NCBI RefSeq assembly: GCF_000155595.1
Contig: NZ_DS989904.1
Location: forward strand, 4,209,987 to 4,273,986
Direction of reading: 5' to 3'
DNA from: Synechococcus sp. PCC 7335
Lineage (GTDB): Bacteria; Cyanobacteriota; Cyanobacteriia; Phormidesmidales; Phormidesmidaceae
DNA length: 64,000 nucleotides
Shown: piece by piece, positions 1-64,000 of the stretch
Position numbering within the stretch: position 1 is the stretch's first letter
Layout of the letters: each line of letters begins with the position of its first letter
Notes under the pieces: model-generated
The model's database searches: none
What the model saw: only the letters and a program-made list of their open reading frames with translations
What the model was told of the DNA's origin: nothing
Made by a program: the position numbers and the translations under genes

Positions 1-1
1 T

Positions 2-661
2 CTGGTTGGTGAAACCCCCTGGCGGAACTTTTTGCTTACCGTGACACCAGATGTGCTGATTCCACGTCCAGAAACTGAGCTAATGATCGATATTGCCGCT
101 GAGCTAGTCGCCAATCGTCCGAACGCAAAGCAGGAACACGTAGGTAACTGGGCTGATCTGGGTACAGGCAGCGGGGCGATCGCACTCGGTTTAGCATATA
201 CCTTGCCAAATGCTCGGGTTCACGCTGTCGATATTAGCGATGCGGCGGTCAAAATAGCTCGGCTCAACGCCGAAAAACATTCTCTCGCCCACCGTATTAC
301 CTTCTTTCAAGGCAGTTGGCTATCGCCCCTTGGACATCTTCAGGGACAGCTCACCGGCATCGTCTCAAATCCACCCTATATTCCTAGTCAGCTTGTGCTT
401 ACCCTTCAGCCTGAAGTGGCTAACCACGAACCACACCTAGCGCTAGACGGCGGGTTAGACGGACTAAGCTGTATCCGCCATCTTATCTCTGAGGGGGCTA
501 CCTATCTACAGCCTGGTGGTCTTTGGCTAACTGAACTGATGATGGGGCAAGCAACAACAGTAGCCGATCTCCTGAGTCAGCAGGGTGCATACACTGATGT
601 CACCATCCACCAAGACCTCTCCGGGATAGACAGATTTGTCTCTGCTCGCAAAGCTCTATAA
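2..661 (+). CDS. prmC: Release factor glutamine methyltransferase PrmC (5' partial)
   Basis: This enzyme uses S-adenosylmethionine to methylate the glutamine of the GGQ motif in peptide-chain release factors. The frame is open from base 2, so the true start lies before the window. The first visible codons read WRNF and then IPRPETE, a family hallmark at the junction of the N-terminal helical and catalytic domains. The glycine-rich SAM-binding motif (DLGTGSGAIALG) and the substrate-binding NPPY motif (about bases 366-378) follow, and the C-terminal region is complete. Roughly the first quarter of a typical 280-300 residue PrmC is missing. The TAA stop overlaps the first copy of an exact 21-bp tandem duplication. 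The family assignment is firm. Confidence 0.95.
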   Translation: MVGETPWRNFLLTVTPDVLIPRPETELMIDIAAELVANRPNAKQEHVGNWADLGTGSGAIALGLAYTLPNARVHAVDISDAAVKIARLNAEKHSLAHRITFFQGSWLSPLGHLQGQLTGIVSNPPYIPSQLVLTLQPEVANHEPHLALDGGLDGLSCIRHLISEGATYLQPGGLWLTELMMGQATTVADLLSQQGAYTDVTIHQDLSGIDRFVSARKAL

Positions 662-701
662 TCAGCGCACACAAGTCAGCAATCAGCGCACACAAGTCAG
701 C
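660..701. repeat. Exact 21-bp tandem duplication at the prmC stop
   Basis: Bases 660-680 and 681-701 are identical. The first copy begins on the second base of the prmC stop codon TAA. Related fragments (agctcatcagct, agctcatcaagct) follow to about base 735. It is one of many short tandem duplications in this window. Confidence 0.9.
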
Positions 702-756
702 TCATCAGCTTACATAGGCCAGCTCATCAAGCTAACCTCTATAAAAAGGTAAAACC

Positions 757-864
757 ATGGAAAGTACCGCTTCACTCGACTGGATATTGGCTGCTAGCGC
801 GATCGCTATCTTCCTTGGCGGTCTTTTCCTTCTTTTTGATGGCATCAATGGTAGCGGTGACTGA
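757..864 (+). CDS. Hypothetical 35-residue single-pass membrane protein
   Basis: A short frame begins at ATG 757 and ends at TGA 862-864. An AAAAAGGT stretch lies about 10 bases upstream and can serve as a weak ribosome-binding site. The product starts MESTASLDW, has one hydrophobic segment of about 20 residues (WILAASAIAIFLGGLFLLF) and ends in a short polar tail, DGINGSGD. This size and shape resemble the small single-helix subunits of cyanobacterial photosynthetic and respiratory complexes, but I do not recognise it as a named one (it does not look like PsbT, PsbN, PsaM or PetN). It sits between prmC and the convergent hps cluster. Function is unknown, and chance occurrence cannot be excluded. 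Confidence 0.45.
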   Translation: MESTASLDWILAASAIAIFLGGLFLLFDGINGSGD

Positions 865-876
865 CAGAGAATAACC

Positions 877-1410
877 TTAGTAGCATGTATTCCCACCCGT
901 ATTTGGAACCGATTGCTCTTTAGATTTGCGCATGGCCCCGATCAGAGTGGATACAATCACACAGCGTTTGATAGTTGGCGCTTGTTCACTTGAAAGTGTG
1001 ATACGTCCTAATCTCTCTACATTACCATCTTCATCAAAGCGAACGTAGCGCACGTCGCCTGAGCTTGCAAAGCTTGTTTCATCATCTATTTGTACAGACG
1101 CAGAGTCTGAGACTTCCCACTGTGCTTCGTCTATCGCAACAGGTTGATGCACAGCCCATTCTACAAAATCATTTCGTTCTCGTATACTAAACTGCCAGGT
1201 AAGCCCTCGACTTTGGGCAATTATTTGAGCCTGTCGAATAGCTGAGTGTATTTGGTCTCTGCTAGTAGTTAGCCGATTTCCCTCCAAAAAGCTGAACCAG
1301 CTAGGGGCTGCAATCGTGCTTAATATTCCAACAATAGCAACCACAACAAAAACTTCAATCAGCGTAAAGCCAGCCGTACTATCAGCAGTATCTATCTGTT
1401 GATGTTTCAT
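877..1410 (-). CDS. FimT/GspH-like pseudopilin, last gene of the hps cluster
   Basis: This 177-residue protein has a class III (type IV prepilin) signal: a short leader, Gly14, then FTLIEV with glutamate at mature position 5 and a hydrophobic helix of about 20 residues. Prepilin peptidase should cut after Gly14 and methylate Phe15. The following region (residues about 40-150) is a GspH/FimT-type pseudopilin head, and the C-terminus holds two cysteines (KRC and NTCY) that could form a disulfide. It is the fourth minus-strand gene after hpsA, hpsB and hpsC, 94 bp downstream of hpsC, and is probably co-transcribed. It may correspond to hpsD of Nostoc, but the symbol is not certain. Confidence 0.8.
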   Translation of the reverse strand: MKHQQIDTADSTAGFTLIEVFVVVAIVGILSTIAAPSWFSFLEGNRLTTSRDQIHSAIRQAQIIAQSRGLTWQFSIRERNDFVEWAVHQPVAIDEAQWEVSDSASVQIDDETSFASSGDVRYVRFDEDGNVERLGRITLSSEQAPTIKRCVIVSTLIGAMRKSKEQSVPNTGGNTCY

Positions 1411-1504
1411 CTTTGTCTCTTAACCTGCTATCTTTTCAAACCGCTACCTTTGAACCCTTTCTGACTACGTCTTGGTTGAGTAGTCCTTGAACGGTGTAAG
1501 GTGA

Positions 1505-2536
1505 TCAAATTCTTTTATCAACGACCCCTCTTACCAGCACCCTAGTTTCTAGAATTGGCAATGCACTTTCACTATTGGCCATATTGATAGCCCCAGGTTG
1601 TGCGTCGTAGGCATTTCCTCTCAAGAAGACATAAACATCCTGATTAGTACGTTCTTCACTATCTGTGTCGGGGCTTCGCACGCAGGCAAAGAAACTGGTA
1701 TGGTCTGTTGTCGTTGCTGCGCTGGGCATCACCTGGTATAGAGAATTTCCTGAAGCGTCTGTGCCGTAGGTGCTACAGGGTTCAGTCGGATCAGACAGCG
1801 GTGAGCGATTTAAAGTTGCGGTTGGATTGTCCACAAAATCAACTAGCGCCGCTGAGCTGCCAGAGGGATTTCCACGAGTAAGATCGGGCGTCCAATCCTC
1901 AAAAGAGGACTCGCTATCACCCAAATTGGCAGGATCGCGATAGCCTTCTCTGATCACCATATTGGCTGTATTGCCTCTATATTTTGAAAGCTCGTATCGG
2001 ATTAAGCGCGACTGACCTGGCCAATTGCGATTACCATCATTAGTACGCTGAACGTATGCAACCAGAGTGTAGGAGGCTTGTCGAACTCTCAAACTCTGAC
2101 ACTGTGCAAAGTTGGGATCGCTATCATCAAAATTTCTGTGCCCATCAACACAAACAGTAGGGAGATTATCTTCAATCGGATCAACTCGCCAAAAAACCAG
2201 GACTGTAGTATCTTCTGCTCTATCAGGAAAATTACGATCGTCTTGTAGCGAAGTTTCTATGCGCTCTACGTCCGCTGGATCAGAATAGACATATAGAGCT
2301 TGTTGTAAGTCATCTCTTATATAGTCAATAGCTCTTTGCATGTCTTGCTGCACCTGGTCTAGAGAGGCCTCGCGCCGATCTACCTGCATGATCTCCATCA
2401 CTAAGTACAACAGTCCAGAGGTGATAATACTTGATACGACCATTGTTATTAGCAATTCCATTAGGGTGAAACCTAACGACAATTTGCGTTTCTTAGGAGA
2501 CAGCCATCGTGAAAGTATGCGTTTGCAGTGTTGCAT
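1505..2536 (-). CDS. hpsC: Hormogonium polysaccharide secretion pseudopilin HpsC (PilW/GspJ-like)
   Basis: A 343-residue minor-pilin-like protein. Its basic leader ends at Gly22, followed by FTLMELL with the glutamate at mature position 5 and a hydrophobic helix to about residue 48. A heptad-like helix continues to about residue 75, as in PilW/GspJ proteins. The large soluble head is rich in Asp, Asn and Ser. In Nostoc, hps pseudopilins are needed with type IV pili for secretion of the gliding polysaccharide; that role is taken from the family. It lies 97 bp downstream of hpsB and 94 bp upstream of the FimT-like gene on the same strand. Assignment as HpsC rests on gene order behind an HpsA-like gene and the PilW-type N-terminus. 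Confidence 0.75.
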   Translation of the reverse strand: MQHCKRILSRWLSPKKRKLSLGFTLMELLITMVVSSIITSGLLYLVMEIMQVDRREASLDQVQQDMQRAIDYIRDDLQQALYVYSDPADVERIETSLQDDRNFPDRAEDTTVLVFWRVDPIEDNLPTVCVDGHRNFDDSDPNFAQCQSLRVRQASYTLVAYVQRTNDGNRNWPGQSRLIRYELSKYRGNTANMVIREGYRDPANLGDSESSFEDWTPDLTRGNPSGSSAALVDFVDNPTATLNRSPLSDPTEPCSTYGTDASGNSLYQVMPSAATTTDHTSFFACVRSPDTDSEERTNQDVYVFLRGNAYDAQPGAINMANSESALPILETRVLVRGVVDKRI

Positions 2537-2633
2537 ATCCTTTGCAGATAAAACAGCTTGTAGGCGAATGTACGACGGTCTTTTTGGATAAAGAATTGGT
2601 GATAGACAAGACAGATAGTATGGCTTTGAAATA

Positions 2634-3380
2634 TCAGTCAGGGCATACCATGCTAGAAGGCGCGGAACCAGCAGCGCTTAGCAATTCCCACTGTTGACAT
2701 AAAGAGGCTTCTCTATCGCCTTGAGAGATCTGGCTATATATCACCGCCAAAGGTCGAGTTCCGGTTTGGCCCTCTCCACTCGTAAATGTCAAACCAGCGG
2801 TATCTGTAGCTAACCCTTCTGACAAATTAGCCGCAGCGCGTCTTGCATCGTATACTCTAGCGCCTACATCGAATATTACGGGCGTACTGTCAACGCTGAC
2901 GCCCTCGGTGCGAAATAGCTGAATAGCATAGTCATCATCCCCATCTCCATCAATATCTACTAAACGAGCATCCGTCACATCCGTGATGTCACTCGTTGAA
3001 GCTTCAAAAGTGGTCGGCGCTGAGACCTCGCGAATAATGCTTGTCTCTGTGGTGACGGGTAGAGGAATTGCGGCAAGATCGTTTTGGTAGTCTCCGCCTA
3101 GCTCTACAACTAGGCGGACTCTATCAATCTCTGCTTGTGCAAGCTGCAACGCCTGCTCTGTTCTTTGATTTTGGATCCTAGTGGCCACTGAGAAGACCAT
3201 CATCGGTCCGATTGCGGCGGTAGTCATCCCAATGACTGCGATCGCTACTAAGCACTCGATCAAAGTCAACCCGGACATTGTTAGTTCTGGCTGATTGGCT
3301 GCTAGCCTATTGCCCTTTTGCCGGTTCAACCTTGACTTGTCATATAGGATTTTTGTTCTCGAATTAAATTCTCTAATCAT
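2634..3380 (-). CDS. hpsB: Hormogonium polysaccharide secretion pseudopilin HpsB (PilV/GspI-like)
   Basis: A 248-residue pseudopilin with an unusually long leader: the predicted cleavage is after Gly37, followed by LTLIECLVAIA, so the first mature residue is Leu instead of the usual Phe or Met while glutamate 5 is kept. A hydrophobic helix runs to about residue 62. The head contains DIDGDGDDD (about residue 147), an Asp-rich loop like a calcium-binding dockerin or EF-hand-like loop; similar loops occur in HpsA next door. It is 72 bp downstream of hpsA. A later in-frame ATG directly before the motif (MSG) would leave a three-residue leader, so I keep the upstream start. The HpsB name follows gene order and the PilV-like N-terminus. 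Confidence 0.75.
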   Translation of the reverse strand: MIREFNSRTKILYDKSRLNRQKGNRLAANQPELTMSGLTLIECLVAIAVIGMTTAAIGPMMVFSVATRIQNQRTEQALQLAQAEIDRVRLVVELGGDYQNDLAAIPLPVTTETSIIREVSAPTTFEASTSDITDVTDARLVDIDGDGDDDYAIQLFRTEGVSVDSTPVIFDVGARVYDARRAAANLSEGLATDTAGLTFTSGEGQTGTRPLAVIYSQISQGDREASLCQQWELLSAAGSAPSSMVCPD

Positions 3381-3413
3381 GCTCAGAGCTATGCGGGATT
3401 GGGACTATGCACC

Positions 3414-3441
3414 ATCAACTAAACAAAATCAACTAAACAAA
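3414..3441. repeat. Exact 14-bp tandem duplication (atcaactaaacaaa)
   Basis: Two identical copies, 3414-3427 and 3428-3441, fill about 40 percent of the 72-bp spacer between hpsA and hpsB. Confidence 0.85.
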
Positions 3442-3452
3442 GAGCCTACGGT

Positions 3453-6400
3453 CTATGGAGGGCAATTTGTTGTCTCATCAGAGAAGACTAGCGTTGTTCC
3501 ATCTGGCATCTTTGCACAGCGCAATCCCTCGACATAGGGATCGTCTATAGGTAGCTCCCGATAGTGCTCACTTCGAGGTCTTTCAATAGTGACAAAACGC
3601 TGAGCAATTGGGCCTGCTGGTGCGTACTGCAGCGCTACATCGTAACCCCATGAGCGCTCCGGAGGACCATAATATGGAATGATATCCCTGGTGCTATTGC
3701 TATATTCACCGGGTTCCCACGCGCTGATGCTAAAAGGCGCTGTTGAAGCTGTACTGAAATTTAGCTGTAGAAAGGCGCCCTGTATAAATAGATTTGTATT
3801 CCAATCTTGTATGAAACGAGGAAAGTTATGCAATCCTCCGTAGCTCTGCCCCTCTCTAGAAGGGACAAGCCCAGAGATCATGGTTGCGTTGACTCTATGG
3901 GGAGTGTTTTCGTCAATCAGCATGCTGTTGAGTCCTGATGCGTTTTTGCGTATCACGAAGTCGTTGTTGTCAGTAGCTTCTTCAATTAGATTATCGGCTG
4001 TCCTAGACTCTCCATTTCTGCCAACCCAGACAGGCGCACCAGTGTCATGAGGCGTATTAGAATCCTCTCTAACCCAGCCATCTGCTCCGGCCCACTTATC
4101 TCTGTTGTTGCTTCGTAGCGGGCGCTGCTGATTATGAAAAGACGTTCTGGAGTTGTTGAAATTTGAAGATCTCTCGTCCCGGTCGTTGATGAAGCCTTCT
4201 TCTATTGAGCCATCGACAAAGCTATCGGACAAGATTGTCACCGCATCTGCAAGAACCTCTGCTACTCGCCAGCGATCTATGCTAGCGACTGCAAACTTGT
4301 CTAGATTACGTCCAGCAACTGTTCGCCCGTCATAAAAATCGACTCTGGAGTTAGGGACAAAAAGGGTCTGCGTAAACTCTTCGATAGAATCGTCACCATC
4401 TGTAGAATGCGGATTGAAGTTACCCTTGATATAGGCTGCATTATCCGTAACAAAAGACACTCCCTTTTTACGCTTTTTGTTGTCGCTGATATCTCCTTTA
4501 TTATTGTTTAGATCTGCATTCAACCGAAAGCCATAGGGACGCCGATCAGGATCGGTAGCATAGTTAATTGGTTTGATGCTGATGCCGACATCGCTGCCAT
4601 CGTCTCGCTTAGTCAACGGCGGATCGGTTGGCGTAGCGCTGCTGACATCCATCCTACAGCTAGCAGACATCGAGTTCCTGGTAAAATTTGCGATGTTAGA
4701 TAGTTCATCACAATCTTCCCAGTTGCCTGCGGCTGGCCGCACGATAGAATCCTCGCGAGCTGCATCTTCGCGGGCTGCATAGATAATTCCGCTATAAGAA
4801 TCTTCACCATCCGAGACCCAATAGTCAGAACCATCAGGATTCGTCGCTTGCGTGAGGCGACCCAAATCAATATCTAATACTCGAACGGTCATCTCTTCTC
4901 GACCGTTGTACATACCTTTCTCAAGTAGTGATACGTCAACTAAGGTGCCGTCGGTGTCGACGATCTGCATTGTCTCAGGATTTACCCCTCCGCCTGATGA
5001 TGTGCCGGTATCGTTGCGAGGAAGCTTCCAAGAGTTTGCAGACCGATGGTCGAATGCGATCGCACTCATCCCTTGTTCACTTGATTCTTCTAATCCGTCT
5101 AAATCATCATCTCCAACTACGCGATAGGTTACTTCCCGGTTAACCCCTGTATCATTTCCTGGGCTATTATCGTCCCTGTCATCAAATATGTATGTAGATG
5201 CTATATATTCTTCTGCAGCGGGTTGGTCATCGTTTTGATCGTGATTTTCTATTGGAAATAGATAGTGAAGCGCAGGATATTTGGGAGTTGTAGCACAAAC
5301 CAAAGCAACGCCAGCCTTTTCGTCGTTGAGCCCGTTTCCTCTGCCGCTAAACAAAGAAGCAATACTGCCAGCCGCATTATCAGGATGGCAATCATCGGGG
5401 AAATTAAAGGTGTAATTATCGTTTCCTATTGAGACTTCAAACGACGAGAATGACGTTGATGATGGTGAACCTTGAAATCCATAAGTACGGTCTCTATCTA
5501 TCTGGGTAAAGCTTGAAAGGTTCTCAATGAATTCTATTGCACCTGGACTTAGTGCTGCCCTAGCAATAATTTCTTCTGGGCTCAGGTTTGCACCTGTACA
5601 GTCATAATTGTTTTTATTACCACCGCCGCCGCCACCGCCGTTGCCGTTACCGCCGCCACCATTGTTGCCGTTACCGTTACCGCCGCCACCATTGTTGCCA
5701 TTACCACCGCCACCGTTGTTGCCATTACCGCGACCGTTACCGTTACCATTGCCGTTGCCATTGCCGCGACCGTTACCGTTGCCATTACCGCGACCGCTAT
5801 TGGACACGCTATTAGCGAAGACACCAGAGATCGGTTTGCAGTATTTTTCCGCAAAGGAACCTGATCCAGGGCCAGAATTGGTGATGCCGAAAGCGTTCCA
5901 AACAGGTTTTCCTACTTTTGTCATGACCTGCCCCTGATTGGAAATTCCAGAGAAAGTTCCAGCGTTGACAGTAGCATCCCAATCCAGTTGATTTAGGCTC
6001 GTAAGACTATTAGCTAGTAAGCCCATCGTACAAGCAGCAGAATGCAAAGAAGACTTGTCTGCAGGGCTTAGCGCATCATATCTATCAGACATCGCTGATA
6101 GTGAGCTTTTCCAGTTCGTTTTATTATCTAAAAAGTCGGTAAATATACGGCGTAGCATCGAGTAGTCACCCCACATGGCCATCTGCGGAAAAGGGTGAAC
6201 AGTACTGTCCTGTACAGGTGGAAATGAAGGAGAACCACCCTTAGGATCGCCTGCGAGATACGCTAGATTACGTAGAGCTATTCCTAGTGGCTTGTTGTCT
6301 GCTAGTGCAGCACCAAAAGAATCGTTCGTTCCCCCGCTGGCTCTAAATTGCAATGGAAAGTCGTATTCCCAGCCATTTGTTCCTTTACCGATCAAGAAGT

Positions 6401-8390
6401 TACTAATAAAAGAAACGTCGTTATTACTGGAATCTTTGAATGTTACTTCTTGAAAGTCTCGGCTGTTTTGAAGGGTTTCAAAGGTGCCTGGGTGAGAGGT
6501 TGCTGCATAGCAAGCTAACGGATAACTTCCACTATCACTCTCATAGTGATAGACCACCATGCCTTGCACCGCAGCTAAATTGTCTCGCAACGTTCGTCTC
6601 TGGCGCTGTAGGTTAGAAATAGTTGTACTATTCGGCGGATACAACGGATCGCTATTACTCTGCCAGCCATAGTGATTACCTAGCTCCAGTCGCTGCCCTA
6701 CCACCAAACGCAGTCCATGTACTCCAGCTTGCCTTTCCCAATAGCCATCTAGTCCAGATGTTTCGTCGATCAGATTTTCACCGTTCGGATCACTCGCTAG
6801 AATCGTTTCACCCAGCTTCTTGTCATAGCTTGGACTGGTGCGAGTTGTTGTAATAGTGCCATCGTCAGTGTCGTTTACCCAATTCACATCGGAATAAGAA
6901 GGACGAGGACCATAGCGATTATCAGCACGATAGAAATCATCTAGGTATGGAGGATTTTGATTTTCGTTAGTAATTCGTCCTCTTGTAAAGAATTTTCGCC
7001 TTTCCCAGTCTGGATCTCTCGTCCATGTATCGGTATTACGATGCTCAGAAACATTCCTTGTGAATAGCGCTAACGGGTTTAGTGCAATGTTCAAAGGAGA
7101 CACATTCCTCCCTGCGTCTACAGAGTCTGTATTTACTGTTAAATTCGCATCCTCACCCCTAGTCAAGGGAGAGTTGCCAACGCCATCGTAGATATGAATT
7201 CTTGGGTTGTTTCTCCTACGGATTCTGTTTGAAGTTGAATTTCCAACAATGAGCTGCCCTTCAAAGTCTCCCGAAGTTGGCTCGACAATACCATCCCCGT
7301 CGTTATCTACTTCTGCCAAAGTAATAGCAGAGGCATCTTGGGTGTACAGGCATGAATTGTGAGAACTGACCATGTGCAACCGGGCTCTGCCATCAACCAT
7401 CAGATTGCCGTCGGTATGCATGGCCCCATTGAGGTTAAATTCGGGACCTGGGAATATCTCTAGATCGTATTTAAACCAAGCTCCCCATCGATTCCCTTTA
7501 CTGGCTCGTCGCACCTGCTGTAGCTCCAAAGCACTGTTCGCCCGGCCAAGGTCCTTTCCATTACTCACATAGGCAGTAACCTGAAAGTTTTTCTCCAGCA
7601 ATGCTGAACTAACTTGATACCATCCTTGATTCGCAACCCTTGAACCACCGCAAGTTTCTGGGGCTTGTTCAGCATTGAGCGGGCCATTACGAGTGACTAG
7701 AGCATTTGCCTTGGCCGGGCTCAACACGTCTTCGATTTTGATATCGTCTTCGCGATCATTAGGAGTACTATTTACGTCGACAGCATCGTCCATCAAAATG
7801 GAATAGGCTACAATCTCGTTTTGGTCTTCAATGCCATCACCGTTGAGGTCAAAGGTAAACATCCAGGCGTTATCAACAGTATCGTCCCCGTTGATGTCAA
7901 TTCTTTCTTCTCCAGGCAATTCGTAAGGATCATCGACAAGTGCGGTGACGCCTAAAGACGAATCAGTTACGTTTGCCATCAGTGCGACTAACAGATCGCT
8001 AGAGGGCGTTGAAGAACTAGGAAAGCGCGTATCCCGGCCAAACAGATATTCTAGTTTTGCTTTTGCCCGATCAATCGCAGGGGTAGCAACATTATCGATG
8101 ACCTGCTGCTCTCGCGTTAAGTACGCTGATTGTGTGCGGCTAGCCGTTCGATAGCTGAGTGCTCCTACCGTTAGTGTCATTATCAGCAGCAACAGCACTG
8201 TCGTCGGGAGTACAAACCCAGCGCGGCTATAGCGAGCAGACTTGTTGAAAAGAAAGAGACTTCTCAAGAATCCGCTCATAAATCGACGAGAAAGCCGCTG
8301 AAAGTCTGAGCTGTGCAGAGGGCGAGTTCTATTTCGAGTCTGCTTCTTGGCGGACATGTCAGGCTTCCTAACTGATGGGGAGATGCACAA
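3453..8390 (-). CDS. hpsA: Hormogonium polysaccharide biosynthesis protein HpsA (giant pseudopilin-like surface protein)
   Basis: A 1645-residue protein heading the hps cluster. A basic N-terminus leads to Gly58 followed by FVLPTTVLLLLIMTL, a prepilin/PilX-like hydrophobic helix, so it is probably handled by the type IV pilus pathway and exposed outside the cell. Asp-rich loops that look like calcium sites occur near residues 167 (DINGDDTVD), 180 (DLNGDGIED), 360 (DNDGDGIVE) and 1097 (DDDLDGLEE). Residues about 860-926 are a low-complexity tract of Gly, Asn and a few Arg. Two cysteines lie in the last 15 residues. In Nostoc, hpsA heads a locus needed for hormogonium polysaccharide and gliding; here no glycosyltransferases follow within the window. 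An alternative start is the in-frame ATG at 8357 (MSAKK), 11 codons in. Confidence 0.8.
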   Translation of the reverse strand: MCISPSVRKPDMSAKKQTRNRTRPLHSSDFQRLSRRFMSGFLRSLFLFNKSARYSRAGFVLPTTVLLLLIMTLTVGALSYRTASRTQSAYLTREQQVIDNVATPAIDRAKAKLEYLFGRDTRFPSSSTPSSDLLVALMANVTDSSLGVTALVDDPYELPGEERIDINGDDTVDNAWMFTFDLNGDGIEDQNEIVAYSILMDDAVDVNSTPNDREDDIKIEDVLSPAKANALVTRNGPLNAEQAPETCGGSRVANQGWYQVSSALLEKNFQVTAYVSNGKDLGRANSALELQQVRRASKGNRWGAWFKYDLEIFPGPEFNLNGAMHTDGNLMVDGRARLHMVSSHNSCLYTQDASAITLAEVDNDGDGIVEPTSGDFEGQLIVGNSTSNRIRRRNNPRIHIYDGVGNSPLTRGEDANLTVNTDSVDAGRNVSPLNIALNPLALFTRNVSEHRNTDTWTRDPDWERRKFFTRGRITNENQNPPYLDDFYRADNRYGPRPSYSDVNWVNDTDDGTITTTRTSPSYDKKLGETILASDPNGENLIDETSGLDGYWERQAGVHGLRLVVGQRLELGNHYGWQSNSDPLYPPNSTTISNLQRQRRTLRDNLAAVQGMVVYHYESDSGSYPLACYAATSHPGTFETLQNSRDFQEVTFKDSSNNDVSFISNFLIGKGTNGWEYDFPLQFRASGGTNDSFGAALADNKPLGIALRNLAYLAGDPKGGSPSFPPVQDSTVHPFPQMAMWGDYSMLRRIFTDFLDNKTNWKSSLSAMSDRYDALSPADKSSLHSAACTMGLLANSLTSLNQLDWDATVNAGTFSGISNQGQVMTKVGKPVWNAFGITNSGPGSGSFAEKYCKPISGVFANSVSNSGRGNGNGNGRGNGNGNGNGNGRGNGNNGGGGNGNNGGGGNGNGNNGGGGNGNGGGGGGGNKNNYDCTGANLSPEEIIARAALSPGAIEFIENLSSFTQIDRDRTYGFQGSPSSTSFSSFEVSIGNDNYTFNFPDDCHPDNAAGSIASLFSGRGNGLNDEKAGVALVCATTPKYPALHYLFPIENHDQNDDQPAAEEYIASTYIFDDRDDNSPGNDTGVNREVTYRVVGDDDLDGLEESSEQGMSAIAFDHRSANSWKLPRNDTGTSSGGGVNPETMQIVDTDGTLVDVSLLEKGMYNGREEMTVRVLDIDLGRLTQATNPDGSDYWVSDGEDSYSGIIYAAREDAAREDSIVRPAAGNWEDCDELSNIANFTRNSMSASCRMDVSSATPTDPPLTKRDDGSDVGISIKPINYATDPDRRPYGFRLNADLNNNKGDISDNKKRKKGVSFVTDNAAYIKGNFNPHSTDGDDSIEEFTQTLFVPNSRVDFYDGRTVAGRNLDKFAVASIDRWRVAEVLADAVTILSDSFVDGSIEEGFINDRDERSSNFNNSRTSFHNQQRPLRSNNRDKWAGADGWVREDSNTPHDTGAPVWVGRNGESRTADNLIEEATDNNDFVIRKNASGLNSMLIDENTPHRVNATMISGLVPSREGQSYGGLHNFPRFIQDWNTNLFIQGAFLQLNFSTASTAPFSISAWEPGEYSNSTRDIIPYYGPPERSWGYDVALQYAPAGPIAQRFVTIERPRSEHYRELPIDDPYVEGLRCAKMPDGTTLVFSDETTNCPP
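5610..5810. repeat. Gly/Asn-codon low-complexity repeat inside hpsA
   Basis: An irregular array of ggt-aac/ggc-aac type triplets on the minus strand encodes about 66 residues of Gly and Asn with scattered Arg. On the plus strand it reads as runs of ccg, cca and ttg/tta, which produce spurious open frames on both strands. Such a tract is prone to length change by slippage in multiples of three. Confidence 0.9.
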
Positions 8391-8723
8391 GTGGAAAAAT
8401 AATTTTTAGCCACTTCTACACTGCTACCCGCTCAGATTACCCAACCTTCATAATTAAGATGATCAGTAAGGCTACCTATCTGAAACCATTAACATCAGCG
8501 GGTTCTGGCAACAACCTCGCTTGCTACTTGGCTAAAGCGTTGTATAAATCGTTTTGAATAGGGAAAAAATCTTGATAAGGAAAATATAGAAAGAGCAAGG
8601 CCAAACGCACGCACATGAAAAACCCCTCTGCGATTACAGAGAGGTTTCTTGATTTGAGAGGAGTGCTTTCTGAATGGTTAAAAGTCAATACACGTTAGAC
8701 AAAGGGGTTTTTCGACTATCTTT
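8391..8723. other. Intergenic region upstream of hpsA
   Basis: This AT-rich 333-bp gap should hold the hpsA promoter (reading leftwards) and holds the rpmB terminator at 8617-8650. A 60-codon plus-strand frame here has no recognisable motif or ribosome-binding site and is not called. No other element was seen. Confidence 0.5.
8617..8650 (-). terminator. Rho-independent terminator of rpmB
   Basis: Read on the minus strand, the sequence forms a stem between CCTCTCTG and CAGAGGGG around TAATCG, with one mismatch, followed by GTTTTTC. It lies about 75 bp past the rpmB stop. Confidence 0.75.
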
Positions 8724-8960
8724 CTAGTACTTATTCAAGTCGATTCCAGCCTCACGAGCCATTGCATCTAGACCTTTTTTCTGTAGGGTTTTAAGTGCTT
8801 TGGTGGATACGCGCAGACGAACGAATCTATTACCCTGAGGCCACCAAATGCGCTTGTCTTGAAGGTTTGCTTCTTGAAGGCGCTTGGTACGACGATGAGA
8901 GTGAGAGACGGAAAAGGCGTTATTGGCTTTCTTGCCAGTGAGGTCGCACTTCTTTGACAT
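8724..8960 (-). CDS. rpmB: 50S ribosomal protein L28
   Basis: This 78-residue basic protein has the L28 signature: [16 protein letters not shown] at the start, SHSHRRTKR in the middle and a C-terminal lysine-rich helix ([15 protein letters not shown]). Length matches bacterial and plastid L28. It binds 23S rRNA in the large subunit. A single N-terminal Cys (Cys5) is present; the four-cysteine zinc-binding form is not. The gene stands alone on the minus strand, with its own hairpin terminator and the htpG terminator upstream, so it is probably monocistronic. Confidence 0.97.
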
Positions 8961-9088
8961 GGGTTTTCTACGCTAACAGAGTTACTTATTATAGACAGCT
9001 ATGGCAATTAGTACAAAAGTGAAATCCGATCTGCAAGTTTGGCATTGACTCCGCTCAACCACCATAGGTCGTGACGACTGACAGCAGA

Positions 9089-9130
9089 CAAAAAAACAAA
9101 TCCGCCTAGCTGAGGGAGCTAAGCGGATTC
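9089..9130 (-). terminator. Rho-independent terminator of htpG
   Basis: On the minus strand a strong stem (AATCCGCTTAGCT paired with AGCTAGGCGGATT around CCCTC, with one G:U-type mismatch) is followed by TGTTTTTTTG. It begins about 20 bp after the htpG stop. Confidence 0.88.
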
Positions 9131-9151
9131 GATAGATGCTATGGCCTGGTT

Positions 9152-11128
9152 TTATCGCTCGGTCAGCTTTGTCAATAAGTTGGTCGAACGCTCTGTAAAG
9201 GTTTTCATTCCGTCCGCGTCAAAGCCTTTTTGAGCCATAAGCGCTAGGTCGTAAACCTGCTCACAGATCAAATTAGCGAGCTGACTAGAGGGCGATGGAC
9301 TGCCGTCTGCTTGGACAATGCCTTGGTCTAAATTAGCTACATTTTTGATCAAGGGATGAGCAGTATTTACCAAAAGCGTGTGAGCCTCCGGGAACTGGAC
9401 GCTTTGCTGCTGGATGAAGGCGCTCATTTCCTGCATACGACGAAGCTCTTCAGGAAGCAAGACCATCGCCGGAGGAGCACTCTCATCACCCTTAAGCGCT
9501 TCGGTGCGAATAGTTACCTGAGGACGGTTTAGCGCCTTTTCGAAAACCGACTTGATTTGTTCACCACGAGTTTTATTCGTTGAACCATCAATGATGTCAT
9601 CTGACTTGTCACCATCAATCAAGGTGTCGTCTAGATCAGCGTCTACTCTAGAGAATTTGACGTCCGAGTACTCTCGCTCTAGAAAAGAGACAAAGTGGGT
9701 GTCAATGAACGAATCCATAAACAGCACTTCTATGCCCTGATTCTTCAAAAGGCTGATATAAGTAGCCTGCGAGACTTCATCAGTTGCGTAATAGACTCTA
9801 TTTTCGTGCTTTTCCTTATTGCGATCTAGATATTCCTGGATAGTGGTATAGGAGTTACCGTTAGCATCAACTGCTTTTTTCTCACTAACATCCGACCAAG
9901 CATCATCGCCTTCAGCTTGAGTATCTACTTCTACAGAGACTTTCGGTTCATCGGCCTTAGCTAGATCTGCAGTTGAGCGGAAGATGACGTACTTCTCAAC
10001 TTGCTTTTTGAATTTGTCGTCATTAAGCGAGCCAAATTTAACGAAGGTGCCTAGGTCTTGCCAAATGCTGATGTACTTCTCAATATCGTCTCTATACTGC
10101 TCCTTGAGGCGATCACCCACCTTCTTAGCAACATAGTCTGAGATTCGCCGCACGGTCCGATCAGCTTGCAAGAAGCTGCGAGACACATTCAGCGGAATAT
10201 CCGTGCTATCAATCACACCACGTAACGGCGTTAGAAACTTAGGAATCACTTCTTCGCAGTTATCACTGACGAAAACCTGATTGCAGAAAAGCTTAATCTG
10301 TCCCTGGTTTAGCTCAACATCTGGCTTGAGCTTAGGGAAGTAAAGAATCCCATTCACGACAAAGGGATAGTCCGTGTTGAGATGAACCCAGAGCAAAGGC
10401 TCTTCTTCGTAGGGATAGAGGTAGCGGTAGAGATTGAGATAGTCTTCGTCAGTCAGATCGCTTGGAGATTTTTTCCAAGGCGCTTCTTGCTTGTTGATGA
10501 CTTCGCCATTGAAGCTAATAGGAACGGGTAGGAAGTCACAGTAAGTTTTGACGAGCTGTTTGATACGAGCGTCTTCTAAGTATTCCTGCTCGTCGTCGTT
10601 AAGATAGAGCGTGATCGTGGTACCGCGGGTGGTGCGATCGCTCTGGCTCAGCTCAAAAGACGTACTCCCATCGCAAGACCAGTGAACAGGCTGGGCATCG
10701 TCCTGCCAAGATAGGGTATCGATATCTACTCGGTCAGCGACCATGAAAGAGGAATAGAAGCCTAGACCAAAGTGGCCAATGATCTGCTGATCAGACTCAT
10801 CTTTATACTTACTGATAAACTCTTCAGCACTAGAGAAAGCAACTTGATTGATATACTTCTTGATCTCATCACCAGTCATGCCAATACCACTATCACTGAT
10901 GCTGAGGGTTTTGGCTTCTTTATCAACAGCAATGGTGATCTCTGAAGTGGTTTCACCTTTATAATCACCAGAGCGAGAGAGCATATTCAGCTTACTGATG
11001 GCGTCAACGCCGTTGGAAACTAGCTCTCTTAGAAAGATTTCGTGGTCGGAATACAACCATTTCTTAATGATGGGGAAAATATTTTCGGTATGGATACTAA
11101 TATTTCCCTGTTCCAAAACCGTTGTCAT
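9152..11128 (-). CDS. htpG: Molecular chaperone HtpG (Hsp90)
   Basis: An ATP-dependent Hsp90 chaperone of 658 residues, close to the usual bacterial length of 620-660. The N-terminal GHKL ATPase domain shows FLRELVSNGVDAISKL (the Asn and Asp that contact ATP and magnesium), DSGIGM and GHFGLGFYSSFMVAD. The middle domain has the NVSRSFLQ segment with the catalytic arginine region. The C-terminal dimerisation domain ends about 40 residues after ALNRPQV. No C-terminal MEEVD is present, as expected for bacteria. In cyanobacteria HtpG helps with heat, oxidative and tetrapyrrole-related stress. It is separately terminated and divergent from nrdJ. I saw no CIRCE-type inverted repeat in the 343-bp upstream gap. 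Confidence 0.97.
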   Translation of the reverse strand: MTTVLEQGNISIHTENIFPIIKKWLYSDHEIFLRELVSNGVDAISKLNMLSRSGDYKGETTSEITIAVDKEAKTLSISDSGIGMTGDEIKKYINQVAFSSAEEFISKYKDESDQQIIGHFGLGFYSSFMVADRVDIDTLSWQDDAQPVHWSCDGSTSFELSQSDRTTRGTTITLYLNDDEQEYLEDARIKQLVKTYCDFLPVPISFNGEVINKQEAPWKKSPSDLTDEDYLNLYRYLYPYEEEPLLWVHLNTDYPFVVNGILYFPKLKPDVELNQGQIKLFCNQVFVSDNCEEVIPKFLTPLRGVIDSTDIPLNVSRSFLQADRTVRRISDYVAKKVGDRLKEQYRDDIEKYISIWQDLGTFVKFGSLNDDKFKKQVEKYVIFRSTADLAKADEPKVSVEVDTQAEGDDAWSDVSEKKAVDANGNSYTTIQEYLDRNKEKHENRVYYATDEVSQATYISLLKNQGIEVLFMDSFIDTHFVSFLEREYSDVKFSRVDADLDDTLIDGDKSDDIIDGSTNKTRGEQIKSVFEKALNRPQVTIRTEALKGDESAPPAMVLLPEELRRMQEMSAFIQQQSVQFPEAHTLLVNTAHPLIKNVANLDQGIVQADGSPSPSSQLANLICEQVYDLALMAQKGFDADGMKTFTERSTNLLTKLTER

Positions 11129-11471
11129 GATAAGACTCTGCCCCTGTAAATCGGTGTGGTAAATAGCTACTCCTTAATGTTGCTGACTTTCGCGAGGCTG
11201 ACAAGGGCGGTGGCTGTGATAGGAGAGTGCGGGTTTCCCTACCTACGTCCTACCGATGACAGTCCTTGCTGCTAGGTTAACGCTCAGATACATAGTGTGT
11301 CGCTAAATCCAAAAACTGTGCTAATGTCTATGCTTATTAGCTATATGTAGTGGTTTTCTTTTCTAAGAGACGCTACATACGGGGGCGCTACCTATAGAAC
11401 ATACAAAGTAAGGCTCCCGTACTTTCTTTCCTCTTTCAGCACTCACCACTTTCATATCCCTAGCAATCACC
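11129..11471. other. Divergent htpG-nrdJ intergenic region
   Basis: This 343-bp gap must carry promoters for both genes. A hairpin with a U-rich tail (11379-11440) sits just before nrdJ. An imperfect stem ATGTAG...CTACAT (about 11344-11378) precedes it. I looked for a cobalamin-riboswitch B12 box on both strands and did not find one. Confidence 0.5.
11379..11440 (+). promoter_or_regulatory. Possible attenuator hairpin in the nrdJ leader
   Basis: ACGGGGGC (11379-11386) pairs with GCTCCCGT (11413-11420) with one G:U pair, followed by a pyrimidine-rich tail ACTTTCTTTCCTCTTTC. It ends about 30 bp before the nrdJ ATG. The 26-base loop is long for a plain terminator, and upstream sequence could compete for the stem. 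Function is inferred from shape only. Confidence 0.35.
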
Positions 11472-14400
11472 ATGGTTCAAGAACTTAAGCGATCGCACAC
11501 AAAAAGTCCTTTCCCAGAAGGCGCACCCGCTGCCTATCCCGTCTTCTATCGCACCTACAGCCGCCGCTCTAGTGATGGCAAACGGGAAACTTGGCAAGAT
11601 GTTTGCGATCGCACGCTAGCCGGACTGGTGGAACTAGGTACCCTCACTGATCAAGAGCGGGATCTTGTCTCTAGAATGCAGCGTGAGCTTAAGGCGATGC
11701 CCTCTGGTCGCTGGCTATGGGTAGGTGGTACGGAGTGGAGCAAAAATCCTCAGAATTTCTCCGGTGCTTACAACTGTACGAGCACCAACGTTGTCGACTG
11801 GCGTGCGTTTGGCCTGATGATGGATTTGGCAATGATGGGCTGCGGCACGGGAGCCGTCCTAGAGCCAAAGTACATTAATCAGCTGCCGCTTATTCGAAAC
11901 AAGATTAAGGTGACGATGCGGGGTGATATCGGCACGACAGTCGCTAGTCAGCGCCGAGAAGAGGCTGAAATTAAGGTAGATGAAGCCAATAGTCGCGTTG
12001 AGATTATTGCAGGCGACAGCCGGCAAGGTTGGGTGAAGTCTTACCAAACCCTGCTGGAGCTATCGACTGATGAGCGCTTTGACGGAGAAGTAGAGGCGAT
12101 CATCGATCTCAGTGATATTCGCCCAGCGGGGGAGAGGCTAGAGGGTTTTGGCGGAATGGCTAATCCGGTGAAGCTACCGGAATTGTATGAGCGCTGTGCC
12201 AAAATTCTGAATAATGCGCTAGGTCGTCAGCTCAATTCTATTGAGTGCTGTCTGCTGATTGATGAAGCAGCAGCTTGTGTTGTAGCTGGCAATATTAGGC
12301 GTTGCCTGCCGGAGGATGCGCTTGTCCATACGGCAAGGGGACTCGTACCGATTAAGGATGTTCAAATTGGCGAGCAAGTTCAGACGCCGCTAGGCTACCG
12401 CAAGGTCGTGAACAAGTTCGATCAGGGGCAGCAGAATGTTCACGAGATCGAGACAAATGGGCCTGTGCCAAGGGCAACGTTGAACCACCAGATAGCTGTT
12501 TTTGGTGATGCGAAGGGTCAAGTTAAGTGGAAGCGGCTATCTGAGCTAAGTGAGGGTGATCGCCTCATGCACAGTAATCAGATACTCACTGGAACATCGA
12601 CTTCCCTACCGGCTGATACAACGACTCAACGACCGGAGCAAAGCCGCACCGCTAAGGATATTCGTATTCCTAAGCTGACTGCTGCCGTAGCATGGCTAAT
12701 TGGCTTTACGCACGGTGACGGATACGTTGCATTGGGACGAAACAAGCATAGTAAGCCCTATGGTCGCGTGGAATGGGCTATGAACGCGCGTGACAATGAC
12801 CAGAGATTGCTTTCGCAGCTACGGTCTAAAATCGAAGCTGGGCTAGCCGAGTTTGGACTAACTGCGGCTCATGGCAGCGTTCGAGGCGAAAATACCGCCA
12901 AGTCAGTTTGTTCTAGCATTCGCTTGGCCGAGTACTTTCATACGCATATCAAGCAGCCTAACCGACCACTTGAGGTCCCTAACTATATTTTGCAAGGCTC
13001 TATAGATGTACGAGCCTCATACTTAGCTGGACTAATGGATAGCGATGGCGCGGCGAACAGCCGTCCTCCCCATTTGGTGACTAGCGTTTACCGCAATTTT
13101 GTTCGTCAGGTAGCAGCTGTTCTTTCTAGTTTGGGAATTGCAGGGCGTCTTTCGACAACCGTCCCGACCAATACAAACTGGCAAGTCAAGTACAACCTCA
13201 AGCTACCGGCGCTAAAGGGGCAATACAATGCATTGATTGCACCACATTCTGCAAAAGGCCCTGTCCGTGTAGGGCTTAAGACATACGGCTTCACTTTAAG
13301 CGGTGCGATGATGCGCGAAGCCTATTCCTATAGCGAAATGCGAGACACGGGATTTCAAGGTAGCTACAGCGTTGGCTCTAACTATGAGCGCTATGTTGCC
13401 GAAGCCGATCTCGACTTAGATATCCCGGTGACTGTCAGCGGGTTAGGCAGCTACGACCATGTACAGACCTATGATATAGAAGTTGAAGAAGCCCATTGCT
13501 TCTATTGTGACGGCTACCTTACTCATAACAGTGCGGGTATGCGTCAGTTCGACAGCAACGATGACGTTGCGACGGGTGCGAAAGAGAATCTTTGGCGACA
13601 AGATGCGGATGGGAACTGGAGCATCGACCCGACTAAAGACGCGCTGCGGATGGCGAACCACACTCGCGTGTTTCATGAAAAGCCATCACCTCAAGAAATT
13701 GAAACGGCGGTACGGAAGCAGTTTTATTCTGGAGAGGGAGCGATTCAGTGGGCAGGAGAGGCTGAAAGGCGAGCGCAAGGCAAGGGACGCTACGGTCTGA
13801 ATCCTTGTGGAGAAATTTTAGGTCAAGATTTTCACTGCAACTTAGCTGAGATTCATCTTAACCAGATTAGTCCGAATGATGAACAGGCTCAAAATGATGC
13901 GTTTAGAGCAGGTGGAATTGCGGTTGCGGCGCTGCTAAATCACAGGTTTGTAGAAGAGCGCTATCAGAAATCACGCGAAGAAGATCCGATCGTAGGCGTT
14001 TCATTCACAGGCTTCTTCGACTTCTGCGTGAAGGCGTTCGGCGTAGAGTGGCTAGAGTGGTTCGCTGCAGGTCGCCCGGACACTATGCAGGGAGTGGAAT
14101 TTAAGGAGAAAGAGAAAGCGTATTTGAGCCGTTGGAAGCAGATAGTGCATGAGACGGTTTGGGAGTATTGTGATCGCCACCACATCCGCCGCCCTAATCG
14201 CTGCACCACTGTTCAACCCGCCGGCACAAAGAGCCTGCTTACGGGTGCATCCTCTGGCTGGCATCCGCCAAAAGCGCAGCGCTTTATTCGCCGAATCACC
14301 TTCCGCAAAGACGATCCGGTGGCGCTAGCCTGCATGGACTATGGCTATTCAGTCATTCCATCTCAGTCTGACAAAGATGAGAAGGGCAATCTACTAGACG

Positions 14401-14882
14401 ATCCTTTTGATCCACGCTGTACCGAGTGGCTAGTGGAGCTACCTGTAGAAGTCGGCTGGGCCAATCTACCGGGCGCTGATGAAGTATCGATTGAACAGTT
14501 TTCTGCACTGGCACAGTTTGATTTCTACATGCAGGTGCAAAAACACTACACGGCGCACAATACATCTGCCACGATTGAGCTCCGTGAGAACGAGGTTGAA
14601 CCTCTAGCGCAGCGAATCACTGAAGCAATTCAAAACGACGAAGGCTATGTATCGGCGGCGTTGCTAGCCAGGTTTGATGATTTGCAAACGTTCCCTCGAC
14701 TGCCGTTTGAGCCCATCAGCAAAGAGCGGTACGAAGAGATGCTGTTGGAAGTGCGATCGCGTCGCCAGACCGAAGACTTTCACGCCGCTTTAGAAAGGCA
14801 TGACGCGGGTGAACTGGTTGAGGCCGGTCCTGCAGGCTGTGATTCTGACAAATGCCTAATGCCAGAAAAGAAACCTAGCTAG
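11472..14882 (+). CDS. nrdJ: Adenosylcobalamin-dependent ribonucleoside-triphosphate reductase (class II), intein-containing
   Basis: The class II enzyme reduces ribonucleoside triphosphates to deoxy forms using adenosylcobalamin as radical source. The 1136-residue frame is 727 residues of reductase plus a 409-residue intein (residues 278-686). Visible reductase landmarks are YNCTSTNVVDW (first active-site cysteine), CGTGAVLEP, NPCGEILGQDFHCNL (thiyl-radical Cys, Glu and second Cys), VQPAGTKSLLTG, and a C-terminal redox pair in GCDSDKCLMPEKK. Spliced length agrees with monomeric Lactobacillus-type reductases. The host protein is split at GNIRR/SAGMRQFD, a conserved stretch near the active site. 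The gene is monocistronic, preceded by a hairpin leader and followed by a 12-bp perfect stem. Its need for B12 agrees with cbiD and cobN in the same window. Confidence 0.95.
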   Translation: MVQELKRSHTKSPFPEGAPAAYPVFYRTYSRRSSDGKRETWQDVCDRTLAGLVELGTLTDQERDLVSRMQRELKAMPSGRWLWVGGTEWSKNPQNFSGAYNCTSTNVVDWRAFGLMMDLAMMGCGTGAVLEPKYINQLPLIRNKIKVTMRGDIGTTVASQRREEAEIKVDEANSRVEIIAGDSRQGWVKSYQTLLELSTDERFDGEVEAIIDLSDIRPAGERLEGFGGMANPVKLPELYERCAKILNNALGRQLNSIECCLLIDEAAACVVAGNIRRCLPEDALVHTARGLVPIKDVQIGEQVQTPLGYRKVVNKFDQGQQNVHEIETNGPVPRATLNHQIAVFGDAKGQVKWKRLSELSEGDRLMHSNQILTGTSTSLPADTTTQRPEQSRTAKDIRIPKLTAAVAWLIGFTHGDGYVALGRNKHSKPYGRVEWAMNARDNDQRLLSQLRSKIEAGLAEFGLTAAHGSVRGENTAKSVCSSIRLAEYFHTHIKQPNRPLEVPNYILQGSIDVRASYLAGLMDSDGAANSRPPHLVTSVYRNFVRQVAAVLSSLGIAGRLSTTVPTNTNWQVKYNLKLPALKGQYNALIAPHSAKGPVRVGLKTYGFTLSGAMMREAYSYSEMRDTGFQGSYSVGSNYERYVAEADLDLDIPVTVSGLGSYDHVQTYDIEVEEAHCFYCDGYLTHNSAGMRQFDSNDDVATGAKENLWRQDADGNWSIDPTKDALRMANHTRVFHEKPSPQEIETAVRKQFYSGEGAIQWAGEAERRAQGKGRYGLNPCGEILGQDFHCNLAEIHLNQISPNDEQAQNDAFRAGGIAVAALLNHRFVEERYQKSREEDPIVGVSFTGFFDFCVKAFGVEWLEWFAAGRPDTMQGVEFKEKEKAYLSRWKQIVHETVWEYCDRHHIRRPNRCTTVQPAGTKSLLTGASSGWHPPKAQRFIRRITFRKDDPVALACMDYGYSVIPSQSDKDEKGNLLDDPFDPRCTEWLVELPVEVGWANLPGADEVSIEQFSALAQFDFYMQVQKHYTAHNTSATIELRENEVEPLAQRITEAIQNDEGYVSAALLARFDDLQTFPRLPFEPISKERYEEMLLEVRSRRQTEDFHAALERHDAGELVEAGPAGCDSDKCLMPEKKPS
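12303..13529 (+). other. Intein with LAGLIDADG homing endonuclease domain inside nrdJ
   Basis: This in-frame insertion of 409 codons begins with Cys (CLPEDALVHT, splicing block A) and ends with THN before Ser (blocks F/G: YDIEVEEAHCFYCDGYLTHN). Block B carries the T-x-x-H motif as ATLNHQ (about residue 337 of the precursor). Two dodecapeptide motifs, WLIGFTHGDGY (about residue 408) and YLAGLMDSDG (about 518), mark a LAGLIDADG endonuclease, each keeping an acidic residue. The penultimate His, terminal Asn and the +1 Ser needed for splicing are all present, so it should be splicing-competent. The endonuclease looks intact as well. Confidence 0.93.
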
Positions 14883-14909
14883 TTCTTGTCCACAGTGATT
14901 CATCTCATC

Positions 14910-14947
14910 CACAGCGATTCATTGGGTAAATCCGGTGAATCGCTGTG
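14910..14947 (+). terminator. Perfect 12-bp inverted repeat downstream of nrdJ
   Basis: CACAGCGATTCA (14910-14921) and TGAATCGCTGTG (14936-14947) are exact reverse complements around a 14-base loop. A third, near-identical left arm, CACAGTGATTCA, lies at 14891-14902. There is no run of T after the stem, so it may be an RNA-stabilising or rho-dependent element instead of a classical terminator. Confidence 0.5.
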
Positions 14948-14987
14948 CGCTTACTATTACGAAGCCTTTCACAGAAACACAGTTTTA

Positions 14988-15032
14988 TTCTGAGCCAATT
15001 TGTTCTGAGCTAATTTGTTCTGAGCTAAGTGA
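14988..15032. repeat. 15-bp tandem repeat, three copies (ttctgagctaatttg)
   Basis: Copies start at 14988, 15003 and 15018. The first differs from the second at one base and the third diverges at its end. It lies in the nrdJ downstream gap. Confidence 0.8.
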
Positions 15033-15251
15033 AAGTAATCGCTTCAAAATTCTAAACTTTCGCTTCTACAGAGCATGACTACAATTTATAAAGATAGCTG
15101 CTATAGGCAAGCTAGATTGTGTCCAAATTGTCCCAGTTAAGTTTTCAATTGTTCATCAACCTATTTTGATCTTTCGAGCTAAAAGCCCAAGCTTGACTAG
15201 GATATCAGCCTTGATTTAAAGACTACTTTTAAAACATGGGAAGGTATAGTA

Positions 15252-16385
15252 ATGGCTTTGGCAAAAGAATCGAAGCGTCTCGATACAACAAACTTTTCTA
15301 CAAAACAAGCACCCGTGAAACGGTCGATTTCGTACCGAACCACTCGCGCAGTCAGTCGAATTTTCAACGCGGCACAGATGGGATTTGCTGAAGCCTATAT
15401 CAATGGGCTAGAAGTTCCAGACAGCGTGATCCGCTCGACAATCCAGGCATCGATGCCTATATTTTTCCGATACTTCCCAGGCTTACTAGCGCCTTACGAA
15501 TGGGTACTCACCGAAACCGATCGAATGGCTGAAGGCTCGCAAGACCTGATGAAGTTGCAGTACGATCTGCCCCAGCCCATGCTCAATCAGATGTTAGGTA
15601 ACTGGGAGGTCATCTACCCCAAATATAGTGCTGGTCTTTGGGAACGCGGTGCAAAAGACCTTAAAGAGAGCCAAATGCATATGATCGATCAAGTCATCGA
15701 GCGACTTGATATCCAAGATGGCGATCATATTCTTGATTGCGGCTGTGGTTGGGGCTGCGTTCCCAACTATATCTTGTCTAAATTCCCAAATGTTCGCTTT
15801 ACTGGCCTGAACTTAAGCCATGAGCAGTGCGAGTTCATGCGAAATAAGATGAAAGACGCTAAGAGCTATCTGAGTTCAGGGCGATTCACGCTTTGTGAGG
15901 GCGACTTAAACAAGGCTGAGTTTAAAGAGAAGTTTGATAAGGTTCTGACGCTTGGCTTGTTCGAGCACGTAGGGAATCTGACGCTAGCTTTTGAAAACCT
16001 GGCTTCACTAATCAAAGATAATGGGAAAATCTTTATTCATATCATCACGGTGCGAACGCCTAACAATATGTCTTCTGGGTTTACGCACAAGTATATCTTT
16101 CCCCATGGGCGATATTGGAACTATGACGCGGTGCCGAACTGTAACCACGATCTTAAAACGGTTCAGCGCTGGTACATGAATGGAATGAACTATCACAAAA
16201 CGCTGACGGTCTGGCTAGATCGCTTTGATGCCAGTCATGACACTGTGAAAGATCTTGACTATGGAATGGACTATCCTAAGTTTCGGCGCATGTGGAGGCT
16301 TTATCTACTGATGCTCGGGACAATCTTTGGCACTTGTGATGGTGAGTACAACGGCAATGGCCAGTTTTTACTAGAAAAAGCGTAA
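15252..16385 (+). CDS. SAM-dependent methyltransferase of the cyclopropane-fatty-acid synthase / coclaurine N-methyltransferase-like group
   Basis: A 377-residue protein with an N-terminal helical region (residues 1-120) and a Rossmann SAM-binding fold. Motif I is LDCGCGWGC near residue 162, followed by TGLNLSHEQCEF, as in CFA synthases, and FEHVGN near residue 238. The family transfers methyl groups from SAM, either across acyl-chain double bonds or to amines. The C-terminus (GTCDGEYNGNGQFLLEK) does not show the usual CFA-synthase catalytic cysteine context, so an N- or C-methyltransferase acting on another substrate is equally possible. GGGAAGGT lies about 7 bases before the ATG. It stands alone, followed by a 21-bp duplication. 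Substrate unknown. Confidence 0.75.
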   Translation: MALAKESKRLDTTNFSTKQAPVKRSISYRTTRAVSRIFNAAQMGFAEAYINGLEVPDSVIRSTIQASMPIFFRYFPGLLAPYEWVLTETDRMAEGSQDLMKLQYDLPQPMLNQMLGNWEVIYPKYSAGLWERGAKDLKESQMHMIDQVIERLDIQDGDHILDCGCGWGCVPNYILSKFPNVRFTGLNLSHEQCEFMRNKMKDAKSYLSSGRFTLCEGDLNKAEFKEKFDKVLTLGLFEHVGNLTLAFENLASLIKDNGKIFIHIITVRTPNNMSSGFTHKYIFPHGRYWNYDAVPNCNHDLKTVQRWYMNGMNYHKTLTVWLDRFDASHDTVKDLDYGMDYPKFRRMWRLYLLMLGTIFGTCDGEYNGNGQFLLEKA

Positions 16386-16409
16386 CCGTTCAAAGAATGC
16401 CGCAACAGC

Positions 16410-16451
16410 GTATGCTCACTAGCTGGCTGTGTATGCTCACTAGCTGGCTGT
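16410..16451. repeat. Exact 21-bp tandem duplication
   Basis: Bases 16410-16430 and 16431-16451 are identical. They lie in the 250-bp gap between the methyltransferase and the NfeD-like gene. A spurious 88-codon frame runs through them. Confidence 0.9.
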
Positions 16452-16635
16452 CAGCTCTTGAGAAATCACGATCTGTAAAGATTTTCAGGAATGACAGTGA
16501 CGTCAGCGGTATCTATAGACACGATGAAACAGACCTTCTTGGTATATTTGGGAATCGTAGACTGTATAAACGTTTCTATCCCAGAAAGACGTATATAGGA
16601 AGTCTATTTATCGCTAGCTTGAGAGTTACTAAGCT

Positions 16636-17361
16636 GTGCAGTCTGTCTATTGGTTTTGTTTAATTATTGGCGGTGTCTTTGTCGCGCTCTCCCTAGTCGG
16701 TGGCGATCTCTTAGATGATCTTGATGCAGATGCGGACGCGGACTTCGATGTTGATCTAGAGGCTGATCTTGACGCCGATTTTGACGCAGATGCGGATTTT
16801 GATGGTGACTTCGACGGAGACATCGATCCGGACGCCGATACAGACCTTCAGGTTGATACGGACCCTGATCTGCTGCGCTCTTACGCTCGAAAGCAAAAGA
16901 GAAGCTTCTTCAGCTTGTCTACGCTAACGAGTTTCAAGTTCTGGACGTTTGGCGGCTTTTTCTTTGGGCTAACTGGGCTGGTGATGGGGGCGCTAGAACC
17001 AGAGCTAGGTGTAGGGCTAATCTTTGCGATCGCACTCATTATGGGTGTATTCTGCGGCGGCACTCTAGTTGGTATCTTGCGCCAGCTCAAACATCGCCAG
17101 GTTGATAGTCTGCTGCGCAACGAAGATTTCGCCGGCCTTGTAGGCGTTGTCGAAATTCCATTTGATTCTAAAAGCAAGGGCAAAGTCACCCTAGAAGTAG
17201 GAGATGCTACCTTGCACCTAGTGGCGCAAACAGATGAAGAGCGAGCATTTAACGTTGGCGATTCGGTTTTGGTCGTCGGTCGTACAAGCGATCGCCTATG
17301 GGTCGTATCGGCGGAAAATGCAGCGTCCTATAGAAAGCTAAACAATCCTTCTAACCATTAA
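16636..17361 (+). CDS. NfeD-like membrane protein with Asp-rich loop, flotillin partner (YqiJ/YuaF type)
   Basis: A 241-residue membrane protein that starts with GTG. Residues about 5-22 form a first membrane segment. Residues about 25-78 are almost alternating Asp with Ala, Phe, Leu or Gly (DADADADFDVD and similar), an extremely acidic loop. Two more membrane segments follow at about 98-118 and 125-145 (GGFFFGLTGLVMGAL; GLIFAIALIMGVF). The C-terminal 80 residues form a small beta-rich OB-fold like NfeD (AGLVGVVEIP ... GDSVLVVGRTSDRLWV). NfeD/YuaF proteins are encoded beside flotillins and act with them in membrane microdomains. Two SPFH genes follow, 32 bp downstream, which supports the call. 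The Asp-rich loop could bind divalent cations; that is inference. Confidence 0.8.
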   Translation: MQSVYWFCLIIGGVFVALSLVGGDLLDDLDADADADFDVDLEADLDADFDADADFDGDFDGDIDPDADTDLQVDTDPDLLRSYARKQKRSFFSLSTLTSFKFWTFGGFFFGLTGLVMGALEPELGVGLIFAIALIMGVFCGGTLVGILRQLKHRQVDSLLRNEDFAGLVGVVEIPFDSKSKGKVTLEVGDATLHLVAQTDEERAFNVGDSVLVVGRTSDRLWVVSAENAASYRKLNNPSNH

Positions 17362-17393
17362 TTTAATTTCTCTAACGCGCGGAGCTACAACCC

Positions 17394-18866
17394 ATGAGCG
17401 AACCAATCTCTCAGCCCAACCTCTTGTCGAACAAAGGTAGCTTTGATGTGAGTGATCAGCCAAACTATCCGCTGACCCAGACGAATTCTAGCCGCTCCGC
17501 AGAACTCAACAAGGAGCTTGGCGAGTTCGCTCAGCTAAGCCTACAGCCTGCCGAAACTCAACAAGCTATCAACACCAGTCAAGTAGCACTAGGTGGTTCG
17601 ATTTTTCTGACGTTGATTGTAATTACCGCAGTGATTGCATTCCTAAAAGCCTGTTTGAGAATATGTAAGCCCAATGAGATTCTGATTATCTCCGGTCGTA
17701 AGTACAAACAACCAGATGGTCGAGAAGTCGGCTATCGAGTGGTATTTGGTGGGCGGGCTCTGGTGATTCCGATTATCGAGCAAGTCGAAAGAATGGATAT
17801 GACTACGATGCCGATTCCGGTGGAGGTGAGCAATTCTTATGCGAAAGGTGGAACGCCATTGAATATCCAGGCGATCGCAAACGTTAAAGTCTCTAGCAAA
17901 CGCAACATCGTCGGCAATGCGATTGAGCGCTTCTTGGGCCGCAATCGCTCTGAGATTCGCCGGGTCGTTCGTGAAACCCTAGAGGGGAACTTGCGGGGTG
18001 TCGTGGCTAATCTTACGCCTGAACAGGTCAACGAAGATCGCCTCAACTTCGCCGAGCGGATTGCTGAAGATGTGGCCCGCGATCTTAATAAGCTAGGTCT
18101 ACAGCTCGATACGCTCAAAGTTCAAAGCGTTACGGATGATATGGGCTATCTCAGCTCTATTGGTCGCCGACAGATTGCGAAGATTGTCCGCGATGCCGAA
18201 ATTGCAGAGGCAGAAGCACTAGGCCAGGCTGAACGAATCGAGGCAGACTGCCAGAAGCGAGCCGAGATGTTTAAGTCTCAAGCCTTAACGATTACACAGC
18301 AAAAGCAAAATGAGCTGCGTAAGATTAAAGCCGAGCTAGACCAGCGCTCGAAATCAGAAGAAGAGCGCACGGCGGCAGCGGCGAAGGAGGCTAGAGCTAG
18401 GGCCGAGCAGCAACTGCAGACAGTTAGAGCCAAATTAGAGCGATTACGTTTGCAAGCTGACGAAGTCTTACCCGCCGAAGCCCGCCGAGAAGCGCAGGCA
18501 TTACACGCTAAAGGCGCTGCCGCTGAGACCGCAGAAAATGCTAAAGCCGCCGCTGCTGTGAATGAAATGCTCGCTCAAGTGTGGCAGGAGACGGGCGCAA
18601 GTTCTAATCAAATCTTCTTGCTGCAGCAAATTGAAATGATCTTGAAAGAAGCGGCAGCGATTCCTGATCGGATGCAGCTGCAAAACATCAACGTGGTTGA
18701 CAACGGAGATGGCAAGGCGATCGCGAGCTTAGCGAATGTCTATCCCGAAGTGGTCAGACAGTTTTTAGACCAGGTCAAACAGACCCTGGGAATTGATGTG
18801 ATTGGAACGCTAAACTCGCACAGCATAGCTAGCCCCGACATACCTACAGAATCGCTTAAATCATGA
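17394..18866 (+). CDS. Flotillin-like SPFH domain protein, first copy
   Basis: A 490-residue band-7 protein. After a polar N-terminal extension of about 65 residues comes one membrane segment (GSIFLTLIVITAVIAF), then the SPFH domain with CKPNEILIISGRK, VIPIIEQVERMDM and LEGNLRGVVANLTPEQVNED. Residues about 265-380 are a long Ala/Glu/Lys/Arg-rich coiled coil (AEIAEAEALGQAERIEAD), as in flotillins that oligomerise at membranes. The C-terminus contains QIFLLQQIEMILKEAAAI, similar to the end of the next gene. It lies 32 bp after the NfeD-like gene and 70 bp before the second flotillin, so one transcript is likely. The pair looks like a tandem duplication. A role in organising membrane rafts or secretion is inferred from the family. 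Confidence 0.85.
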   Translation: MSEPISQPNLLSNKGSFDVSDQPNYPLTQTNSSRSAELNKELGEFAQLSLQPAETQQAINTSQVALGGSIFLTLIVITAVIAFLKACLRICKPNEILIISGRKYKQPDGREVGYRVVFGGRALVIPIIEQVERMDMTTMPIPVEVSNSYAKGGTPLNIQAIANVKVSSKRNIVGNAIERFLGRNRSEIRRVVRETLEGNLRGVVANLTPEQVNEDRLNFAERIAEDVARDLNKLGLQLDTLKVQSVTDDMGYLSSIGRRQIAKIVRDAEIAEAEALGQAERIEADCQKRAEMFKSQALTITQQKQNELRKIKAELDQRSKSEEERTAAAAKEARARAEQQLQTVRAKLERLRLQADEVLPAEARREAQALHAKGAAAETAENAKAAAAVNEMLAQVWQETGASSNQIFLLQQIEMILKEAAAIPDRMQLQNINVVDNGDGKAIASLANVYPEVVRQFLDQVKQTLGIDVIGTLNSHSIASPDIPTESLKS

Positions 18867-18936
18867 GACCTTTACCGTTCAACAACAGTCTTTATTTACT
18901 CAACGCCTTTATCCACTTAACTAGGAGCACGAACTG

Positions 18937-20217
18937 ATGGGAGGACTCATTATCATCTTGCTGGCCGCCGCTGGGCTAGGTTCTTTCACTATCAAGAATC
19001 TGTACTACATCTGTCAGCCGAACGAAGTGCTGATCTTTGCGGGCAGCAGTCGCAAAATGGGTAATACCAAGGTAGGTTATCGGCTAGTCAAAGGCGGTAG
19101 CAGCATTCGCACTCCCCTACTTGAAAAAGTGATGCGAATGAACCTCAACAATATGATCATTGAGCTAAAGGTTTCTAACGCCTATTCAAAAGGAGGCATT
19201 CCGCTACATGTCTCGGGGGTAGCTAATATCAAAATCGCAGGCGAAGAGCCAACTATTCATAATGCAATTGAGCGGCTATTAGGTAAGCCTCGCAAAGAAA
19301 TTGAAAAGATAGCTAAGGAAACACTAGAAGGTAATCTTCGAGGTGTGCTGGCCAGCCTGACCCCTGAGCAAGTGAATGAAGACAAGATCGCGTTTGCCAA
19401 AAGCCTACTGAACGAAGCCGAAGAAGATCTTGAAAAGCTGGGCTTAGTGCTAGATACTTTGCAGATTCAGAACATCTCTGATGAGGTGCGCTATCTTGAT
19501 TCGATTGGCCGCAAACAGCAGGCCGACCTACAACGAGATGCACGGATTGCAGAAGCAGAGGCTAAGGCGGAATCAGAAATTCAAACAGCTGAGAATGAGA
19601 AGATTACTCAGGTGCGTCGGCTAGAGCGCGATACCGGCATCGCTCAAGCAGCGGCTGAACAGCGAACCCAAGATGCTTTAACGATGCGAGCGGCTGTGAT
19701 TGCAGAAGCCGAATCAGAGATTGCTTCTGAGCTAGCGCGTATTCAAGCAGATGTGCCCGTACAGCAAGAAAGAATTAAACAGGTGTTAGAGCAGCTCAAG
19801 GCGGATGTGATTGCACCAGCAGAGGCCGATTGCAAACGCGCAATCGCTCAGGCAAAAGGAAATGCCTCTACCATTATCGAAGAAGGAAAAGCTCAGGCCG
19901 AAGGTACCCGTAGCCTAGCCGAATCTTGGATAGCAGCAGGTGATCGAGCTCGCGATATCTTCTTGCTACAAAAGCTAGAAGTTCTGCTCAAGACGCTGAC
20001 GGCTACCGTTCCTGAGGTTGCTGTACAAAACGTTACGGTCATTGACACTCAATCTGGCAACCTAGCGACTCAAGCAGCGGCGTTCATGGCTCAGCTCAAG
20101 CAAACCGCAGGCATTGACTTAGCGGCTGCAATCAACGGTCTCAATAGCGACTCAAATAGTAGTAGTAGTAACGAGAACGGTAACGGTGTAAAGGGGTCTC
20201 TTCCCCCAGCTGAGTAA
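18937..20217 (+). CDS. Flotillin-like SPFH domain protein, second copy
   Basis: A 426-residue paralogue of the preceding gene without the polar N-terminal extension: the membrane segment begins at residue 2 (GGLIIILLAAAGLGSF). The SPFH domain again shows CQPNEVLIFAGS, TPLLEKVMRMNLNN and LEGNLRGVLASLTPEQVNED. A coiled coil of about 140 residues (AEAEAKAESEIQTAENEK) follows, then the shared DIFLLQKLEVLLKTL segment. The tail is Ser/Asn-rich. GGAG lies about 10 bases before the ATG. The stop codon falls in the first unit of an imperfect 16-bp repeat (20209-20240). Together with the NfeD-like protein it probably forms a hetero-oligomeric flotillin scaffold. Confidence 0.85.
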   Translation: MGGLIIILLAAAGLGSFTIKNLYYICQPNEVLIFAGSSRKMGNTKVGYRLVKGGSSIRTPLLEKVMRMNLNNMIIELKVSNAYSKGGIPLHVSGVANIKIAGEEPTIHNAIERLLGKPRKEIEKIAKETLEGNLRGVLASLTPEQVNEDKIAFAKSLLNEAEEDLEKLGLVLDTLQIQNISDEVRYLDSIGRKQQADLQRDARIAEAEAKAESEIQTAENEKITQVRRLERDTGIAQAAAEQRTQDALTMRAAVIAEAESEIASELARIQADVPVQQERIKQVLEQLKADVIAPAEADCKRAIAQAKGNASTIIEEGKAQAEGTRSLAESWIAAGDRARDIFLLQKLEVLLKTLTATVPEVAVQNVTVIDTQSGNLATQAAAFMAQLKQTAGIDLAAAINGLNSDSNSSSSNENGNGVKGSLPPAE

Positions 20218-20234
20218 TTCCTCGGCTGAGTAAT

Positions 20235-20250
20235 GATAGCGATCGCTATC
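20235..20250. repeat. Extended HIP1 palindrome
   Basis: GATAGCGATCGCTATC is a perfect 16-base palindrome centred on the HIP1 octamer GCGATCGC, in the gap after the second flotillin gene. Confidence 0.7.
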
Positions 20251-20298
20251 TCTCCTATCTGAGTAATCAGACACCAGAGCAAAAGAAAGCGTGCCTTA

Positions 20299-20322
20299 CA
20301 ATAAAACGAACAATAAAACGAA
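20299..20322. repeat. Exact 12-bp tandem duplication (caataaaacgaa)
   Basis: Two identical copies at 20299-20310 and 20311-20322, about 25 bp before the SirB1 family gene. Confidence 0.8.
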
Positions 20323-20348
20323 TCTATCTACCTCTTTGCTTGGAGCCT

Positions 20349-21167
20349 ATGAGACTTTCTCCCGCTGGGCAACGCTTCTATCAGGAAGTCCAAAAATCTA
20401 ACGGCCGAATTAGCTTAGCCGCTGCAGCGCTTTATATAGCTCAAGAAGAGTACTGGGATATGGACCCAGGGGTTTATCTAGAGAAACTCGATCAGATGGC
20501 CTCAACTGTGCGATCGCGCTTGCCAAGGGGCCGATATCCTCTGAAGGTGATTCAAGTTATTAATGAGTATTTGTTTGAGGAACTTAAGTTCTCAGGTAAC
20601 CAAGTCGACTATTACGATCCAGATAATAGTTACTTAAACTGTGTGTTGGACCGGCGGCTGGGCATTCCAATTTCGCTGTCGCTAGTGTACTTGGAGGTTG
20701 CCCACCGAGTAAGGTTTCCGATGGTAGGTGTGGGAATGCCCGGACACTTTTTGATCCGCCCTGTGATTGAAGAGATGGAGGTATTTGTTGATCCCTTTCA
20801 TCAGGGGGAAGTGTTGTTCGTCGCTGACTGTCAGGAACGATTCAGGCAGCTGTTTCCCCAGGCGCAGTGGCAGTCAGATTTTCTAAACGGGGTCATGCCT
20901 AAATCATTTCTAGCGAGAATGCTGATGAATCTAAAGAGCATCTACATACAGCTTGAGGCATACAAACAAGCGATTAGTGTGCTAGATAAACTGCTGCTGC
21001 TTCGACCTCTAGATACGCTGCAATTACGCGATCGTGGCCTGTTGCACCATCAGCTGCAAAACGATCGGCTGGCTAAGCAGGATCTAGAGAGCTACTTGCG
21101 ATCGCACCCTACCCCTCCTGATAGTCTCAAAATCCAACAGATTCTCGCTGGTCTCAACCGTAGCTAG
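20349..21167 (+). CDS. SirB1 family protein with transglutaminase-like fold and C-terminal TPR region
   Basis: The N-terminal two thirds match the SirB1 family: ALYIAQEEYWDMDPGVYLE, then NSYLNCVLDRRLGIPISLSL and GVGMPGHFLIRP, with Cys and His in the positions of a transglutaminase-like catalytic pair. The C-terminal 75 residues (AYKQAISVLDKLLLLRPLD, then LQNDRLAKQDLESYL) form about two TPR-like helical hairpins. Biochemical function is not established for this family. I use ATG 20349, with GGAG shortly upstream; a TTG three codons earlier is possible. It stands between the flotillin operon and hisA, 68 bp before the latter, on the same strand. Confidence 0.8.
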   Translation: MRLSPAGQRFYQEVQKSNGRISLAAAALYIAQEEYWDMDPGVYLEKLDQMASTVRSRLPRGRYPLKVIQVINEYLFEELKFSGNQVDYYDPDNSYLNCVLDRRLGIPISLSLVYLEVAHRVRFPMVGVGMPGHFLIRPVIEEMEVFVDPFHQGEVLFVADCQERFRQLFPQAQWQSDFLNGVMPKSFLARMLMNLKSIYIQLEAYKQAISVLDKLLLLRPLDTLQLRDRGLLHHQLQNDRLAKQDLESYLRSHPTPPDSLKIQQILAGLNRS

Positions 21168-21235
21168 GAGGCTACCGTCGCTAGCACCGATCTTCCTTGG
21201 TACAATTTGGAACGAGTTCTATAGATAAAAAGTAA

Positions 21236-22009
21236 ATGGATGTCATCCCGGCTATCGATCTGCTAGAAGGGCGCTGCGTACGACTATTTCAAGGCGACTA
21301 TGAAAAGTCGCAGGTCTTTAACGATAACCCCGTAGAGGTCGCGAAGCAGTGGGAAGCCGAGGGCGCGACTCGTCTGCATCTAGTTGACTTAGACGGTGCT
21401 AAGGCAGGCAAGCCGGAAAACTGGCAGGCGATTAAAGCTATTGTAGCGGCCGTTGATCTGCCTGTTCAGGTGGGGGGTGGACTGCGCGATGCTGACAGAG
21501 TGAGCGCTCTGTTTGATCTAGGTGTGCAGTATGCGATTCTAGGTACCGCCGCTGTCGAAAATCCAGAACTCGTGGGACAGTTAAGCAGCCAGTTTCCTGA
21601 ACGGATCATCGTCGGTATTGACGCGCGTGAAGGTAAAGTTGCAACTCGAGGCTGGCTAGAGACTTCTGAAGTCATGGCTGTTGATCTAGCCAAGCGTATG
21701 GAAGAGCAAGGCACCGCCGCTATTGTCTATACAGATATCAAGCGTGATGGCACAATGAAAGGCCCAAACTTAGCGGCCCTTAGAGAACTCGCAACGGCTA
21801 TCAAAACGCCTGTGATTGCCTCGGGCGGTGTTAGCTCTACTTCAGATTTGATGAGTTTGCTAGGACTGGTGCCTGCAGGTGTCTCCGGTGTAATCGTTGG
21901 GAAAGCACTATACACAGGCGATGTCGTGCTCAAAGACGCGATTAGAGCAGTTGGCCCAGGACGCTGGCAAGATGTGCCACCGGACTTAGGAACTTCTGCG
22001 ATCGCCTAG
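21236..22009 (+). CDS. hisA: Phosphoribosylformimino-5-aminoimidazole carboxamide ribotide isomerase
   Basis: HisA catalyses the Amadori rearrangement of ProFAR to PRFAR in histidine synthesis. The 257-residue TIM barrel starts with [17 protein letters not shown], giving the catalytic Asp8. It has [20 protein letters not shown] (first phosphate site), [14 protein letters not shown] with the second catalytic Asp, and VIASGGVSS (second phosphate site). The length is standard. The start is fixed by the first strand beginning at residue 2. Other his genes are not nearby, as is common in cyanobacteria, where they are dispersed. Confidence 0.97.
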
Positions 22010-22065
22010 GTCATGTGATTTAGTCCACAGAACTGAGTTTCTACGATTGAGCGGAGTAGATAGCG

Positions 22066-22470
22066 CTAGCCGTTACTTTGCTTTAAAGCTTCAATCTCTT
22101 GGCGCATAGCAATTAGTTCTGCAGTCAAAGACTCGACTTCGTTTTTTAGCTCAGTATCTACAACGGGGGTCGCTACAGTTGTCACTGTTTTTGGCTCGGG
22201 AGGAGCACTCTGAGTAAAGGGAGAAGAGGCGCTTCTAAAAGGCTCTGGCATTTGGCTAGTAACGCCTTCAACAAAATCACGTGCTTCCTTTTCGGTAAGC
22301 GCACCCCGGACTTCAAGCTTATCTGCTAATCGCTCCCAGTCTGTGCCAATCGCTGAAAAATCAGCCGCCGCTCGCTGAGGATCTTGAATAGCTTCTACTG
22401 CTGAAGATGCAGCACCAAGCGTTACCCGGTACCCTTTTTGTAACAGCTCAGTCAATGTATCAGTATTCAT
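22066..22470 (-). CDS. Small phasin-like helical protein
   Basis: A 134-residue protein without membrane segment or signal peptide. Residues 1-70 are amphipathic helix (TDTLTELLQKGYRVTLGAAS, then DWERLADKLEVRG), which resembles phasin-type or granule-associated proteins. EKEARDFVEGV follows. A Pro/Ser/Thr-rich linker leads to a C-terminal coiled coil (ELKNEVESLTAELIAMRQEI). Proteins like this are conserved in cyanobacteria, but I know no proven function. It is 160 bp downstream of guaA on the same strand and convergent with hisA. The phasin label is a resemblance only. Confidence 0.6.
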   Translation of the reverse strand: MNTDTLTELLQKGYRVTLGAASSAVEAIQDPQRAAADFSAIGTDWERLADKLEVRGALTEKEARDFVEGVTSQMPEPFRSASSPFTQSAPPEPKTVTTVATPVVDTELKNEVESLTAELIAMRQEIEALKQSNG

Positions 22471-22630
22471 AGCGCTATAAATTCATCTCTGTATAATTCA
22501 TTGTGCCGCAAACCTTAGTCCCTGACTATGCACTCCAAAGAGATCCCACCACAGGCGTAGTCCATGGTACACAGCCGAGTACATAATAGTCTGGTTACCC
22601 TCTAGAGGTCAGTTCTTTAAAGGTCCGTTC

Positions 22631-24265
22631 TTACTCCCATTCAATCGTGCCAGGTGGCTTGGACGTAATATCGTAAACCACTCGATTAACGCCCTCCACT
22701 TCATTGACTACCCGGTTGGAAATATTTTCTAGTAGCTCATAAGGTGCTCGTGACCAATCGGCTGTCATCCCATCTTCACTACTGACTAAGCGCAGCACAA
22801 TTGGGTAAGCATAGGTACGCTGATCGCCCATAACCCCAACGCTACGCACCGGTAATAAAACGCCGAATGCCTGCCAGAAATCATGATAGCTATCGCTACG
22901 ACGAATCTCTTGTCGGATGATATAGTCAGCTTCTCTGAGGATATGAAGACGCTCAGCTGTCACTTCGCCCAGGATACGAATTGCTAAACCGGGGCCAGGA
23001 AAGGGATGTCGTCGAACGATGTCTTCGGGTAGGTTCACCGCAGTTCCAACTTTGCGCACTTCATCTTTAAAGAGTTTTCGCAGTGGTTCGATCAGCTTGA
23101 ATCTTAGATCTTCTGGCAACCCACCGACGTTGTGATGACTTTTGATCTTGACGGCAACTCGCTCTCCCGTACTCGGATCGACATTGGTATCAGCAGATTC
23201 AATTACGTCAGGATAGAGCGTTCCTTGCGCTAGATAGTCAAAAGGTCCAAGCCGAGTCGATTCTTCTTCAAAGACTTGAATGAACTCGTGGCCAATAATT
23301 TTACGCTTTTCTTCTGGGTCAGTGACTCCCTTGATCTTGGCTAGAAATCTGTCCCTAGCGTCGATATACTCCACGTTGATATGAAATCTATTATTAAAAA
23401 TTTCGATCAAGCGCTCAGGCTCACGCTTACGCATGAAACCTTGATCGATAAACATGCAGGTCAGCTGTTCACCAATCGCTTTGTGCAGCAGAAAGGCTAA
23501 CGTAGAAGAGTCCACCCCTCCAGATAGGGCCAATAGGACTCGCTGATCTCCCACTTTTGCGCGCACCTCTCGGATAGCCTCTTCGACAAAAGCTTCGGTA
23601 GTCCAGGTGGGTTCGCACTGACAGATATCGTAGACAAAATTACGAATCAGGGTGCTGCCTTCGGTAGAGTGAACGACCTCTGGATGAAACTGGACGCCAT
23701 AGAATTTCTTTTGGTGGTTGGCGATCGCCGCTTGAGGCGTATTCACCGTATGAGCAAGTACCTCAAATCCTTCTGGTAGCCGCGTGACTGAGTCAGCATG
23801 ACTCATCCACATCGTTGAAGCGTCGGCCACGTTCTTCAGAATGTCAGTACCTGCATCAACTAACAGTGAGGCCTTGCCGTACTCGCCACGCTCCACCCGC
23901 TCGACCTGTCCGCCAAGCTGCTGCACCATCAACTGCATTCCGTAGCACACCCCTAGTACTGGAATTCCCAAATTCCAAATTTCAGGATCGCAGGCCGGAG
24001 CACCTTTATCGTAGACCGAATTAGGTCCACCCGAGAGAATGATTCCTTTAGGGTTTAGCTGACGAAGCTGCTCAGCACTGGTGCGATAAGAGAGCACTTC
24101 TGAATACACTTCTGTTTCGCGAATGCGGCGAGCAATCAGCTCAGAGTATTGTGAGCCGAAATCTAGAATCGCTAGCATCTGACGATTGAGCTTAGAGGAT
24201 TCAACAGTGACTAAAGAGTCGGTAGTGTGGGCTAATGAGACTGGAGTTTGAGAAGTCACAATCAA
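22631..24265 (-). CDS. guaA: GMP synthase (glutamine-hydrolysing)
   Basis: GuaA converts XMP to GMP using ATP and glutamine. The 544-residue protein has an N-terminal class I glutamine amidotransferase domain ([16 protein letters not shown]; nucleophile in GVCYGMQLM; His and Glu in QFHPEVVHS), the ATP-pyrophosphatase domain with P-loop [11 protein letters not shown], and the dimerisation domain ending in [11 protein letters not shown]. Its N-terminus is about 25 residues longer than the enterobacterial enzyme, without a clear targeting signal. Cyanobacterial genomes often have guaA next to cbiD, as here, though 516 bp of non-coding DNA separates them. Confidence 0.97.
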
Positions 24266-24366
24266 TCCTTCGGGTTTAGTTTGTATGCCTGACGGCGCTG
24301 GTGGGAATCCACCACTTGCTCTTTGAAAAAAGATTGTAAAGACAAACCAAAGAACTAAGACACTTT

Positions 24367-24411
24367 GGTTATGAAATCAATGGTTATGACATCGACGGTT
24401 ATGAAGTCGAA
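24367..24411. repeat. 15-bp tandem repeat, three imperfect copies (ggttatgaaatcaat)
   Basis: Copies start at 24367, 24382 and 24397 and share ggttatga at the start with scattered changes after it. They lie about 100 bp upstream of guaA. Confidence 0.8.
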
Positions 24412-24631
24412 GTTACGGGTTCTACTTACTAATAATGCTAAGCATCAGTAGGTCAACTACACCAAAACACGAACGCAAATTTTTATCTCAAACTTCTGAA
24501 GGTACTAGAGAGTGATTAGAGGGGCTAAGCTGAGATTGAGTTGGCGACTATCATCAAAATAATCGAACTTATAAAACCTGTTCAGTGTGTCGGTCAGGTT
24601 GGCAGTCGCTTTGCGTACCAGCTTGCTAATT

Positions 24632-24673
24632 AGTGGTTTTGCTGGCAAACTCAGTGGTTTTACTAGCAAACTT
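24632..24673. repeat. 21-bp tandem duplication, imperfect
   Basis: Copies 24632-24652 and 24653-24673 both begin agtggtttt and differ at three positions. They lie downstream of cbiD. Confidence 0.75.
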
Positions 24674-24781
24674 GATAATTATCCTAATTCTGAAGGCAAT
24701 AGGCGACTGACGTTGAAAGGATACGGATATAGTATTCTACTTCCTAATTTAGAGTAACAAACTAATAGCCCCCTAAAAGGG

Positions 24782-25894
24782 CTAGTTAGCTAACAAAAAC
24801 TGAGCGATCTTGCTTTTAACGATAATCTGTCTTTGCCGATCAAAAAGTATGCTGCCGACTTGAACAGTCCGTTCTGTATGGGTTTGAATGTAAGCGGTCG
24901 ATCTCGTATCAATCCGTTCTGCCATTTGCTCATACACCTTCTCTACTCGATTCTCTTTATCTACGTGATCCAATTCTCTCAAGATTTGTAGCGCTGCCTC
25001 CACTGTTGAGCTAGCCAGCACCTGCTGTATCACAGAAGTATTGAGTCTTGCTTGAATACAACAAGCGGCCATAATCTCTTGACGAGCATCAGCAATATGG
25101 TGATGCGTATGAAAAATTCCGCCTGCTAGTTTTATGAGCTTGCCGTGATAGCCGAACAGCAAAATGGAACGCACCCCTAATTCACCAGCTTCGACGAGCA
25201 GCGGTCCTAGCCAATTTGCCGTCTTTAATCGCCTTTGCGCATCGACACCGTGCCTCAGCGCTAGGTCTAGACCGTTTTCACCCAAACAAAAGACTAGGTC
25301 TTGATAGACGGCTGCTTTTTGTCGAAGTCTCTTTCTATAGGCCGTTAGCTGCTCTGGTGCGCTCAAGGGCTGAGCGATCCCGCCAGTTCCCAGAAGCGAC
25401 AAACCATCAACTACGCCAAAGGCTGCATTAGAAGTTCGTAAGGCTAACCGGCGACCTTCAGGCAGAATGATTGTCACCCTAATTTTTTGAGTACTCTTTA
25501 GCTTCGCCGATAGATGCGTATGAATTAGCTTACGAGCGTAGGCGTAGATTGCATCGCCCTGGGCATGGTAGCCGATACCCTCTCCACCTTCCAACAGAAT
25601 TTGTTCTGTCTGATCCCGTTCGGCCCAACTTACCACAGACCAGACAGGTGTATGACGAGTCAGATCTAAATTATCGCCAGGATCGCTACGTGTGATAGCG
25701 AGGGCAGCAGTTTTAGAGAGCAAGGCTGACTGCTCAATAGGTATCTCAACCGTTTCGTTGGGATTGAGTAGGTTGAAAGAAGCAGTGGGTAATGCGCTAG
25801 CGTAGATAAGCTGATGGAGGGAGGCGATCGCGCCTGCACAAGCAAACACTGGCAACGTATAGCCGCTTCTAGCTTGGGTACTTTTTGTCGTCAC
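24782..25894 (-). CDS. cbiD: Cobalt-precorrin-5B (C1)-methyltransferase
   Basis: CbiD adds the C-1 methyl group in the anaerobic-type (early cobalt) corrin pathway. The 370-residue protein shows the family hallmarks: RSGYTLPVFACAGA near the N-terminus, EGGEGIGY near residue 100, then ALRTSNAAFGVVDGLSLLGT and GIAQPLS. The C-terminal half contains LLFGYHGKLIKLAGGIFHTH, typical of CbiD. The hallmark second residue of GTTGI is replaced (GTGGI). It lies in the guaA-cbiD neighbourhood seen in other cyanobacteria. It fits with cobN at 34590 and B12-dependent nrdJ. No B12 box was seen upstream. Confidence 0.94.
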   Translation of the reverse strand: MTTKSTQARSGYTLPVFACAGAIASLHQLIYASALPTASFNLLNPNETVEIPIEQSALLSKTAALAITRSDPGDNLDLTRHTPVWSVVSWAERDQTEQILLEGGEGIGYHAQGDAIYAYARKLIHTHLSAKLKSTQKIRVTIILPEGRRLALRTSNAAFGVVDGLSLLGTGGIAQPLSAPEQLTAYRKRLRQKAAVYQDLVFCLGENGLDLALRHGVDAQRRLKTANWLGPLLVEAGELGVRSILLFGYHGKLIKLAGGIFHTHHHIADARQEIMAACCIQARLNTSVIQQVLASSTVEAALQILRELDHVDKENRVEKVYEQMAERIDTRSTAYIQTHTERTVQVGSILFDRQRQIIVKSKIAQFLLAN

Positions 25895-26039
25895 GACTCT
25901 TCTCTATCTATATCAGTCGTTCTATCGTGTCATCTATCTTGTTAAGTTTACCTAGATAGTCCCCTCTACCTACTAACTACCTAATAGATAGTGGAGTATA
26001 GAAAGCAAGCGCTGTTCTCTTTGCCCTGCTCTTAACTCC

Positions 26040-26107
26040 GTTGTGATTAGCCCCATCGTGATTAGCCCCATCGTGATTAGCCCCGTTGTGATTAGCCCCG
26101 TTGTGAT
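26040..26107. repeat. 15-bp tandem repeat, four copies plus a partial (gttgtgattagcccc)
   Basis: Units start at 26040, 26055, 26070 and 26085, alternating gttgtg- and atcgtg- beginnings. A partial fifth runs from 26100. There are no spacers, so this is not a CRISPR array. The array ends 11 bp before the moaA start codon and therefore lies in its leader or promoter. Confidence 0.92.
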
Positions 26108-26118
26108 GACTTCTTCTA

Positions 26119-27123
26119 ATGAGCTTACCTAATCCACCAAATGCGATTGACTATCTACGCATCAGCCTAGTCGACCGATGCAATTTTCAGTGTGTCTACT
26201 GTATGCCTGAAGGCGTTGATTTGCAGTACGCTCTCAAAGAGCATTGGCTAAGCCAAGATGAGATCTTACAGCTCTTGCGTGGCGTGTTTATTCCATTAGG
26301 CTTTACTCGGTTTCGGCTGACCGGAGGAGAGCCCCTGCTACGGCCTGAAATTGTGGACCTAGTACGAGCAATCACTCAGCTTCCTCAGACCGAAGATCTC
26401 GCTATCACCACGAATGGTTTCTTGCTCAGCAAGCTCGCCCAACCGCTCTATGAGGCAGGCTTACGGCGCATCAACATTAGCCTCGATTCGCTCAATGCCC
26501 AAACCTTTGAGCAGATAATCGGAGGAAAAGGGCGATCGCGTTGGCACGATGTCTGGCAAGGTATCCAAACCGCCCATCAAGTTGGCTTCTCGCCGCTCAA
26601 ACTCAACGTCGTTGTCATTCCTGGGATTAACGATCACGAAGTGCTAGAGTTAGCTGCGCTCTCTATCGAGCAAGAATGGCACGTTCGCTTCATTGAATTT
26701 ATGCCTATTGGCAACGACACTTTGTTTGGCAGCAAAGGTTGGATTGATAGTGAATCGATTCGCCTCCAGATACGCGATCGCTGGGGAATTGAGACCAGCA
26801 GTGTCAAAGGAAACGGCCCAGCAGACGTATTTCAGATTCCGGGTGCGAAAGGAACCATCGGGTTTATCAGTCAAATGTCAGAATGCTTTTGCGATAGATG
26901 TAACCGTATGCGCCTTTCCGCCGATGGTCTCTTGCGCCCTTGCTTACTCAACGAGAATGGCCAAATCGATCTGCGTACTCGCTTACGCAATGGCATCTCG
27001 CTTGCCGAGATACGCGAGCAAGTAGCGGTACTAGTCAATCAAAAACCAGAGATCAACTTCAAAATGCGTGAATCTGGCGTCACCGGAGCCTACAGCCGCA
27101 CCATGTCTCAAATCGGTGGGTAG
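26119..27123 (+). CDS. moaA: GTP 3',8-cyclase (molybdenum cofactor biosynthesis protein A)
   Basis: MoaA is a radical-SAM enzyme that turns GTP into 3',8-cyclo-GTP, the first step of molybdopterin synthesis. The N-terminal [4Fe-4S] motif is CNFQCVYC at about residues 19-26, followed by [13 protein letters not shown]. The C-terminal second cluster is coordinated by CFCDRC and a further Cys after 13 residues (LLRPC). The C-terminus is [16 protein letters not shown], ending in the conserved GG. Length (334) is standard. No convincing Shine-Dalgarno sequence precedes the ATG; an array of 15-bp repeats occupies that place. No other moa genes are nearby. Confidence 0.97.
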
Positions 27124-27153
27124 TAGTCTACTTCCCTACTAAACAAACCTATT

Positions 27154-27195
27154 AAACAAAAGAGCTCCTGGGTTAAACAACCCAAGAGCTTTGCA
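27154..27195. terminator. Bidirectional terminator between moaA and rpsD
   Basis: The stem AGCTCCTGGGTT/AACCCAAGAGCT has a 4-base loop and one mismatch. On the minus strand it is followed by TTTTGTTT, which suits rpsD. On the plus strand the tail is only TTTGC, so it is probably weaker for moaA. Confidence 0.85.
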
Positions 27196-27231
27196 ATAGA
27201 CAACGGAAAAACTTCCGTTCCAGCGAGCTGT

Positions 27232-27840
27232 CTAGGCCTGACGAGAATAGTACTCGACCACTAGCAGCTCATTAATGTTCAAAGCAATCCATTCGCGTTC
27301 GATCACACCAGTGACCTTTGCTTCTAGCTTGCCCTTATCAAAATCTAAATGAGTTGGGATATTAGCTAAACCAGGAAACTCTAGGTTAGCGGTTACTAAC
27401 TTTTTAGAAGCTTCCTTACCCCGCACCCCGATAACATCACCAGGACGGCACTGATAACTGGGAATACTAACCACACGGCCATTGACCGTAATATGACCAT
27501 GATTGACAACCTGACGAGCAGCGGGAATGGTAGGTCCCATACCCAAACGAAAGATAGTGTTATCTAAACGCATCTCTAGCTGCTGTAGGATAACTTGTCC
27601 GGTGGAGCCTCCTGCTCTACGGGCCTTCTTCACATAGCGAAGAAGCTGGCGCTCGGTAACACCATAGTTGAAACGAAGCTTTTGCTTCTCTTCTAGACGA
27701 ATGGCATACTCAGATTTCTTTTTCCGAGCTTGGCCATGTTGTCCAGGGGGATACGCTTTCCGAGCCGATTTGCGGGTTAAACCCGGCAGGTCGCCTAAGC
27801 GGCGTACCACTCTTAGGCGAGGACCTCTATATCGGGACAT
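27232..27840 (-). CDS. rpsD: 30S ribosomal protein S4
   Basis: This 202-residue protein begins [20 protein letters not shown], as cyanobacterial and plastid S4 do. It contains [19 protein letters not shown] and the S4 RNA-binding domain ([36 protein letters not shown]). It ends in a short hydrophobic helix [16 protein letters not shown]4 nucleates assembly of the 16S 5' domain. It stands alone, with a strong hairpin terminator 37 bp downstream. Confidence 0.98.
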
Positions 27841-28054
27841 CTTGTCTCCAAAAGTATGTTTGCAGATCTCTCACTATACCTGAAAAATGCTGTAAAGAAA
27901 CCAGTTAATCAAGTAATTACAGTCAGTGGACCCTTTATGTAAAGTCTTTTTTGCGGTCAGTTCCTAGTTTAAAAGGTTAGACTAGGGCGCAGTTATGCCT
28001 ATGGTTCTACCTAGCGTTTGTCCTTAGCGTTTTTATCGTTCTAGTGCAGCCCCT

Positions 28055-30061
28055 ATGCAGCAAAATTTCCTTCGCCTTAAGACTTCCTCTCAGATTGTCA
28101 TCACTAGAAAAGTTGGCTGTAAAAAAGCTACGAAGCGGGCAATAGGCTCATTCTCAGCTAGTCTACTGGCAGCGGCCATGCTGATCGGAGGTACTTCTAG
28201 CCAAACGCCTGCGGTTGCACAAGCGCTTCCCCGAACCACTGATATGCCCAGTGAGCTGATGGCGCAGCTGCCTTCTGTAAGGTCCGAGGAGGAAGAGGAA
28301 GAGACGCTAGAGTACGGAGAGCTTCTCAACAAGATTGACAATGGCGAAGTGGAATCAGTTGAACTTGATCAGATTAATGGGATTGCTAGAGTTCAGCTAA
28401 AAGCCGCAGAAGCAGAAGCAGAACCTTTAGAAGTCAAGGTCTTTAGGAATGATCGTAACCTGGATCTGCAAGACAGGTTGAACGCGAATGACGTTGCCTG
28501 GGAGGTTACTCGCAACACCGACAGTAGTGCAGTGACCAGCCTGGTAACTACGGGTATCGTAGCGATGTTGGTAGTGTTTGCCATGCTTATGCTGCTGAGA
28601 CGCTCTGCTAGCTCTGGCGGGGGGGCTATGAGCTTTGGCCGCTCAAAAGCTAGATTTCAGATGGAAGCAAAAACTGGTGTGACCTTTGAAGACGTTGCTG
28701 GCATCAATGAGGCGAAAGAAGAGTTACAGGAAGTGGTGACGTTTCTGAAAAATCCTGAGCGATTTACAGCGATTGGTGCTCGCATCCCCAAAGGTGTTTT
28801 GCTAGTGGGTCCACCAGGGACAGGTAAGACGCTCCTTGCCAAGGCGATCGCGGGCGAAGCGGGGACACCTTTTTTCAGCATCTCTGGATCAGAATTTGTT
28901 GAAATGTTTGTGGGCGTAGGTGCTTCTCGGGTACGTGATCTGTTTAAAAAGGCTAAAGAGAATGCGCCCTGTATTGTCTTTATTGATGAAATTGATGCGG
29001 TAGGCCGTCAAAGAGGAACTGGCATCGGTGGCGGCAATGACGAGCGAGAGCAAACGCTGAACCAGTTGCTCACCGAAATGGATGGCTTTGAAGGCAATAG
29101 TGGCATCATTGTGATTGCGGCGACTAACCGGCCTGATGTTTTGGACTCTGCTCTACTGCGTCCAGGTCGTTTTGATCGGCAAGTAGCCGTCGATTTGCCA
29201 GGACTTAAAGGCCGACTGGGCATATTGGAAGTACATGCGCGCGATAAGAAAATTGCTGAAGACGTAGAGATGGATGCGATCGCCCGCCGAACCACTGGAT
29301 TTTCGGGTGCTCAGCTGGCAAATCTTCTCAACGAAGCTGCGATTCTTACGGCTAGGCGGCGCAAAGATGCCGTCACGATGCTCGAAGTCAATGATGCAAT
29401 TGACCGACTTACCATTGGACTAAGCCTTAATCCGCTGATGGACAGTAAGAAAAAAAGACTACTGGCTTATCACGAGGTCGGCCATGCCCTTATCGGCTCT
29501 CTTAGCAAGTACGGTGGATTGCTCAACAAAGTAACCATCATTCCACGCTCTGGGGGTATTGGTGGTTTTGCCAGCTTCGCTGTTCAAGAAGATCGATTAG
29601 ATAGCGAGTTTCTAAGATCCTACGGTGAGATTATTGATGATCTGGTGATGTCACTTGGAGGCCGGGCTGCTGAAGAAGTTATCTTCGGGGAAGCAGAAGT
29701 CACTTCTGGAGCCTCTAGTGACATTCGCTATGTCAGCAAGCTAGTCAAAGATATGGTAACTAACTATGGAATGGCAGCTCTATCACCTAAAGATGACTCA
29801 AAAGCAGCAGTGCGCACCGACATTATGGGTGGTGGCGAAGAATATTCTGACGAGTTAGCTGCTGAAATCGACGATAGGATGAGAGAGATTTCTCAAGAAT
29901 GCCTAGATAAGGCTAGAAAGATCATCAGTGATAACCGAGTATTAGTCGATCGGCTAGTGGATATCCTAATTGAGAAGGAAACGCTAGAGGGCGATGAGTT
30001 TCGAGACATCGTCAGCGAATACATTACGCTTCCTCAAAAGGAGGAAGTTAAGATTGGCTAG
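28055..30061 (+). CDS. ftsH: ATP-dependent zinc metalloprotease FtsH
   Basis: A membrane-bound AAA+ protease; cyanobacterial copies help in photosystem II repair and stress. The first 55 residues resemble a signal peptide (hydrophobic [12 protein letters not shown], then VAQA). An acidic Glu run (about residue 75) and a lumen- or periplasm-facing domain follow, then a membrane segment (about residues 162-180), Walker A GPPGTGKT (about 252), Walker B IVFIDEID (about 307), the second region of homology TNRPDVLD, and the zinc site HEVGH (about 472) in place of the commoner HEAGH. Length 668 is normal. Cyanobacteria have several paralogues; I cannot say which this is. The gene is flanked by convergent genes, and a hairpin follows it. 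Confidence 0.95.
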
Positions 30062-30070
30062 CACTGAATA

Positions 30071-30103
30071 AGACCTCTGCAGAGGTTAGTCCTGTAGAGG
30101 TCT
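30071..30103 (+). terminator. Hairpin downstream of ftsH
   Basis: AGACCTCT (30071-30078) pairs exactly with AGAGGTCT (30096-30103). An alternative palindrome CCTCTGCAGAGG nests at the left arm. There is no T run, so function as a terminator is only probable. Confidence 0.5.
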
Positions 30104-30247
30104 GGTATTAGAGATCTATTATCGGTCCTGCTATAAGAACTCTGGTTGAAAGTGTAGGGCTTGCTTAGCAAAGTCATTAGGTGACGCTTAACAAAGATGT
30201 CATAGAGACAACTTGGACAACTTAGCGAGTAGCGAGCTGATGAATCC

Positions 30248-30913
30248 CTACCGTTGACCATCAGCCATTGCTTGCAAGACTAAACCCGGGTCTACCCAAT
30301 CATCTTGATAGCGCATTCCCCAGTGAAGGTGTGGCCCCGTAGTTCGACCGGTCATACCTACTCTACCGATGCGATCGCCTGTGTATAGTTGCTGCCCTTC
30401 TACTAGCCGCACACCTCCTGGACCGTCTAAAAAGACTTTGCGCCCTCGTTCTTTTTTCACATAGCCTTGCATATGACAATATATATGAGTCCAATCGCCC
30501 GAACTGATCACAACTGATGTTCCACAAGCGCTATCGTCGGACACTTCTACTACATGGCCTTCCCACCAGTTGCGAATATAGCTTCCAGTTGGGGCGGCGA
30601 TATCGATACCGTAGTGAAAACCAGAATCCCTATAGCCGTAGGGAGAAGTGTAGGCCTGAAAGTTTTCAACTGGAAAAGACGCAATTTGCCAGGGCTCACT
30701 CGCTCTAGCGATTTGAGCATCCGGAACAGCTACGGCTGCTTGCCTTAAAGTCTGGGGTACTAGTTCACCTGCACCAGCTAGTAACACTCCAATAGCTAGT
30801 AGCAAACTACTTAAGATAGCTTTTCGTCGGCGAGAAAATCGCTGCACAGAAAGCCATCTACCGGAAAACGGTCTCCAGTTTGAGCATAGAGAGGCAAGGA
30901 AGTGTCGCTTCAT
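30248..30913 (-). CDS. M23 family metallopeptidase
   Basis: A 221-residue cell-envelope hydrolase-like protein. A basic N-terminus and a hydrophobic segment (about residues 34-50, SSLLLAIGVLLAGAG) act as signal or anchor. The lysostaphin/LytM-type domain shows TSPYGYRDSGFHYGIDIAAP (zinc His and Asp, about residue 100), THIYCHMQGYV and PHLHWGMR (about residue 196), so all usual zinc ligands are present. M23 enzymes cut peptidoglycan cross-links; the exact target is unknown. It faces ftsH convergently. Confidence 0.88.
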   Translation of the reverse strand: MKRHFLASLCSNWRPFSGRWLSVQRFSRRRKAILSSLLLAIGVLLAGAGELVPQTLRQAAVAVPDAQIARASEPWQIASFPVENFQAYTSPYGYRDSGFHYGIDIAAPTGSYIRNWWEGHVVEVSDDSACGTSVVISSGDWTHIYCHMQGYVKKERGRKVFLDGPGGVRLVEGQQLYTGDRIGRVGMTGRTTGPHLHWGMRYQDDWVDPGLVLQAMADGQR

Positions 30914-31219
30914 ACAAAGAACAATGGGTTGTACGGGACATAGAACCTATGTATTTACACTGAAAGAAATCATACTTCCAACACTGCAATCACTCTGTCA
31001 AAAGACTGAAGTTATAGGGTTCATCGGGCTTAGCTTCTAATGTTAATGTACCCGAAACATTCGGCGTAATAGGAAATGCTACCATCTACATAAGTATTAT
31101 CAATGCAACTTTTGCATACTGATTAAGAAAAGCTGATGAGTCATCTAATCAGATGGTAGGATTAGATACAGTGCTATTTTTAGTCAGTAGAACCAGTGTC
31201 TAGATCTACACGTGTCCAC
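30914..31219. other. Intergenic region between the M23 peptidase and the GAF kinase
   Basis: This 306-bp AT-rich gap holds 8-bp inverted arms TACCATCT (31080-31087) and AGATGGTA (31151-31158) separated by 63 bases. No gene or clear terminator is seen. Confidence 0.4.
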
Positions 31220-34027
31220 CTACACAGCAGTGGATGTCAGCTGTCTAGTTTTTTTGATTAGCTGTTTAGGATCGATCGGTTTATCTAAAGTGTCGTGATG
31301 AGCGATGTGCGAAGACTGAGATGCTGATTGACTCAGCAGAGCTAATACTCTAGTGCCTGCGGCCATAATCGATTGTTCTATCTCTTTAATCTTGGCTTGT
31401 TGATGGCTGAAGAGCGACAGATCAGCAATTAGCAGTGCAGGTTTCAAAAGTGCTATTTGAGTCGCGATACCGTCAACGGGCGTTAGCCAAATCACTTCAT
31501 AGCCATCTGCTGTTAATAGCTCGCAGATAATAACAGCGCTGTTTTCTTCAGTCTCTAGCAAAAGTACGACTGGCTTGGTAATTCGATCTAGAGTAGAAGG
31601 CACATGGTAGCGACTATCCGAGGTTGGCTGTGACTGTATTGGCAAGCTCACTATAAAAGTAGATCCTTTGCCAACCGTCGATATCACCTGAATGGTGCCA
31701 TTGTGCAGTTCAACCAAGTGCTTGGTCATCGCTAATCCTAGTCCTGTTCCTGCATACTGGCGCTGGAAGGGAGATTCTAGCTGCTTAAACTTCTCAAACA
31801 TGAACTTTTGTTGTGACTCAGGAATCCCAATGCCCGTATCTTCTACCTGAAGCAGAATACTATCTAACTCTTTTTGTACCCGCAGAGTTATCTCTCCGCC
31901 AGCAGGCGTGAACTTAATGGCGTTGTTAACTAAGTTGGAAAGGATCTGCTCTATTCGCTTGGAATCAGCACGAAAGTTTTCAACCTCAGGACTGAGAACA
32001 CAGTCGACACTCAAAGACACATCATGATTTTTCGCATCCTCTTGATATCGAGTAGCCACTGAGCGCACTAGATTAGATAGAGGGAAGTTGCTGACGTTAA
32101 GTAGCGATCGCCCCGACTCTACCTTGGCAAATTCCAAGATATCGTTGATAACCGTTAGGAGGTGCTCACCGCTGCGATTGATTGTCTCTAGATAGCTACG
32201 CTGACGTTCGCTCAGCTCCCCAAAGGACCATCGTAATAACGTTGCTGACATACCGATGATATAGGTCAAAGGAGTACGGAGCTCGTGGCTCATGGTCGAG
32301 AGAAACTCTACTTTAGTGCGATCAGCGGCGGTAGCGGCAGATAATGCATCCCGCAAGCTCTGGGTACGCTCTATGACACAGCTTTCTAAACTTACTTTTT
32401 GCTGTTGTAGCTGTTCATATAAAGAGGCTTGCTCGATTGCAACTGCTAGGTGCTCAGCAATATGCTGCAAAAAGACAGTTTCTGTTTCTTGCCAGTGGCG
32501 ATAGTCTCTACACTGATGGACAATCAGCAGTCCCCATAGCTGCTCTTTAACAAGAATGGGGACAATAATCTTGGACTTAACGTGCGCCTGATGCAAGAAA
32601 TCGAGTAAACAGCTTTCGTTTGCATACTTTTCATCCACATTATCGACAGCAATAGGCTGACCCGCCAAATAGCGTAAATAGTTAGGTGGAGTAGAGTAAA
32701 AGCAGCTTTCTTCGGCAAAATTTAAGACAGAAGAGATTTCTTCTGAGCGCCTAGACTCGTAGGTTACTTGTCCCATGTGCGACTGCTGGCCAATAACATC
32801 GTCGCTAGTTTGACCACTACCTACCTGGTTAGTAGGCTCCGAACGCTGAGAAGCATATTCGTCTGTGGATTTGATCAGGCGACTAGCTAGAGGGTTTAGG
32901 CTGTCCAATTCAGCCAGTCTTGGGATGGTCTTAGCTATAGGCTGATGACTAGATCTAGGTTGTACGGCGGCTTTAGAGTCATCTGTAGAATTGAACTGGT
33001 AGAGCACTAACCTATCGGCAGACAAAAACTCACGAACCTGAGCTACCGTCGTTTCTAGAATGGACGATAAATCTAGACTGTGGCGAATGTGATTGATTAC
33101 CTGATTGAGCAGCAAACTTTGCTCAATCTCATTTTTGAGGGTAGTGGGTCGTTCTGTTTGACGATCACCTTCTGGTGAAGTCGCAAGATCCTTTGCCCAT
33201 GATAGGAAAAAGGTTTCTTGCAATGGACGTTTGGAGTTTTTCTCTTCGAGAAGATGAGAATTGTCCGTATGTTGGAAGCTGATTTTATGTTGAGCGGTTT
33301 TATGTTGAACGGTTTGAGACTGAGCAATTTTAGCTGTGGAGCCAGGCTGTAGTTTCGTCATAAGTTCCTCAATTATGGTGCTGTCGAGGGTGAGATTGAC
33401 AAGGTATCGGTTAGCCTTTGGCGAGCTATCTTTTGCAGTATGAAAGTTCGAATTATGAAGTTTGGCTGCGGGTTCTAACTGTTCGCTTTCGGCCTTAGGG
33501 TTTGAAAAAGACGCTTGAAACAACAGGGTATGATCATCATACGGAGCATGGTGAATATTAGACTGCCGTTGCGACAAGGGTAGTGAATTTAACGAAGCGT
33601 GATAAGCATCATTTGGAAGATGAGCTTGCTCTATAGCGGCATTAGATACACTACTAGAGGCGTTGCCATCTGCTAGGTGATGAATAGAGGCATTTGCGTC
33701 ACTATTATTATTTGGGGCTGAAGAAACCAGCGGCGTAGCAGTTAGCAGCACGTTTAGAGTCGGCGATCGCATCAGAACAAAGTCTGTACGTTGAAGATCA
33801 GCGACAAAACTACTGTTGTCTGTCTTGCCTGCCTGCGCTTGACCTGACCGCGAAGCCTGCTCATGTGAATTGACGACAATATGCTTAGCAACCTGGGTCG
33901 GTGTCACCGACTCAGGCGTTGTCACCGACTCAAAGAAATGTCCTTGGTTAATCAAAGATTCTCTCAGGCGCAGATAGGCCCTGACAGAAAACTTCTGATT
34001 AGCAATGGAAGAGTAGGGAGTTTGCAT
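31220..34027 (-). CDS. GAF domain histidine kinase with C-terminal receiver-like domain (CikA-like)
   Basis: A 935-residue soluble sensor kinase. Residues 1 to about 290 are Ser/His/Gln/Asn-rich with no recognised fold and contain short internal duplications. A GAF domain spans about 310-520 (SADRLVLYQF ... KSKIIVPILVKEQLWGLLIVH), interrupted by about 90 polar residues. The kinase core has FLSTMSHELRTPLTYIIGMS (His near 580), NNAIKFTPAGG, DTGIGIP and GTGLGLAMTK. The C-terminal 115 residues are receiver-like: the Asp (LLIADLSL) and Lys (LDKP) positions are kept, but the acidic pair is Glu-Thr. GAF-kinase-pseudoreceiver order and the H-box context resemble circadian input kinase CikA. The identity is probable, not proven. 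No chromophore Cys is obvious. Confidence 0.7.
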   Translation of the reverse strand: MQTPYSSIANQKFSVRAYLRLRESLINQGHFFESVTTPESVTPTQVAKHIVVNSHEQASRSGQAQAGKTDNSSFVADLQRTDFVLMRSPTLNVLLTATPLVSSAPNNNSDANASIHHLADGNASSSVSNAAIEQAHLPNDAYHASLNSLPLSQRQSNIHHAPYDDHTLLFQASFSNPKAESEQLEPAAKLHNSNFHTAKDSSPKANRYLVNLTLDSTIIEELMTKLQPGSTAKIAQSQTVQHKTAQHKISFQHTDNSHLLEEKNSKRPLQETFFLSWAKDLATSPEGDRQTERPTTLKNEIEQSLLLNQVINHIRHSLDLSSILETTVAQVREFLSADRLVLYQFNSTDDSKAAVQPRSSHQPIAKTIPRLAELDSLNPLASRLIKSTDEYASQRSEPTNQVGSGQTSDDVIGQQSHMGQVTYESRRSEEISSVLNFAEESCFYSTPPNYLRYLAGQPIAVDNVDEKYANESCLLDFLHQAHVKSKIIVPILVKEQLWGLLIVHQCRDYRHWQETETVFLQHIAEHLAVAIEQASLYEQLQQQKVSLESCVIERTQSLRDALSAATAADRTKVEFLSTMSHELRTPLTYIIGMSATLLRWSFGELSERQRSYLETINRSGEHLLTVINDILEFAKVESGRSLLNVSNFPLSNLVRSVATRYQEDAKNHDVSLSVDCVLSPEVENFRADSKRIEQILSNLVNNAIKFTPAGGEITLRVQKELDSILLQVEDTGIGIPESQQKFMFEKFKQLESPFQRQYAGTGLGLAMTKHLVELHNGTIQVISTVGKGSTFIVSLPIQSQPTSDSRYHVPSTLDRITKPVVLLLETEENSAVIICELLTADGYEVIWLTPVDGIATQIALLKPALLIADLSLFSHQQAKIKEIEQSIMAAGTRVLALLSQSASQSSHIAHHDTLDKPIDPKQLIKKTRQLTSTAV
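33283..33312. repeat. 15-bp in-frame duplication in the kinase N-terminus
   Basis: Copies 33283-33297 and 33298-33312 differ at one base and encode a repeated five-residue unit (KTAQH-type). A looser 18-bp duplication at 33900-33935 encodes ESVTTP/ESVTPT. Confidence 0.75.
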
Positions 34028-34589
34028 TACTTAAGGAGCAACCAGAGAGCATGTGCAAAACGAAATAAGCACAATGTAAAGATGGGAGGAAGCGGTATCA
34101 AGACTGTGATCGAACCGAGACCAATAGAGAACCGCAGACTGATAGCTATAAGAGGTGAGCCTCAAAAGAACTGGAATTTATCGTCAGCTTAGTATATGGA
34201 CGCAAATAGCCGGACAGTCGCCAGTAGACAGGAGTACTGCTGTGCAGTCAAAAGCCTTTTGATCGATAAAATCTTTTCCTAACAGCATTCAAATGTTGTA
34301 TGCAAGTATGAAGCGTGTTCTGAAGTACGAAAAAAGTTTTGCTTTATATTCCTAAAATAAAAAAGATTAAAGTACAAAAGCCAACCAAAATGAAGTGATA
34401 AAGATGGTGTTTGAGTAGACCTATTCAACAGTTTAGCTGTAGACGCCTGTTAGCTAGAGACTTTTATTAGTTTGAATTTTTATTAGTTTGAACTTTTATT
34501 AGAGCCTTAGCTTGGTACTTGCCAGAAGAATAACGCGAGTTTATCTATAATCTGTGTTATTTCCTAGTTCTTTAACATTTCAGATTTCT
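34028..34589. other. Divergent intergenic region between the GAF kinase and cobN
   Basis: This 562-bp AT-rich gap should carry promoters for both genes. It contains a 16-bp tandem repeat (34461-34506). No B12 box, tRNA or convincing small gene was found; a 103-codon frame overlapping the kinase start has no coding features. Confidence 0.5.
34461..34506. repeat. 16-bp tandem repeat, about 2.7 copies (cttttattagtttgaa)
   Basis: Units start at 34461, 34477 and 34493; the last is partial. They lie roughly 85-130 bp before the chosen cobN start. Confidence 0.85.
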
Positions 34590-37500
34590 ATGCATCGATT
34601 AGCAGCTACGCCAGGCGGTTGGGACAACACAAAAGAGGGTGTCATTTATATTGAACAGGCACCTGCCCCAATTGTTTTATTGACAGCAGCTGACACAGAT
34701 ATTTCTACATTAAATCAGGTTCTAGATAGGCTGCCTAAAGGATTTGAAGAAATTCGTGCACTCAACTTACTTCAGCTTCAGCAGCAGCTTACTATCGATA
34801 CTTATGCAGAGACGGTCCTAAGACACGCACGTGTGATCATTGTCAGAATTTTAGGCGGACGTTCCTATTGGTCGTATGGCTTAGAAGTACTAAAAGAAAC
34901 AGTATCCCTTACAGGCGCTAGCCTGATTGTGATGCCAGGGGATGATAAGCCAGATCTAGATTTGATGAGTCATTCTACAGTTGCCTTATCGGTTGTCAAC
35001 CGCTTGTGGCAGTACTTTACTGAAGGTGGTATCGACAACCTATGCTATGGGTTAATGTACGCTAGCGATTGCACCCTATCAACTAACTACAACCCTTCCT
35101 CTCCCCAAGCAGTAGCTAAGGTAGGTATATATACCCCTACTATCGTCCAAGAGACCAAAAAAAAGACCGATACAAAGGGATACAAAAAGTCAGATCTATA
35201 TACAGACATACAAGTAAAGTTAAAGTCTCTAAACTCTTTACAATCATCGCAAAAAACAACTTCTAAATTAACTTTTGAGAACATCTCTAACTTGTTTCAA
35301 AGCATCTCTAATTTGACAGATGAAAGTAGCTTCTCGTCACTGAGCGATACAAAGTTATTTAATAAAAGTGAGGATTTTTCACCCTTTAAAAGCAATGATC
35401 GAATTCTCTTACCTTCACTAGAAGCGGATTCAAGAAAATCTAAACTAACTGCCTTGGTTGGAGTTATTTTCTACAGGGCCCACTATCTATCAGGGGATAC
35501 TAAAACGATCGACATGATCGCCGCTGCGCTTGCCAAGCGTAACCTAGTCCCTGTTCCTATCTATGTCTCCTCACTCAAAGAATTGGAGGTTCAACAGGCG
35601 ATCCTTCGCTGTTGTCAATCCAAAGATGGACATCAGTCAATCGATTTAGTCTTGAACACAACTAGCTTTGCAATCACCAGCTTCCAACAAACTAGCTTTG
35701 CAAGTGCTGCTTTAAAGCCGTCCACCTCAAGCACATCATCATTGAGCGTACCCTCCCTCTGGCAGCAGCTAGATATTCCGGTTCTTCAGGTAATTTGTAG
35801 TGGTAGCTCGCATGACTATTGGCAGAGCCACACTCAAGGGCTTACGCCTCGAGATATTGCGATGAATGTGGCCCTGCCGGAGGTAGATGGACGGGTAATT
35901 ACCCGAGCAGTTTCCTTCAAAGGAGCTGAGCAAGAAGAGAGACCAGAAGGATGCAAAGCACTTAGAAACCAGTTGCAGACGGATGTGGTCGCTTATCAAG
36001 CAAAGCATGATCGCATTGATTTTGTTGCAGACTTAGCGCTCAAATGGGTTCAGCTACGCCGCGTGCCGGTTCAAGATCGCAAAGTTGCACTGATATTGGC
36101 CAACTATCCTAACCGAGATGGACGGATGGCGAACGGAGTAGGGCTAGATACGCCCGCGAGCTGTCTAGAAATATTGCGATCGCTTCAGCAAGCAGGCTAT
36201 ACCGTCACCGATCTGCCCAAAACGGGAGACGACCTGATGGCCAGGTTGGCAGCAGGTGTTACGAATGACCCAGAAGGATTTGGATTAGTACCGATTGACC
36301 AGTCACTCTCATTAGAGAGCTATCAGAGTTTTTTTCAGACCTTATCTTCAGCGGTGCAAGCGGGCATCACTAGCCGATGGGGCGAGCCTCGCATAGAGTG
36401 GCAGCGCTTCAATCACGCTCAAGTAGAAGAAATCGACTGTTTGCCGATTTCAGGTATTCAGTTTGGCAATATTTTTGTTGGCATCCAGCCTAGTCGAGGC
36501 TATGACATTGATCCAACGCTGAACTATCATGCGCCAGACTTAGCGCCTACTCATGCCTATCTAGGGTTTTATCACTGGCTACGGGCTCACTTTAGTGCGC
36601 AGGCGATAGTGCATGTCGGCAAACATGGCAATTTAGAATGGCTACCCGGTAAGGGAATCGCCCTTTCATCCGATTGCTATCCAGAAGCGGCCTTCGGACC
36701 CGTACCCCATTTCTATCCCTTCATCGTGAATGACCCTGGAGAAGGCGCCCAGGCAAAACGACGAGCTAGCGCTGTGATTTTAGATCATCTAACGCCGCCA
36801 ATGACACGCGCTGAGCTATATGGCCCCTTACAGCAATTAGAAAGTTTGGTCGACGAATATTACGAAGCTCAAAACCTAGACCCGACTCGGTTAAAGATCA
36901 TCGGTCCCAAGATTGTCGATCTGCTGCTCGATACTCAGCTTCAGCAAGATCTGAAGTTGTCTATGATCCAAACATCAGAGCCGCCAATAGATAGTCAACC
37001 CTTAGATCAATCACCTGATTTACAGACATGGCTACCCCAAATTGATGGCTATCTTTGTGAACTTAAAGAGGCTCAGATTCGTGATGGGCTACATATCTTG
37101 GGCCAATGCCCAACCGGCAATCAGCTTCGAGATTTGATTGTGGCGATCGCCCGCCATCCAAACGCAGAACACTTAGGACTTAGTCGGGCGATCGCCCAAA
37201 GCTGGGGCCTTGATCTCGATCCGCTAACTGAGGATCTTGGCACTGCCCACCATTCAACCCTGCCTCAGACTAGAAGCTGCCGTACCATCGGCGATGTGGT
37301 TGAACAGATAGAAATCTACGCAGCTGATCTAGTCGGTCAGCTGCTCGACTCTGATCGTAGTTTTTCTGATTTTGCTCCGCCGCTCAAAGCTAGCCTCTGC
37401 TGGATTGCAGATACTCTACTCCCCAACCTTCGCCAAACTACCCAAGAACTCACCCATCTGCTTCATGGACTTGAAGGCGGCTATGTTCCCAGTGGACCTG

Positions 37501-38780
37501 CTGGGGCACCCACGCGCAATCGACCAGAGGTTTTGCCGACCGGTCGTAATTTCTATTCAGTAGATATTCGTGCTATCCCAACCGAGAGCGCTTGGGATGT
37601 CGGTCGTAAAGCAGCTGAGATCCTCGTCGAAAACTATACTCAAGAACAGGGCGAATATCCTCGCACACTAGGCCTTTCGATGTGGGGTACCGCCGCGATG
37701 AGAACAGGGGGCGACGATATAGCAGAAGCGCTGGCTTTATTAGGTGTTCGGCCTGTATGGGATGGCCCTAGTCGGCGCGTAGTAGACTTTGAAATTCTGC
37801 CGTTGGCCTCGCTAGGTCGGCCTAGAGTTGACGTGACGCTACGGATTTCTGGTTTTTTTCGAGATGCGTTTCCCAACTTAATCTCTTTATTTGATCAAGC
37901 CGTGATTGCTGTCTCGAAGCTCGATGAATCGGCTGAGCAAAATCCGCTAGCGGCCCAAGCTAAAAAAGAGTATGAGCAGTGGCAAGCCAAGGGACTTGAT
38001 CACGCTCAAAGTCTAGAGCGATCGCGCTATCGGATCTTTGGCTCAAAACCCGGTGCTTACGGCGCTGGCCTTCAAGGTCTAATTGAAGCGCAAAACTGGG
38101 AAAGTGACGCCGATCTAGCCCGCGCTTATATCAATTGGAGTGGCTATGCCTACACAGGCAATGCCGACGGACACAGCGCTCTAGAAGCGTTTAGTCAGCG
38201 CCTAGAGAATATGCAAATCGTGCTGCAAAATCAGGACAACCGAGAGCATGATCTGCTCGATTCGGATGACTACTATCAATTCCAAGGCGGGCTGACAGCG
38301 GCGGTGAAAGCAAAGCGAGGAGAATCGCCACTCACTTATTTTGGCGATAATGCGGTACCAGAGAACCCGAAGGTGCGCTCACTTCAGTCAGAAATTGCCC
38401 GCGTGTATCGCTCTCGGGTGATCAATCCAAAGTGGATTAAAGGTGTCATGCGCCACGGCTACAAAGGTGCGTTTGAGCTAGCGGCTACTGTCGATTATCT
38501 ATTTGCCTACGACGCCACCACAGGCTGCGTATCCGATCACATGTACAAAGGCGTTGCCGAAGCGTATGTGCTCGATTTGGCAGTGGGTGACTTTGTTAGG
38601 AAATCTAATCCTTGGGCGCTGCGAGATATGGCAGAACGATTATTAGAGGCCAGTCAGCGAGGGCTATGGAAAGGAGCCGATGAGAAAATGGTGGACGAGT
38701 TGCGAGCGATCGCCCATACAGCTGAGGGCACAATTGAAGCCGGGCTATCTACTACGGCTCAGCGTTCGAATCCCAGCTAA
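34590..38780 (+). CDS. cobN: Cobaltochelatase subunit CobN
   Basis: CobN is the large subunit of the ATP-dependent cobalt chelatase, homologous to ChlH/BchH. I choose the ATG at 34590 because CobN proteins commonly begin MHRLAATPGGW; an upstream GTG at 34554 would add 12 residues. The protein is about 1396 residues. Landmarks include GVIFYRAHYLSGDTK, LILANYPNRDGRMANGVGLD, AIVHVGKHGNLEWLPGKG, PGEGAQAKRRASAVILDH and GYKGAFELAATVDYLFAYDA. Around residues 183-283 there is an insertion rich in Lys, Ser, Asn and Thr in AT-rich DNA, between two conserved blocks. It fits with cbiD and nrdJ. Its last 29 bp overlap the convergent YdcF gene. CobS/CobT partners are not in the window. Confidence 0.93.
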   Translation: MHRLAATPGGWDNTKEGVIYIEQAPAPIVLLTAADTDISTLNQVLDRLPKGFEEIRALNLLQLQQQLTIDTYAETVLRHARVIIVRILGGRSYWSYGLEVLKETVSLTGASLIVMPGDDKPDLDLMSHSTVALSVVNRLWQYFTEGGIDNLCYGLMYASDCTLSTNYNPSSPQAVAKVGIYTPTIVQETKKKTDTKGYKKSDLYTDIQVKLKSLNSLQSSQKTTSKLTFENISNLFQSISNLTDESSFSSLSDTKLFNKSEDFSPFKSNDRILLPSLEADSRKSKLTALVGVIFYRAHYLSGDTKTIDMIAAALAKRNLVPVPIYVSSLKELEVQQAILRCCQSKDGHQSIDLVLNTTSFAITSFQQTSFASAALKPSTSSTSSLSVPSLWQQLDIPVLQVICSGSSHDYWQSHTQGLTPRDIAMNVALPEVDGRVITRAVSFKGAEQEERPEGCKALRNQLQTDVVAYQAKHDRIDFVADLALKWVQLRRVPVQDRKVALILANYPNRDGRMANGVGLDTPASCLEILRSLQQAGYTVTDLPKTGDDLMARLAAGVTNDPEGFGLVPIDQSLSLESYQSFFQTLSSAVQAGITSRWGEPRIEWQRFNHAQVEEIDCLPISGIQFGNIFVGIQPSRGYDIDPTLNYHAPDLAPTHAYLGFYHWLRAHFSAQAIVHVGKHGNLEWLPGKGIALSSDCYPEAAFGPVPHFYPFIVNDPGEGAQAKRRASAVILDHLTPPMTRAELYGPLQQLESLVDEYYEAQNLDPTRLKIIGPKIVDLLLDTQLQQDLKLSMIQTSEPPIDSQPLDQSPDLQTWLPQIDGYLCELKEAQIRDGLHILGQCPTGNQLRDLIVAIARHPNAEHLGLSRAIAQSWGLDLDPLTEDLGTAHHSTLPQTRSCRTIGDVVEQIEIYAADLVGQLLDSDRSFSDFAPPLKASLCWIADTLLPNLRQTTQELTHLLHGLEGGYVPSGPAGAPTRNRPEVLPTGRNFYSVDIRAIPTESAWDVGRKAAEILVENYTQEQGEYPRTLGLSMWGTAAMRTGGDDIAEALALLGVRPVWDGPSRRVVDFEILPLASLGRPRVDVTLRISGFFRDAFPNLISLFDQAVIAVSKLDESAEQNPLAAQAKKEYEQWQAKGLDHAQSLERSRYRIFGSKPGAYGAGLQGLIEAQNWESDADLARAYINWSGYAYTGNADGHSALEAFSQRLENMQIVLQNQDNREHDLLDSDDYYQFQGGLTAAVKAKRGESPLTYFGDNAVPENPKVRSLQSEIARVYRSRVINPKWIKGVMRHGYKGAFELAATVDYLFAYDATTGCVSDHMYKGVAEAYVLDLAVGDFVRKSNPWALRDMAERLLEASQRGLWKGADEKMVDELRAIAHTAEGTIEAGLSTTAQRSNPS

Positions 38781-39825
38781 AGTTTAAGTTGGGTAGCCAG
38801 CCTCTAGCGAAATAGTATAGATAGGTAAGTCGTTCATCCCAGTACTCTGAGGTAAGCCGAAGCGTATCGACGCTGGGAATCAGATTAAGCAGCATATTTG
38901 CTATTTGATCGCTTGGGCCATCAGTATCAACAGATAAGGTGCTAAAGCTAGTAGGTCTAGGAATAGTTCGTAGTCCTATCTGCTCAAAGGTTAGCTCTGC
39001 TCGTGACATGATTATCGCTGGTGCGACCAGAACTACCCAAGGAACATCTCTGATTGCATCTGGCTCTAGTCGTTGCTCTCTTCGGGCAATTAATCGCTGA
39101 CTCTCTAGAAAACCTTCGACAGCTTCAGCGGTGCCCCTGACGTCTAGGCCAGTACTTCTGATTAGAATATCCCGGCTAGCTATGCCATTGTCTGCCAGCA
39201 TCTCACGAATAATTGCCCTTTGATTGGTGTCTTCTGCAACAGAGCCCGCTGTTACCATCACCATGGGCGCTGCGCCACGTCGCCTGGCTTCAGCATAGAG
39301 GTCTGCCGCGTAGGTAATGCGAGGTGCTAGCGCTGTATAGGCAGGTGCATAAGACGCTGCCATATCTGATGTTGGAGATATGGCTCTGTTTATATCATTT
39401 CTGTCGCCGAAAACCACAATCGCAACAGCCGTTGCAAGATTCCTGGTACCCAGAATGTCTGCCGCACGAGTTGATTGTTCGGATCGGTTAACCAGTAACC
39501 CAGCAGATAGGGGAGTGCTTGAAAAGAGCAAAATAGCAAGTGCAAGCGCGCCTGCTTGAGGTCTCATGCTACCCCCTTTACCCAGAGAAATGCCAATTAG
39601 GATAAGTGAGGCTCCTAGAGGGGTCAGTGGGAATGAAAATAGCTCCCAGAGACCTTCAATAGTGCCGTTATCAGAAAGAGTAAAAGAGGTAGCTAGTAGG
39701 GTAAAAAGTAGTACTCCGACGAACCAGACTAGATACTTTTGGGAACTAGCTTTCGTGAAAACATACCGAACTACTAGCGCAATTGCAGCGAATACCAGTA
39801 TTTGAGTAAGCAGTACCAGCAGCAT
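38752..39825 (-). CDS. YdcF family (DUF218) membrane protein
   Basis: A 357-residue protein with four N-terminal membrane segments in the first 115 residues (LLVLLTQILVFAAIALVV and three more), followed by a DUF218/YdcF domain: AIVVFGD, Arg-containing AADLYAEARRRGAAPMVMVTAG, then REMLADNGIASRDILI and DVRGTAEAV. The family includes SanA and YdcF, linked to envelope integrity, but its reaction is unknown. The usual GG-G-R pattern near the first strand is altered (VFGDRND). Its 3' end overlaps cobN on the opposite strand by 29 bp. Confidence 0.75.
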   Translation of the reverse strand: MLLVLLTQILVFAAIALVVRYVFTKASSQKYLVWFVGVLLFTLLATSFTLSDNGTIEGLWELFSFPLTPLGASLILIGISLGKGGSMRPQAGALALAILLFSSTPLSAGLLVNRSEQSTRAADILGTRNLATAVAIVVFGDRNDINRAISPTSDMAASYAPAYTALAPRITYAADLYAEARRRGAAPMVMVTAGSVAEDTNQRAIIREMLADNGIASRDILIRSTGLDVRGTAEAVEGFLESQRLIARREQRLEPDAIRDVPWVVLVAPAIIMSRAELTFEQIGLRTIPRPTSFSTLSVDTDGPSDQIANMLLNLIPSVDTLRLTSEYWDERLTYLYYFARGWLPNLNFSWDSNAEP

Positions 39826-39986
39826 CTGTGTTTCTCTTAAGCGGACTCATAGCCTAGGTTCGACTCATGGACCGATCACGACAGTCGGGTTTAATTTAAC
39901 CACTTTTGTAGAAAAGGTAAATGTATAGCAAAGCGTGGATGCATACTCTTCGAGAAGGCAAAGCCAACGAGCTTGCTATAGCATTT

Positions 39987-40022
39987 TGCGTTATGAAGTG
40001 CGTTATAGGATGCGTTATAGAA
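39987..40022. repeat. 12-bp tandem repeat, three copies (tgcgttatagga)
   Basis: Copies start at 39987, 39999 and 40011; all begin tgcgttat and differ only in the last four bases. Confidence 0.85.
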
Positions 40023-40105
40023 CAGGAGTTGTAGCCTTTCGTGATATAGCAAGCAAAGTGGGCAAAGCTATAGAAAAGTTAAACATACTCAGTCAATTTC
40101 AGCGT

Positions 40106-40139
40106 AAAAAGCAGATGCCATAGACGACATCCGCTTTTT
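40106..40139. terminator. Bidirectional terminator downstream of the DUF1517 gene
   Basis: AAAAAGC-A-GATG pairs with CATC-C-GCTTTTT around CCATAGACGA, with one mismatch. The A/T runs on both sides allow action in either direction; the minus-strand DUF1517 gene ends about 90 bp away. Confidence 0.8.
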
Positions 40140-40154
40140 ACAAGAGTTAGAGTT

Positions 40155-40182
40155 CAGACTATGAAGCACAGACTATGAAACG
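40155..40182. repeat. 14-bp tandem duplication, near-exact (cagactatgaagca)
   Basis: Copies at 40155-40168 and 40169-40182 share cagactatgaa and differ in the last three bases. They lie between the terminator and the DUF1517 stop. Confidence 0.7.
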
Positions 40183-40230
40183 CAGAGTAGAAGTGTTAGA
40201 GCTACATAGTAAAACAGCATGTGAACAGAA

Positions 40231-41238
40231 CTACACAAGCTGAAGGTTTGGATACTCAGCGATCAGTTCGTCTGCGCTAAGGGTCTCACCTGGAACCTGG
40301 GGAGTCCAAAGCACCTCCACCGCCATGAGCTGCTCGCTAGAGATAGAACCAATTCTGTTAATAGCTTGACGAACATCATCTGTAGACGTCGTATTCTTTG
40401 GCAAATTAAGTTTGCCCTGACTAGCAACCAGAATGGTAGCAACGATGTATTCACCCGGATCTTCAGCCGTAGCTAACTCACCGCTACTATTAAGGGCAGC
40501 TTTTGACTTCGCTTGCGAGATTTGAGCATTGACGTTGGAGAGGCTCTCACGGGTAAATTTACTGCGTTCGGCGATCGCAAGTTGATTGAAGGCTTGCTCT
40601 GCCGATAGCAAACGAGTCTGGTCTGAGTCGATGTCAGCGTAGACCCAATATTCTGGGTGACGCAGCAAAGAAAGTGTCGTCTCTTGTAGGATCTTGGTAA
40701 GGCCGGCTGAAGTACTGGTATCAGCGGTTTCAGCTAGTCGAGTTAGATCGGTTTGCAGGCTACGCGCTTCGGCTAACAAGCCAACTTGTAGGCGAGCGAC
40801 TGAAACGGTAGGGTTGCTGCTGTAGGTCTCAGCGCTATCTCCGCCTACGCCTGCTTCGCGAAAGCTACGGATGATAAAGTTGGCGATCGCAATCGTGATA
40901 AAAATGCCAAACAGACCCCCCATCCCCCCAAAGCCAACAAACGGCAGCAGGAAGGGAAAACCAAAGCCACCACCCGGGTAATAGCCACCACCGTAACCCC
41001 CTCGATAACCACCGCTGTAGCTAGAGGGTCCGCGCGTACGGCTAGGTGTGGAATAAGAGCGGCTGGGCGCACGAAAGCTACCACCGCCAATGCGTCCGCC
41101 GGAGCGAGCAGCGAAGGCTCCATCTGCCTGAGAGAAGACGAGAACGGCAACGAGCCCGATAACGAGAAAGGACTTGAAGAAGGTCTTGAGCGAACGCGAT
41201 AGAAAAACGCGAGCCCAGGATTTGATGTTGTCAATCAT
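40231..41238 (-). CDS. DUF1517 domain-containing protein
   Basis: A 335-residue protein with an N-terminal signal-like helix (about residues 20-40) ending DGAFAARSGG. A Gly/Tyr/Ser/Arg-rich stretch follows (residues 45-92, with YRGGYGGGYYPGGG), then a hydrophobic membrane region (about 95-130), and the soluble DUF1517 domain (about 145-335: QVGLLAEARSLQTDLTRLAE, LLRHPEYWVYADID). The family occurs in cyanobacteria and plastids of plants and algae, where it is membrane-associated; its function is unknown. It is monocistronic with a good terminator. Confidence 0.85.
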   Translation of the reverse strand: MIDNIKSWARVFLSRSLKTFFKSFLVIGLVAVLVFSQADGAFAARSGGRIGGGSFRAPSRSYSTPSRTRGPSSYSGGYRGGYGGGYYPGGGFGFPFLLPFVGFGGMGGLFGIFITIAIANFIIRSFREAGVGGDSAETYSSNPTVSVARLQVGLLAEARSLQTDLTRLAETADTSTSAGLTKILQETTLSLLRHPEYWVYADIDSDQTRLLSAEQAFNQLAIAERSKFTRESLSNVNAQISQAKSKAALNSSGELATAEDPGEYIVATILVASQGKLNLPKNTTSTDDVRQAINRIGSISSEQLMAVEVLWTPQVPGETLSADELIAEYPNLQLV

Positions 41239-41347
41239 GAATCTTAAGGTTTGAGCGGCTGTTGAAACGGCTGTTCTCCCTACTTTAACGCGTTTCTATA
41301 GTGACAAAGCGGACTCCATACCTACCAAAAGGAAGGGATTGCCGTAC

Positions 41348-41590
41348 CTAAACATCGCTTGCACCCCCGCCGACGATAGTGACGATTTCTAGCTGATCTC
41401 CTGGCTGTAGCGTAGTTTCTGACCACAGCGCCCTAGTCAGAATTTCACCGTTGTATTCGATGGCAATTAGCCGAGGGTTTAAACCAATCTGCACTAGAAA
41501 ATCTGACAAACTTGTGCTGGCTAGGCAGAACTTTGTTTCTCCATTGACCTGGAGCGCGATATCTTCTGAAGGGCTTGTTTGTGAAATCAT
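41348..41590 (-). CDS. thiS: Sulfur carrier protein ThiS
   Basis: An 80-residue ubiquitin-fold protein that carries sulfur as a thiocarboxylate for thiazole formation with ThiG. Its core shows LQVNGETKFC, SLSDFLVQIGLNPRLIAIEYNG and LQPGDQLEIVTIVGGG. The active diglycine is followed by four extra residues (ASDV) instead of being C-terminal. In related carriers such residues must be removed before adenylation, or the true terminus is misread; the stop codon as given leaves no alternative. It starts 7 bp after the thiE stop, so thiE and thiS are one transcript. Confidence 0.9.
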   Translation of the reverse strand: MISQTSPSEDIALQVNGETKFCLASTSLSDFLVQIGLNPRLIAIEYNGEILTRALWSETTLQPGDQLEIVTIVGGGASDV

Positions 41591-41597
41591 AAACTAG

Positions 41598-42671
41598 TCA
41601 CGTTCCAATAGGCTGCTGTTGAGTTTGCTCGACCAAAGAACGGGCGACAGCGCTCGGGTCGCTTGCCTCCATCAACGCTCTGACAACGGCTACCCTCGTC
41701 GCGCCCGCTGCTAACGTCGGGCCAAGATTATCTGCGTTTAGCCCTCCAATCGTAAACCAGGGCATTGTGGCATACGCCGCTGCATAGCGGACATAGTCGT
41801 TACCAGAAGCCGCTTTCCCTGGCTTTGTCGGCGTTTCATGTACGGGGCCAACTCCAATATAGTCAGCACCTTCGTCTAACGCGCGCTGTAGTTCTTGGGG
41901 GTTCGTCGTAGAGCGGCCCACAATCTTGCTAGGTCCTAGAACCTTTCGAGCTGCCTCCATCGGTAAATCCTGTTGTCCCAAATGTACCCCGTCTGCATCC
42001 GAGGCAGCAGCGATATCAACGCGATCATTCACAACAAATAGAGCGCCATACTGGTGACATAGCTTCTTCATCTGATGAGCCGTTTGGAGGCGAGTATTAT
42101 CATCCGCTTGCTTCTCGCGATATTGCACGATAGCAATACCTCCTTTTAGGGCCGATTCAACCACGCCTAGTAAGTCTGGAACAGGAGAAGTGACAAGATA
42201 GGTTCGCGATCGCGCCAATTGCTGCATTCGTCTTGTTCCTTGATCCGTAGTGTCTGGGAATTTCGCCATTAGCTGACTATCAAGCGTGTAAAGCTGATAG
42301 CGCATCTGCTTGCAGGCTGCGGCCATCTCTTGGCTGTAGAGTTTTCCGTATTCTTCAAGTACCCGTAGAGCTTCTTGTGTGCGAGCAAGGTTGACTTGTA
42401 GCACGTCGCCTAAGCTATCTCGTAAGGATTCTTGAGTGTGAGTCAGCGCAGTTCCCATATCACCCGGCGTATCTCTAGCAGCGCGAATCTCTGGGGTATG
42501 CCATTGGGCAATGGTTTGACGTAAATTCTTTAGTTGAGCAGTAGTCGCCTCATCGTTAAGACCAAACCGACACCATTCTTCGATGATGCGCATCCCTTCC
42601 CTGGCACGGTCAAGGTTGGCATCTAGGATGCGTAATAGAGCGTTAGTCTTTGACACTGTTTGTTGTGGCAC
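41598..42671 (-). CDS. thiE: Thiamine-phosphate synthase with cyanobacterial N-terminal domain
   Basis: ThiE joins hydroxymethylpyrimidine diphosphate and thiazole phosphate. The 357-residue protein has an N-terminal all-alpha domain (residues 1-150, ILDANLDRAREGMRIIEEW), common in cyanobacterial ThiE and of unclear role. The TIM-barrel synthase occupies 155-345. Active-site segments are IVQYREKQADDNTR, FVVNDRVDIAAASDADGVHL, GRSTTNPQEL and GVGPVHETPTKPG. It precedes thiS by 7 bp. No TPP-riboswitch motif was seen upstream. Confidence 0.96.
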   Translation of the reverse strand: MPQQTVSKTNALLRILDANLDRAREGMRIIEEWCRFGLNDEATTAQLKNLRQTIAQWHTPEIRAARDTPGDMGTALTHTQESLRDSLGDVLQVNLARTQEALRVLEEYGKLYSQEMAAACKQMRYQLYTLDSQLMAKFPDTTDQGTRRMQQLARSRTYLVTSPVPDLLGVVESALKGGIAIVQYREKQADDNTRLQTAHQMKKLCHQYGALFVVNDRVDIAAASDADGVHLGQQDLPMEAARKVLGPSKIVGRSTTNPQELQRALDEGADYIGVGPVHETPTKPGKAASGNDYVRYAAAYATMPWFTIGGLNADNLGPTLAAGATRVAVVRALMEASDPSAVARSLVEQTQQQPIGT

Positions 42672-43102
42672 TGAGCTTTCTTTAAACGTAGGTAGGAGTT
42701 TGTAAAATCGAGCGGGAAGATTGCTTCGTATAAGACGGGGTTGATACGTCTGATAGTGATATATCTACTACATCAAGCGACAACACTGTTACTTTGTCGG
42801 GCTACTTCGCCGATACTTTGCCGAGTACTTTGCCAGGACTGAACAAAGCAAGGTTGGCGGGATGAAGCATCATAAAAGACAAAAGACAGGAATGCAGAAG
42901 TAAATAGAGTTGCGAATAGCTTGACAAAAGTATCTTAGAACTTCATATTTTCAGTTGCAGCCGTCTTGCCAGCTTTTCTTGATTTGATCTCGGAAAACGG
43001 CTTGAAGTGATTCCATACTTTCAGTTGATGTTTCCACGCCTAAGTGCATAGAACAGCATACTTCGGCGTTGAGCTATAGGTCACGATAACAGCGGGGTAG
43101 CT
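42672..43102. other. Divergent intergenic region between thiE and the DUF1565 gene
   Basis: This 431-bp gap should carry both promoters. It has a loose array of tactttgcc-like units at about 42790-42835 with uneven 11-13 bp spacing. No gene or riboswitch is seen. Confidence 0.4.
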
Positions 43103-44689
43103 ATGTTGTTAGGCAGGTATTCTTATGCTTCGGTTAGATCTTCTGGCAGATCGCATTCAAACCAACTCAGAAAGTCTTGGTCCATCTATCGATTACGAGC
43201 GCTCACATTGGCTTTAAGCCTATTGGCGATAGGCACAAGCACTGAAGGATCAGCTGCCCAAGCTTTGCTCTTAACCCCAGCTTCCTCTGAAGTAATAGCT
43301 ACTAGAGCTACTAGGACCGAAACTAGCGAGGCTATAAATAAAGTCGCCGCTACGGAGTCTAGAACCGCTGGCAAACGCTGGGATAGACAGCCATCATCAG
43401 CACGGCTAGCCGCCCAGGCACAAAGAGTAACAGCAAACCCAACAAATAATAGCTTTCAGACATTGCATGTCGATGGCGAGACTGGTAGCGACCAAGCAGT
43501 TGGCACAGAAGCGCAGCCCTTGAAGACAGTAACTAGGGCACTAGAAATTGCTCAGCCTAATACTGTCATTGTGCTGGCCCCTGGACGCTATAGCGAAGCC
43601 TCTGGAGAGGTATTTCCCCTTCAGCTAAAGCCAGGCGTGACGATTCAGGGTGCACCCAATTCAGGTGAGCACACCGCCATCATCGAAGGGGGCGGTCAAT
43701 TTACCAGCCCGATGCGATCGCACCAAAACACGGCTATTATCGCCGCTGATCGAGCTGGCATTGCTCAAGTTGCGATCACTAACCCTAAAGGCTACGGCGT
43801 ATGGGTTGAATCTACTAATCCAACTATTTTAGAAAGTGTCTTCATTGACAATCAACAAACTGGACTATACATCGCCAGCGGTTCACCTAGAGTGCAAGAT
43901 AGCTATTTTTCTGGCAATCGAGTAGCAGGTGTGATTGTTCTTGGGTATTCGAGCGCGCTGATTCACCAGAATACTTTTGACGATACGGGAGATGCCATTC
44001 GGGTATTAGACGGTGCTACTCCAGATATCGTGGCCAACCAGATTACTAATAATGAAGCTGGGCTGGTTATTGTTGGTAGCGCGCGGCCAACTATGCGAGA
44101 CAATCAAATCTCAGGCAATCGTCGCGATGATGTTGTTGAAGTTGAGACTAGCATTCGCCAACCAATACCGCTGCCACCTCTCACTTCAGAATCTGAGGCC
44201 GAGCAGGCTACTGAACAGCAGGCTACTGAACAGCAAGATGGAGAAAACCGTAGTTCAATTCCGCTACCAGTGATTGAACCAACAGAGTCTTCAGCAATTG
44301 CTAGACCAAGAATAACAGTCAATAAACCTGTCACTGATGTCAGTGCATCGGCTAACAATAATCGTTTAGCTGTTCCTGATAATTCTATCCCAATCGGCAG
44401 CGGTAATTCTAATGTTATCTTTTCTCCGCCTACTAGTGGTACGGGTGGGCCGCCAGCGCCACCGTCTAGGGCTCAGAGTTTAGGTCTATACTATCGAGTG
44501 TTTGTTGAGACAAGCGACCCGTTCGTACAAGATGATATTCGCTCTGTCGTTCCTGATGCCTTTCGCACCCGGTTTGAAGGTCGAGCCATGATGCAAGTAG
44601 GAGCTTTCCCAACAGAAGAAGAAGCGGAGGCTAGGCGCAGATTATTAGAAGAGAACAACTATGACGCACTTGTTGAATACATCCGTTAG
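43103..44689 (+). CDS. Secreted DUF1565 right-handed beta-helix protein with SPOR-like C-terminus
   Basis: A 528-residue protein. Residues 30-52 are a signal peptide (ALTLALSLLAIGTST, then SAAQA). Residues about 118-355 form a parallel beta-helix: the DUF1565 opening HVDGETGSDQAVGTEAQPLK, then repeated short coils such as NPTILESVFIDNQQTGLYI and SPRVQDSYFSGN. A Pro/Ser/Glu-rich linker with an in-frame duplication (EQATEQQATEQQ) follows. The last 70 residues (YYRVFVETSD ... MMQVGAFPTEEEAEARRRLL) look like a SPOR-type domain. A cell-surface, polysaccharide- or peptidoglycan-binding role is likely but unproven. Confidence 0.8.
   Translation: MLLGRYSYASVRSSGRSHSNQLRKSWSIYRLRALTLALSLLAIGTSTEGSAAQALLLTPASSEVIATRATRTETSEAINKVAATESRTAGKRWDRQPSSARLAAQAQRVTANPTNNSFQTLHVDGETGSDQAVGTEAQPLKTVTRALEIAQPNTVIVLAPGRYSEASGEVFPLQLKPGVTIQGAPNSGEHTAIIEGGGQFTSPMRSHQNTAIIAADRAGIAQVAITNPKGYGVWVESTNPTILESVFIDNQQTGLYIASGSPRVQDSYFSGNRVAGVIVLGYSSALIHQNTFDDTGDAIRVLDGATPDIVANQITNNEAGLVIVGSARPTMRDNQISGNRRDDVVEVETSIRQPIPLPPLTSESEAEQATEQQATEQQDGENRSSIPLPVIEPTESSAIARPRITVNKPVTDVSASANNNRLAVPDNSIPIGSGNSNVIFSPPTSGTGGPPAPPSRAQSLGLYYRVFVETSDPFVQDDIRSVVPDAFRTRFEGRAMMQVGAFPTEEEAEARRRLLEENNYDALVEYIR
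44203..44232. repeat. Exact 15-bp in-frame duplication in the DUF1565 gene
   Basis: Copies 44203-44217 and 44218-44232 are identical (gcaggctactgaaca) and give the repeated ATEQQ unit. Confidence 0.85.
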
Positions 44690-44699
44690 AAGATAGGGA

Positions 44700-44727
44700 A
44701 CTTACATAAACGGACTTACATAAAGGA
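44700..44727. repeat. 14-bp tandem duplication between convergent genes
   Basis: Copies 44700-44713 and 44714-44727 share acttacataaa and differ in the last three bases. They lie between the DUF1565 and kinase stops. Confidence 0.7.
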
Positions 44728-44746
44728 ACAAAATTAACAACAACTT

Positions 44747-46393
44747 TCAAAAGATGAGTCCTAGATTCAGTGTGCTGGTGTCAGAAACTGATAGAGATGG
44801 CCGGGTAGCATGATTGGCTAACAAGAGCCGGCGGTTGTCTAATGATGCAATTACCCGCGAATTGGGTAGTCCTTTCAACCATGTAACTGGTTGCAAGGTG
44901 TGATCGAGTAGTAAAATCTTTTCACTTCCTACAATGAGATAGCCCCAGGCTAATGGGTGTATCCTGAGGGGGGTAAAAGGCAGATAAAGTGTTCTAACTT
45001 GGAAAGGCTTGAGATTAATCAGCAGCGCTACAGGTGTATCCGTGGAGGTAGTACCAAGTGCTAATAGCTGATAAGGCATAGCTGTCGGCACAATTTGGCT
45101 GATAGTCTGGTTGATACGCAGTTCGCCAATAAACTGCCCCCGCCGGGTAAAGCATTCTATATAGGTTCTAGTAGCTTCTTCGGCCGTACGGATTTGTAGA
45201 AAGTATCGAGCGTCAATCGCAATGACCTGAATAAGGTTAGACAAGAGGGACGTCATTAGTCGCCCTGTCGGCGTAATAGCACGACTCCATTTATGTCCAG
45301 ATTGATATAGTTTGCCGATCATGCCCCGCACTTTCCGCTTATTTGTCTTAGGCAGTGCGACAAACCATCTTCCCGTTGGCGAAACTGAAATCCAGCAAGA
45401 CTGTCTAAATCGAGCGATTGATATTAATTTTTCTTTTCTGGTGAGTATATGAAGAGAATTAGCACTCACAATTCCACATCCCTGGGGGAGTGGGATCAGA
45501 GCGTCTACAGGAGCAGTAATTCCATCGACAGTGAGAGGTTTGGGGCGCTGGCAGAAAGTGATCGTGGCAACGTTAGAAGAGCTTGCAACAGTTGCCTTGA
45601 TCGAACTAAATTCTAATGCCTGAAAGGCGCTGAGCATTTCTATCGCGCTGGAAAATCGATGCTTAGGTTCTTTGTGGAGTGCAGTTAATAGAAGCTGCTG
45701 GGCGGACGCTGAGAGCGTTGCCGGGAAAGAAAGAGAGTGGGCATGATGAGCTTGATAAAGCTGTTGAGGTGTTCCAGAAAAAGGTCGATCACCTACTAAT
45801 AGCTCATAAAGCATGACACCAACAGAATATAGATCTGAGGCGATAGAGGAGTGACCGTCAAATCGCTCTGGCGCTGCGTAGAAAGGAGAGCCGATATCTG
45901 TTGTTGATTGATTGGGCTGATCGAGAAAATGAGCACAGCCAAAATCGCTGATTGTAGCGACTAACCTGCTGGGTGAAGCTCTAGTTAGAAGAATATTCTC
46001 AGGTTTTAGATCGCTGTGAACGATGCCGTGGTGATGAAGATAGTCAAGCCCTTGGAGGATATCTGCGATGATGGTTTTGATAATGGAGAAGGAAAGATAG
46101 CCGGGAGTAAGTAGAGGAGAGAAGGTGGTTGCAAGTTGCGATCGCAAAGTCCCAGACTCGCTATAGTCTAGAATCAGTCGCTGACTCGACGCCGTATGAC
46201 ATTTCACGATGTTGGGATGATCGAGTCGCTTATGGATAGCAGCTTCTTGAGAGAATTTCTCTTTGGCATGACGCACTTGTTTAATCGCAACTAGCCGCCC
46301 CGTCCGTCGATAGACCGCGCAGTAAACTTGAGCAAACTGACCTTGCCCAACAATGCCCAGCAACCGATAATCTGAAAGATTTGATGAATACAA
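44747..46393 (-). CDS. Serine/threonine protein kinase with C-terminal propeller-like region
   Basis: A 548-residue Hanks-type kinase. Residues about 8-265 form the kinase domain: P-loop GQGQFAQVY, VAIK lysine near residue 37, catalytic loop HSDLKPENILL, DFGCAHF and SPFYAAPER. The HRD arginine is Ser, so it is a non-RD kinase, which usually does not need activation-loop phosphorylation. No transmembrane helix or PASTA repeats are seen. Residues about 285-548 are beta-rich with repeating units (VSPTGRWFVALP, LLALGTTS, LIVGSEKILLLD, NRRLLLAN), suggesting a degenerate WD-type beta-propeller that could bind partners. It lies 106 bp downstream of the rhodanese gene on the same strand. Substrates are unknown. 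Confidence 0.85.
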   Translation of the reverse strand: MYSSNLSDYRLLGIVGQGQFAQVYCAVYRRTGRLVAIKQVRHAKEKFSQEAAIHKRLDHPNIVKCHTASSQRLILDYSESGTLRSQLATTFSPLLTPGYLSFSIIKTIIADILQGLDYLHHHGIVHSDLKPENILLTRASPSRLVATISDFGCAHFLDQPNQSTTDIGSPFYAAPERFDGHSSIASDLYSVGVMLYELLVGDRPFSGTPQQLYQAHHAHSLSFPATLSASAQQLLLTALHKEPKHRFSSAIEMLSAFQALEFSSIKATVASSSNVATITFCQRPKPLTVDGITAPVDALIPLPQGCGIVSANSLHILTRKEKLISIARFRQSCWISVSPTGRWFVALPKTNKRKVRGMIGKLYQSGHKWSRAITPTGRLMTSLLSNLIQVIAIDARYFLQIRTAEEATRTYIECFTRRGQFIGELRINQTISQIVPTAMPYQLLALGTTSTDTPVALLINLKPFQVRTLYLPFTPLRIHPLAWGYLIVGSEKILLLDHTLQPVTWLKGLPNSRVIASLDNRRLLLANHATRPSLSVSDTSTLNLGLIF

Positions 46394-46499
46394 AGCTATC
46401 TAGATACCAAGCTATTTCTCGTCATTGTGCACCTACCTCGCGCGATTTCTGATACTACCGATTGATTGCGAAAAAGCGCCGTCGTACCTTAATCAAATG

Positions 46500-46853
46500 C
46501 TAATAAAGCGCTACGCTCTGGTCGATTCGTCGACTGTAAGCATCTATACCACCCGAGAGATTCTTGACGTTCGTGAACCCCTGACTGATTAGCCACTGAC
46601 ACATTTGAGCTGAGCGCATACCCAAATGACACATGACAATCGTTTCGGTCTCAGAGTCAAACTGGCTATGAATGGTCTTAGACCAGATCGGAAACTGACT
46701 TAAAGGCAAATTTACGAAGTCTGGAATGCTGGCTATTTCTAGCTCGCTAGGTTCGCGCACATCGATGAGTTGAACTGTCTTTGTCTCGTCTGCAAGACGT
46801 TGAGCCAGGACTTCTACGTTGGTTTCGGACAGGTTTGAATTAGCGTTTGTCAT
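46500..46853 (-). CDS. Rhodanese-like sulfurtransferase domain protein
   Basis: A 117-residue single-domain rhodanese. It contains VQLIDVREPSELEIASIPDFVNLPL, quoted here as the typical DVREPxE pattern, and the active-site loop MCHLGMRSAQ, where the Cys can carry a persulfide. It ends with VKNLSGGIDAYSR, the conserved rhodanese C-terminal pattern. The length fits stand-alone GlpE-type proteins. It sits 123 bp downstream of the prolyl oligopeptidase gene and upstream of the kinase gene, all on the minus strand. The sulfur acceptor is unknown. Confidence 0.93.
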   Translation of the reverse strand: MTNANSNLSETNVEVLAQRLADETKTVQLIDVREPSELEIASIPDFVNLPLSQFPIWSKTIHSQFDSETETIVMCHLGMRSAQMCQWLISQGFTNVKNLSGGIDAYSRRIDQSVALY

Positions 46854-46976
46854 TGATTATCAGGAATTTTAATTGGAACAGGTTTTTCTCAGATAGGCTT
46901 TAACGGACAAATTGTTGCATCTATTGTTTCATCTAAGTACAAAAGACTCACAGGCAACATGGCTACTCATCAGATC

Positions 46977-49064
46977 CTACGAAAGATTGACACCTAGCTC
47001 ATGGGCTAAAAACGCCCATTTGTCAGTAGCTTCCTCAATTTGTTTGGTAGTAGGTTTACCAGCGCCGTGGCCAGCTTTCGTTTCGATGCGGATAAGGACA
47101 GGATTATCTCCAGCATGGGCGGCTTGGAGAGCAGCGGCGAATTTAAAGCTATGGGCTGGGACAACGCGATCATCGTGGTCAGCAGTTGTGATCATTGTTG
47201 ACGGGTAGGCGGTACCAGGCTTGAGATTGTGCAGAGGAGAGTAGGCATAGAGTGCTTTGAACTCTGCTTCGTTTTGGGGCGATCCGTAGTCCGATTCCCA
47301 GGCCCAGCCGATTGTGAACTGATTGAAGCGCAGCATGTCTAAGACGCCTACAGCAGGTAGGGCGGCGCCAAAAAGATCAGGGCGCTGAGTGATGCAGGCG
47401 CCAACTAAAAGGCCCCCATTGCTGCCACCTGCGATCGCTAGCTTCTCTGGTTTCGTATAGTTTTGTTCTATGAGCCACTCACCTGCGCTAATAAAGTCGT
47501 CAAAAACGTTTTGTTTGCTGGTTTTGGTGCCCTGCTGATGCCAGGCTTCGCCATACTCACCACCGCCGCGAAGATTAGCAACCGCATAGACACCGCCTAG
47601 CTCTAGCCAAACCAAGTTACTGACTGAAAAGCTAGGTGATAGAGAAATATTAAAGCCACCATAGCCATAGAGCAGCGTTGGGGTATCGCCATTGAGATCT
47701 AAGTCTTTTTTGGCGGTAATAAACATCGGAATATTGGTACCGTCTTTGCTAGGGTAGAAGACCTGGCGAGTCTCGTAATCCTCGGGATTGAAGGGAATGG
47801 TCGGTTCACGAAAAAGCGTACTTTCCCCTGTGGAAAAGTCGTAGTGATAGATCCGGCTAGGAATTGTATAGCTAGTAAAGCTGTAGAACGTTTCTGTATC
47901 ATTACGTTTGCCATCGAACCCGCCGACCGAACCAATCCCAGGAAGCGATACCTCTCGGACTGGCTCACCTTTTAGATTGAAGATTTTGATTTGGGTGTAA
48001 GCATCTTTCAAGTAGTCTGCTACAAACTGATTGTTGAGCACACCTACAGATTCTAGGGTTTCTCTAGATTCAGGAATCAGCGTTTGCCAGCTTGTCTTAT
48101 CAGGATTAGAAATATCGACCGCAATTACTTTACCCTTCGGAGCCTCTAAATCAGTGCGGAACCAAAAGATACTGCCTTCGTTATCAATTAGGCTATATTG
48201 CGCTTCAAAATCTGAAATCAGCTCAACAACTTCAGCGTCTAGATCCTGTAAGTCTTTGTAGAAAACAAGATTCTTTGGATCGGTGCCCAGCCAAACAGAA
48301 ATGATTAGATAGCGACCATCTTCTGTAACCTGGCTGCTAAATCCCCAATCTGGCTGGTCTTTCCGTTCGTATACAAGCGTATCTTCAGACTGATTGCTAC
48401 CTAGCCGGTGGTAATAGAGCTTTTGGAAGCGATTGACGTCTTCTAGTTTAGTTTCCTCTTTGGGCTCGTCATAGCGGCTATAGAAAAAGCCTTGGTGATC
48501 GTGAGTCCAAGCTGCGCCAGAGAACTTAACCCACTTGATCAGATCCTCGGTGTCTTTACCCGTTGCGATATCACGAACGTGCCATTCCATCCAGTCAGAC
48601 CCTGCAGTAGAAAGTCCGTAGGCGATATATTGAGCGTTCTCACTGATGGAGATACCAGAGAGGGCAACGGTACCATCCTCAGATAAGGTGTTGGGGTCTA
48701 GTAGAATGGTTGGCTCGGCCTCAAGCGTAGGTAAGGTGTAGAGAACAGACTGGTTTTGGAGACCGTTGTTCTTGAAGTAGAAGTAGCGCAGGTGGTTAGC
48801 GTTATCGCTATTGCCTTTCTTGAAAGGAATGCCGTAACGTTCGTAGTTCCAAAGCTCCGTCAGGCGATCGCCTAAGTGATCGCGTCCCGGCAATTGATTG
48901 AGATAATCAAAAGTGACCTTGTTTTGGGCTTCGATCCATTGGGCAGTCTCTTCGGTATTGGGATCTTCTAGCCAACGGTACGGATCGGCGACGGTAATAC
49001 CGTGGTAGGTGTCGGTTTGAGAGACTTGGCGAGTGGTGGGGTAGGAGAGCATGGACGTCATCAT
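46977..49064 (-). CDS. Prolyl oligopeptidase family serine peptidase (S9A)
   Basis: A 695-residue cytoplasmic peptidase that cleaves short peptides after proline. The N-terminus DPYRWLEDPNTEETAQWIE and the beta-propeller (about residues 75-410) are typical. The alpha/beta hydrolase domain has LYGYGGFNIS, ANLRGGGEYGEAWH, nucleophile IAGGSNGGLL, Asp in TTADHDDRVVP and His in TKAGHGAGKP, a complete catalytic triad. No signal peptide is seen. It starts 21 bp after the stop of the LpxB-like gene, so the two are probably co-transcribed. Confidence 0.96.
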   Translation of the reverse strand: MMTSMLSYPTTRQVSQTDTYHGITVADPYRWLEDPNTEETAQWIEAQNKVTFDYLNQLPGRDHLGDRLTELWNYERYGIPFKKGNSDNANHLRYFYFKNNGLQNQSVLYTLPTLEAEPTILLDPNTLSEDGTVALSGISISENAQYIAYGLSTAGSDWMEWHVRDIATGKDTEDLIKWVKFSGAAWTHDHQGFFYSRYDEPKEETKLEDVNRFQKLYYHRLGSNQSEDTLVYERKDQPDWGFSSQVTEDGRYLIISVWLGTDPKNLVFYKDLQDLDAEVVELISDFEAQYSLIDNEGSIFWFRTDLEAPKGKVIAVDISNPDKTSWQTLIPESRETLESVGVLNNQFVADYLKDAYTQIKIFNLKGEPVREVSLPGIGSVGGFDGKRNDTETFYSFTSYTIPSRIYHYDFSTGESTLFREPTIPFNPEDYETRQVFYPSKDGTNIPMFITAKKDLDLNGDTPTLLYGYGGFNISLSPSFSVSNLVWLELGGVYAVANLRGGGEYGEAWHQQGTKTSKQNVFDDFISAGEWLIEQNYTKPEKLAIAGGSNGGLLVGACITQRPDLFGAALPAVGVLDMLRFNQFTIGWAWESDYGSPQNEAEFKALYAYSPLHNLKPGTAYPSTMITTADHDDRVVPAHSFKFAAALQAAHAGDNPVLIRIETKAGHGAGKPTTKQIEEATDKWAFLAHELGVNLS

Positions 49065-49085
49065 TACACGGTCCTTATTCCGGCT

Positions 49086-50417
49086 TTATTCAGGATAGTT
49101 GATGGTCTCTAGTATGAGTTCGGCCATTCGGTCGGCAGCTCCGGCGGGTCCACGTAGGTTTCTAAGGGCTTGGCGAACCTGGTTTAGTTTTTCAGGATAT
49201 CTTAGATAGTCCAAGGCGACGTCGGCAGCTTGTTGAGGCGTGATCGTACCAAAGAGTTCAGGGACAACTTGGGCCTTGGCGGTGATGTTCGGCCAGGAGA
49301 AGTATTTATGGGATTTTTGCAGACCTTTTAGCAGCATAGGGCCAATGATCGTGCGGGCGATCGCCCGTAGCCCTGGCAGTTGAGAAACTAGTCTGGGCCA
49401 ACCTTCGGCTATCTTCATCGCGTCTAGCTTTTGGGTGGGTAGAAGCACGATCATTGGAGTCGCTAGGGCGGCTAGCTGGGCAGTATTCGCACCTACCGTA
49501 GTGAAACATAGCTGGCACTGTGAGAACAGATCTAAAGCGGGGAAACGCTGCCATAAATAGATTTTCGGACCGTCTTTGAGCTGCCAATAGGGAAGTCCTT
49601 GTTTGGGCTCGTGCAAAGTGATGCTAGGTGCTTTCAATAGCGCCATGGCGTCATTGAGTGCAGGATCTGCGTAGGCCATTAGATCGGCTAGCTTGAGGTT
49701 GGGGGCAACGCCGACGACATACTGTAGTGACTGCTCAAAGGGCCTTTGATTATGGAGAATTTGGGCAATGCCCAGCAGCATAGGAACCCCCATCTCCAGC
49801 TTGATCGGCTTGGATCCTGGTAGGAACCCAATAATGTCGGCAGCGGGGTCGCAGCCCAAAATGTTGGTAATTTCGGTGCGATCGGCGATCGCCTGTACAT
49901 CTCCCATCAGATCGCCAACAACGGTAAATTTGTGCTGTCTAGCTCTAGGGACTTTATCTAGGATCTTGGGCTGCATGATGCCGAATCTATTGACCAAGCC
50001 AGTCCAGCGCGCATCCCATTCGGCGTAGGTAAGCGTGCGGTAGCCTAGCCGCCTGGCAACCATGACGGTGTATAGCTGATCGCCACCGAGAAAGACGACA
50101 ATGCCTTTGGCGAACCAGTCCCAGCTATCAGCAGTCTTGCCTGTTAGCAGAAATTTGAAGAAATGAGAGGCGCTTTGAACGCGGTCTACCTCTGGATATT
50201 TCGAGAGAATAGTGGGCTCTTTGCCAGAAGCATGGGGGCAAGGAGAAAGGACAACCGAGATGCGGTAGTTGGGCGCTTTTTGACGGAGCGATCGCACCAC
50301 AGGCTTCACCCAAGTTGCCACCTCGCCAGGTCCATTAGACAAGATCACGACATCAACAGGCTCAGATGGCGGATCAGACATCGAGCTGGTCTGATGAAGA
50401 TCAGTAGGGCTGAGCAT
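49086..50417 (-). CDS. Lipid-A-disaccharide synthase-related glycosyltransferase
   Basis: A 443-residue protein related to LpxB (GT19). It shows VDVVILSNGPGEVATWV near the N-terminus, VVFLGGDQLYTVMVARRLGY, FLPGSKPIKLEMG and CQLCFTTVGANTAQLA, the last matching the C-terminal nucleotide-sugar site. LpxB joins UDP-diacylglucosamine and lipid X; this cyanobacterial branch is more distant, so the substrate is uncertain. An internal start at Met13 (MSDPPSEP) is possible because the first 12 residues look unconserved. It is upstream of the prolyl oligopeptidase gene and divergent from larB. Confidence 0.75.
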   Translation of the reverse strand: MLSPTDLHQTSSMSDPPSEPVDVVILSNGPGEVATWVKPVVRSLRQKAPNYRISVVLSPCPHASGKEPTILSKYPEVDRVQSASHFFKFLLTGKTADSWDWFAKGIVVFLGGDQLYTVMVARRLGYRTLTYAEWDARWTGLVNRFGIMQPKILDKVPRARQHKFTVVGDLMGDVQAIADRTEITNILGCDPAADIIGFLPGSKPIKLEMGVPMLLGIAQILHNQRPFEQSLQYVVGVAPNLKLADLMAYADPALNDAMALLKAPSITLHEPKQGLPYWQLKDGPKIYLWQRFPALDLFSQCQLCFTTVGANTAQLAALATPMIVLLPTQKLDAMKIAEGWPRLVSQLPGLRAIARTIIGPMLLKGLQKSHKYFSWPNITAKAQVVPELFGTITPQQAADVALDYLRYPEKLNQVRQALRNLRGPAGAADRMAELILETINYPE

Positions 50418-50508
50418 GGGAGAAGCGTTAGAAAAGCAATAAAAACCACTTTGCTACGTTAGCCTATTACAGTTGTGTTTCTTCGATGCGCGCCCAGTAA
50501 GTTAGCTT

Positions 50509-51252
50509 GTGAATCAGCCTGTGAATCGTTTAATCAACCAGCCAGAATTGAATCAGTCTCCAAAGTCGTATGAGAGTGTGGGCAACTTTGCCAAGATTGA
50601 CCATGCTAGGACCAGCCGTACTGGCTTTCCCGAAGTGATATGGGGCCAGGATAAAACCGCTGAGCAAATTGTTGAGATTATGCAGGTGATGGAGGGTCGG
50701 CACCCAGTCGTGATGGCTACGCGAGTAGAGGCTAAGAAATACCAGGCCATTCAAACGCAGCTTTCTCAGGTAACCTACTTTGAAATGGCCAGAATCTGTG
50801 CAATTTTACCTTCAGAACCAATTCCTCAAAGACCTGGAAGATTAAGCATATTGACAGCCGGAACGGCTGACTTACCCGTTGCTGAAGAAGCGGCTGTGAC
50901 TGCTGAGCTGTGCGGCTTTGGGGTGACGCGGCTGTGGGATGTGGGCGTAGCTGGAATTCACCGGCTACTGAGCAATCAGCATGTGATTGACGAATCTGAC
51001 GTGCTGATTGTGGCAGCCGGAATGGAAGGTGCTTTACCTAGTGTTGTAGCCGGGCTGGCGGATTGCCCAGTAATTGCCGTGCCGACCAGTATTGGCTATG
51101 GGGCTAGCTTTCAAGGCTTGGCTCCGCTGTTGACCATGCTAAATTCTTGCGCCACCGGAATTGGTGTGGTCAATATCGACAATGGATTTGGCGCGGCTAT
51201 CTTAGCAGGTCAGATTCTGCGAACGGCAGCGAAAATATCTAACACTAAGTGA
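50509..51252 (+). CDS. larB: Nickel pincer cofactor biosynthesis protein LarB
   Basis: LarB carboxylates and hydrolyses nicotinic acid adenine dinucleotide to start the nickel-pincer cofactor of lactate racemase. The 247-residue protein has an N-terminal segment (FPEVIWGQDKTAEQIVEIM) and a PurE/AIR-carboxylase-like domain: ILTAGTADLPVAEEAA, RLWDVGVAGIHRL, IVAAGMEGALPSVVAGL and VPTSIGYGASFQGLAPLL. The start is GTG; a second in-frame GTG lies four codons later. LarC, LarE and LarA are not in the window, so the cofactor user is unknown. It is divergent from the LpxB-like gene. Confidence 0.9.
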   Translation: MNQPVNRLINQPELNQSPKSYESVGNFAKIDHARTSRTGFPEVIWGQDKTAEQIVEIMQVMEGRHPVVMATRVEAKKYQAIQTQLSQVTYFEMARICAILPSEPIPQRPGRLSILTAGTADLPVAEEAAVTAELCGFGVTRLWDVGVAGIHRLLSNQHVIDESDVLIVAAGMEGALPSVVAGLADCPVIAVPTSIGYGASFQGLAPLLTMLNSCATGIGVVNIDNGFGAAILAGQILRTAAKISNTK

Positions 51253-51511
51253 ACTGCAACCAAGTAACGTACCAGAAAATTCCCGTCCTAAAACCCATCA
51301 CTTCGTCTGCTCTAATAGTCTGGGCTCGACGATGCAAAAAATAAGCACGACCTGCACAAAGACCAACTGACGGTCCTCAACAAAACTGAACAATCTTGAA
51401 CGGGAGTGATGTTTGAATTCTCACTCATGATTGGGTGCGTTTCATAATATCTCTTGGATACTAAAGATAGCCGTGAGCTAGGCAAGGTCTATGGCCAACC
51501 GAGTGATGCAA

Positions 51512-52423
51512 TTAGCTAGCTATAGACTCGATCGCGTAGACAGCCTGTAGTTTGTAGGGGCTATTTGGTGCAACCTCAACCACGTCATCGGCGGCATTGG
51601 CTGTCTCTACACAAACAAACTTAAGATAGTCCTGGGCTGCTAGATCAGCCATTTTGACTGATATTTCTTCTCCTGGGTTCCAGACAATAGCAGTCTTGTT
51701 ACCAGTTGTGGAAATGCGAATACGGCGATTTAGGGCGCTATCTTCGACAATCAATTCAGGCTTTACATCGGTGTAGATGCGATCGGTTTCTGAGGAGAAG
51801 GCGATGGCACCGGACTGCTTTTTCTCTTTGCCGTCATCTACCTTGTCTAAATAAGTCGTTTCTTCAAGGCCCAGCACCTTGACCTGGTTAATATCGCCCA
51901 CTGTGAAGTAGCTGTGGAACGCTTGAGTAACCTGGAACGTACTCTCTCCGGTATTGCTAGTGATGAGGGCTACTGTTAGCGTTTGACTGATCAGAATCTC
52001 AATCACTAGCTCAAAGCTATGGGGCCAGATTTCCTGGGTTTCTTCATCTGCGCTCACGCCAAGCCGGACTTTAGTTTCCCCTGTCTCGGTGGTTTCAGTA
52101 CTTAGTAGGGTCCACATCCGGTTACGAACAAATCCGTGACTAGCGCGTCCCTTCCCTTCTGGGTCAGGGCCAAACCAGGGCCAGCAGATGGGAATGCCGC
52201 CTTTGGTGGCTTTGCCTGGCTGGTAGTAGGCATTTTCGCTGACAAACATTAGATCGGCGGTAGCTCCAACCGGCTGAAAGGAAAGCACCTGCGCTGCGTA
52301 GACAGAAATTTTTGCCTTGGCATGTTCATTGTCGATAGCAATCACCGGAAATCCGCCTTTACCTTCAACAATGCTGAGCTGAGGCGCGATACCAAATTCC
52401 TGGTTCAGTTGCTCAATGTTCAT
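51512..52423 (-). CDS. D-hexose-6-phosphate mutarotase (YeaD-like aldose 1-epimerase)
   Basis: A 303-residue beta-sandwich of the galactose mutarotase superfamily, glucose-6-phosphate 1-epimerase branch. It interconverts anomers of hexose 6-phosphates. Motifs are SVYAAQVLSFQPVG, KGGIPICWPWFGPDPEGKG (with the conserved Arg/His region after it, RASHGFVRNRMW), QAFHSYFTVGD with the catalytic His, and IVWNPG near the C-terminus. Length is standard. It is an isolated minus-strand gene between larB and the [2Fe-2S] gene. Confidence 0.92.
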   Translation of the reverse strand: MNIEQLNQEFGIAPQLSIVEGKGGFPVIAIDNEHAKAKISVYAAQVLSFQPVGATADLMFVSENAYYQPGKATKGGIPICWPWFGPDPEGKGRASHGFVRNRMWTLLSTETTETGETKVRLGVSADEETQEIWPHSFELVIEILISQTLTVALITSNTGESTFQVTQAFHSYFTVGDINQVKVLGLEETTYLDKVDDGKEKKQSGAIAFSSETDRIYTDVKPELIVEDSALNRRIRISTTGNKTAIVWNPGEEISVKMADLAAQDYLKFVCVETANAADDVVEVAPNSPYKLQAVYAIESIAS

Positions 52424-52559
52424 AATTCCTGCCTGTAGAGTCCTTACTCTATTAATTTACGCTCGATTGGGCCGAGCTGTCTGTCTTCCAAAATTCTGAG
52501 ACGAGCTATCTTTCGCTAAAATCTAAGTGTTCTCTAGAGCTGCCTTGTAGCCTATACCC

Positions 52560-52949
52560 GTGCCCAGAAAAGTCTTAGTTTGCCAGAATACAACTTGCAA
52601 ACAGCAGGGCTCAGACAAAGTACTGGCTGCTTTTGAACAGTGCTTGCCTGCCGAGGAAGCTGACAATGTTGAAATTGAAGCTTCGGGCTGTTTGGGACAG
52701 TGCGGTAATGGACCGATGGTTTTGGTTACTCCTGACAAAACCTGGTATAGCAAGGTCCGCGCTAAAGAGGTGGCGGTGATTGTAAAACAGCATTTGCTAG
52801 GGAATCGCCCGGTGAAGTATATGCTGTACCCGCAAGTACATGGATCGCAACAAAACTCTATTTGGATTTGGGCGATCGCGTTTGCTCTGTTGATGGCGTT
52901 TTGTATTGGCATTGCGGTGGTGATCGGCAGGCGATATGTTCCGACCTGA
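52560..52949 (+). CDS. Membrane-anchored thioredoxin-like [2Fe-2S] ferredoxin
   Basis: A 129-residue protein with a GTG start. Residues 1-85 are a thioredoxin-like ferredoxin: cluster cysteines in CQNTTC (8 and 13) and GCLGQC (44 and 48 region). They match the four-cysteine pattern of NuoE/Shethna-type proteins. Residues about 101-122 form one membrane helix (IWIWAIAFALLMAFCIGIAV) ending in RRYVPT, an uncommon anchor for this family. Its end overlaps the dinB start by 14 bp, which implies translational coupling. The electron partner is unknown. Confidence 0.82.
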   Translation: MPRKVLVCQNTTCKQQGSDKVLAAFEQCLPAEEADNVEIEASGCLGQCGNGPMVLVTPDKTWYSKVRAKEVAVIVKQHLLGNRPVKYMLYPQVHGSQQNSIWIWAIAFALLMAFCIGIAVVIGRRYVPT

Positions 52950-54051
52950 ACAGACCCCATCGCCTGCAGCTGGAGAACTTCGAGCTAATCAGGTTCGTAA
53001 GATCATCCATATAGATATGGATGCTTTCTACGCTTCAATCGAACAGAGAGACAATCCTGAGCTGCGAGGAAAACCGGTGGCGGTCGGCGGCTTGCCTTCT
53101 CAGCGAGGAGCAGTCTGTGCGGCTAGCTATGAAGCGAGAAAATATGGAATCCATTCAGCTATGCCTTCTCGTAGTGCGATCACCCGGTGTCAGCATCTAA
53201 TATTCGTCAAACCTCGATTTGAGCACTACCGAGCGGTTTCAGCAGAGATTCGAGCGATATTTTTTGACTACACAGAGTTGGTTGAGCCGCTGTCGCTTGA
53301 TGAGGCATATCTAGATGTGAGCGTGGACAAGCAAGGGATTGGCTCGGCAGTGGCGATCGCTAAACAAATTCGCGATCGCATTCGCACAGATCTGCAGCTC
53401 ACTGCTTCTGCGGGCGTTTCAATCAACAAATTCCTCGCCAAGATTGCTTCTGATCTCAACAAACCTGATGGACTCTCTTTTATTAGTCCAGAAGAAGCGA
53501 AGACTTTCATCGAGCAGCTACGAATAGAAGATTTTTATGGTGTAGGGCCAGCGACCGCCACAAAGATGAAATCGCTAGGTATCCATACTGGCGCAGATCT
53601 AAAAACTTGGACACAAGCTGAGCTAACTCAAACCTTTGGTAAAGTTGGCAGCTACTACTACCGCGTCGCTAGGGCCGAGGATAACCGACCCGTCAATCCA
53701 AACCGCATCCGTAAATCTATTGGAGCCGAACGCAGCTTTTTTAGAGATCTTTCTCAGATAGAAGATATGGAAACGGCGCTGGCTAATATTGCAACAGAAG
53801 TATCTCAAAGATTGCAGAAGAACAAACGCCAAGGCCATACCCTAACGCTTAAGATTAAATACGATAACTACGACACGATTACCCGTAGTCGAACGTTGGA
53901 AACACCAATTGAAGAAAAACAAATACTTCAAATAGCTACAAGATTGTTGTCTCTGCATGTGGAACGCGATCGCCCCGTCAGACTTCTAGGCATCACGGTA
54001 TCTAACTTAATAGCGCCCCAGCCCTACCACCAATTGACGCTGAACATCTAA
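52936..54051 (+). CDS. dinB: DNA polymerase IV
   Basis: A Y-family translesion polymerase of 371 residues. Catalytic carboxylates lie in HIDMDAFYASIEQ and SLDEAYLDVS. GAVCAASYEARKYGI, LTASAGVSINKFLAKIASD and KPDGL are typical DinB motifs, and IEDFYGVGPATATKMKSLGI is the helix-hairpin-helix. The little-finger domain ends in LLGITVSNL. A C-terminal clamp-binding peptide is not obvious. It overlaps the upstream [2Fe-2S] gene by 14 bp. No LexA box was identified. Confidence 0.96.
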   Translation: MFRPEQTPSPAAGELRANQVRKIIHIDMDAFYASIEQRDNPELRGKPVAVGGLPSQRGAVCAASYEARKYGIHSAMPSRSAITRCQHLIFVKPRFEHYRAVSAEIRAIFFDYTELVEPLSLDEAYLDVSVDKQGIGSAVAIAKQIRDRIRTDLQLTASAGVSINKFLAKIASDLNKPDGLSFISPEEAKTFIEQLRIEDFYGVGPATATKMKSLGIHTGADLKTWTQAELTQTFGKVGSYYYRVARAEDNRPVNPNRIRKSIGAERSFFRDLSQIEDMETALANIATEVSQRLQKNKRQGHTLTLKIKYDNYDTITRSRTLETPIEEKQILQIATRLLSLHVERDRPVRLLGITVSNLIAPQPYHQLTLNI

Positions 54052-54166
54052 GACCTCTGGCGTGAAATCCTATTTTGACTTTGTACAGACTTCAGCGTCG
54101 GTGATAAAGAGTAATCAACTACAATCAATCACAACACATGCGTTTGTCCGCCGCGCAATATCATCT

Positions 54167-56014
54167 ATGAAATTACAGGCAAAGGTTCTATCAGGGTATG
54201 CAGCTAGCCTGTCGCTAGTTGTGCTAGTTGGACTGTGGGGCGTTTTTAATCTCTGGCGATTAGGCCAAGCTAGCGGAGATATCTTAGAGGAAAACTATCG
54301 CAGCATTCGCGCTGCCGATAGTATGATTGATGCTCTAGAACGGCAAGATAGCGCGACGTTGATCCTACTACTGGGCGATGCAGCAGCAGGGCGATCGCTT
54401 TTTCGTGAGTACCAAGTGCAGTTCTTGCAGTGGCTGAGTCGGGCCAAAGACAACGTCACACTGCCGGGTGAAGCAGAAATTCTCACAGAACTAGAATCGA
54501 CCTACCAGGCATATTTGATCAGCGTCGATCAGCTAATTACGGCAACTGAGGAGCGCACAGAAGAGTACAAACAGGGCGTACAGCCTACCTTCCAATCCGT
54601 GCGAGATACAGCCGTTGAACTTAGAGATGTCAATCAGAGTGCAATGACTGAGGCCTCAGAGCGAGCCGCTAATACTTCTCAGCAGGCGATCGCGTCGGTA
54701 GCTATTGCTGGCCTTAGCGCCGCTACTGCGGGTTTTATTATCAGCTGGATTCTTTCACGTAATCTAGTTCAACCTATCAAAGCTATTCGAGGGGCTACCG
54801 AACAGATCGCGAGTGGGAATTATGATGTTCAGCTGACGATCGCCTCTGAAGATGAACTCGGTCAACTCGCCGACGAAATCAACATTATGAGTCAGCGGCT
54901 ACAGGCATTCAAAGCGCTAAATTTAGACAAGCTAGTTGCAGAAAAGCAGCGAAGTGAGGCCATTATTTACAGTCTGAGCGATGGCATTGTTGTTGTTGAT
55001 GATCAGCTTCATATTGTCGCTATTAATCCGGTCGCTGCCACTATATTTGGTACCAAACCGAAGCTTGCTCAAGGTCGCCACTGCTTAGAGATCATCGAAG
55101 ATCGTACCCTTTATGACCAGCTTCAGTCTGTAGCAGAGTCGCAAACGCCTGCTCTACCTGCAGGTCCTAGCTCCCAAGGTAGTGATGCTCAGTCCTTCGA
55201 GTTAACAATTGAACGAGGCAGCATAGAGCACTATCAGTACATCGCTACACCCGTTACCACAGAAGACAACCGTCGACTGGGTGTCGTGCTGCTGTTGCAA
55301 AATGTCACCAATCTCAAGCAGCTAGATCAGCTCAAAAGTGAATTTGTCATGACAGCCTCCCACGAACTGCGAACGCCGCTAACCGGAATGGCTATGAGCA
55401 TTGATCTGCTTACAGAAACTGCGAAAACAAAACTATCTAACAACGAACAAGAACTTTTGCAGACCGCGCAAGAAGACGTAGAGCGTCTGCGAGATTTGGT
55501 TAACGACTTGCTAGATCTTTCTAAAATCGAATCAGGCAAGCTAGAGGTGGACAAAACAACTGTAGATCCTAGACAGCTTGTCGAGAAAGCAATTGAGCTA
55601 TTAAAGATCCAGTCAGAGGATAAACAGATTGAGGTCAGTAGTCAGACGGCTAGCAATCTGCCGAAAGTGGAAGTAGATGTCAACAAGATTACATGGGTGA
55701 TGACCAACCTGATTGCCAATGCGCTGCGCTATGCCAAAGAAACCATTGAGGTGATCGCTAAACGTCACGGTACTTGGATATCAATTGCCGTTGCTGATGA
55801 TGGTCCTGGCATTGATCCTGCCTATCAAACCAAGATTTTCGATAAGTTTGTGCAGGTCAAAACTGAAAAAGATGTAGGGGGTAGTGGGTTAGGACTTGCT
55901 ATTTGTAAGGAGATTATTAAGGCGCATGGCGGTACAATTTGGGTTGATTCAACCCCTGGTCATGGCAGTACGTTTACGTTTACCTTGCCTGTCACTGCCT
56001 CCACTCCCGCATGA
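54167..56014 (+). CDS. Membrane sensor histidine kinase with HAMP and PAS domains
   Basis: A sensor kinase whose likely start is ATG 54167 (MKLQAKVLSGYAAS), giving about 615 residues; a GTG at 54062 would add 35 residues of no clear homology. Counting from that GTG, membrane helices lie at about 43-63 and 213-233, enclosing a helical periplasmic sensor of about 150 residues. HAMP follows at 234-288 and PAS at about 295-420 (SEAIIYSLSDGIVVVDDQ). The kinase core has TASHELRTPL (His near 434), NLIANALRYAKE, DDGPGID and GSGLGLAICKE. It overlaps the response regulator gene by ATGA, so the two are a coupled pair at the head of the potassium-transport genes. The stimulus is unknown. Confidence 0.9.
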   Translation: MKLQAKVLSGYAASLSLVVLVGLWGVFNLWRLGQASGDILEENYRSIRAADSMIDALERQDSATLILLLGDAAAGRSLFREYQVQFLQWLSRAKDNVTLPGEAEILTELESTYQAYLISVDQLITATEERTEEYKQGVQPTFQSVRDTAVELRDVNQSAMTEASERAANTSQQAIASVAIAGLSAATAGFIISWILSRNLVQPIKAIRGATEQIASGNYDVQLTIASEDELGQLADEINIMSQRLQAFKALNLDKLVAEKQRSEAIIYSLSDGIVVVDDQLHIVAINPVAATIFGTKPKLAQGRHCLEIIEDRTLYDQLQSVAESQTPALPAGPSSQGSDAQSFELTIERGSIEHYQYIATPVTTEDNRRLGVVLLLQNVTNLKQLDQLKSEFVMTASHELRTPLTGMAMSIDLLTETAKTKLSNNEQELLQTAQEDVERLRDLVNDLLDLSKIESGKLEVDKTTVDPRQLVEKAIELLKIQSEDKQIEVSSQTASNLPKVEVDVNKITWVMTNLIANALRYAKETIEVIAKRHGTWISIAVADDGPGIDPAYQTKIFDKFVQVKTEKDVGGSGLGLAICKEIIKAHGGTIWVDSTPGHGSTFTFTLPVTASTPA

Positions 56015-56676
56015 GGACACAACCAATGCCCAATGCTAGTATCTTAGTTGCCGACGATGAGAAGAGTATCCGCTTGACCGTCGCCCAGGCCCTTTCCTCC
56101 CAAGGTTATGAGGTAGCAACTGCTATCGATGGCAGTACCGCACTAGAACAGCTAAAGGAAACGCCTACCGATCTGCTGCTGCTAGATATTCAGATGCCAG
56201 GAATGACTGGCATTGAAGTACTCCAAAAAGCGATAACCCAGCAGCCGTCACTGAAGGTTGTGATGGTTTCGGCACATGGTTCGGTTGATAACGCTGTTGA
56301 GGCGATGAAGCTGGGCGCGGTGGACTATCTACAAAAGCCATTTACGCCTAGTGAGCTGCGTGAGCTAGTCAATCGTGTCTTAGAGCGTGAAACCAATGAT
56401 AGCGGTGACTGTGATGCGGAGGTTGCTAATGCTCGCAAGCTCGCAGGTGAAGGGAAGTACGAAGAGGCGATCGCCGCAGCAAAGCAGTGCATCGGGAACC
56501 ATCCTCAAGACGCGGCTGGATTTAATTTACTAGGCGAATTACTAGAAGCGGGGGGCGATCGCTCAGAAGCACTTAAGAACTATCGGGTGGCGCTAGATCT
56601 TGATCCAACTTACAAAGCAGCTAGTAACAATCTTGATAGGGCAGCTACCAATCCCACTTCAAAACCTTCCTTCTAA
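56011..56676 (+). CDS. Response regulator with C-terminal TPR domain
   Basis: A 221-residue protein with receiver domain (residues about 9-128): acidic pair in LVADDEKS, phosphoacceptor Asp59 in LLLLDIQMPGMTG, Thr/Ser in VSAHGS, and Lys in LQKPF. There is no DNA-binding domain. Residues about 135-215 are two or more TPR hairpins (ARKLAGEGKYEEAIAAAK, GDRSEALKNYRVALDLDP), so output is likely protein-protein interaction. It overlaps the kinase gene by 4 bp; an internal Met6 start is possible. The next gene is a TrkA subunit 103 bp downstream. Confidence 0.92.
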   Translation: MRTQPMPNASILVADDEKSIRLTVAQALSSQGYEVATAIDGSTALEQLKETPTDLLLLDIQMPGMTGIEVLQKAITQQPSLKVVMVSAHGSVDNAVEAMKLGAVDYLQKPFTPSELRELVNRVLERETNDSGDCDAEVANARKLAGEGKYEEAIAAAKQCIGNHPQDAAGFNLLGELLEAGGDRSEALKNYRVALDLDPTYKAASNNLDRAATNPTSKPSF

Positions 56677-56779
56677 ATACCTCTTAGGTACCTTCAGGAG
56701 AATTCGGGGTAGGTAGGTTGAAAGGGTCGCTTTCGCACCTGTTTGTTTAACTGTTTTTTATGAGTGAGAACTCCTGCAT

Positions 56780-57250
56780 ATGGTTTCTAACCTGTTTGGT
56801 GGTAGTGCCCAAAAGTCTCAGTACATCGTTATTGTCGGCTGTGGGCGATTAGGTTCTTTGCTAGCTGGTCAGCTTAGCTCTCAAGGCCATAGCGTTGTTG
56901 TTATAGAACAGTACGAGGCTTGTCTTAGCAATCTCTCTAGTGAATTTAGTGGGTTTAGCGTGGTAGGCGATGCCGCAGAACTAGCAACTCTGCGTCAAGC
57001 AAAAGTTGACAAGGCTGACTGTCTACTAGCTGTCACCAGCGAAGACAACATCAATCTGATGGTGGCGCAAATTGCCAGAACTGTTTTTGAAATTCCAACC
57101 GTCTTAGCTCGCGTTTTTGATCCGGATCGCGAGGCTATCTATCAAGAGCTAGAGATCGATACGATTAGTCCAACCCAGCTTTCTGCTGACCTATTCTTGC
57201 AAAAGCTAGGCGAGCGTTTTGAGAGCCAAAATCAGAGGAGTGCTAAGTAG
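56780..57250 (+). CDS. TrkA/KtrA-type potassium channel regulator, RCK_N only
   Basis: A 156-residue protein that is almost entirely a Rossmann RCK_N domain: VIVGCGRLGSLLAGQL keeps GxGxxG, VVIEQ is the acidic end of strand 2, and GDAAELATLRQAKVDKAD follows. It lacks the RCK_C domain that usually completes a 220-residue subunit. It lies 8 bp before the second RCK gene and shares its transcript with TrkH. It probably binds NAD(H) or ATP and gates the TrkH pore together with the second subunit. Confidence 0.88.
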   Translation: MVSNLFGGSAQKSQYIVIVGCGRLGSLLAGQLSSQGHSVVVIEQYEACLSNLSSEFSGFSVVGDAAELATLRQAKVDKADCLLAVTSEDNINLMVAQIARTVFEIPTVLARVFDPDREAIYQELEIDTISPTQLSADLFLQKLGERFESQNQRSAK

Positions 57251-57258
57251 GCAGCTAA

Positions 57259-57921
57259 ATGAGAATTATTTTAATTGGAACCGATAAGCTTACCTACTTT
57301 TTAGGTCGGCGATTTTCTAGCAAAGGATATTTTCTAACGATTATCACTCCAGACGAAGATAACGCCGTTTCTCTTTCTCGCAAGCTCAAAGCAACCGTGC
57401 TTACAGGCAACGGCAGCGATCCAGCGATGCTTCAGGAAGCAGGTGCCTACCAAGCAGATGTCTTGTTATCGCTGACACCTAGAGACCAAGACAACCTGAT
57501 TGCCTGCCAGATCGCCCAAGACCGCTATGGCGTTCCAAAGACAGTTGCGCTAGTCAACGACCCGGAAAATAGAGAGGTTTTTGAAGAGCTAGGGGTGAGT
57601 GTTGCATTCTCAGCGACTGAGGTACTTGGTTCGATGATTGAGCAACAGACAGCTAGCGCAGATATTCGCAATCTAGTACCTGTCACCGACAGTGGCGTTA
57701 CGATTACCGAGGTCGTGCTAGCAGAAAACAGTCCGGCTGTGGGCTCAGCCATTAAAGATCTAAAGCTACAGGGGGCTGTTGTCGCCTGCGTAGTCAGACG
57801 AGGACGGGTGCTCCTGGCGCAGCGGCGCAGTCATCTGCATGCGGGCGATCGCGTTCTACTCATCAGCGAAAACGACACCTACGGCCAGGCTCAAAAAACC
57901 TTAACTGGGGAGGGGGCCTAG
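57259..57921 (+). CDS. TrkA-type potassium uptake regulator, RCK_N plus RCK_C
   Basis: A 220-residue subunit. The RCK_N domain has a degenerate nucleotide loop, LIGTDKLTYFLGRR, where GxGxxG is expected; the rest (GNGSDPAMLQEAGAYQADVL) is normal. An RCK_C domain follows at about 140-215 (ITEVVLAENSPAVGSAIKDL ... HAGDRVLLIS). The preceding gene has the reverse loss, so the two products may work as one heteromeric ring. It is 8 bp after that gene and 3 bp before trkH, implying tight coupling. Confidence 0.9.
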   Translation: MRIILIGTDKLTYFLGRRFSSKGYFLTIITPDEDNAVSLSRKLKATVLTGNGSDPAMLQEAGAYQADVLLSLTPRDQDNLIACQIAQDRYGVPKTVALVNDPENREVFEELGVSVAFSATEVLGSMIEQQTASADIRNLVPVTDSGVTITEVVLAENSPAVGSAIKDLKLQGAVVACVVRRGRVLLAQRRSHLHAGDRVLLISENDTYGQAQKTLTGEGA

Positions 57922-57924
57922 AAC

Positions 57925-59418
57925 ATGCGTCATCAAAGTTTCTTAAGACAGCGGTATCAAGCTATCTTGGGCTATACCGGACTGACTTGTGCGATCGCGG
58001 GTCTTTGTATTTTGGCACCGCTTTTGGCGCTGTTTGCCTACCCTGAGGAGGCAAATCTAGCTTGGGGGTTTTTGCTACCGGGACTGGCATTAAGCGGACT
58101 AGGTGTCATTCTATGGCGATCGCTTGCGCCAAAATCTGGAGCGACGCTTACTTTACAAGAAGGATCAGTGATTGTTGTACTTTCATGGTTCTTGGCGGTG
58201 CTATTTGGCACGGTGCCCTTTTTAACCGTGGGCGGGCTGAACTTTACTCAGGCTGCTTTTGAATCGACTAGCGGCTGGACGACCACAGGACTCTCAGTGG
58301 TCGATGTCACCGCGACATCTAATCTGATTTTGCTGTATCGCAGCATTATGGAGCTGTTTGGTGGGGCAGGATTGGCGATTATTACCCTCAGTGCGATCGC
58401 CGGGCCAGTGGGGGCTAGCCTTAGCAGTGCAGAGGGCCGTAGCGAACAGCTTGCTCCCAACGTTCGGCGCTCGTCCAAACTAGTAGTGATTATCTACAGC
58501 AGTCTGTGTGCGATCGGTGTTGTTGCACTTCGCATCGCTGGTGTCGGCTGGTTCGATGCCGTCAATCACTCTTTCGCTGCGCTTTCAACGGGTGGATTTT
58601 CTACCCGTCCCGATTCGATTGGCTATTGGGACAGCCCCTTTGTAGAAGCGGTCACCATCGTCCTGATGCTGTTTGGCGGTCTCAACTTTGTCACCATCTA
58701 TCTGTTACTAACCGGCAGTATTAAATCGGTGGTTCGTAACGGTCAGGTACGCTTGCAGGCACTGATGATTCCTTTAGTCGCTGTCATCATCTTCTTTGGC
58801 TCTGCGGTTAGCCTGTATCCTACGCTCGGCAAAGCCGTTCGGGTTTCTATCTTTGAATCGGTGACCGCCTTGACGACTACCGGGTTCTCTACCGTCGGTT
58901 ACGGAGACTGGAACAGCCTACCCTGGATAGGGATGATTGTTCTCATGCTGATCGGCGGCGGAGCCGGTTCTACCGCAGGTGGCATTAAGCAGCTTAGAAT
59001 CTACATCCTCTATCGCGCTTTGATCTCAGAATCTCGGCAGATGCTGCTACCCAAAGGGGCTATCAACGAAACTCAAATTTGGCAAGGAGAGCAACGCCGT
59101 TTTCTGCAGGCAAAGCAGATTCGCCAGGTCTCGCTGTTTGTCTTCTTGTATATGGCGCTCTTCTTTATTGGTAGCGCTATTATGATGGGCTACGGCTACT
59201 CTCTACAGGATAGCCTTTTTGAATATGCCAGCACCATGGGAACGGTTGGGCTATCCGTCGGTCCCACTGCTGCCGACGCGCCGGTTGGTATGCTTTGGGC
59301 CCAGATAGTTGGCATGTTTCTAGGCCGCTTGGAGTTCTTTACGGTGTTCGTTGGGGTCGCTTGCATGATTCGAGACTTCAAGCCCATGGTTAGCCGCCAG
59401 ACTAAGCCCTCTTCATAG
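57925..59418 (+). CDS. TrkH/KtrB family potassium uptake pore protein
   Basis: A 497-residue membrane protein with about ten helices. The four pore loops are visible: TSGWTTTGLSVVD, AALSTGGFSTRPDS, TALTTTGFSTVGYGDWN and STMGTVGLSVGPT, each with the filter glycine. The intracellular segment GGGAGSTAGGIKQLRI is the gating loop of TrkH/KtrB. It imports potassium, with sodium or proton coupling depending on subtype. It is 3 bp downstream of the RCK gene. A 14-bp duplication follows its stop. Confidence 0.94.
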   Translation: MRHQSFLRQRYQAILGYTGLTCAIAGLCILAPLLALFAYPEEANLAWGFLLPGLALSGLGVILWRSLAPKSGATLTLQEGSVIVVLSWFLAVLFGTVPFLTVGGLNFTQAAFESTSGWTTTGLSVVDVTATSNLILLYRSIMELFGGAGLAIITLSAIAGPVGASLSSAEGRSEQLAPNVRRSSKLVVIIYSSLCAIGVVALRIAGVGWFDAVNHSFAALSTGGFSTRPDSIGYWDSPFVEAVTIVLMLFGGLNFVTIYLLLTGSIKSVVRNGQVRLQALMIPLVAVIIFFGSAVSLYPTLGKAVRVSIFESVTALTTTGFSTVGYGDWNSLPWIGMIVLMLIGGGAGSTAGGIKQLRIYILYRALISESRQMLLPKGAINETQIWQGEQRRFLQAKQIRQVSLFVFLYMALFFIGSAIMMGYGYSLQDSLFEYASTMGTVGLSVGPTAADAPVGMLWAQIVGMFLGRLEFFTVFVGVACMIRDFKPMVSRQTKPSS

Positions 59419-59420
59419 CG

Positions 59421-59448
59421 AATTACCACTGTGTAATTACCACTGTGT
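59421..59448. repeat. Exact 14-bp tandem duplication (aattaccactgtgt)
   Basis: Identical copies at 59421-59434 and 59435-59448, starting 2 bp after the trkH stop and before the antiporter gene. Confidence 0.85.
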
Positions 59449-59474
59449 AAACTGACATCTCGTGAGTTGATATT

Positions 59475-61526
59475 TTGCTAGCCAACATTCTTACAATCAA
59501 CTCCTTTGTAGTTGCTAATTTCCTTTCTAATCCAATCACCGACCCAGTCGCGATCTTTTTGACGATCTTGGCAATTATGCTGGTCGCGCCCCTGTTATTC
59601 GAACGATTTCAGCTACCAGGCATTGTTGGGCTAATCCTGGCAGGGGTAGTGGTCGGCCCTGATGGGTTAGGACTGCTAGAGCGCGATGGCACAATTGTGC
59701 TGCTAGGTACGGTGGGCCTACTGTTTTTGATGTTTATGGCTGGGCTAGAAACCAGCCTAGATGACTTCAAAGACGACGGTGACAAGGCGACTCTGTTTGG
59801 CATTGTCACTTTTGTGATTCCGCTAGTGATCGGAACAGGAGCGATGCTAGCGTTGGGCTACGGCTGGCTAGCGGCGATTCTAGTAGCTTCTTGCTTTTCT
59901 TCACATACGCTACTGGCGCTACCGGTATTGAACAAGCTGGGGATTATGCGAGCGTCTGCCGTTTCGGTTACACTGGGCGCGACTTTGATTACGAATGTTC
60001 TAGCGCTCCTGACCCTAGCCGTCATTATTAAAGCCTATCAAGGCAGCCTCACCCTTTCCTTTTGGTTGTTTCTGATTCCGGCGCTGACGATATATACCGT
60101 GGCCTGTCTATGGGGCGTACCTATCTTGGGTCGCTGGTTCTTCCACAAATTTGGTCACGATGAAAACGCTGAGTTCACCTTTGTTCTAGCAACGCTGTTT
60201 GTTGCCTCATACGTTGCGAGCGTCATTGAAATCGAGCCGATTATCGGTGCGTTTCTAGCCGGCATTGCCCTGACGCCACTAATTCCGCAAGTCAGTCCGC
60301 TGATGAACCGAATTCAGTTCATTGGCAACGCGCTGTTTGTGCCCTTCTTCCTAATTTCGGTCGGTATGCTGATCGATCCGGTAGCGCTAATTCGTCAGCC
60401 TCGGGTGCTCTTGATTGCTGGGGTGATGATCGTCGCGGAGATAGTAGGAAAGTATGCGGCAGCTTGGATAGCAGGCAAGCTATTTGGGTTCCGCTCGCCA
60501 GATGTGATGGTCATGTTTGGGCTATCTATTGCTCAGGCGGCATCAACGCTGGCTGCTATTACAGTAGCGTTCAACATTGAGCTAGTCGATCAGCTCACTG
60601 TCAACGGCGTGGTGGCTATGATTTTGGCCACCTCGATCGTGTCGCCTTGGATCGTGCAGCGCTGGGGACGCAAAGTTTCTGTAGTAGCACCCAAATCTGA
60701 AGGCGCACCTCAAGCGCTGATGCGGCGCGTTTTGGTAACAGTTGCCAATCCTGATACTGAAGATACTTTGCTAAATCTGGCCATTATTCTAGCAAGGGCG
60801 GGGGAGGGTACGCTGTTGCCTTTGAATGTGATTTGCGATCGCAAGCGGGCCGTATCAGCAGCCGACAAGCGAAAGCAAATAAAGCTACTAGAGATAGCTG
60901 AAGACGTTGCCCATGCGACGGTGACTAAAGTAGAGCCAATTGGCCGAGTCGACGATGCCATTGATAAAGGAATCTTGCGTACGGCTGTAGAGCAAGACGC
61001 AAGCCTGATTGTCTGCGGTTGGAAAGGCTATTCCAGCTACAAGGACAACTTTTTTGGGGACGTATTAGATAACGTTGCTTCTCGGGCGCAAGTGCCTGTG
61101 CTGGTCACCCGGTTTGTCTATCCTATTTCGAATACGGGGCGCATCCTCCTAGCGGTCAACAGGCAGCAGGCGCTTTCTGAGAATTTTGCACCAACCCTAG
61201 AGATTGTTCAAACCATTGCAAATGAGCTAAAGTCTACGCCGCAGGTACTGATTGTCTCGGGTCGCAGGCAGCCTCGCCTAAGTAGTACAGAACTGTGTGA
61301 TATTAGCCCCGAAATTCCGGTAGAACAAACCAAAGGCTCTTTGTTTAGAAGGATCTCAAAGCGACTACAGCCCAACGATTTGTTAGTTCTAGAGGTGAAT
61401 ACGAGCAAGAAGCAAATAGCGGGCAGGCCTGCGATTGGTCAAATTCCTGAAGAGGTTGTGCGATCACATCCCAACGTCTCTATCATTGTCGCTCACTATC
61501 CCTTAGCTTCCAAGTCCAAGCGATGA
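59475..61526 (+). CDS. CPA2 family cation:proton antiporter with C-terminal universal-stress-like domain
   Basis: A 683-residue protein with about 12 helices in residues 12-390: LPGIVGLILAGVVVGPDGLG, LFLMFMAGLETSLDDFKDD, ASCFSSHTLLALPVL and IGAFLAGIALTPLIP are typical of KefB/NapA-like antiporters. The last 270 residues are soluble with two USP-like halves (VLVTVANPDTEDTLLNLAII; DASLIVCGWKGYSSYKDNFF; VPVLVTRFVYP). The start is TTG, with no better upstream codon, so the exact N-terminus is uncertain. It lies 56 bp after trkH and probably exports Na+ or K+ in exchange for protons as part of the same unit. Confidence 0.9.
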   Translation: MLANILTINSFVVANFLSNPITDPVAIFLTILAIMLVAPLLFERFQLPGIVGLILAGVVVGPDGLGLLERDGTIVLLGTVGLLFLMFMAGLETSLDDFKDDGDKATLFGIVTFVIPLVIGTGAMLALGYGWLAAILVASCFSSHTLLALPVLNKLGIMRASAVSVTLGATLITNVLALLTLAVIIKAYQGSLTLSFWLFLIPALTIYTVACLWGVPILGRWFFHKFGHDENAEFTFVLATLFVASYVASVIEIEPIIGAFLAGIALTPLIPQVSPLMNRIQFIGNALFVPFFLISVGMLIDPVALIRQPRVLLIAGVMIVAEIVGKYAAAWIAGKLFGFRSPDVMVMFGLSIAQAASTLAAITVAFNIELVDQLTVNGVVAMILATSIVSPWIVQRWGRKVSVVAPKSEGAPQALMRRVLVTVANPDTEDTLLNLAIILARAGEGTLLPLNVICDRKRAVSAADKRKQIKLLEIAEDVAHATVTKVEPIGRVDDAIDKGILRTAVEQDASLIVCGWKGYSSYKDNFFGDVLDNVASRAQVPVLVTRFVYPISNTGRILLAVNRQQALSENFAPTLEIVQTIANELKSTPQVLIVSGRRQPRLSSTELCDISPEIPVEQTKGSLFRRISKRLQPNDLLVLEVNTSKKQIAGRPAIGQIPEEVVRSHPNVSIIVAHYPLASKSKR

Positions 61527-61783
61527 TTCACCTCTAGATGACTGCTAGATAGCCGTCCCTACTATCGATCGATTCCACAACCATCTAATGCTTAGCCACT
61601 TCAGCTAAACCGTAGCTATCATCTTCTTGAAGCCTGTTTGAAAACCATCAGCTTTTCAGTAGATGTCAATGAGTCCTTTGAAATGATGGGCTTGGCTTTG
61701 TTTCACTTTTTGAAACTGTCTTAGCGCTTCATTGACCGTCTCTTATTTTAGTAGTCAGAGATACCATCGATGAAAATAGCGCT

Positions 61784-63226
61784 ATGAACAAGCCCGTATC
61801 CAATAAGCTGATCGTCCTGCCTCTTCTTTTAGGGAGTCTACTCGGGCTTGCTAGTTCAGCCAGTGTAGTCTTGGCCCAATCTTGGGGAATTACGCCTGCA
61901 CCGGCGAATGGTGAAGCCGATAGCGAAGCCTCTTCGACCGTAGAGGCCGACTCTTCTCCTATAGCGGCAGATGCCAGCTACGAACGATACGGTGAAGTCA
62001 TCGACCTCACCAAGTCCATGATCTACGATTCACAGGCTCAGCAGCTTGCGGATGAAAAAGGGCTGCAGATCATGGATATTACCTGGGAAGACACTGGCCG
62101 CTACGACAACTCATCTGTCGGCCCCAACATCAGCGATATGACCATTCAAGTCGAGCACCGCGACCCTCGATCTGATCAGTCTCAGCTTCACCTCATGCCT
62201 GTTATTCGCTATCCCAACTTTGCTGATCGCACTGCCGATATTCCTTTACAAAACCTCTCTGTGCTTACTGGTAATGAGAAAGGCCAAGACGTAGAACCTA
62301 CTCTCCTTGCCGATGTTCTAGAAAATCTGCGCACATACCTGAGCAATCCAGAGTCTTGGGCAGGACGAAAAAATTCCCTACTTGCCGAGCAAGACTCTCA
62401 CGTTCTAGTGAGTGCTCAAGCAGCCTTTTTGCCAATTCCTTCAGAAGGCGAAGCAACCTTCAATCCTGTTCTATTCAACTATCAGTCTTACCCTGGCGAT
62501 CCGGCTGTTCTAACCATTCTAGCGACCCGTGAAGGCACTAGTGTGACTGTCATCGACAATCAAAGAGATGGGTTTGACGCTGGGCGCACCTGGGGTCAAA
62601 GATTGTTCTTTAATCAAAATGGCGATCGCGCTTCGCTTACTGGCAAACGTATGAGTGACTATCGCACAGAGTCAGCTGAAACGCTCGAACTGTCGCCTCT
62701 CAATTCTGAAGAAGCTGGACTGAATATGGTCATGTTGATCCAAGTTCCCCTTAAACAAAAAGAACCTTTTGGTAACTTCTTGGGCGCTCAAAACGACGTG
62801 ATGATGGAATCTGCCGCGCCCTTATCATCTACGCTTCAAAGCTCTAGCCGAAGCAATGTAGAAGCTGCCGTCATCAGTCATGGCGAGGTCGAAGGGCCGT
62901 TCACCGAGATCGACAACCTTGCTATAGAGCGTGATCCTAACTTTCCCATTCGCGCCACCATCCAGTTTTACAAAGCCACTGATAATGGGGTTGTTTCTGA
63001 AGCCGATCTAGCTGAGATCGACGAACAAATTCAGCGAATCTATGCTGATGCTGACTACGTAGGCAGCTTAGTCACTGACAGCCGTACAGGTCGCCCGACC
63101 GAATACGAAGGGAATCACGAACAACCCGAAGATTGGTGGGAAGAATTTTGGCAGCACAGTGAGAACCGTCAGGGAATGAGTCGAGAGGCGGCGCTAGAAC
63201 TACTTAGAAGACTTCGAGGAAGGTAA
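61784..63226 (+). CDS. Secreted protein of unknown function
   Basis: A 480-residue protein with a clear Sec signal peptide (LIVLPLLLGSLLGLASSASV, then VVLAQS; cleavage likely after VLA). A short acidic Ser/Ala/Glu linker (residues 38-65) leads to a globular part of about 400 residues with no motif I recognise. It contains ITWEDTGRYDNSSVGPNISD, EHRDPRSDQSQLHLMPVIRY, IDNQRDGFDAGRTWGQRLFF and a tail PEDWWEEFWQHSENRQ. There are no cysteines in the mature part that I can see. No membrane helix follows the signal, so it is probably periplasmic or extracellular. It follows the antiporter gene by 257 bp. Confidence 0.85.
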   Translation: MNKPVSNKLIVLPLLLGSLLGLASSASVVLAQSWGITPAPANGEADSEASSTVEADSSPIAADASYERYGEVIDLTKSMIYDSQAQQLADEKGLQIMDITWEDTGRYDNSSVGPNISDMTIQVEHRDPRSDQSQLHLMPVIRYPNFADRTADIPLQNLSVLTGNEKGQDVEPTLLADVLENLRTYLSNPESWAGRKNSLLAEQDSHVLVSAQAAFLPIPSEGEATFNPVLFNYQSYPGDPAVLTILATREGTSVTVIDNQRDGFDAGRTWGQRLFFNQNGDRASLTGKRMSDYRTESAETLELSPLNSEEAGLNMVMLIQVPLKQKEPFGNFLGAQNDVMMESAAPLSSTLQSSSRSNVEAAVISHGEVEGPFTEIDNLAIERDPNFPIRATIQFYKATDNGVVSEADLAEIDEQIQRIYADADYVGSLVTDSRTGRPTEYEGNHEQPEDWWEEFWQHSENRQGMSREAALELLRRLRGR

Positions 63227-63394
63227 GTAATAGGCCAGGCGAACAGGCACTACAGCTCTAGTCACTTGCTAATTCCTTTGCTAGGTACATTGCTAAGATG
63301 TTACATCTTTTAGACGTGGACAGCTAAGTAACACGATATCTATCCCAAAAGTAATAAGAGGGGCGAGCCACGTCGTTCTATAGTCTGTGACAGC

Positions 63395-63424
63395 TAAATA
63401 CAAAAGACATAAGTACAAAAGACA
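63395..63424. repeat. 15-bp tandem duplication, one mismatch (taaatacaaaagaca)
   Basis: Copies 63395-63409 and 63410-63424 differ at one base and end 13 bp before the last gene's start codon. Confidence 0.8.
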
Positions 63425-63437
63425 GTTGAATATAAAC

Positions 63438-64000
63438 ATGAAAGCCTTCTTGGTTGAGCACACTCTTCGCTATCTGCCGCTGACAATGGTGACTCTACTA
63501 AGTGCTGCTATGTCAGCGCACTCTGCTGAAGTAGTGGCCGGCCCAACCGGAACCCAGTTTACGCTCAATCAACTACCTAGCGGCAACTATCGATTCTGTA
63601 GCAAAAAGCCAGATGAAGTAGGCCAAGCGATGGGTGCTTGCTTCCGGTTTAGAAAGGAGGCAGAAAACATTGTTGGCACCTACTACTACCCCAATACAGG
63701 ATCGAGTATTTGTTTAAGAGGACAGATCAATAACAACACTTTTAGCGGTCAGGCAATTGAGCGGTTTTCAACAGGAGAATCACCTCCAGCAGACTTCTCT
63801 CGTCCGCAGCTATCTAACTGGGATGTAGATTTCTTGAAAGTAGGCAATGGTTTGTACGTAGATCGACTTGACCGGCGCGATGCCATCTTGTATCGCAGCG
63901 CCTTACTTAATCTGAACAACTTCTATCAATACAATGCAGGTAGCGTCTCACCGCCTACAACCTGTCCAACTCGGCCAAGCAGTATTGTCAGCGTCGCACC
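63438..64000 (+). CDS. Secreted hypothetical protein (3' partial)
   Basis: An open frame from ATG 63438 runs off the window end (187 codons visible). The N-terminus is signal-peptide-like (LRYLPLTMVTLLSAAMSAHS, then AEVVAG). The visible mature part contains NYRFCSKKPDEVGQAMGACF and NTGSSICLRGQINNNTFSGQ, with three cysteines that may form disulfides, and then a Pro/Ser-rich stretch. I do not recognise the family. It follows the unknown secreted gene on the same strand, 211 bp away; whether they are co-expressed is not clear. Confidence 0.75.
   Translation, partial: MKAFLVEHTLRYLPLTMVTLLSAAMSAHSAEVVAGPTGTQFTLNQLPSGNYRFCSKKPDEVGQAMGACFRFRKEAENIVGTYYYPNTGSSICLRGQINNNTFSGQAIERFSTGESPPADFSRPQLSNWDVDFLKVGNGLYVDRLDRRDAILYRSALLNLNNFYQYNAGSVSPPTTCPTRPSSIVSVA

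Follow-up and report, generated by a model that had tools for sequence, protein, structure and literature searches.

A full-length LAGLIDADG intein in the ribonucleotide reductase of Synechococcus sp. PCC 7335 that probably moved recently, after a lineage split

The ribonucleotide reductase (RNR) gene nrdJ in the window, the 64,000-nucleotide stretch of Synechococcus sp. PCC 7335 analysed here, carries a large in-frame insert, and the question raised by this locus is whether the insert is an intein that still moves or a resident that is kept only because its splicing is needed. The open reading frame at 11472-14882 on the + strand encodes a precursor of 1136 aa, while the extein without the intein has 727 aa. 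The features of the gene are as follows:

11472..12302, + strand: N-extein of the monomeric class II RNR (RTPR), residues 1-277, with C-terminal GNIRR
12303..13529, + strand: intein of 409 aa, precursor residues 278-686
12303..12305, + strand: Cys1, C in 83/83 type I sequences (family defined below)
12477..12488, + strand: block B TLNH, with T59 and H62 (intein residues 59-62)
12696..12722, + strand: LAGLIDADG motif 1, LIGFTHGDG (from residue 132), with D139 at 12717-12719
13023..13049, + strand: LAGLIDADG motif 2, LAGLMDSDG (from residue 241), with D248 at 13044-13046
13470..13529, + strand: blocks F-G, YDIEVEEAHCFYCDGYLTHN, with penultimate His408 and Asn409
13530..13532, + strand: +1 Ser, the second nucleophile and C-extein residue 1 (SAGMRQ)
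13530..14882, + strand: C-extein, 450 residues and stop, containing NPCGE
13803..13808, + strand: second intein site NP^C (Pro778/Cys779), uninterrupted here and interrupted in several relatives

From family knowledge, we take Cys1 to be the first splicing nucleophile and D139 and D248 to be the catalytic Asp residues of the LAGLIDADG motifs; NPCGE in the C-extein is presumably the RNR active-site motif. The initial annotation had placed the intein at 12303-13529, which proved exact to the base, and had described intact splice residues and two intact LAGLIDADG motifs; C1, T59, H62, H408, N409 and Ser+1 are indeed all present, and D139 and D248 are both kept. The insert has the signature of a class 1 cis-splicing intein (C1, TLNH, C-terminal HN and +1 Ser) and that of a homing endonuclease (HEN), with both dodecapeptide motifs and their catalytic acids. 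Pfam LAGLIDADG_3 and Hom_end (PF14528, PF05204) scored above their cut-offs in the intein, which is the sole LAGLIDADG_3 match of the whole genome, and TIGR01443 intein_Cterm scored just above its cut-off (15.8 vs 15.6 bits); Pfam Intein_splicing (PF14890) stayed below (19.8 vs 35.8 bits). The composition of the intein was not foreign, with a GC of 0.508 compared to 0.521 in the extein.

A model of the intein was predicted from an alignment of 57 homologues (pLDDT 83.6, pTM 0.84) and compared with the PDB by Foldseek and VIA-align. The best match was TliVMA (7qss; Z 28.0, rmsd 4.0, 326 aligned), and the next full-length inteins were PI-PfuI (1dq3, Z 23.1) and PI-SceI (1vde, Z 21.5). The splicing domain matched gp41-1 (6riz; Z 19.1, rmsd 1.7, 122 aligned) and the RecA and DnaB inteins, and the HEN part resembled I-DmoI. 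The predicted fold is that of a full-length intein, a HINT domain with an inserted LAGLIDADG nuclease.

The host had been called a class II RNR in the initial annotation, and this was borne out: TIGR02505 scored 729.8 bits against a cut-off of 340, the class II insertion domain PF21995 was above its cut-off, NPCGE is present, and the nearest solved relative by sequence is the Lactobacillus leichmannii RTPR 1l1l, in whose numbering the alignment puts the insertion point between residues 319 and 320. An AlphaFold model of the precursor (mean pLDDT 53.9) was too poor for placing the site relative to the active site. The RTPR gene is single-copy in the 5.97 Mb genome, and PF02867, PF00268 and PF13597 found no other RNR type in that genome (completeness 95.25%); PF02867 is also silent on this RTPR, so that its absence informs on other RNR types only. 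With one RTPR copy and no other RNR detected at this completeness, the gene content makes it plausible that dNTP supply depends on splicing.

Two other genes of the window were noted. A CobN/magnesium-chelatase protein of 1408 aa is encoded at 34554-38780, 20 kb downstream of the RNR; cobalamin is required by RTPR-type RNRs, and the 5′ part of this gene falls where the window has its lowest GC (34001-36000, 0.416). At 3453-8390 on the - strand, an ORF of 1645 aa has no Pfam match at 1e-5, and 801 of its residues are matched at 68% in the contig of cf. Phormidesmis sp. LEGE 11477 (best segment only).

To see how the intein is distributed, 388 genomes of the class, including its own, were searched (matches at E up to 0.001), and 68 of them matched. 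Fifty carry type I, the family homologous to the window intein (55-100% identity), and 13 carry type II, a second intein family of 394 aa that is 35-39% identical to the window intein; the other five matches (G074, G105, G103, G239 and G026) are weak or partial and were assigned to neither family, and G105 leaves frame after the intein site. The insertion site GN[IV]RR^S was read in all 63 type I and type II genomes, and since homologues occupy the same site across cyanobacteria, the window insert is not a chance feature. The order search gave matches in 58 of its 63 genomes, a few of them stopping short of the site, and at least 11 of the 58 have an intein there (9 type I, 2 type II). A named collection yielded 66 intein loci, among them loci of Leptolyngbya, Pseudanabaena, Nostoc, Anabaena, Calothrix, Fischerella and Microcoleus, two short end fragments (L184, L185) and one locus whose frame breaks inside the intein (L180). 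By far the nearest collection intein is that of cf. Phormidesmis sp. LEGE 11477 (L175), at 90%.

The class search, the order search, the scan of the named collection (L184, L185 and L180 left out) and one viral record gave, after deduplication, 83 distinct type I sequences. C1, T59, H62, penultimate H408 and N409 are identical in all 83, whereas type II inteins end in Ser-Asn instead of His-Asn in 13/13 (L101-L111, L006 and L031), a non-standard penultimate residue. All 83 are 404-426 aa long, most commonly 407 aa (68/83), which means that the nuclease domain is missing from none of them; the queries were full-length, and cyanobacterial mini-inteins may escape such a search. A catalytic Asp is lost in eight of the 83 (D139 in five, D248 in three; one of the eight is viral), and these eight copies keep every splicing residue.

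The initial annotation had also pointed to intein-free alleles in sister strains as informative, and such alleles exist: three of the six other congeneric genomes have an empty site (G053, G054, G056) and three have the intein (G052, G055, G057). Altogether 32 empty alleles were read, 29 as GNIRR/SAGMRQ and three as GNIRR/SAGIRQ. It is extremely improbable that the insert is a lineage-specific RNR domain and not a spliced element, as the low Intein_splicing score might suggest, because sister alleles lack it cleanly at GNIRR/SAGMRQ, the predicted fold is HINT plus LAGLIDADG and the splice residues are retained in 83/83. We also regard as very unlikely a host-serving switch in which signal-dependent splicing gates dNTP supply. 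The lack of any other detected RNR fits such a switch, as do Cys1 and C399 (83/83 type I sequences) and C402 (82/83), which could allow redox control; however, presence is patchy, with half of the other congeners lacking the intein, and the conserved cysteines have other explanations.

The RNR genes of some relatives show further peculiarities. Seven of them (L040 at 1473-1937, from the congeneric G053; L035 from G039; L123, L060, L106, L010 and L063) are broken in two within the loop that precedes the active-site motif, with a stop, a short gap, a new ATG and then YGLNPCG. What follows YGLNPCG in these seven, an immediate in-frame stop and a shared FCLT reading, opens an intron-like element; the L107 gene ends at the same place, with NPCG absent from the next 1300 bases, and L128, L132 and L138 have the intron-like element without a gene split. 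In L040 the element spans 338 bases (1600-1937), and, whole or in part, it was found in 25 of the 388 class genomes, the PCC 7335 genome not being one of the 25. The label "group I" comes from a pairing, CGUGUGGU/GCCUCACG, that was read by hand and resembles a group I P1; the element found no match in Rfam at gathering scores, and relaxing the limit to an E of 1 brought up SAM_alpha alone, far below its cut-off. Split RNR genes have been noted in Nostoc (PMC5987646). Beside GCGATCGC, at about extein residue 494, the RNR frame changes in two genera (L039 near 1730-1760, G061; L041 near 1780, G030), which may reflect a shared sequencing error, a real mutation or a programmed shift; the contig of G006 (L042) ends near that point.

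Whether the window copy has moved was addressed by its divergence from L175. DNA identity within the pair is 88.8% for the intein and 82.3% for the N-extein, and protein identity is 90.7% and 92.8%, respectively. At fourfold sites, 39 of 185 differ in the intein and 165 of 322 in the exteins (Fisher 1.5e-11). When 36 window ORFs were compared with 59 kb of the L175 contig (best segment only), 18 gave tblastn matches, which differ at 1310 of 2710 fourfold sites; 17 of these (68-98% protein identity) each show a fourfold difference of 0.35-0.57, and the 18th has 31% identity. The dS was 0.43 in the intein, 1.29 in the N-extein and 1.88 in 92 C-extein codons by NG86, and 0.30, 0.94 and 1.00, respectively, by YN00; values above 1 are near saturation, so this 3- to 4-fold gap is rough and the fourfold counts are safer.

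In windows of 40 codons, the fourfold difference fell from 0.67 (codons 241-280) to 0.16 (281-320) at the N-side edge of the intein, ranged from 0.00 to 0.33 within it, and rose at the C-side edge from 0.17 (641-680) to 0.50 (681-720), then 0.53-0.64 up to codon 800. Extein windows ranged from 0.21 (codons 161-200, 4/19) to 0.67; N-extein codons 161-200 are thus as low as the intein and the 3′ end drops to 0.31, and with such a spread single windows are noisy. As controls, L120 differs from the window at 0.63 of fourfold sites in the intein and at 0.63 and 0.60 in the exteins, and L121 at 0.68 in the intein and at 0.64 and 0.55 in the exteins. The intein is not slower than the exteins in these comparisons, which makes it unlikely that the dip comes from intein DNA evolving slowly at synonymous sites. 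Among the pairs that include the window, the intein-only dip was seen in one (L175); in the comparisons with L120 and L121, the intein appears as old as the extein.

The step in divergence at the intein edges suggests that the window copy probably moved horizontally after the split from the LEGE 11477 lineage, a reading of sequence divergence in one species pair. Either lineage may have given the intein to the other, or both may have drawn on a common source after the split. Ordinary homologous recombination between two intein-bearing alleles is an unlikely source of the low synonymous divergence: although recombination alone is able to replace a segment, and no empty-to-full event was observed, both changes in divergence sit at the intein ends, where ordinary recombination has no reason to stop.

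We favour, as highly probable, an intein of class 1 that is full-length and would splice in cis, built from a HINT domain and a single-chain LAGLIDADG HEN with two motifs. It sits at GNIRR^S of the only detected RNR of a cyanobacterium whose nearest named relatives place it close to Phormidesmis and Leptolyngbya, would home into empty nrdJ and probably moved after the split from LEGE 11477. Translation would yield the 1136-aa precursor, in which Cys1 would make the N-S shift, Ser+1 would take the branch and Asn409 would cyclise, the 727-aa enzyme being ligated. The endonuclease would cut intein-free nrdJ alleles, and repair would copy the intein in.

Selection on the intein was estimated against L175. 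The dN/dS of the HEN region was 0.117 (NG86) or 0.195 (YN00) and that of the N-terminal splicing part was 0.122 (NG86), values that place both the nuclease and the splicing parts under purifying selection as judged from this comparison; constraint is weaker on the intein than on the extein (0.11 vs 0.03 and 0.002). With this selection on the HEN, the signature of recent movement and the empty congeneric alleles, homing may be active.

Trees and pair counts were made from 125 of 128 rows, L122, L153 and L158 having been left out because of short flanks. The window and L175 are sisters in the intein tree and the extein tree alike, and thus movement is read from synonymous divergence and not from topology. 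Among within-family pairs, which are non-independent, the intein is closer than the extein in 19 of 3238 at p <1e-4, and the reverse was found in one pair, of type II. The strongest cases at the protein level are L096 with L097 and L098, which cross families (intein 93% vs extein 71%), and L160 with Pseudanabaena (84-87% vs 67-68%); L094 with L099 goes the other way (71.3% vs 87.3%).

These comparisons bear on an old, vertically inherited intein whose endonuclease no longer homes and which is kept only because splicing is needed, an explanation that we consider distinctly unlikely. It would account for the correlation of intein and extein identities (r 0.79 over 3160 type I pairs), for the single clade formed by the four congeneric inteins and for the eight copies that lack a catalytic Asp while keeping all splicing residues. 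It does not agree with a synonymous drop against LEGE 11477 that is confined to the intein, with the cross-family discordance of L096, with purifying selection on the HEN or with the extein tree, which requires no fewer than 19 state changes among type I, type II and empty sites (mean 40.6 when the labels are shuffled).

Viral copies were found at the same site. The IMG/VR record G391 (L186, L190; 21.7 kb) encodes members of the major head, tail sheath, tail tube and tape-measure families, and its RNR has a type I intein at GN[IV]RR^S that is 64% identical to the window intein, with D139 changed to Asn. With Nostoc paludosum L132 this viral copy shares 73.2% identity in the intein and 55.0% in the extein; its long branch lies within a group of mostly Nostocales sequences, a placement not strongly supported. 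The phage RNR (L186 1711-6354, 1547 aa) is interrupted a second time at QPAG^S, by an insert that was judged by eye to be an intein, and six of eight other viral relatives have an insert with a similar start (QPSG/CLDRTAL) at that same motif. A search with this RNR found nine viral loci, one being the G391 record itself. At the GN[IV]RR^S site, L229, L230 and L232 have a type II mini-intein of 134 aa without nuclease, L226, L227 and L231 are empty, and L225 and L228 stop short. In L229 and L232, identity to the 13 type II inteins of cyanobacteria is 71-83% over the first 100 residues of the mini-intein and 74-84% over its last 31, compared to 55-61% for the N-exteins and 68-71% for 80 C-extein residues, so that the contrast is weaker on the C side.

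All these viral records are metagenomic, and structural phage genes were found in one of them (G391). The major-head family phrog_37569 occurs in that record only among the nine, and the tail-sheath family phrog_17610 in none of the eight others, which leaves IMG/VR as the basis for calling L225-L232 viral. Six ORFs next to the RNR of L226 were tested: four belong to phage families for a methyltransferase, a ParB-like protein, an exonuclease and SSB, and two to families of unknown function; two L229 ORFs tested against phage families gave no match. Among 72,556 plasmid records no match to the intein was found, and among 50,697 isolate phage records nine matched, none over more than 80% of its length and all below 60% identity, one being the RNR of Thermus phage phiLo (residues 1-89, 37%). 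The RNRs of the isolate cyanophages Cr-LKS4 and PSS2 have an empty site. The viral copies fit a role of viruses as carriers or as recipients of the intein. We lean slightly towards a wider view in which GN[IV]RR^S would be an intein niche of cyanobacteria and their viruses. Two distant intein families would compete for it, homing would carry them across species and families, and viral RNR genes would serve as a passage where mini-inteins lacking the HEN, or copies with a dead nuclease, are retained; the window copy would then be one recent jump.

Cyanobacterial nrdJ inteins are already in print, so the window intein is known in kind; the analysis adds the empty congeneric alleles, the synonymous step at the intein edges, the second family at the same site and the viral copies to the evidence on mobility. 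The openly licensed literature, as far as its contents were accessible and among the matches listed, held no paper on a GN[IV]RR^S site shared with viruses. The element itself is ordinary for a cyanobacterial RNR, and its value is that of a clean natural case: one site with two families, empty congeneric alleles, a recent jump and viral copies makes cross-species intein transfer testable.

The closest known counterpart is in the same enzyme type. The RIR1/NrdJ intein of Anabaena sp. PCC 7120 (Gleason and Olszewski 2002) reportedly consists of 407 aa in a precursor of 1172 aa and is said to splice in E. coli to active enzyme. By this reported size it would be the same intein, 407 aa being the commonest type I length, and the Trichormus member L127 has a 1172-aa precursor with a 407-aa intein; the window copy differs in having 409 aa, belongs to another cyanobacterial family and is about 70% identical to Nostocaceae members, and its likeness to the PCC 7120 type is one of size. 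PI-SceI, PI-PfuI and TliVMA likewise have a HINT domain with an inserted two-motif LAGLIDADG nuclease, but they are 11-20% identical to the window intein and reside in other host proteins. In Thermosynechococcus, the nrdJ inteins are likewise full-length, HEN-bearing and patchy between strains, and their origin is called unclear there (PMC9403480). Two intein-interrupted nrdJ genes of uncultured, presumed phages are described from Global Ocean Sampling data in another paper, which calls inteins in phage RNRs rare (PMC3653736), and our viral copies resemble these as nrdJ inteins of presumed phages. Finally, intein/extein discordance between mycobacteriophage and Streptomyces TdS inteins (PMC5050341) is the same phage-bacterium discordance in another gene and other hosts, compared to the RTPR, cyanobacteria and viral contigs of this study.
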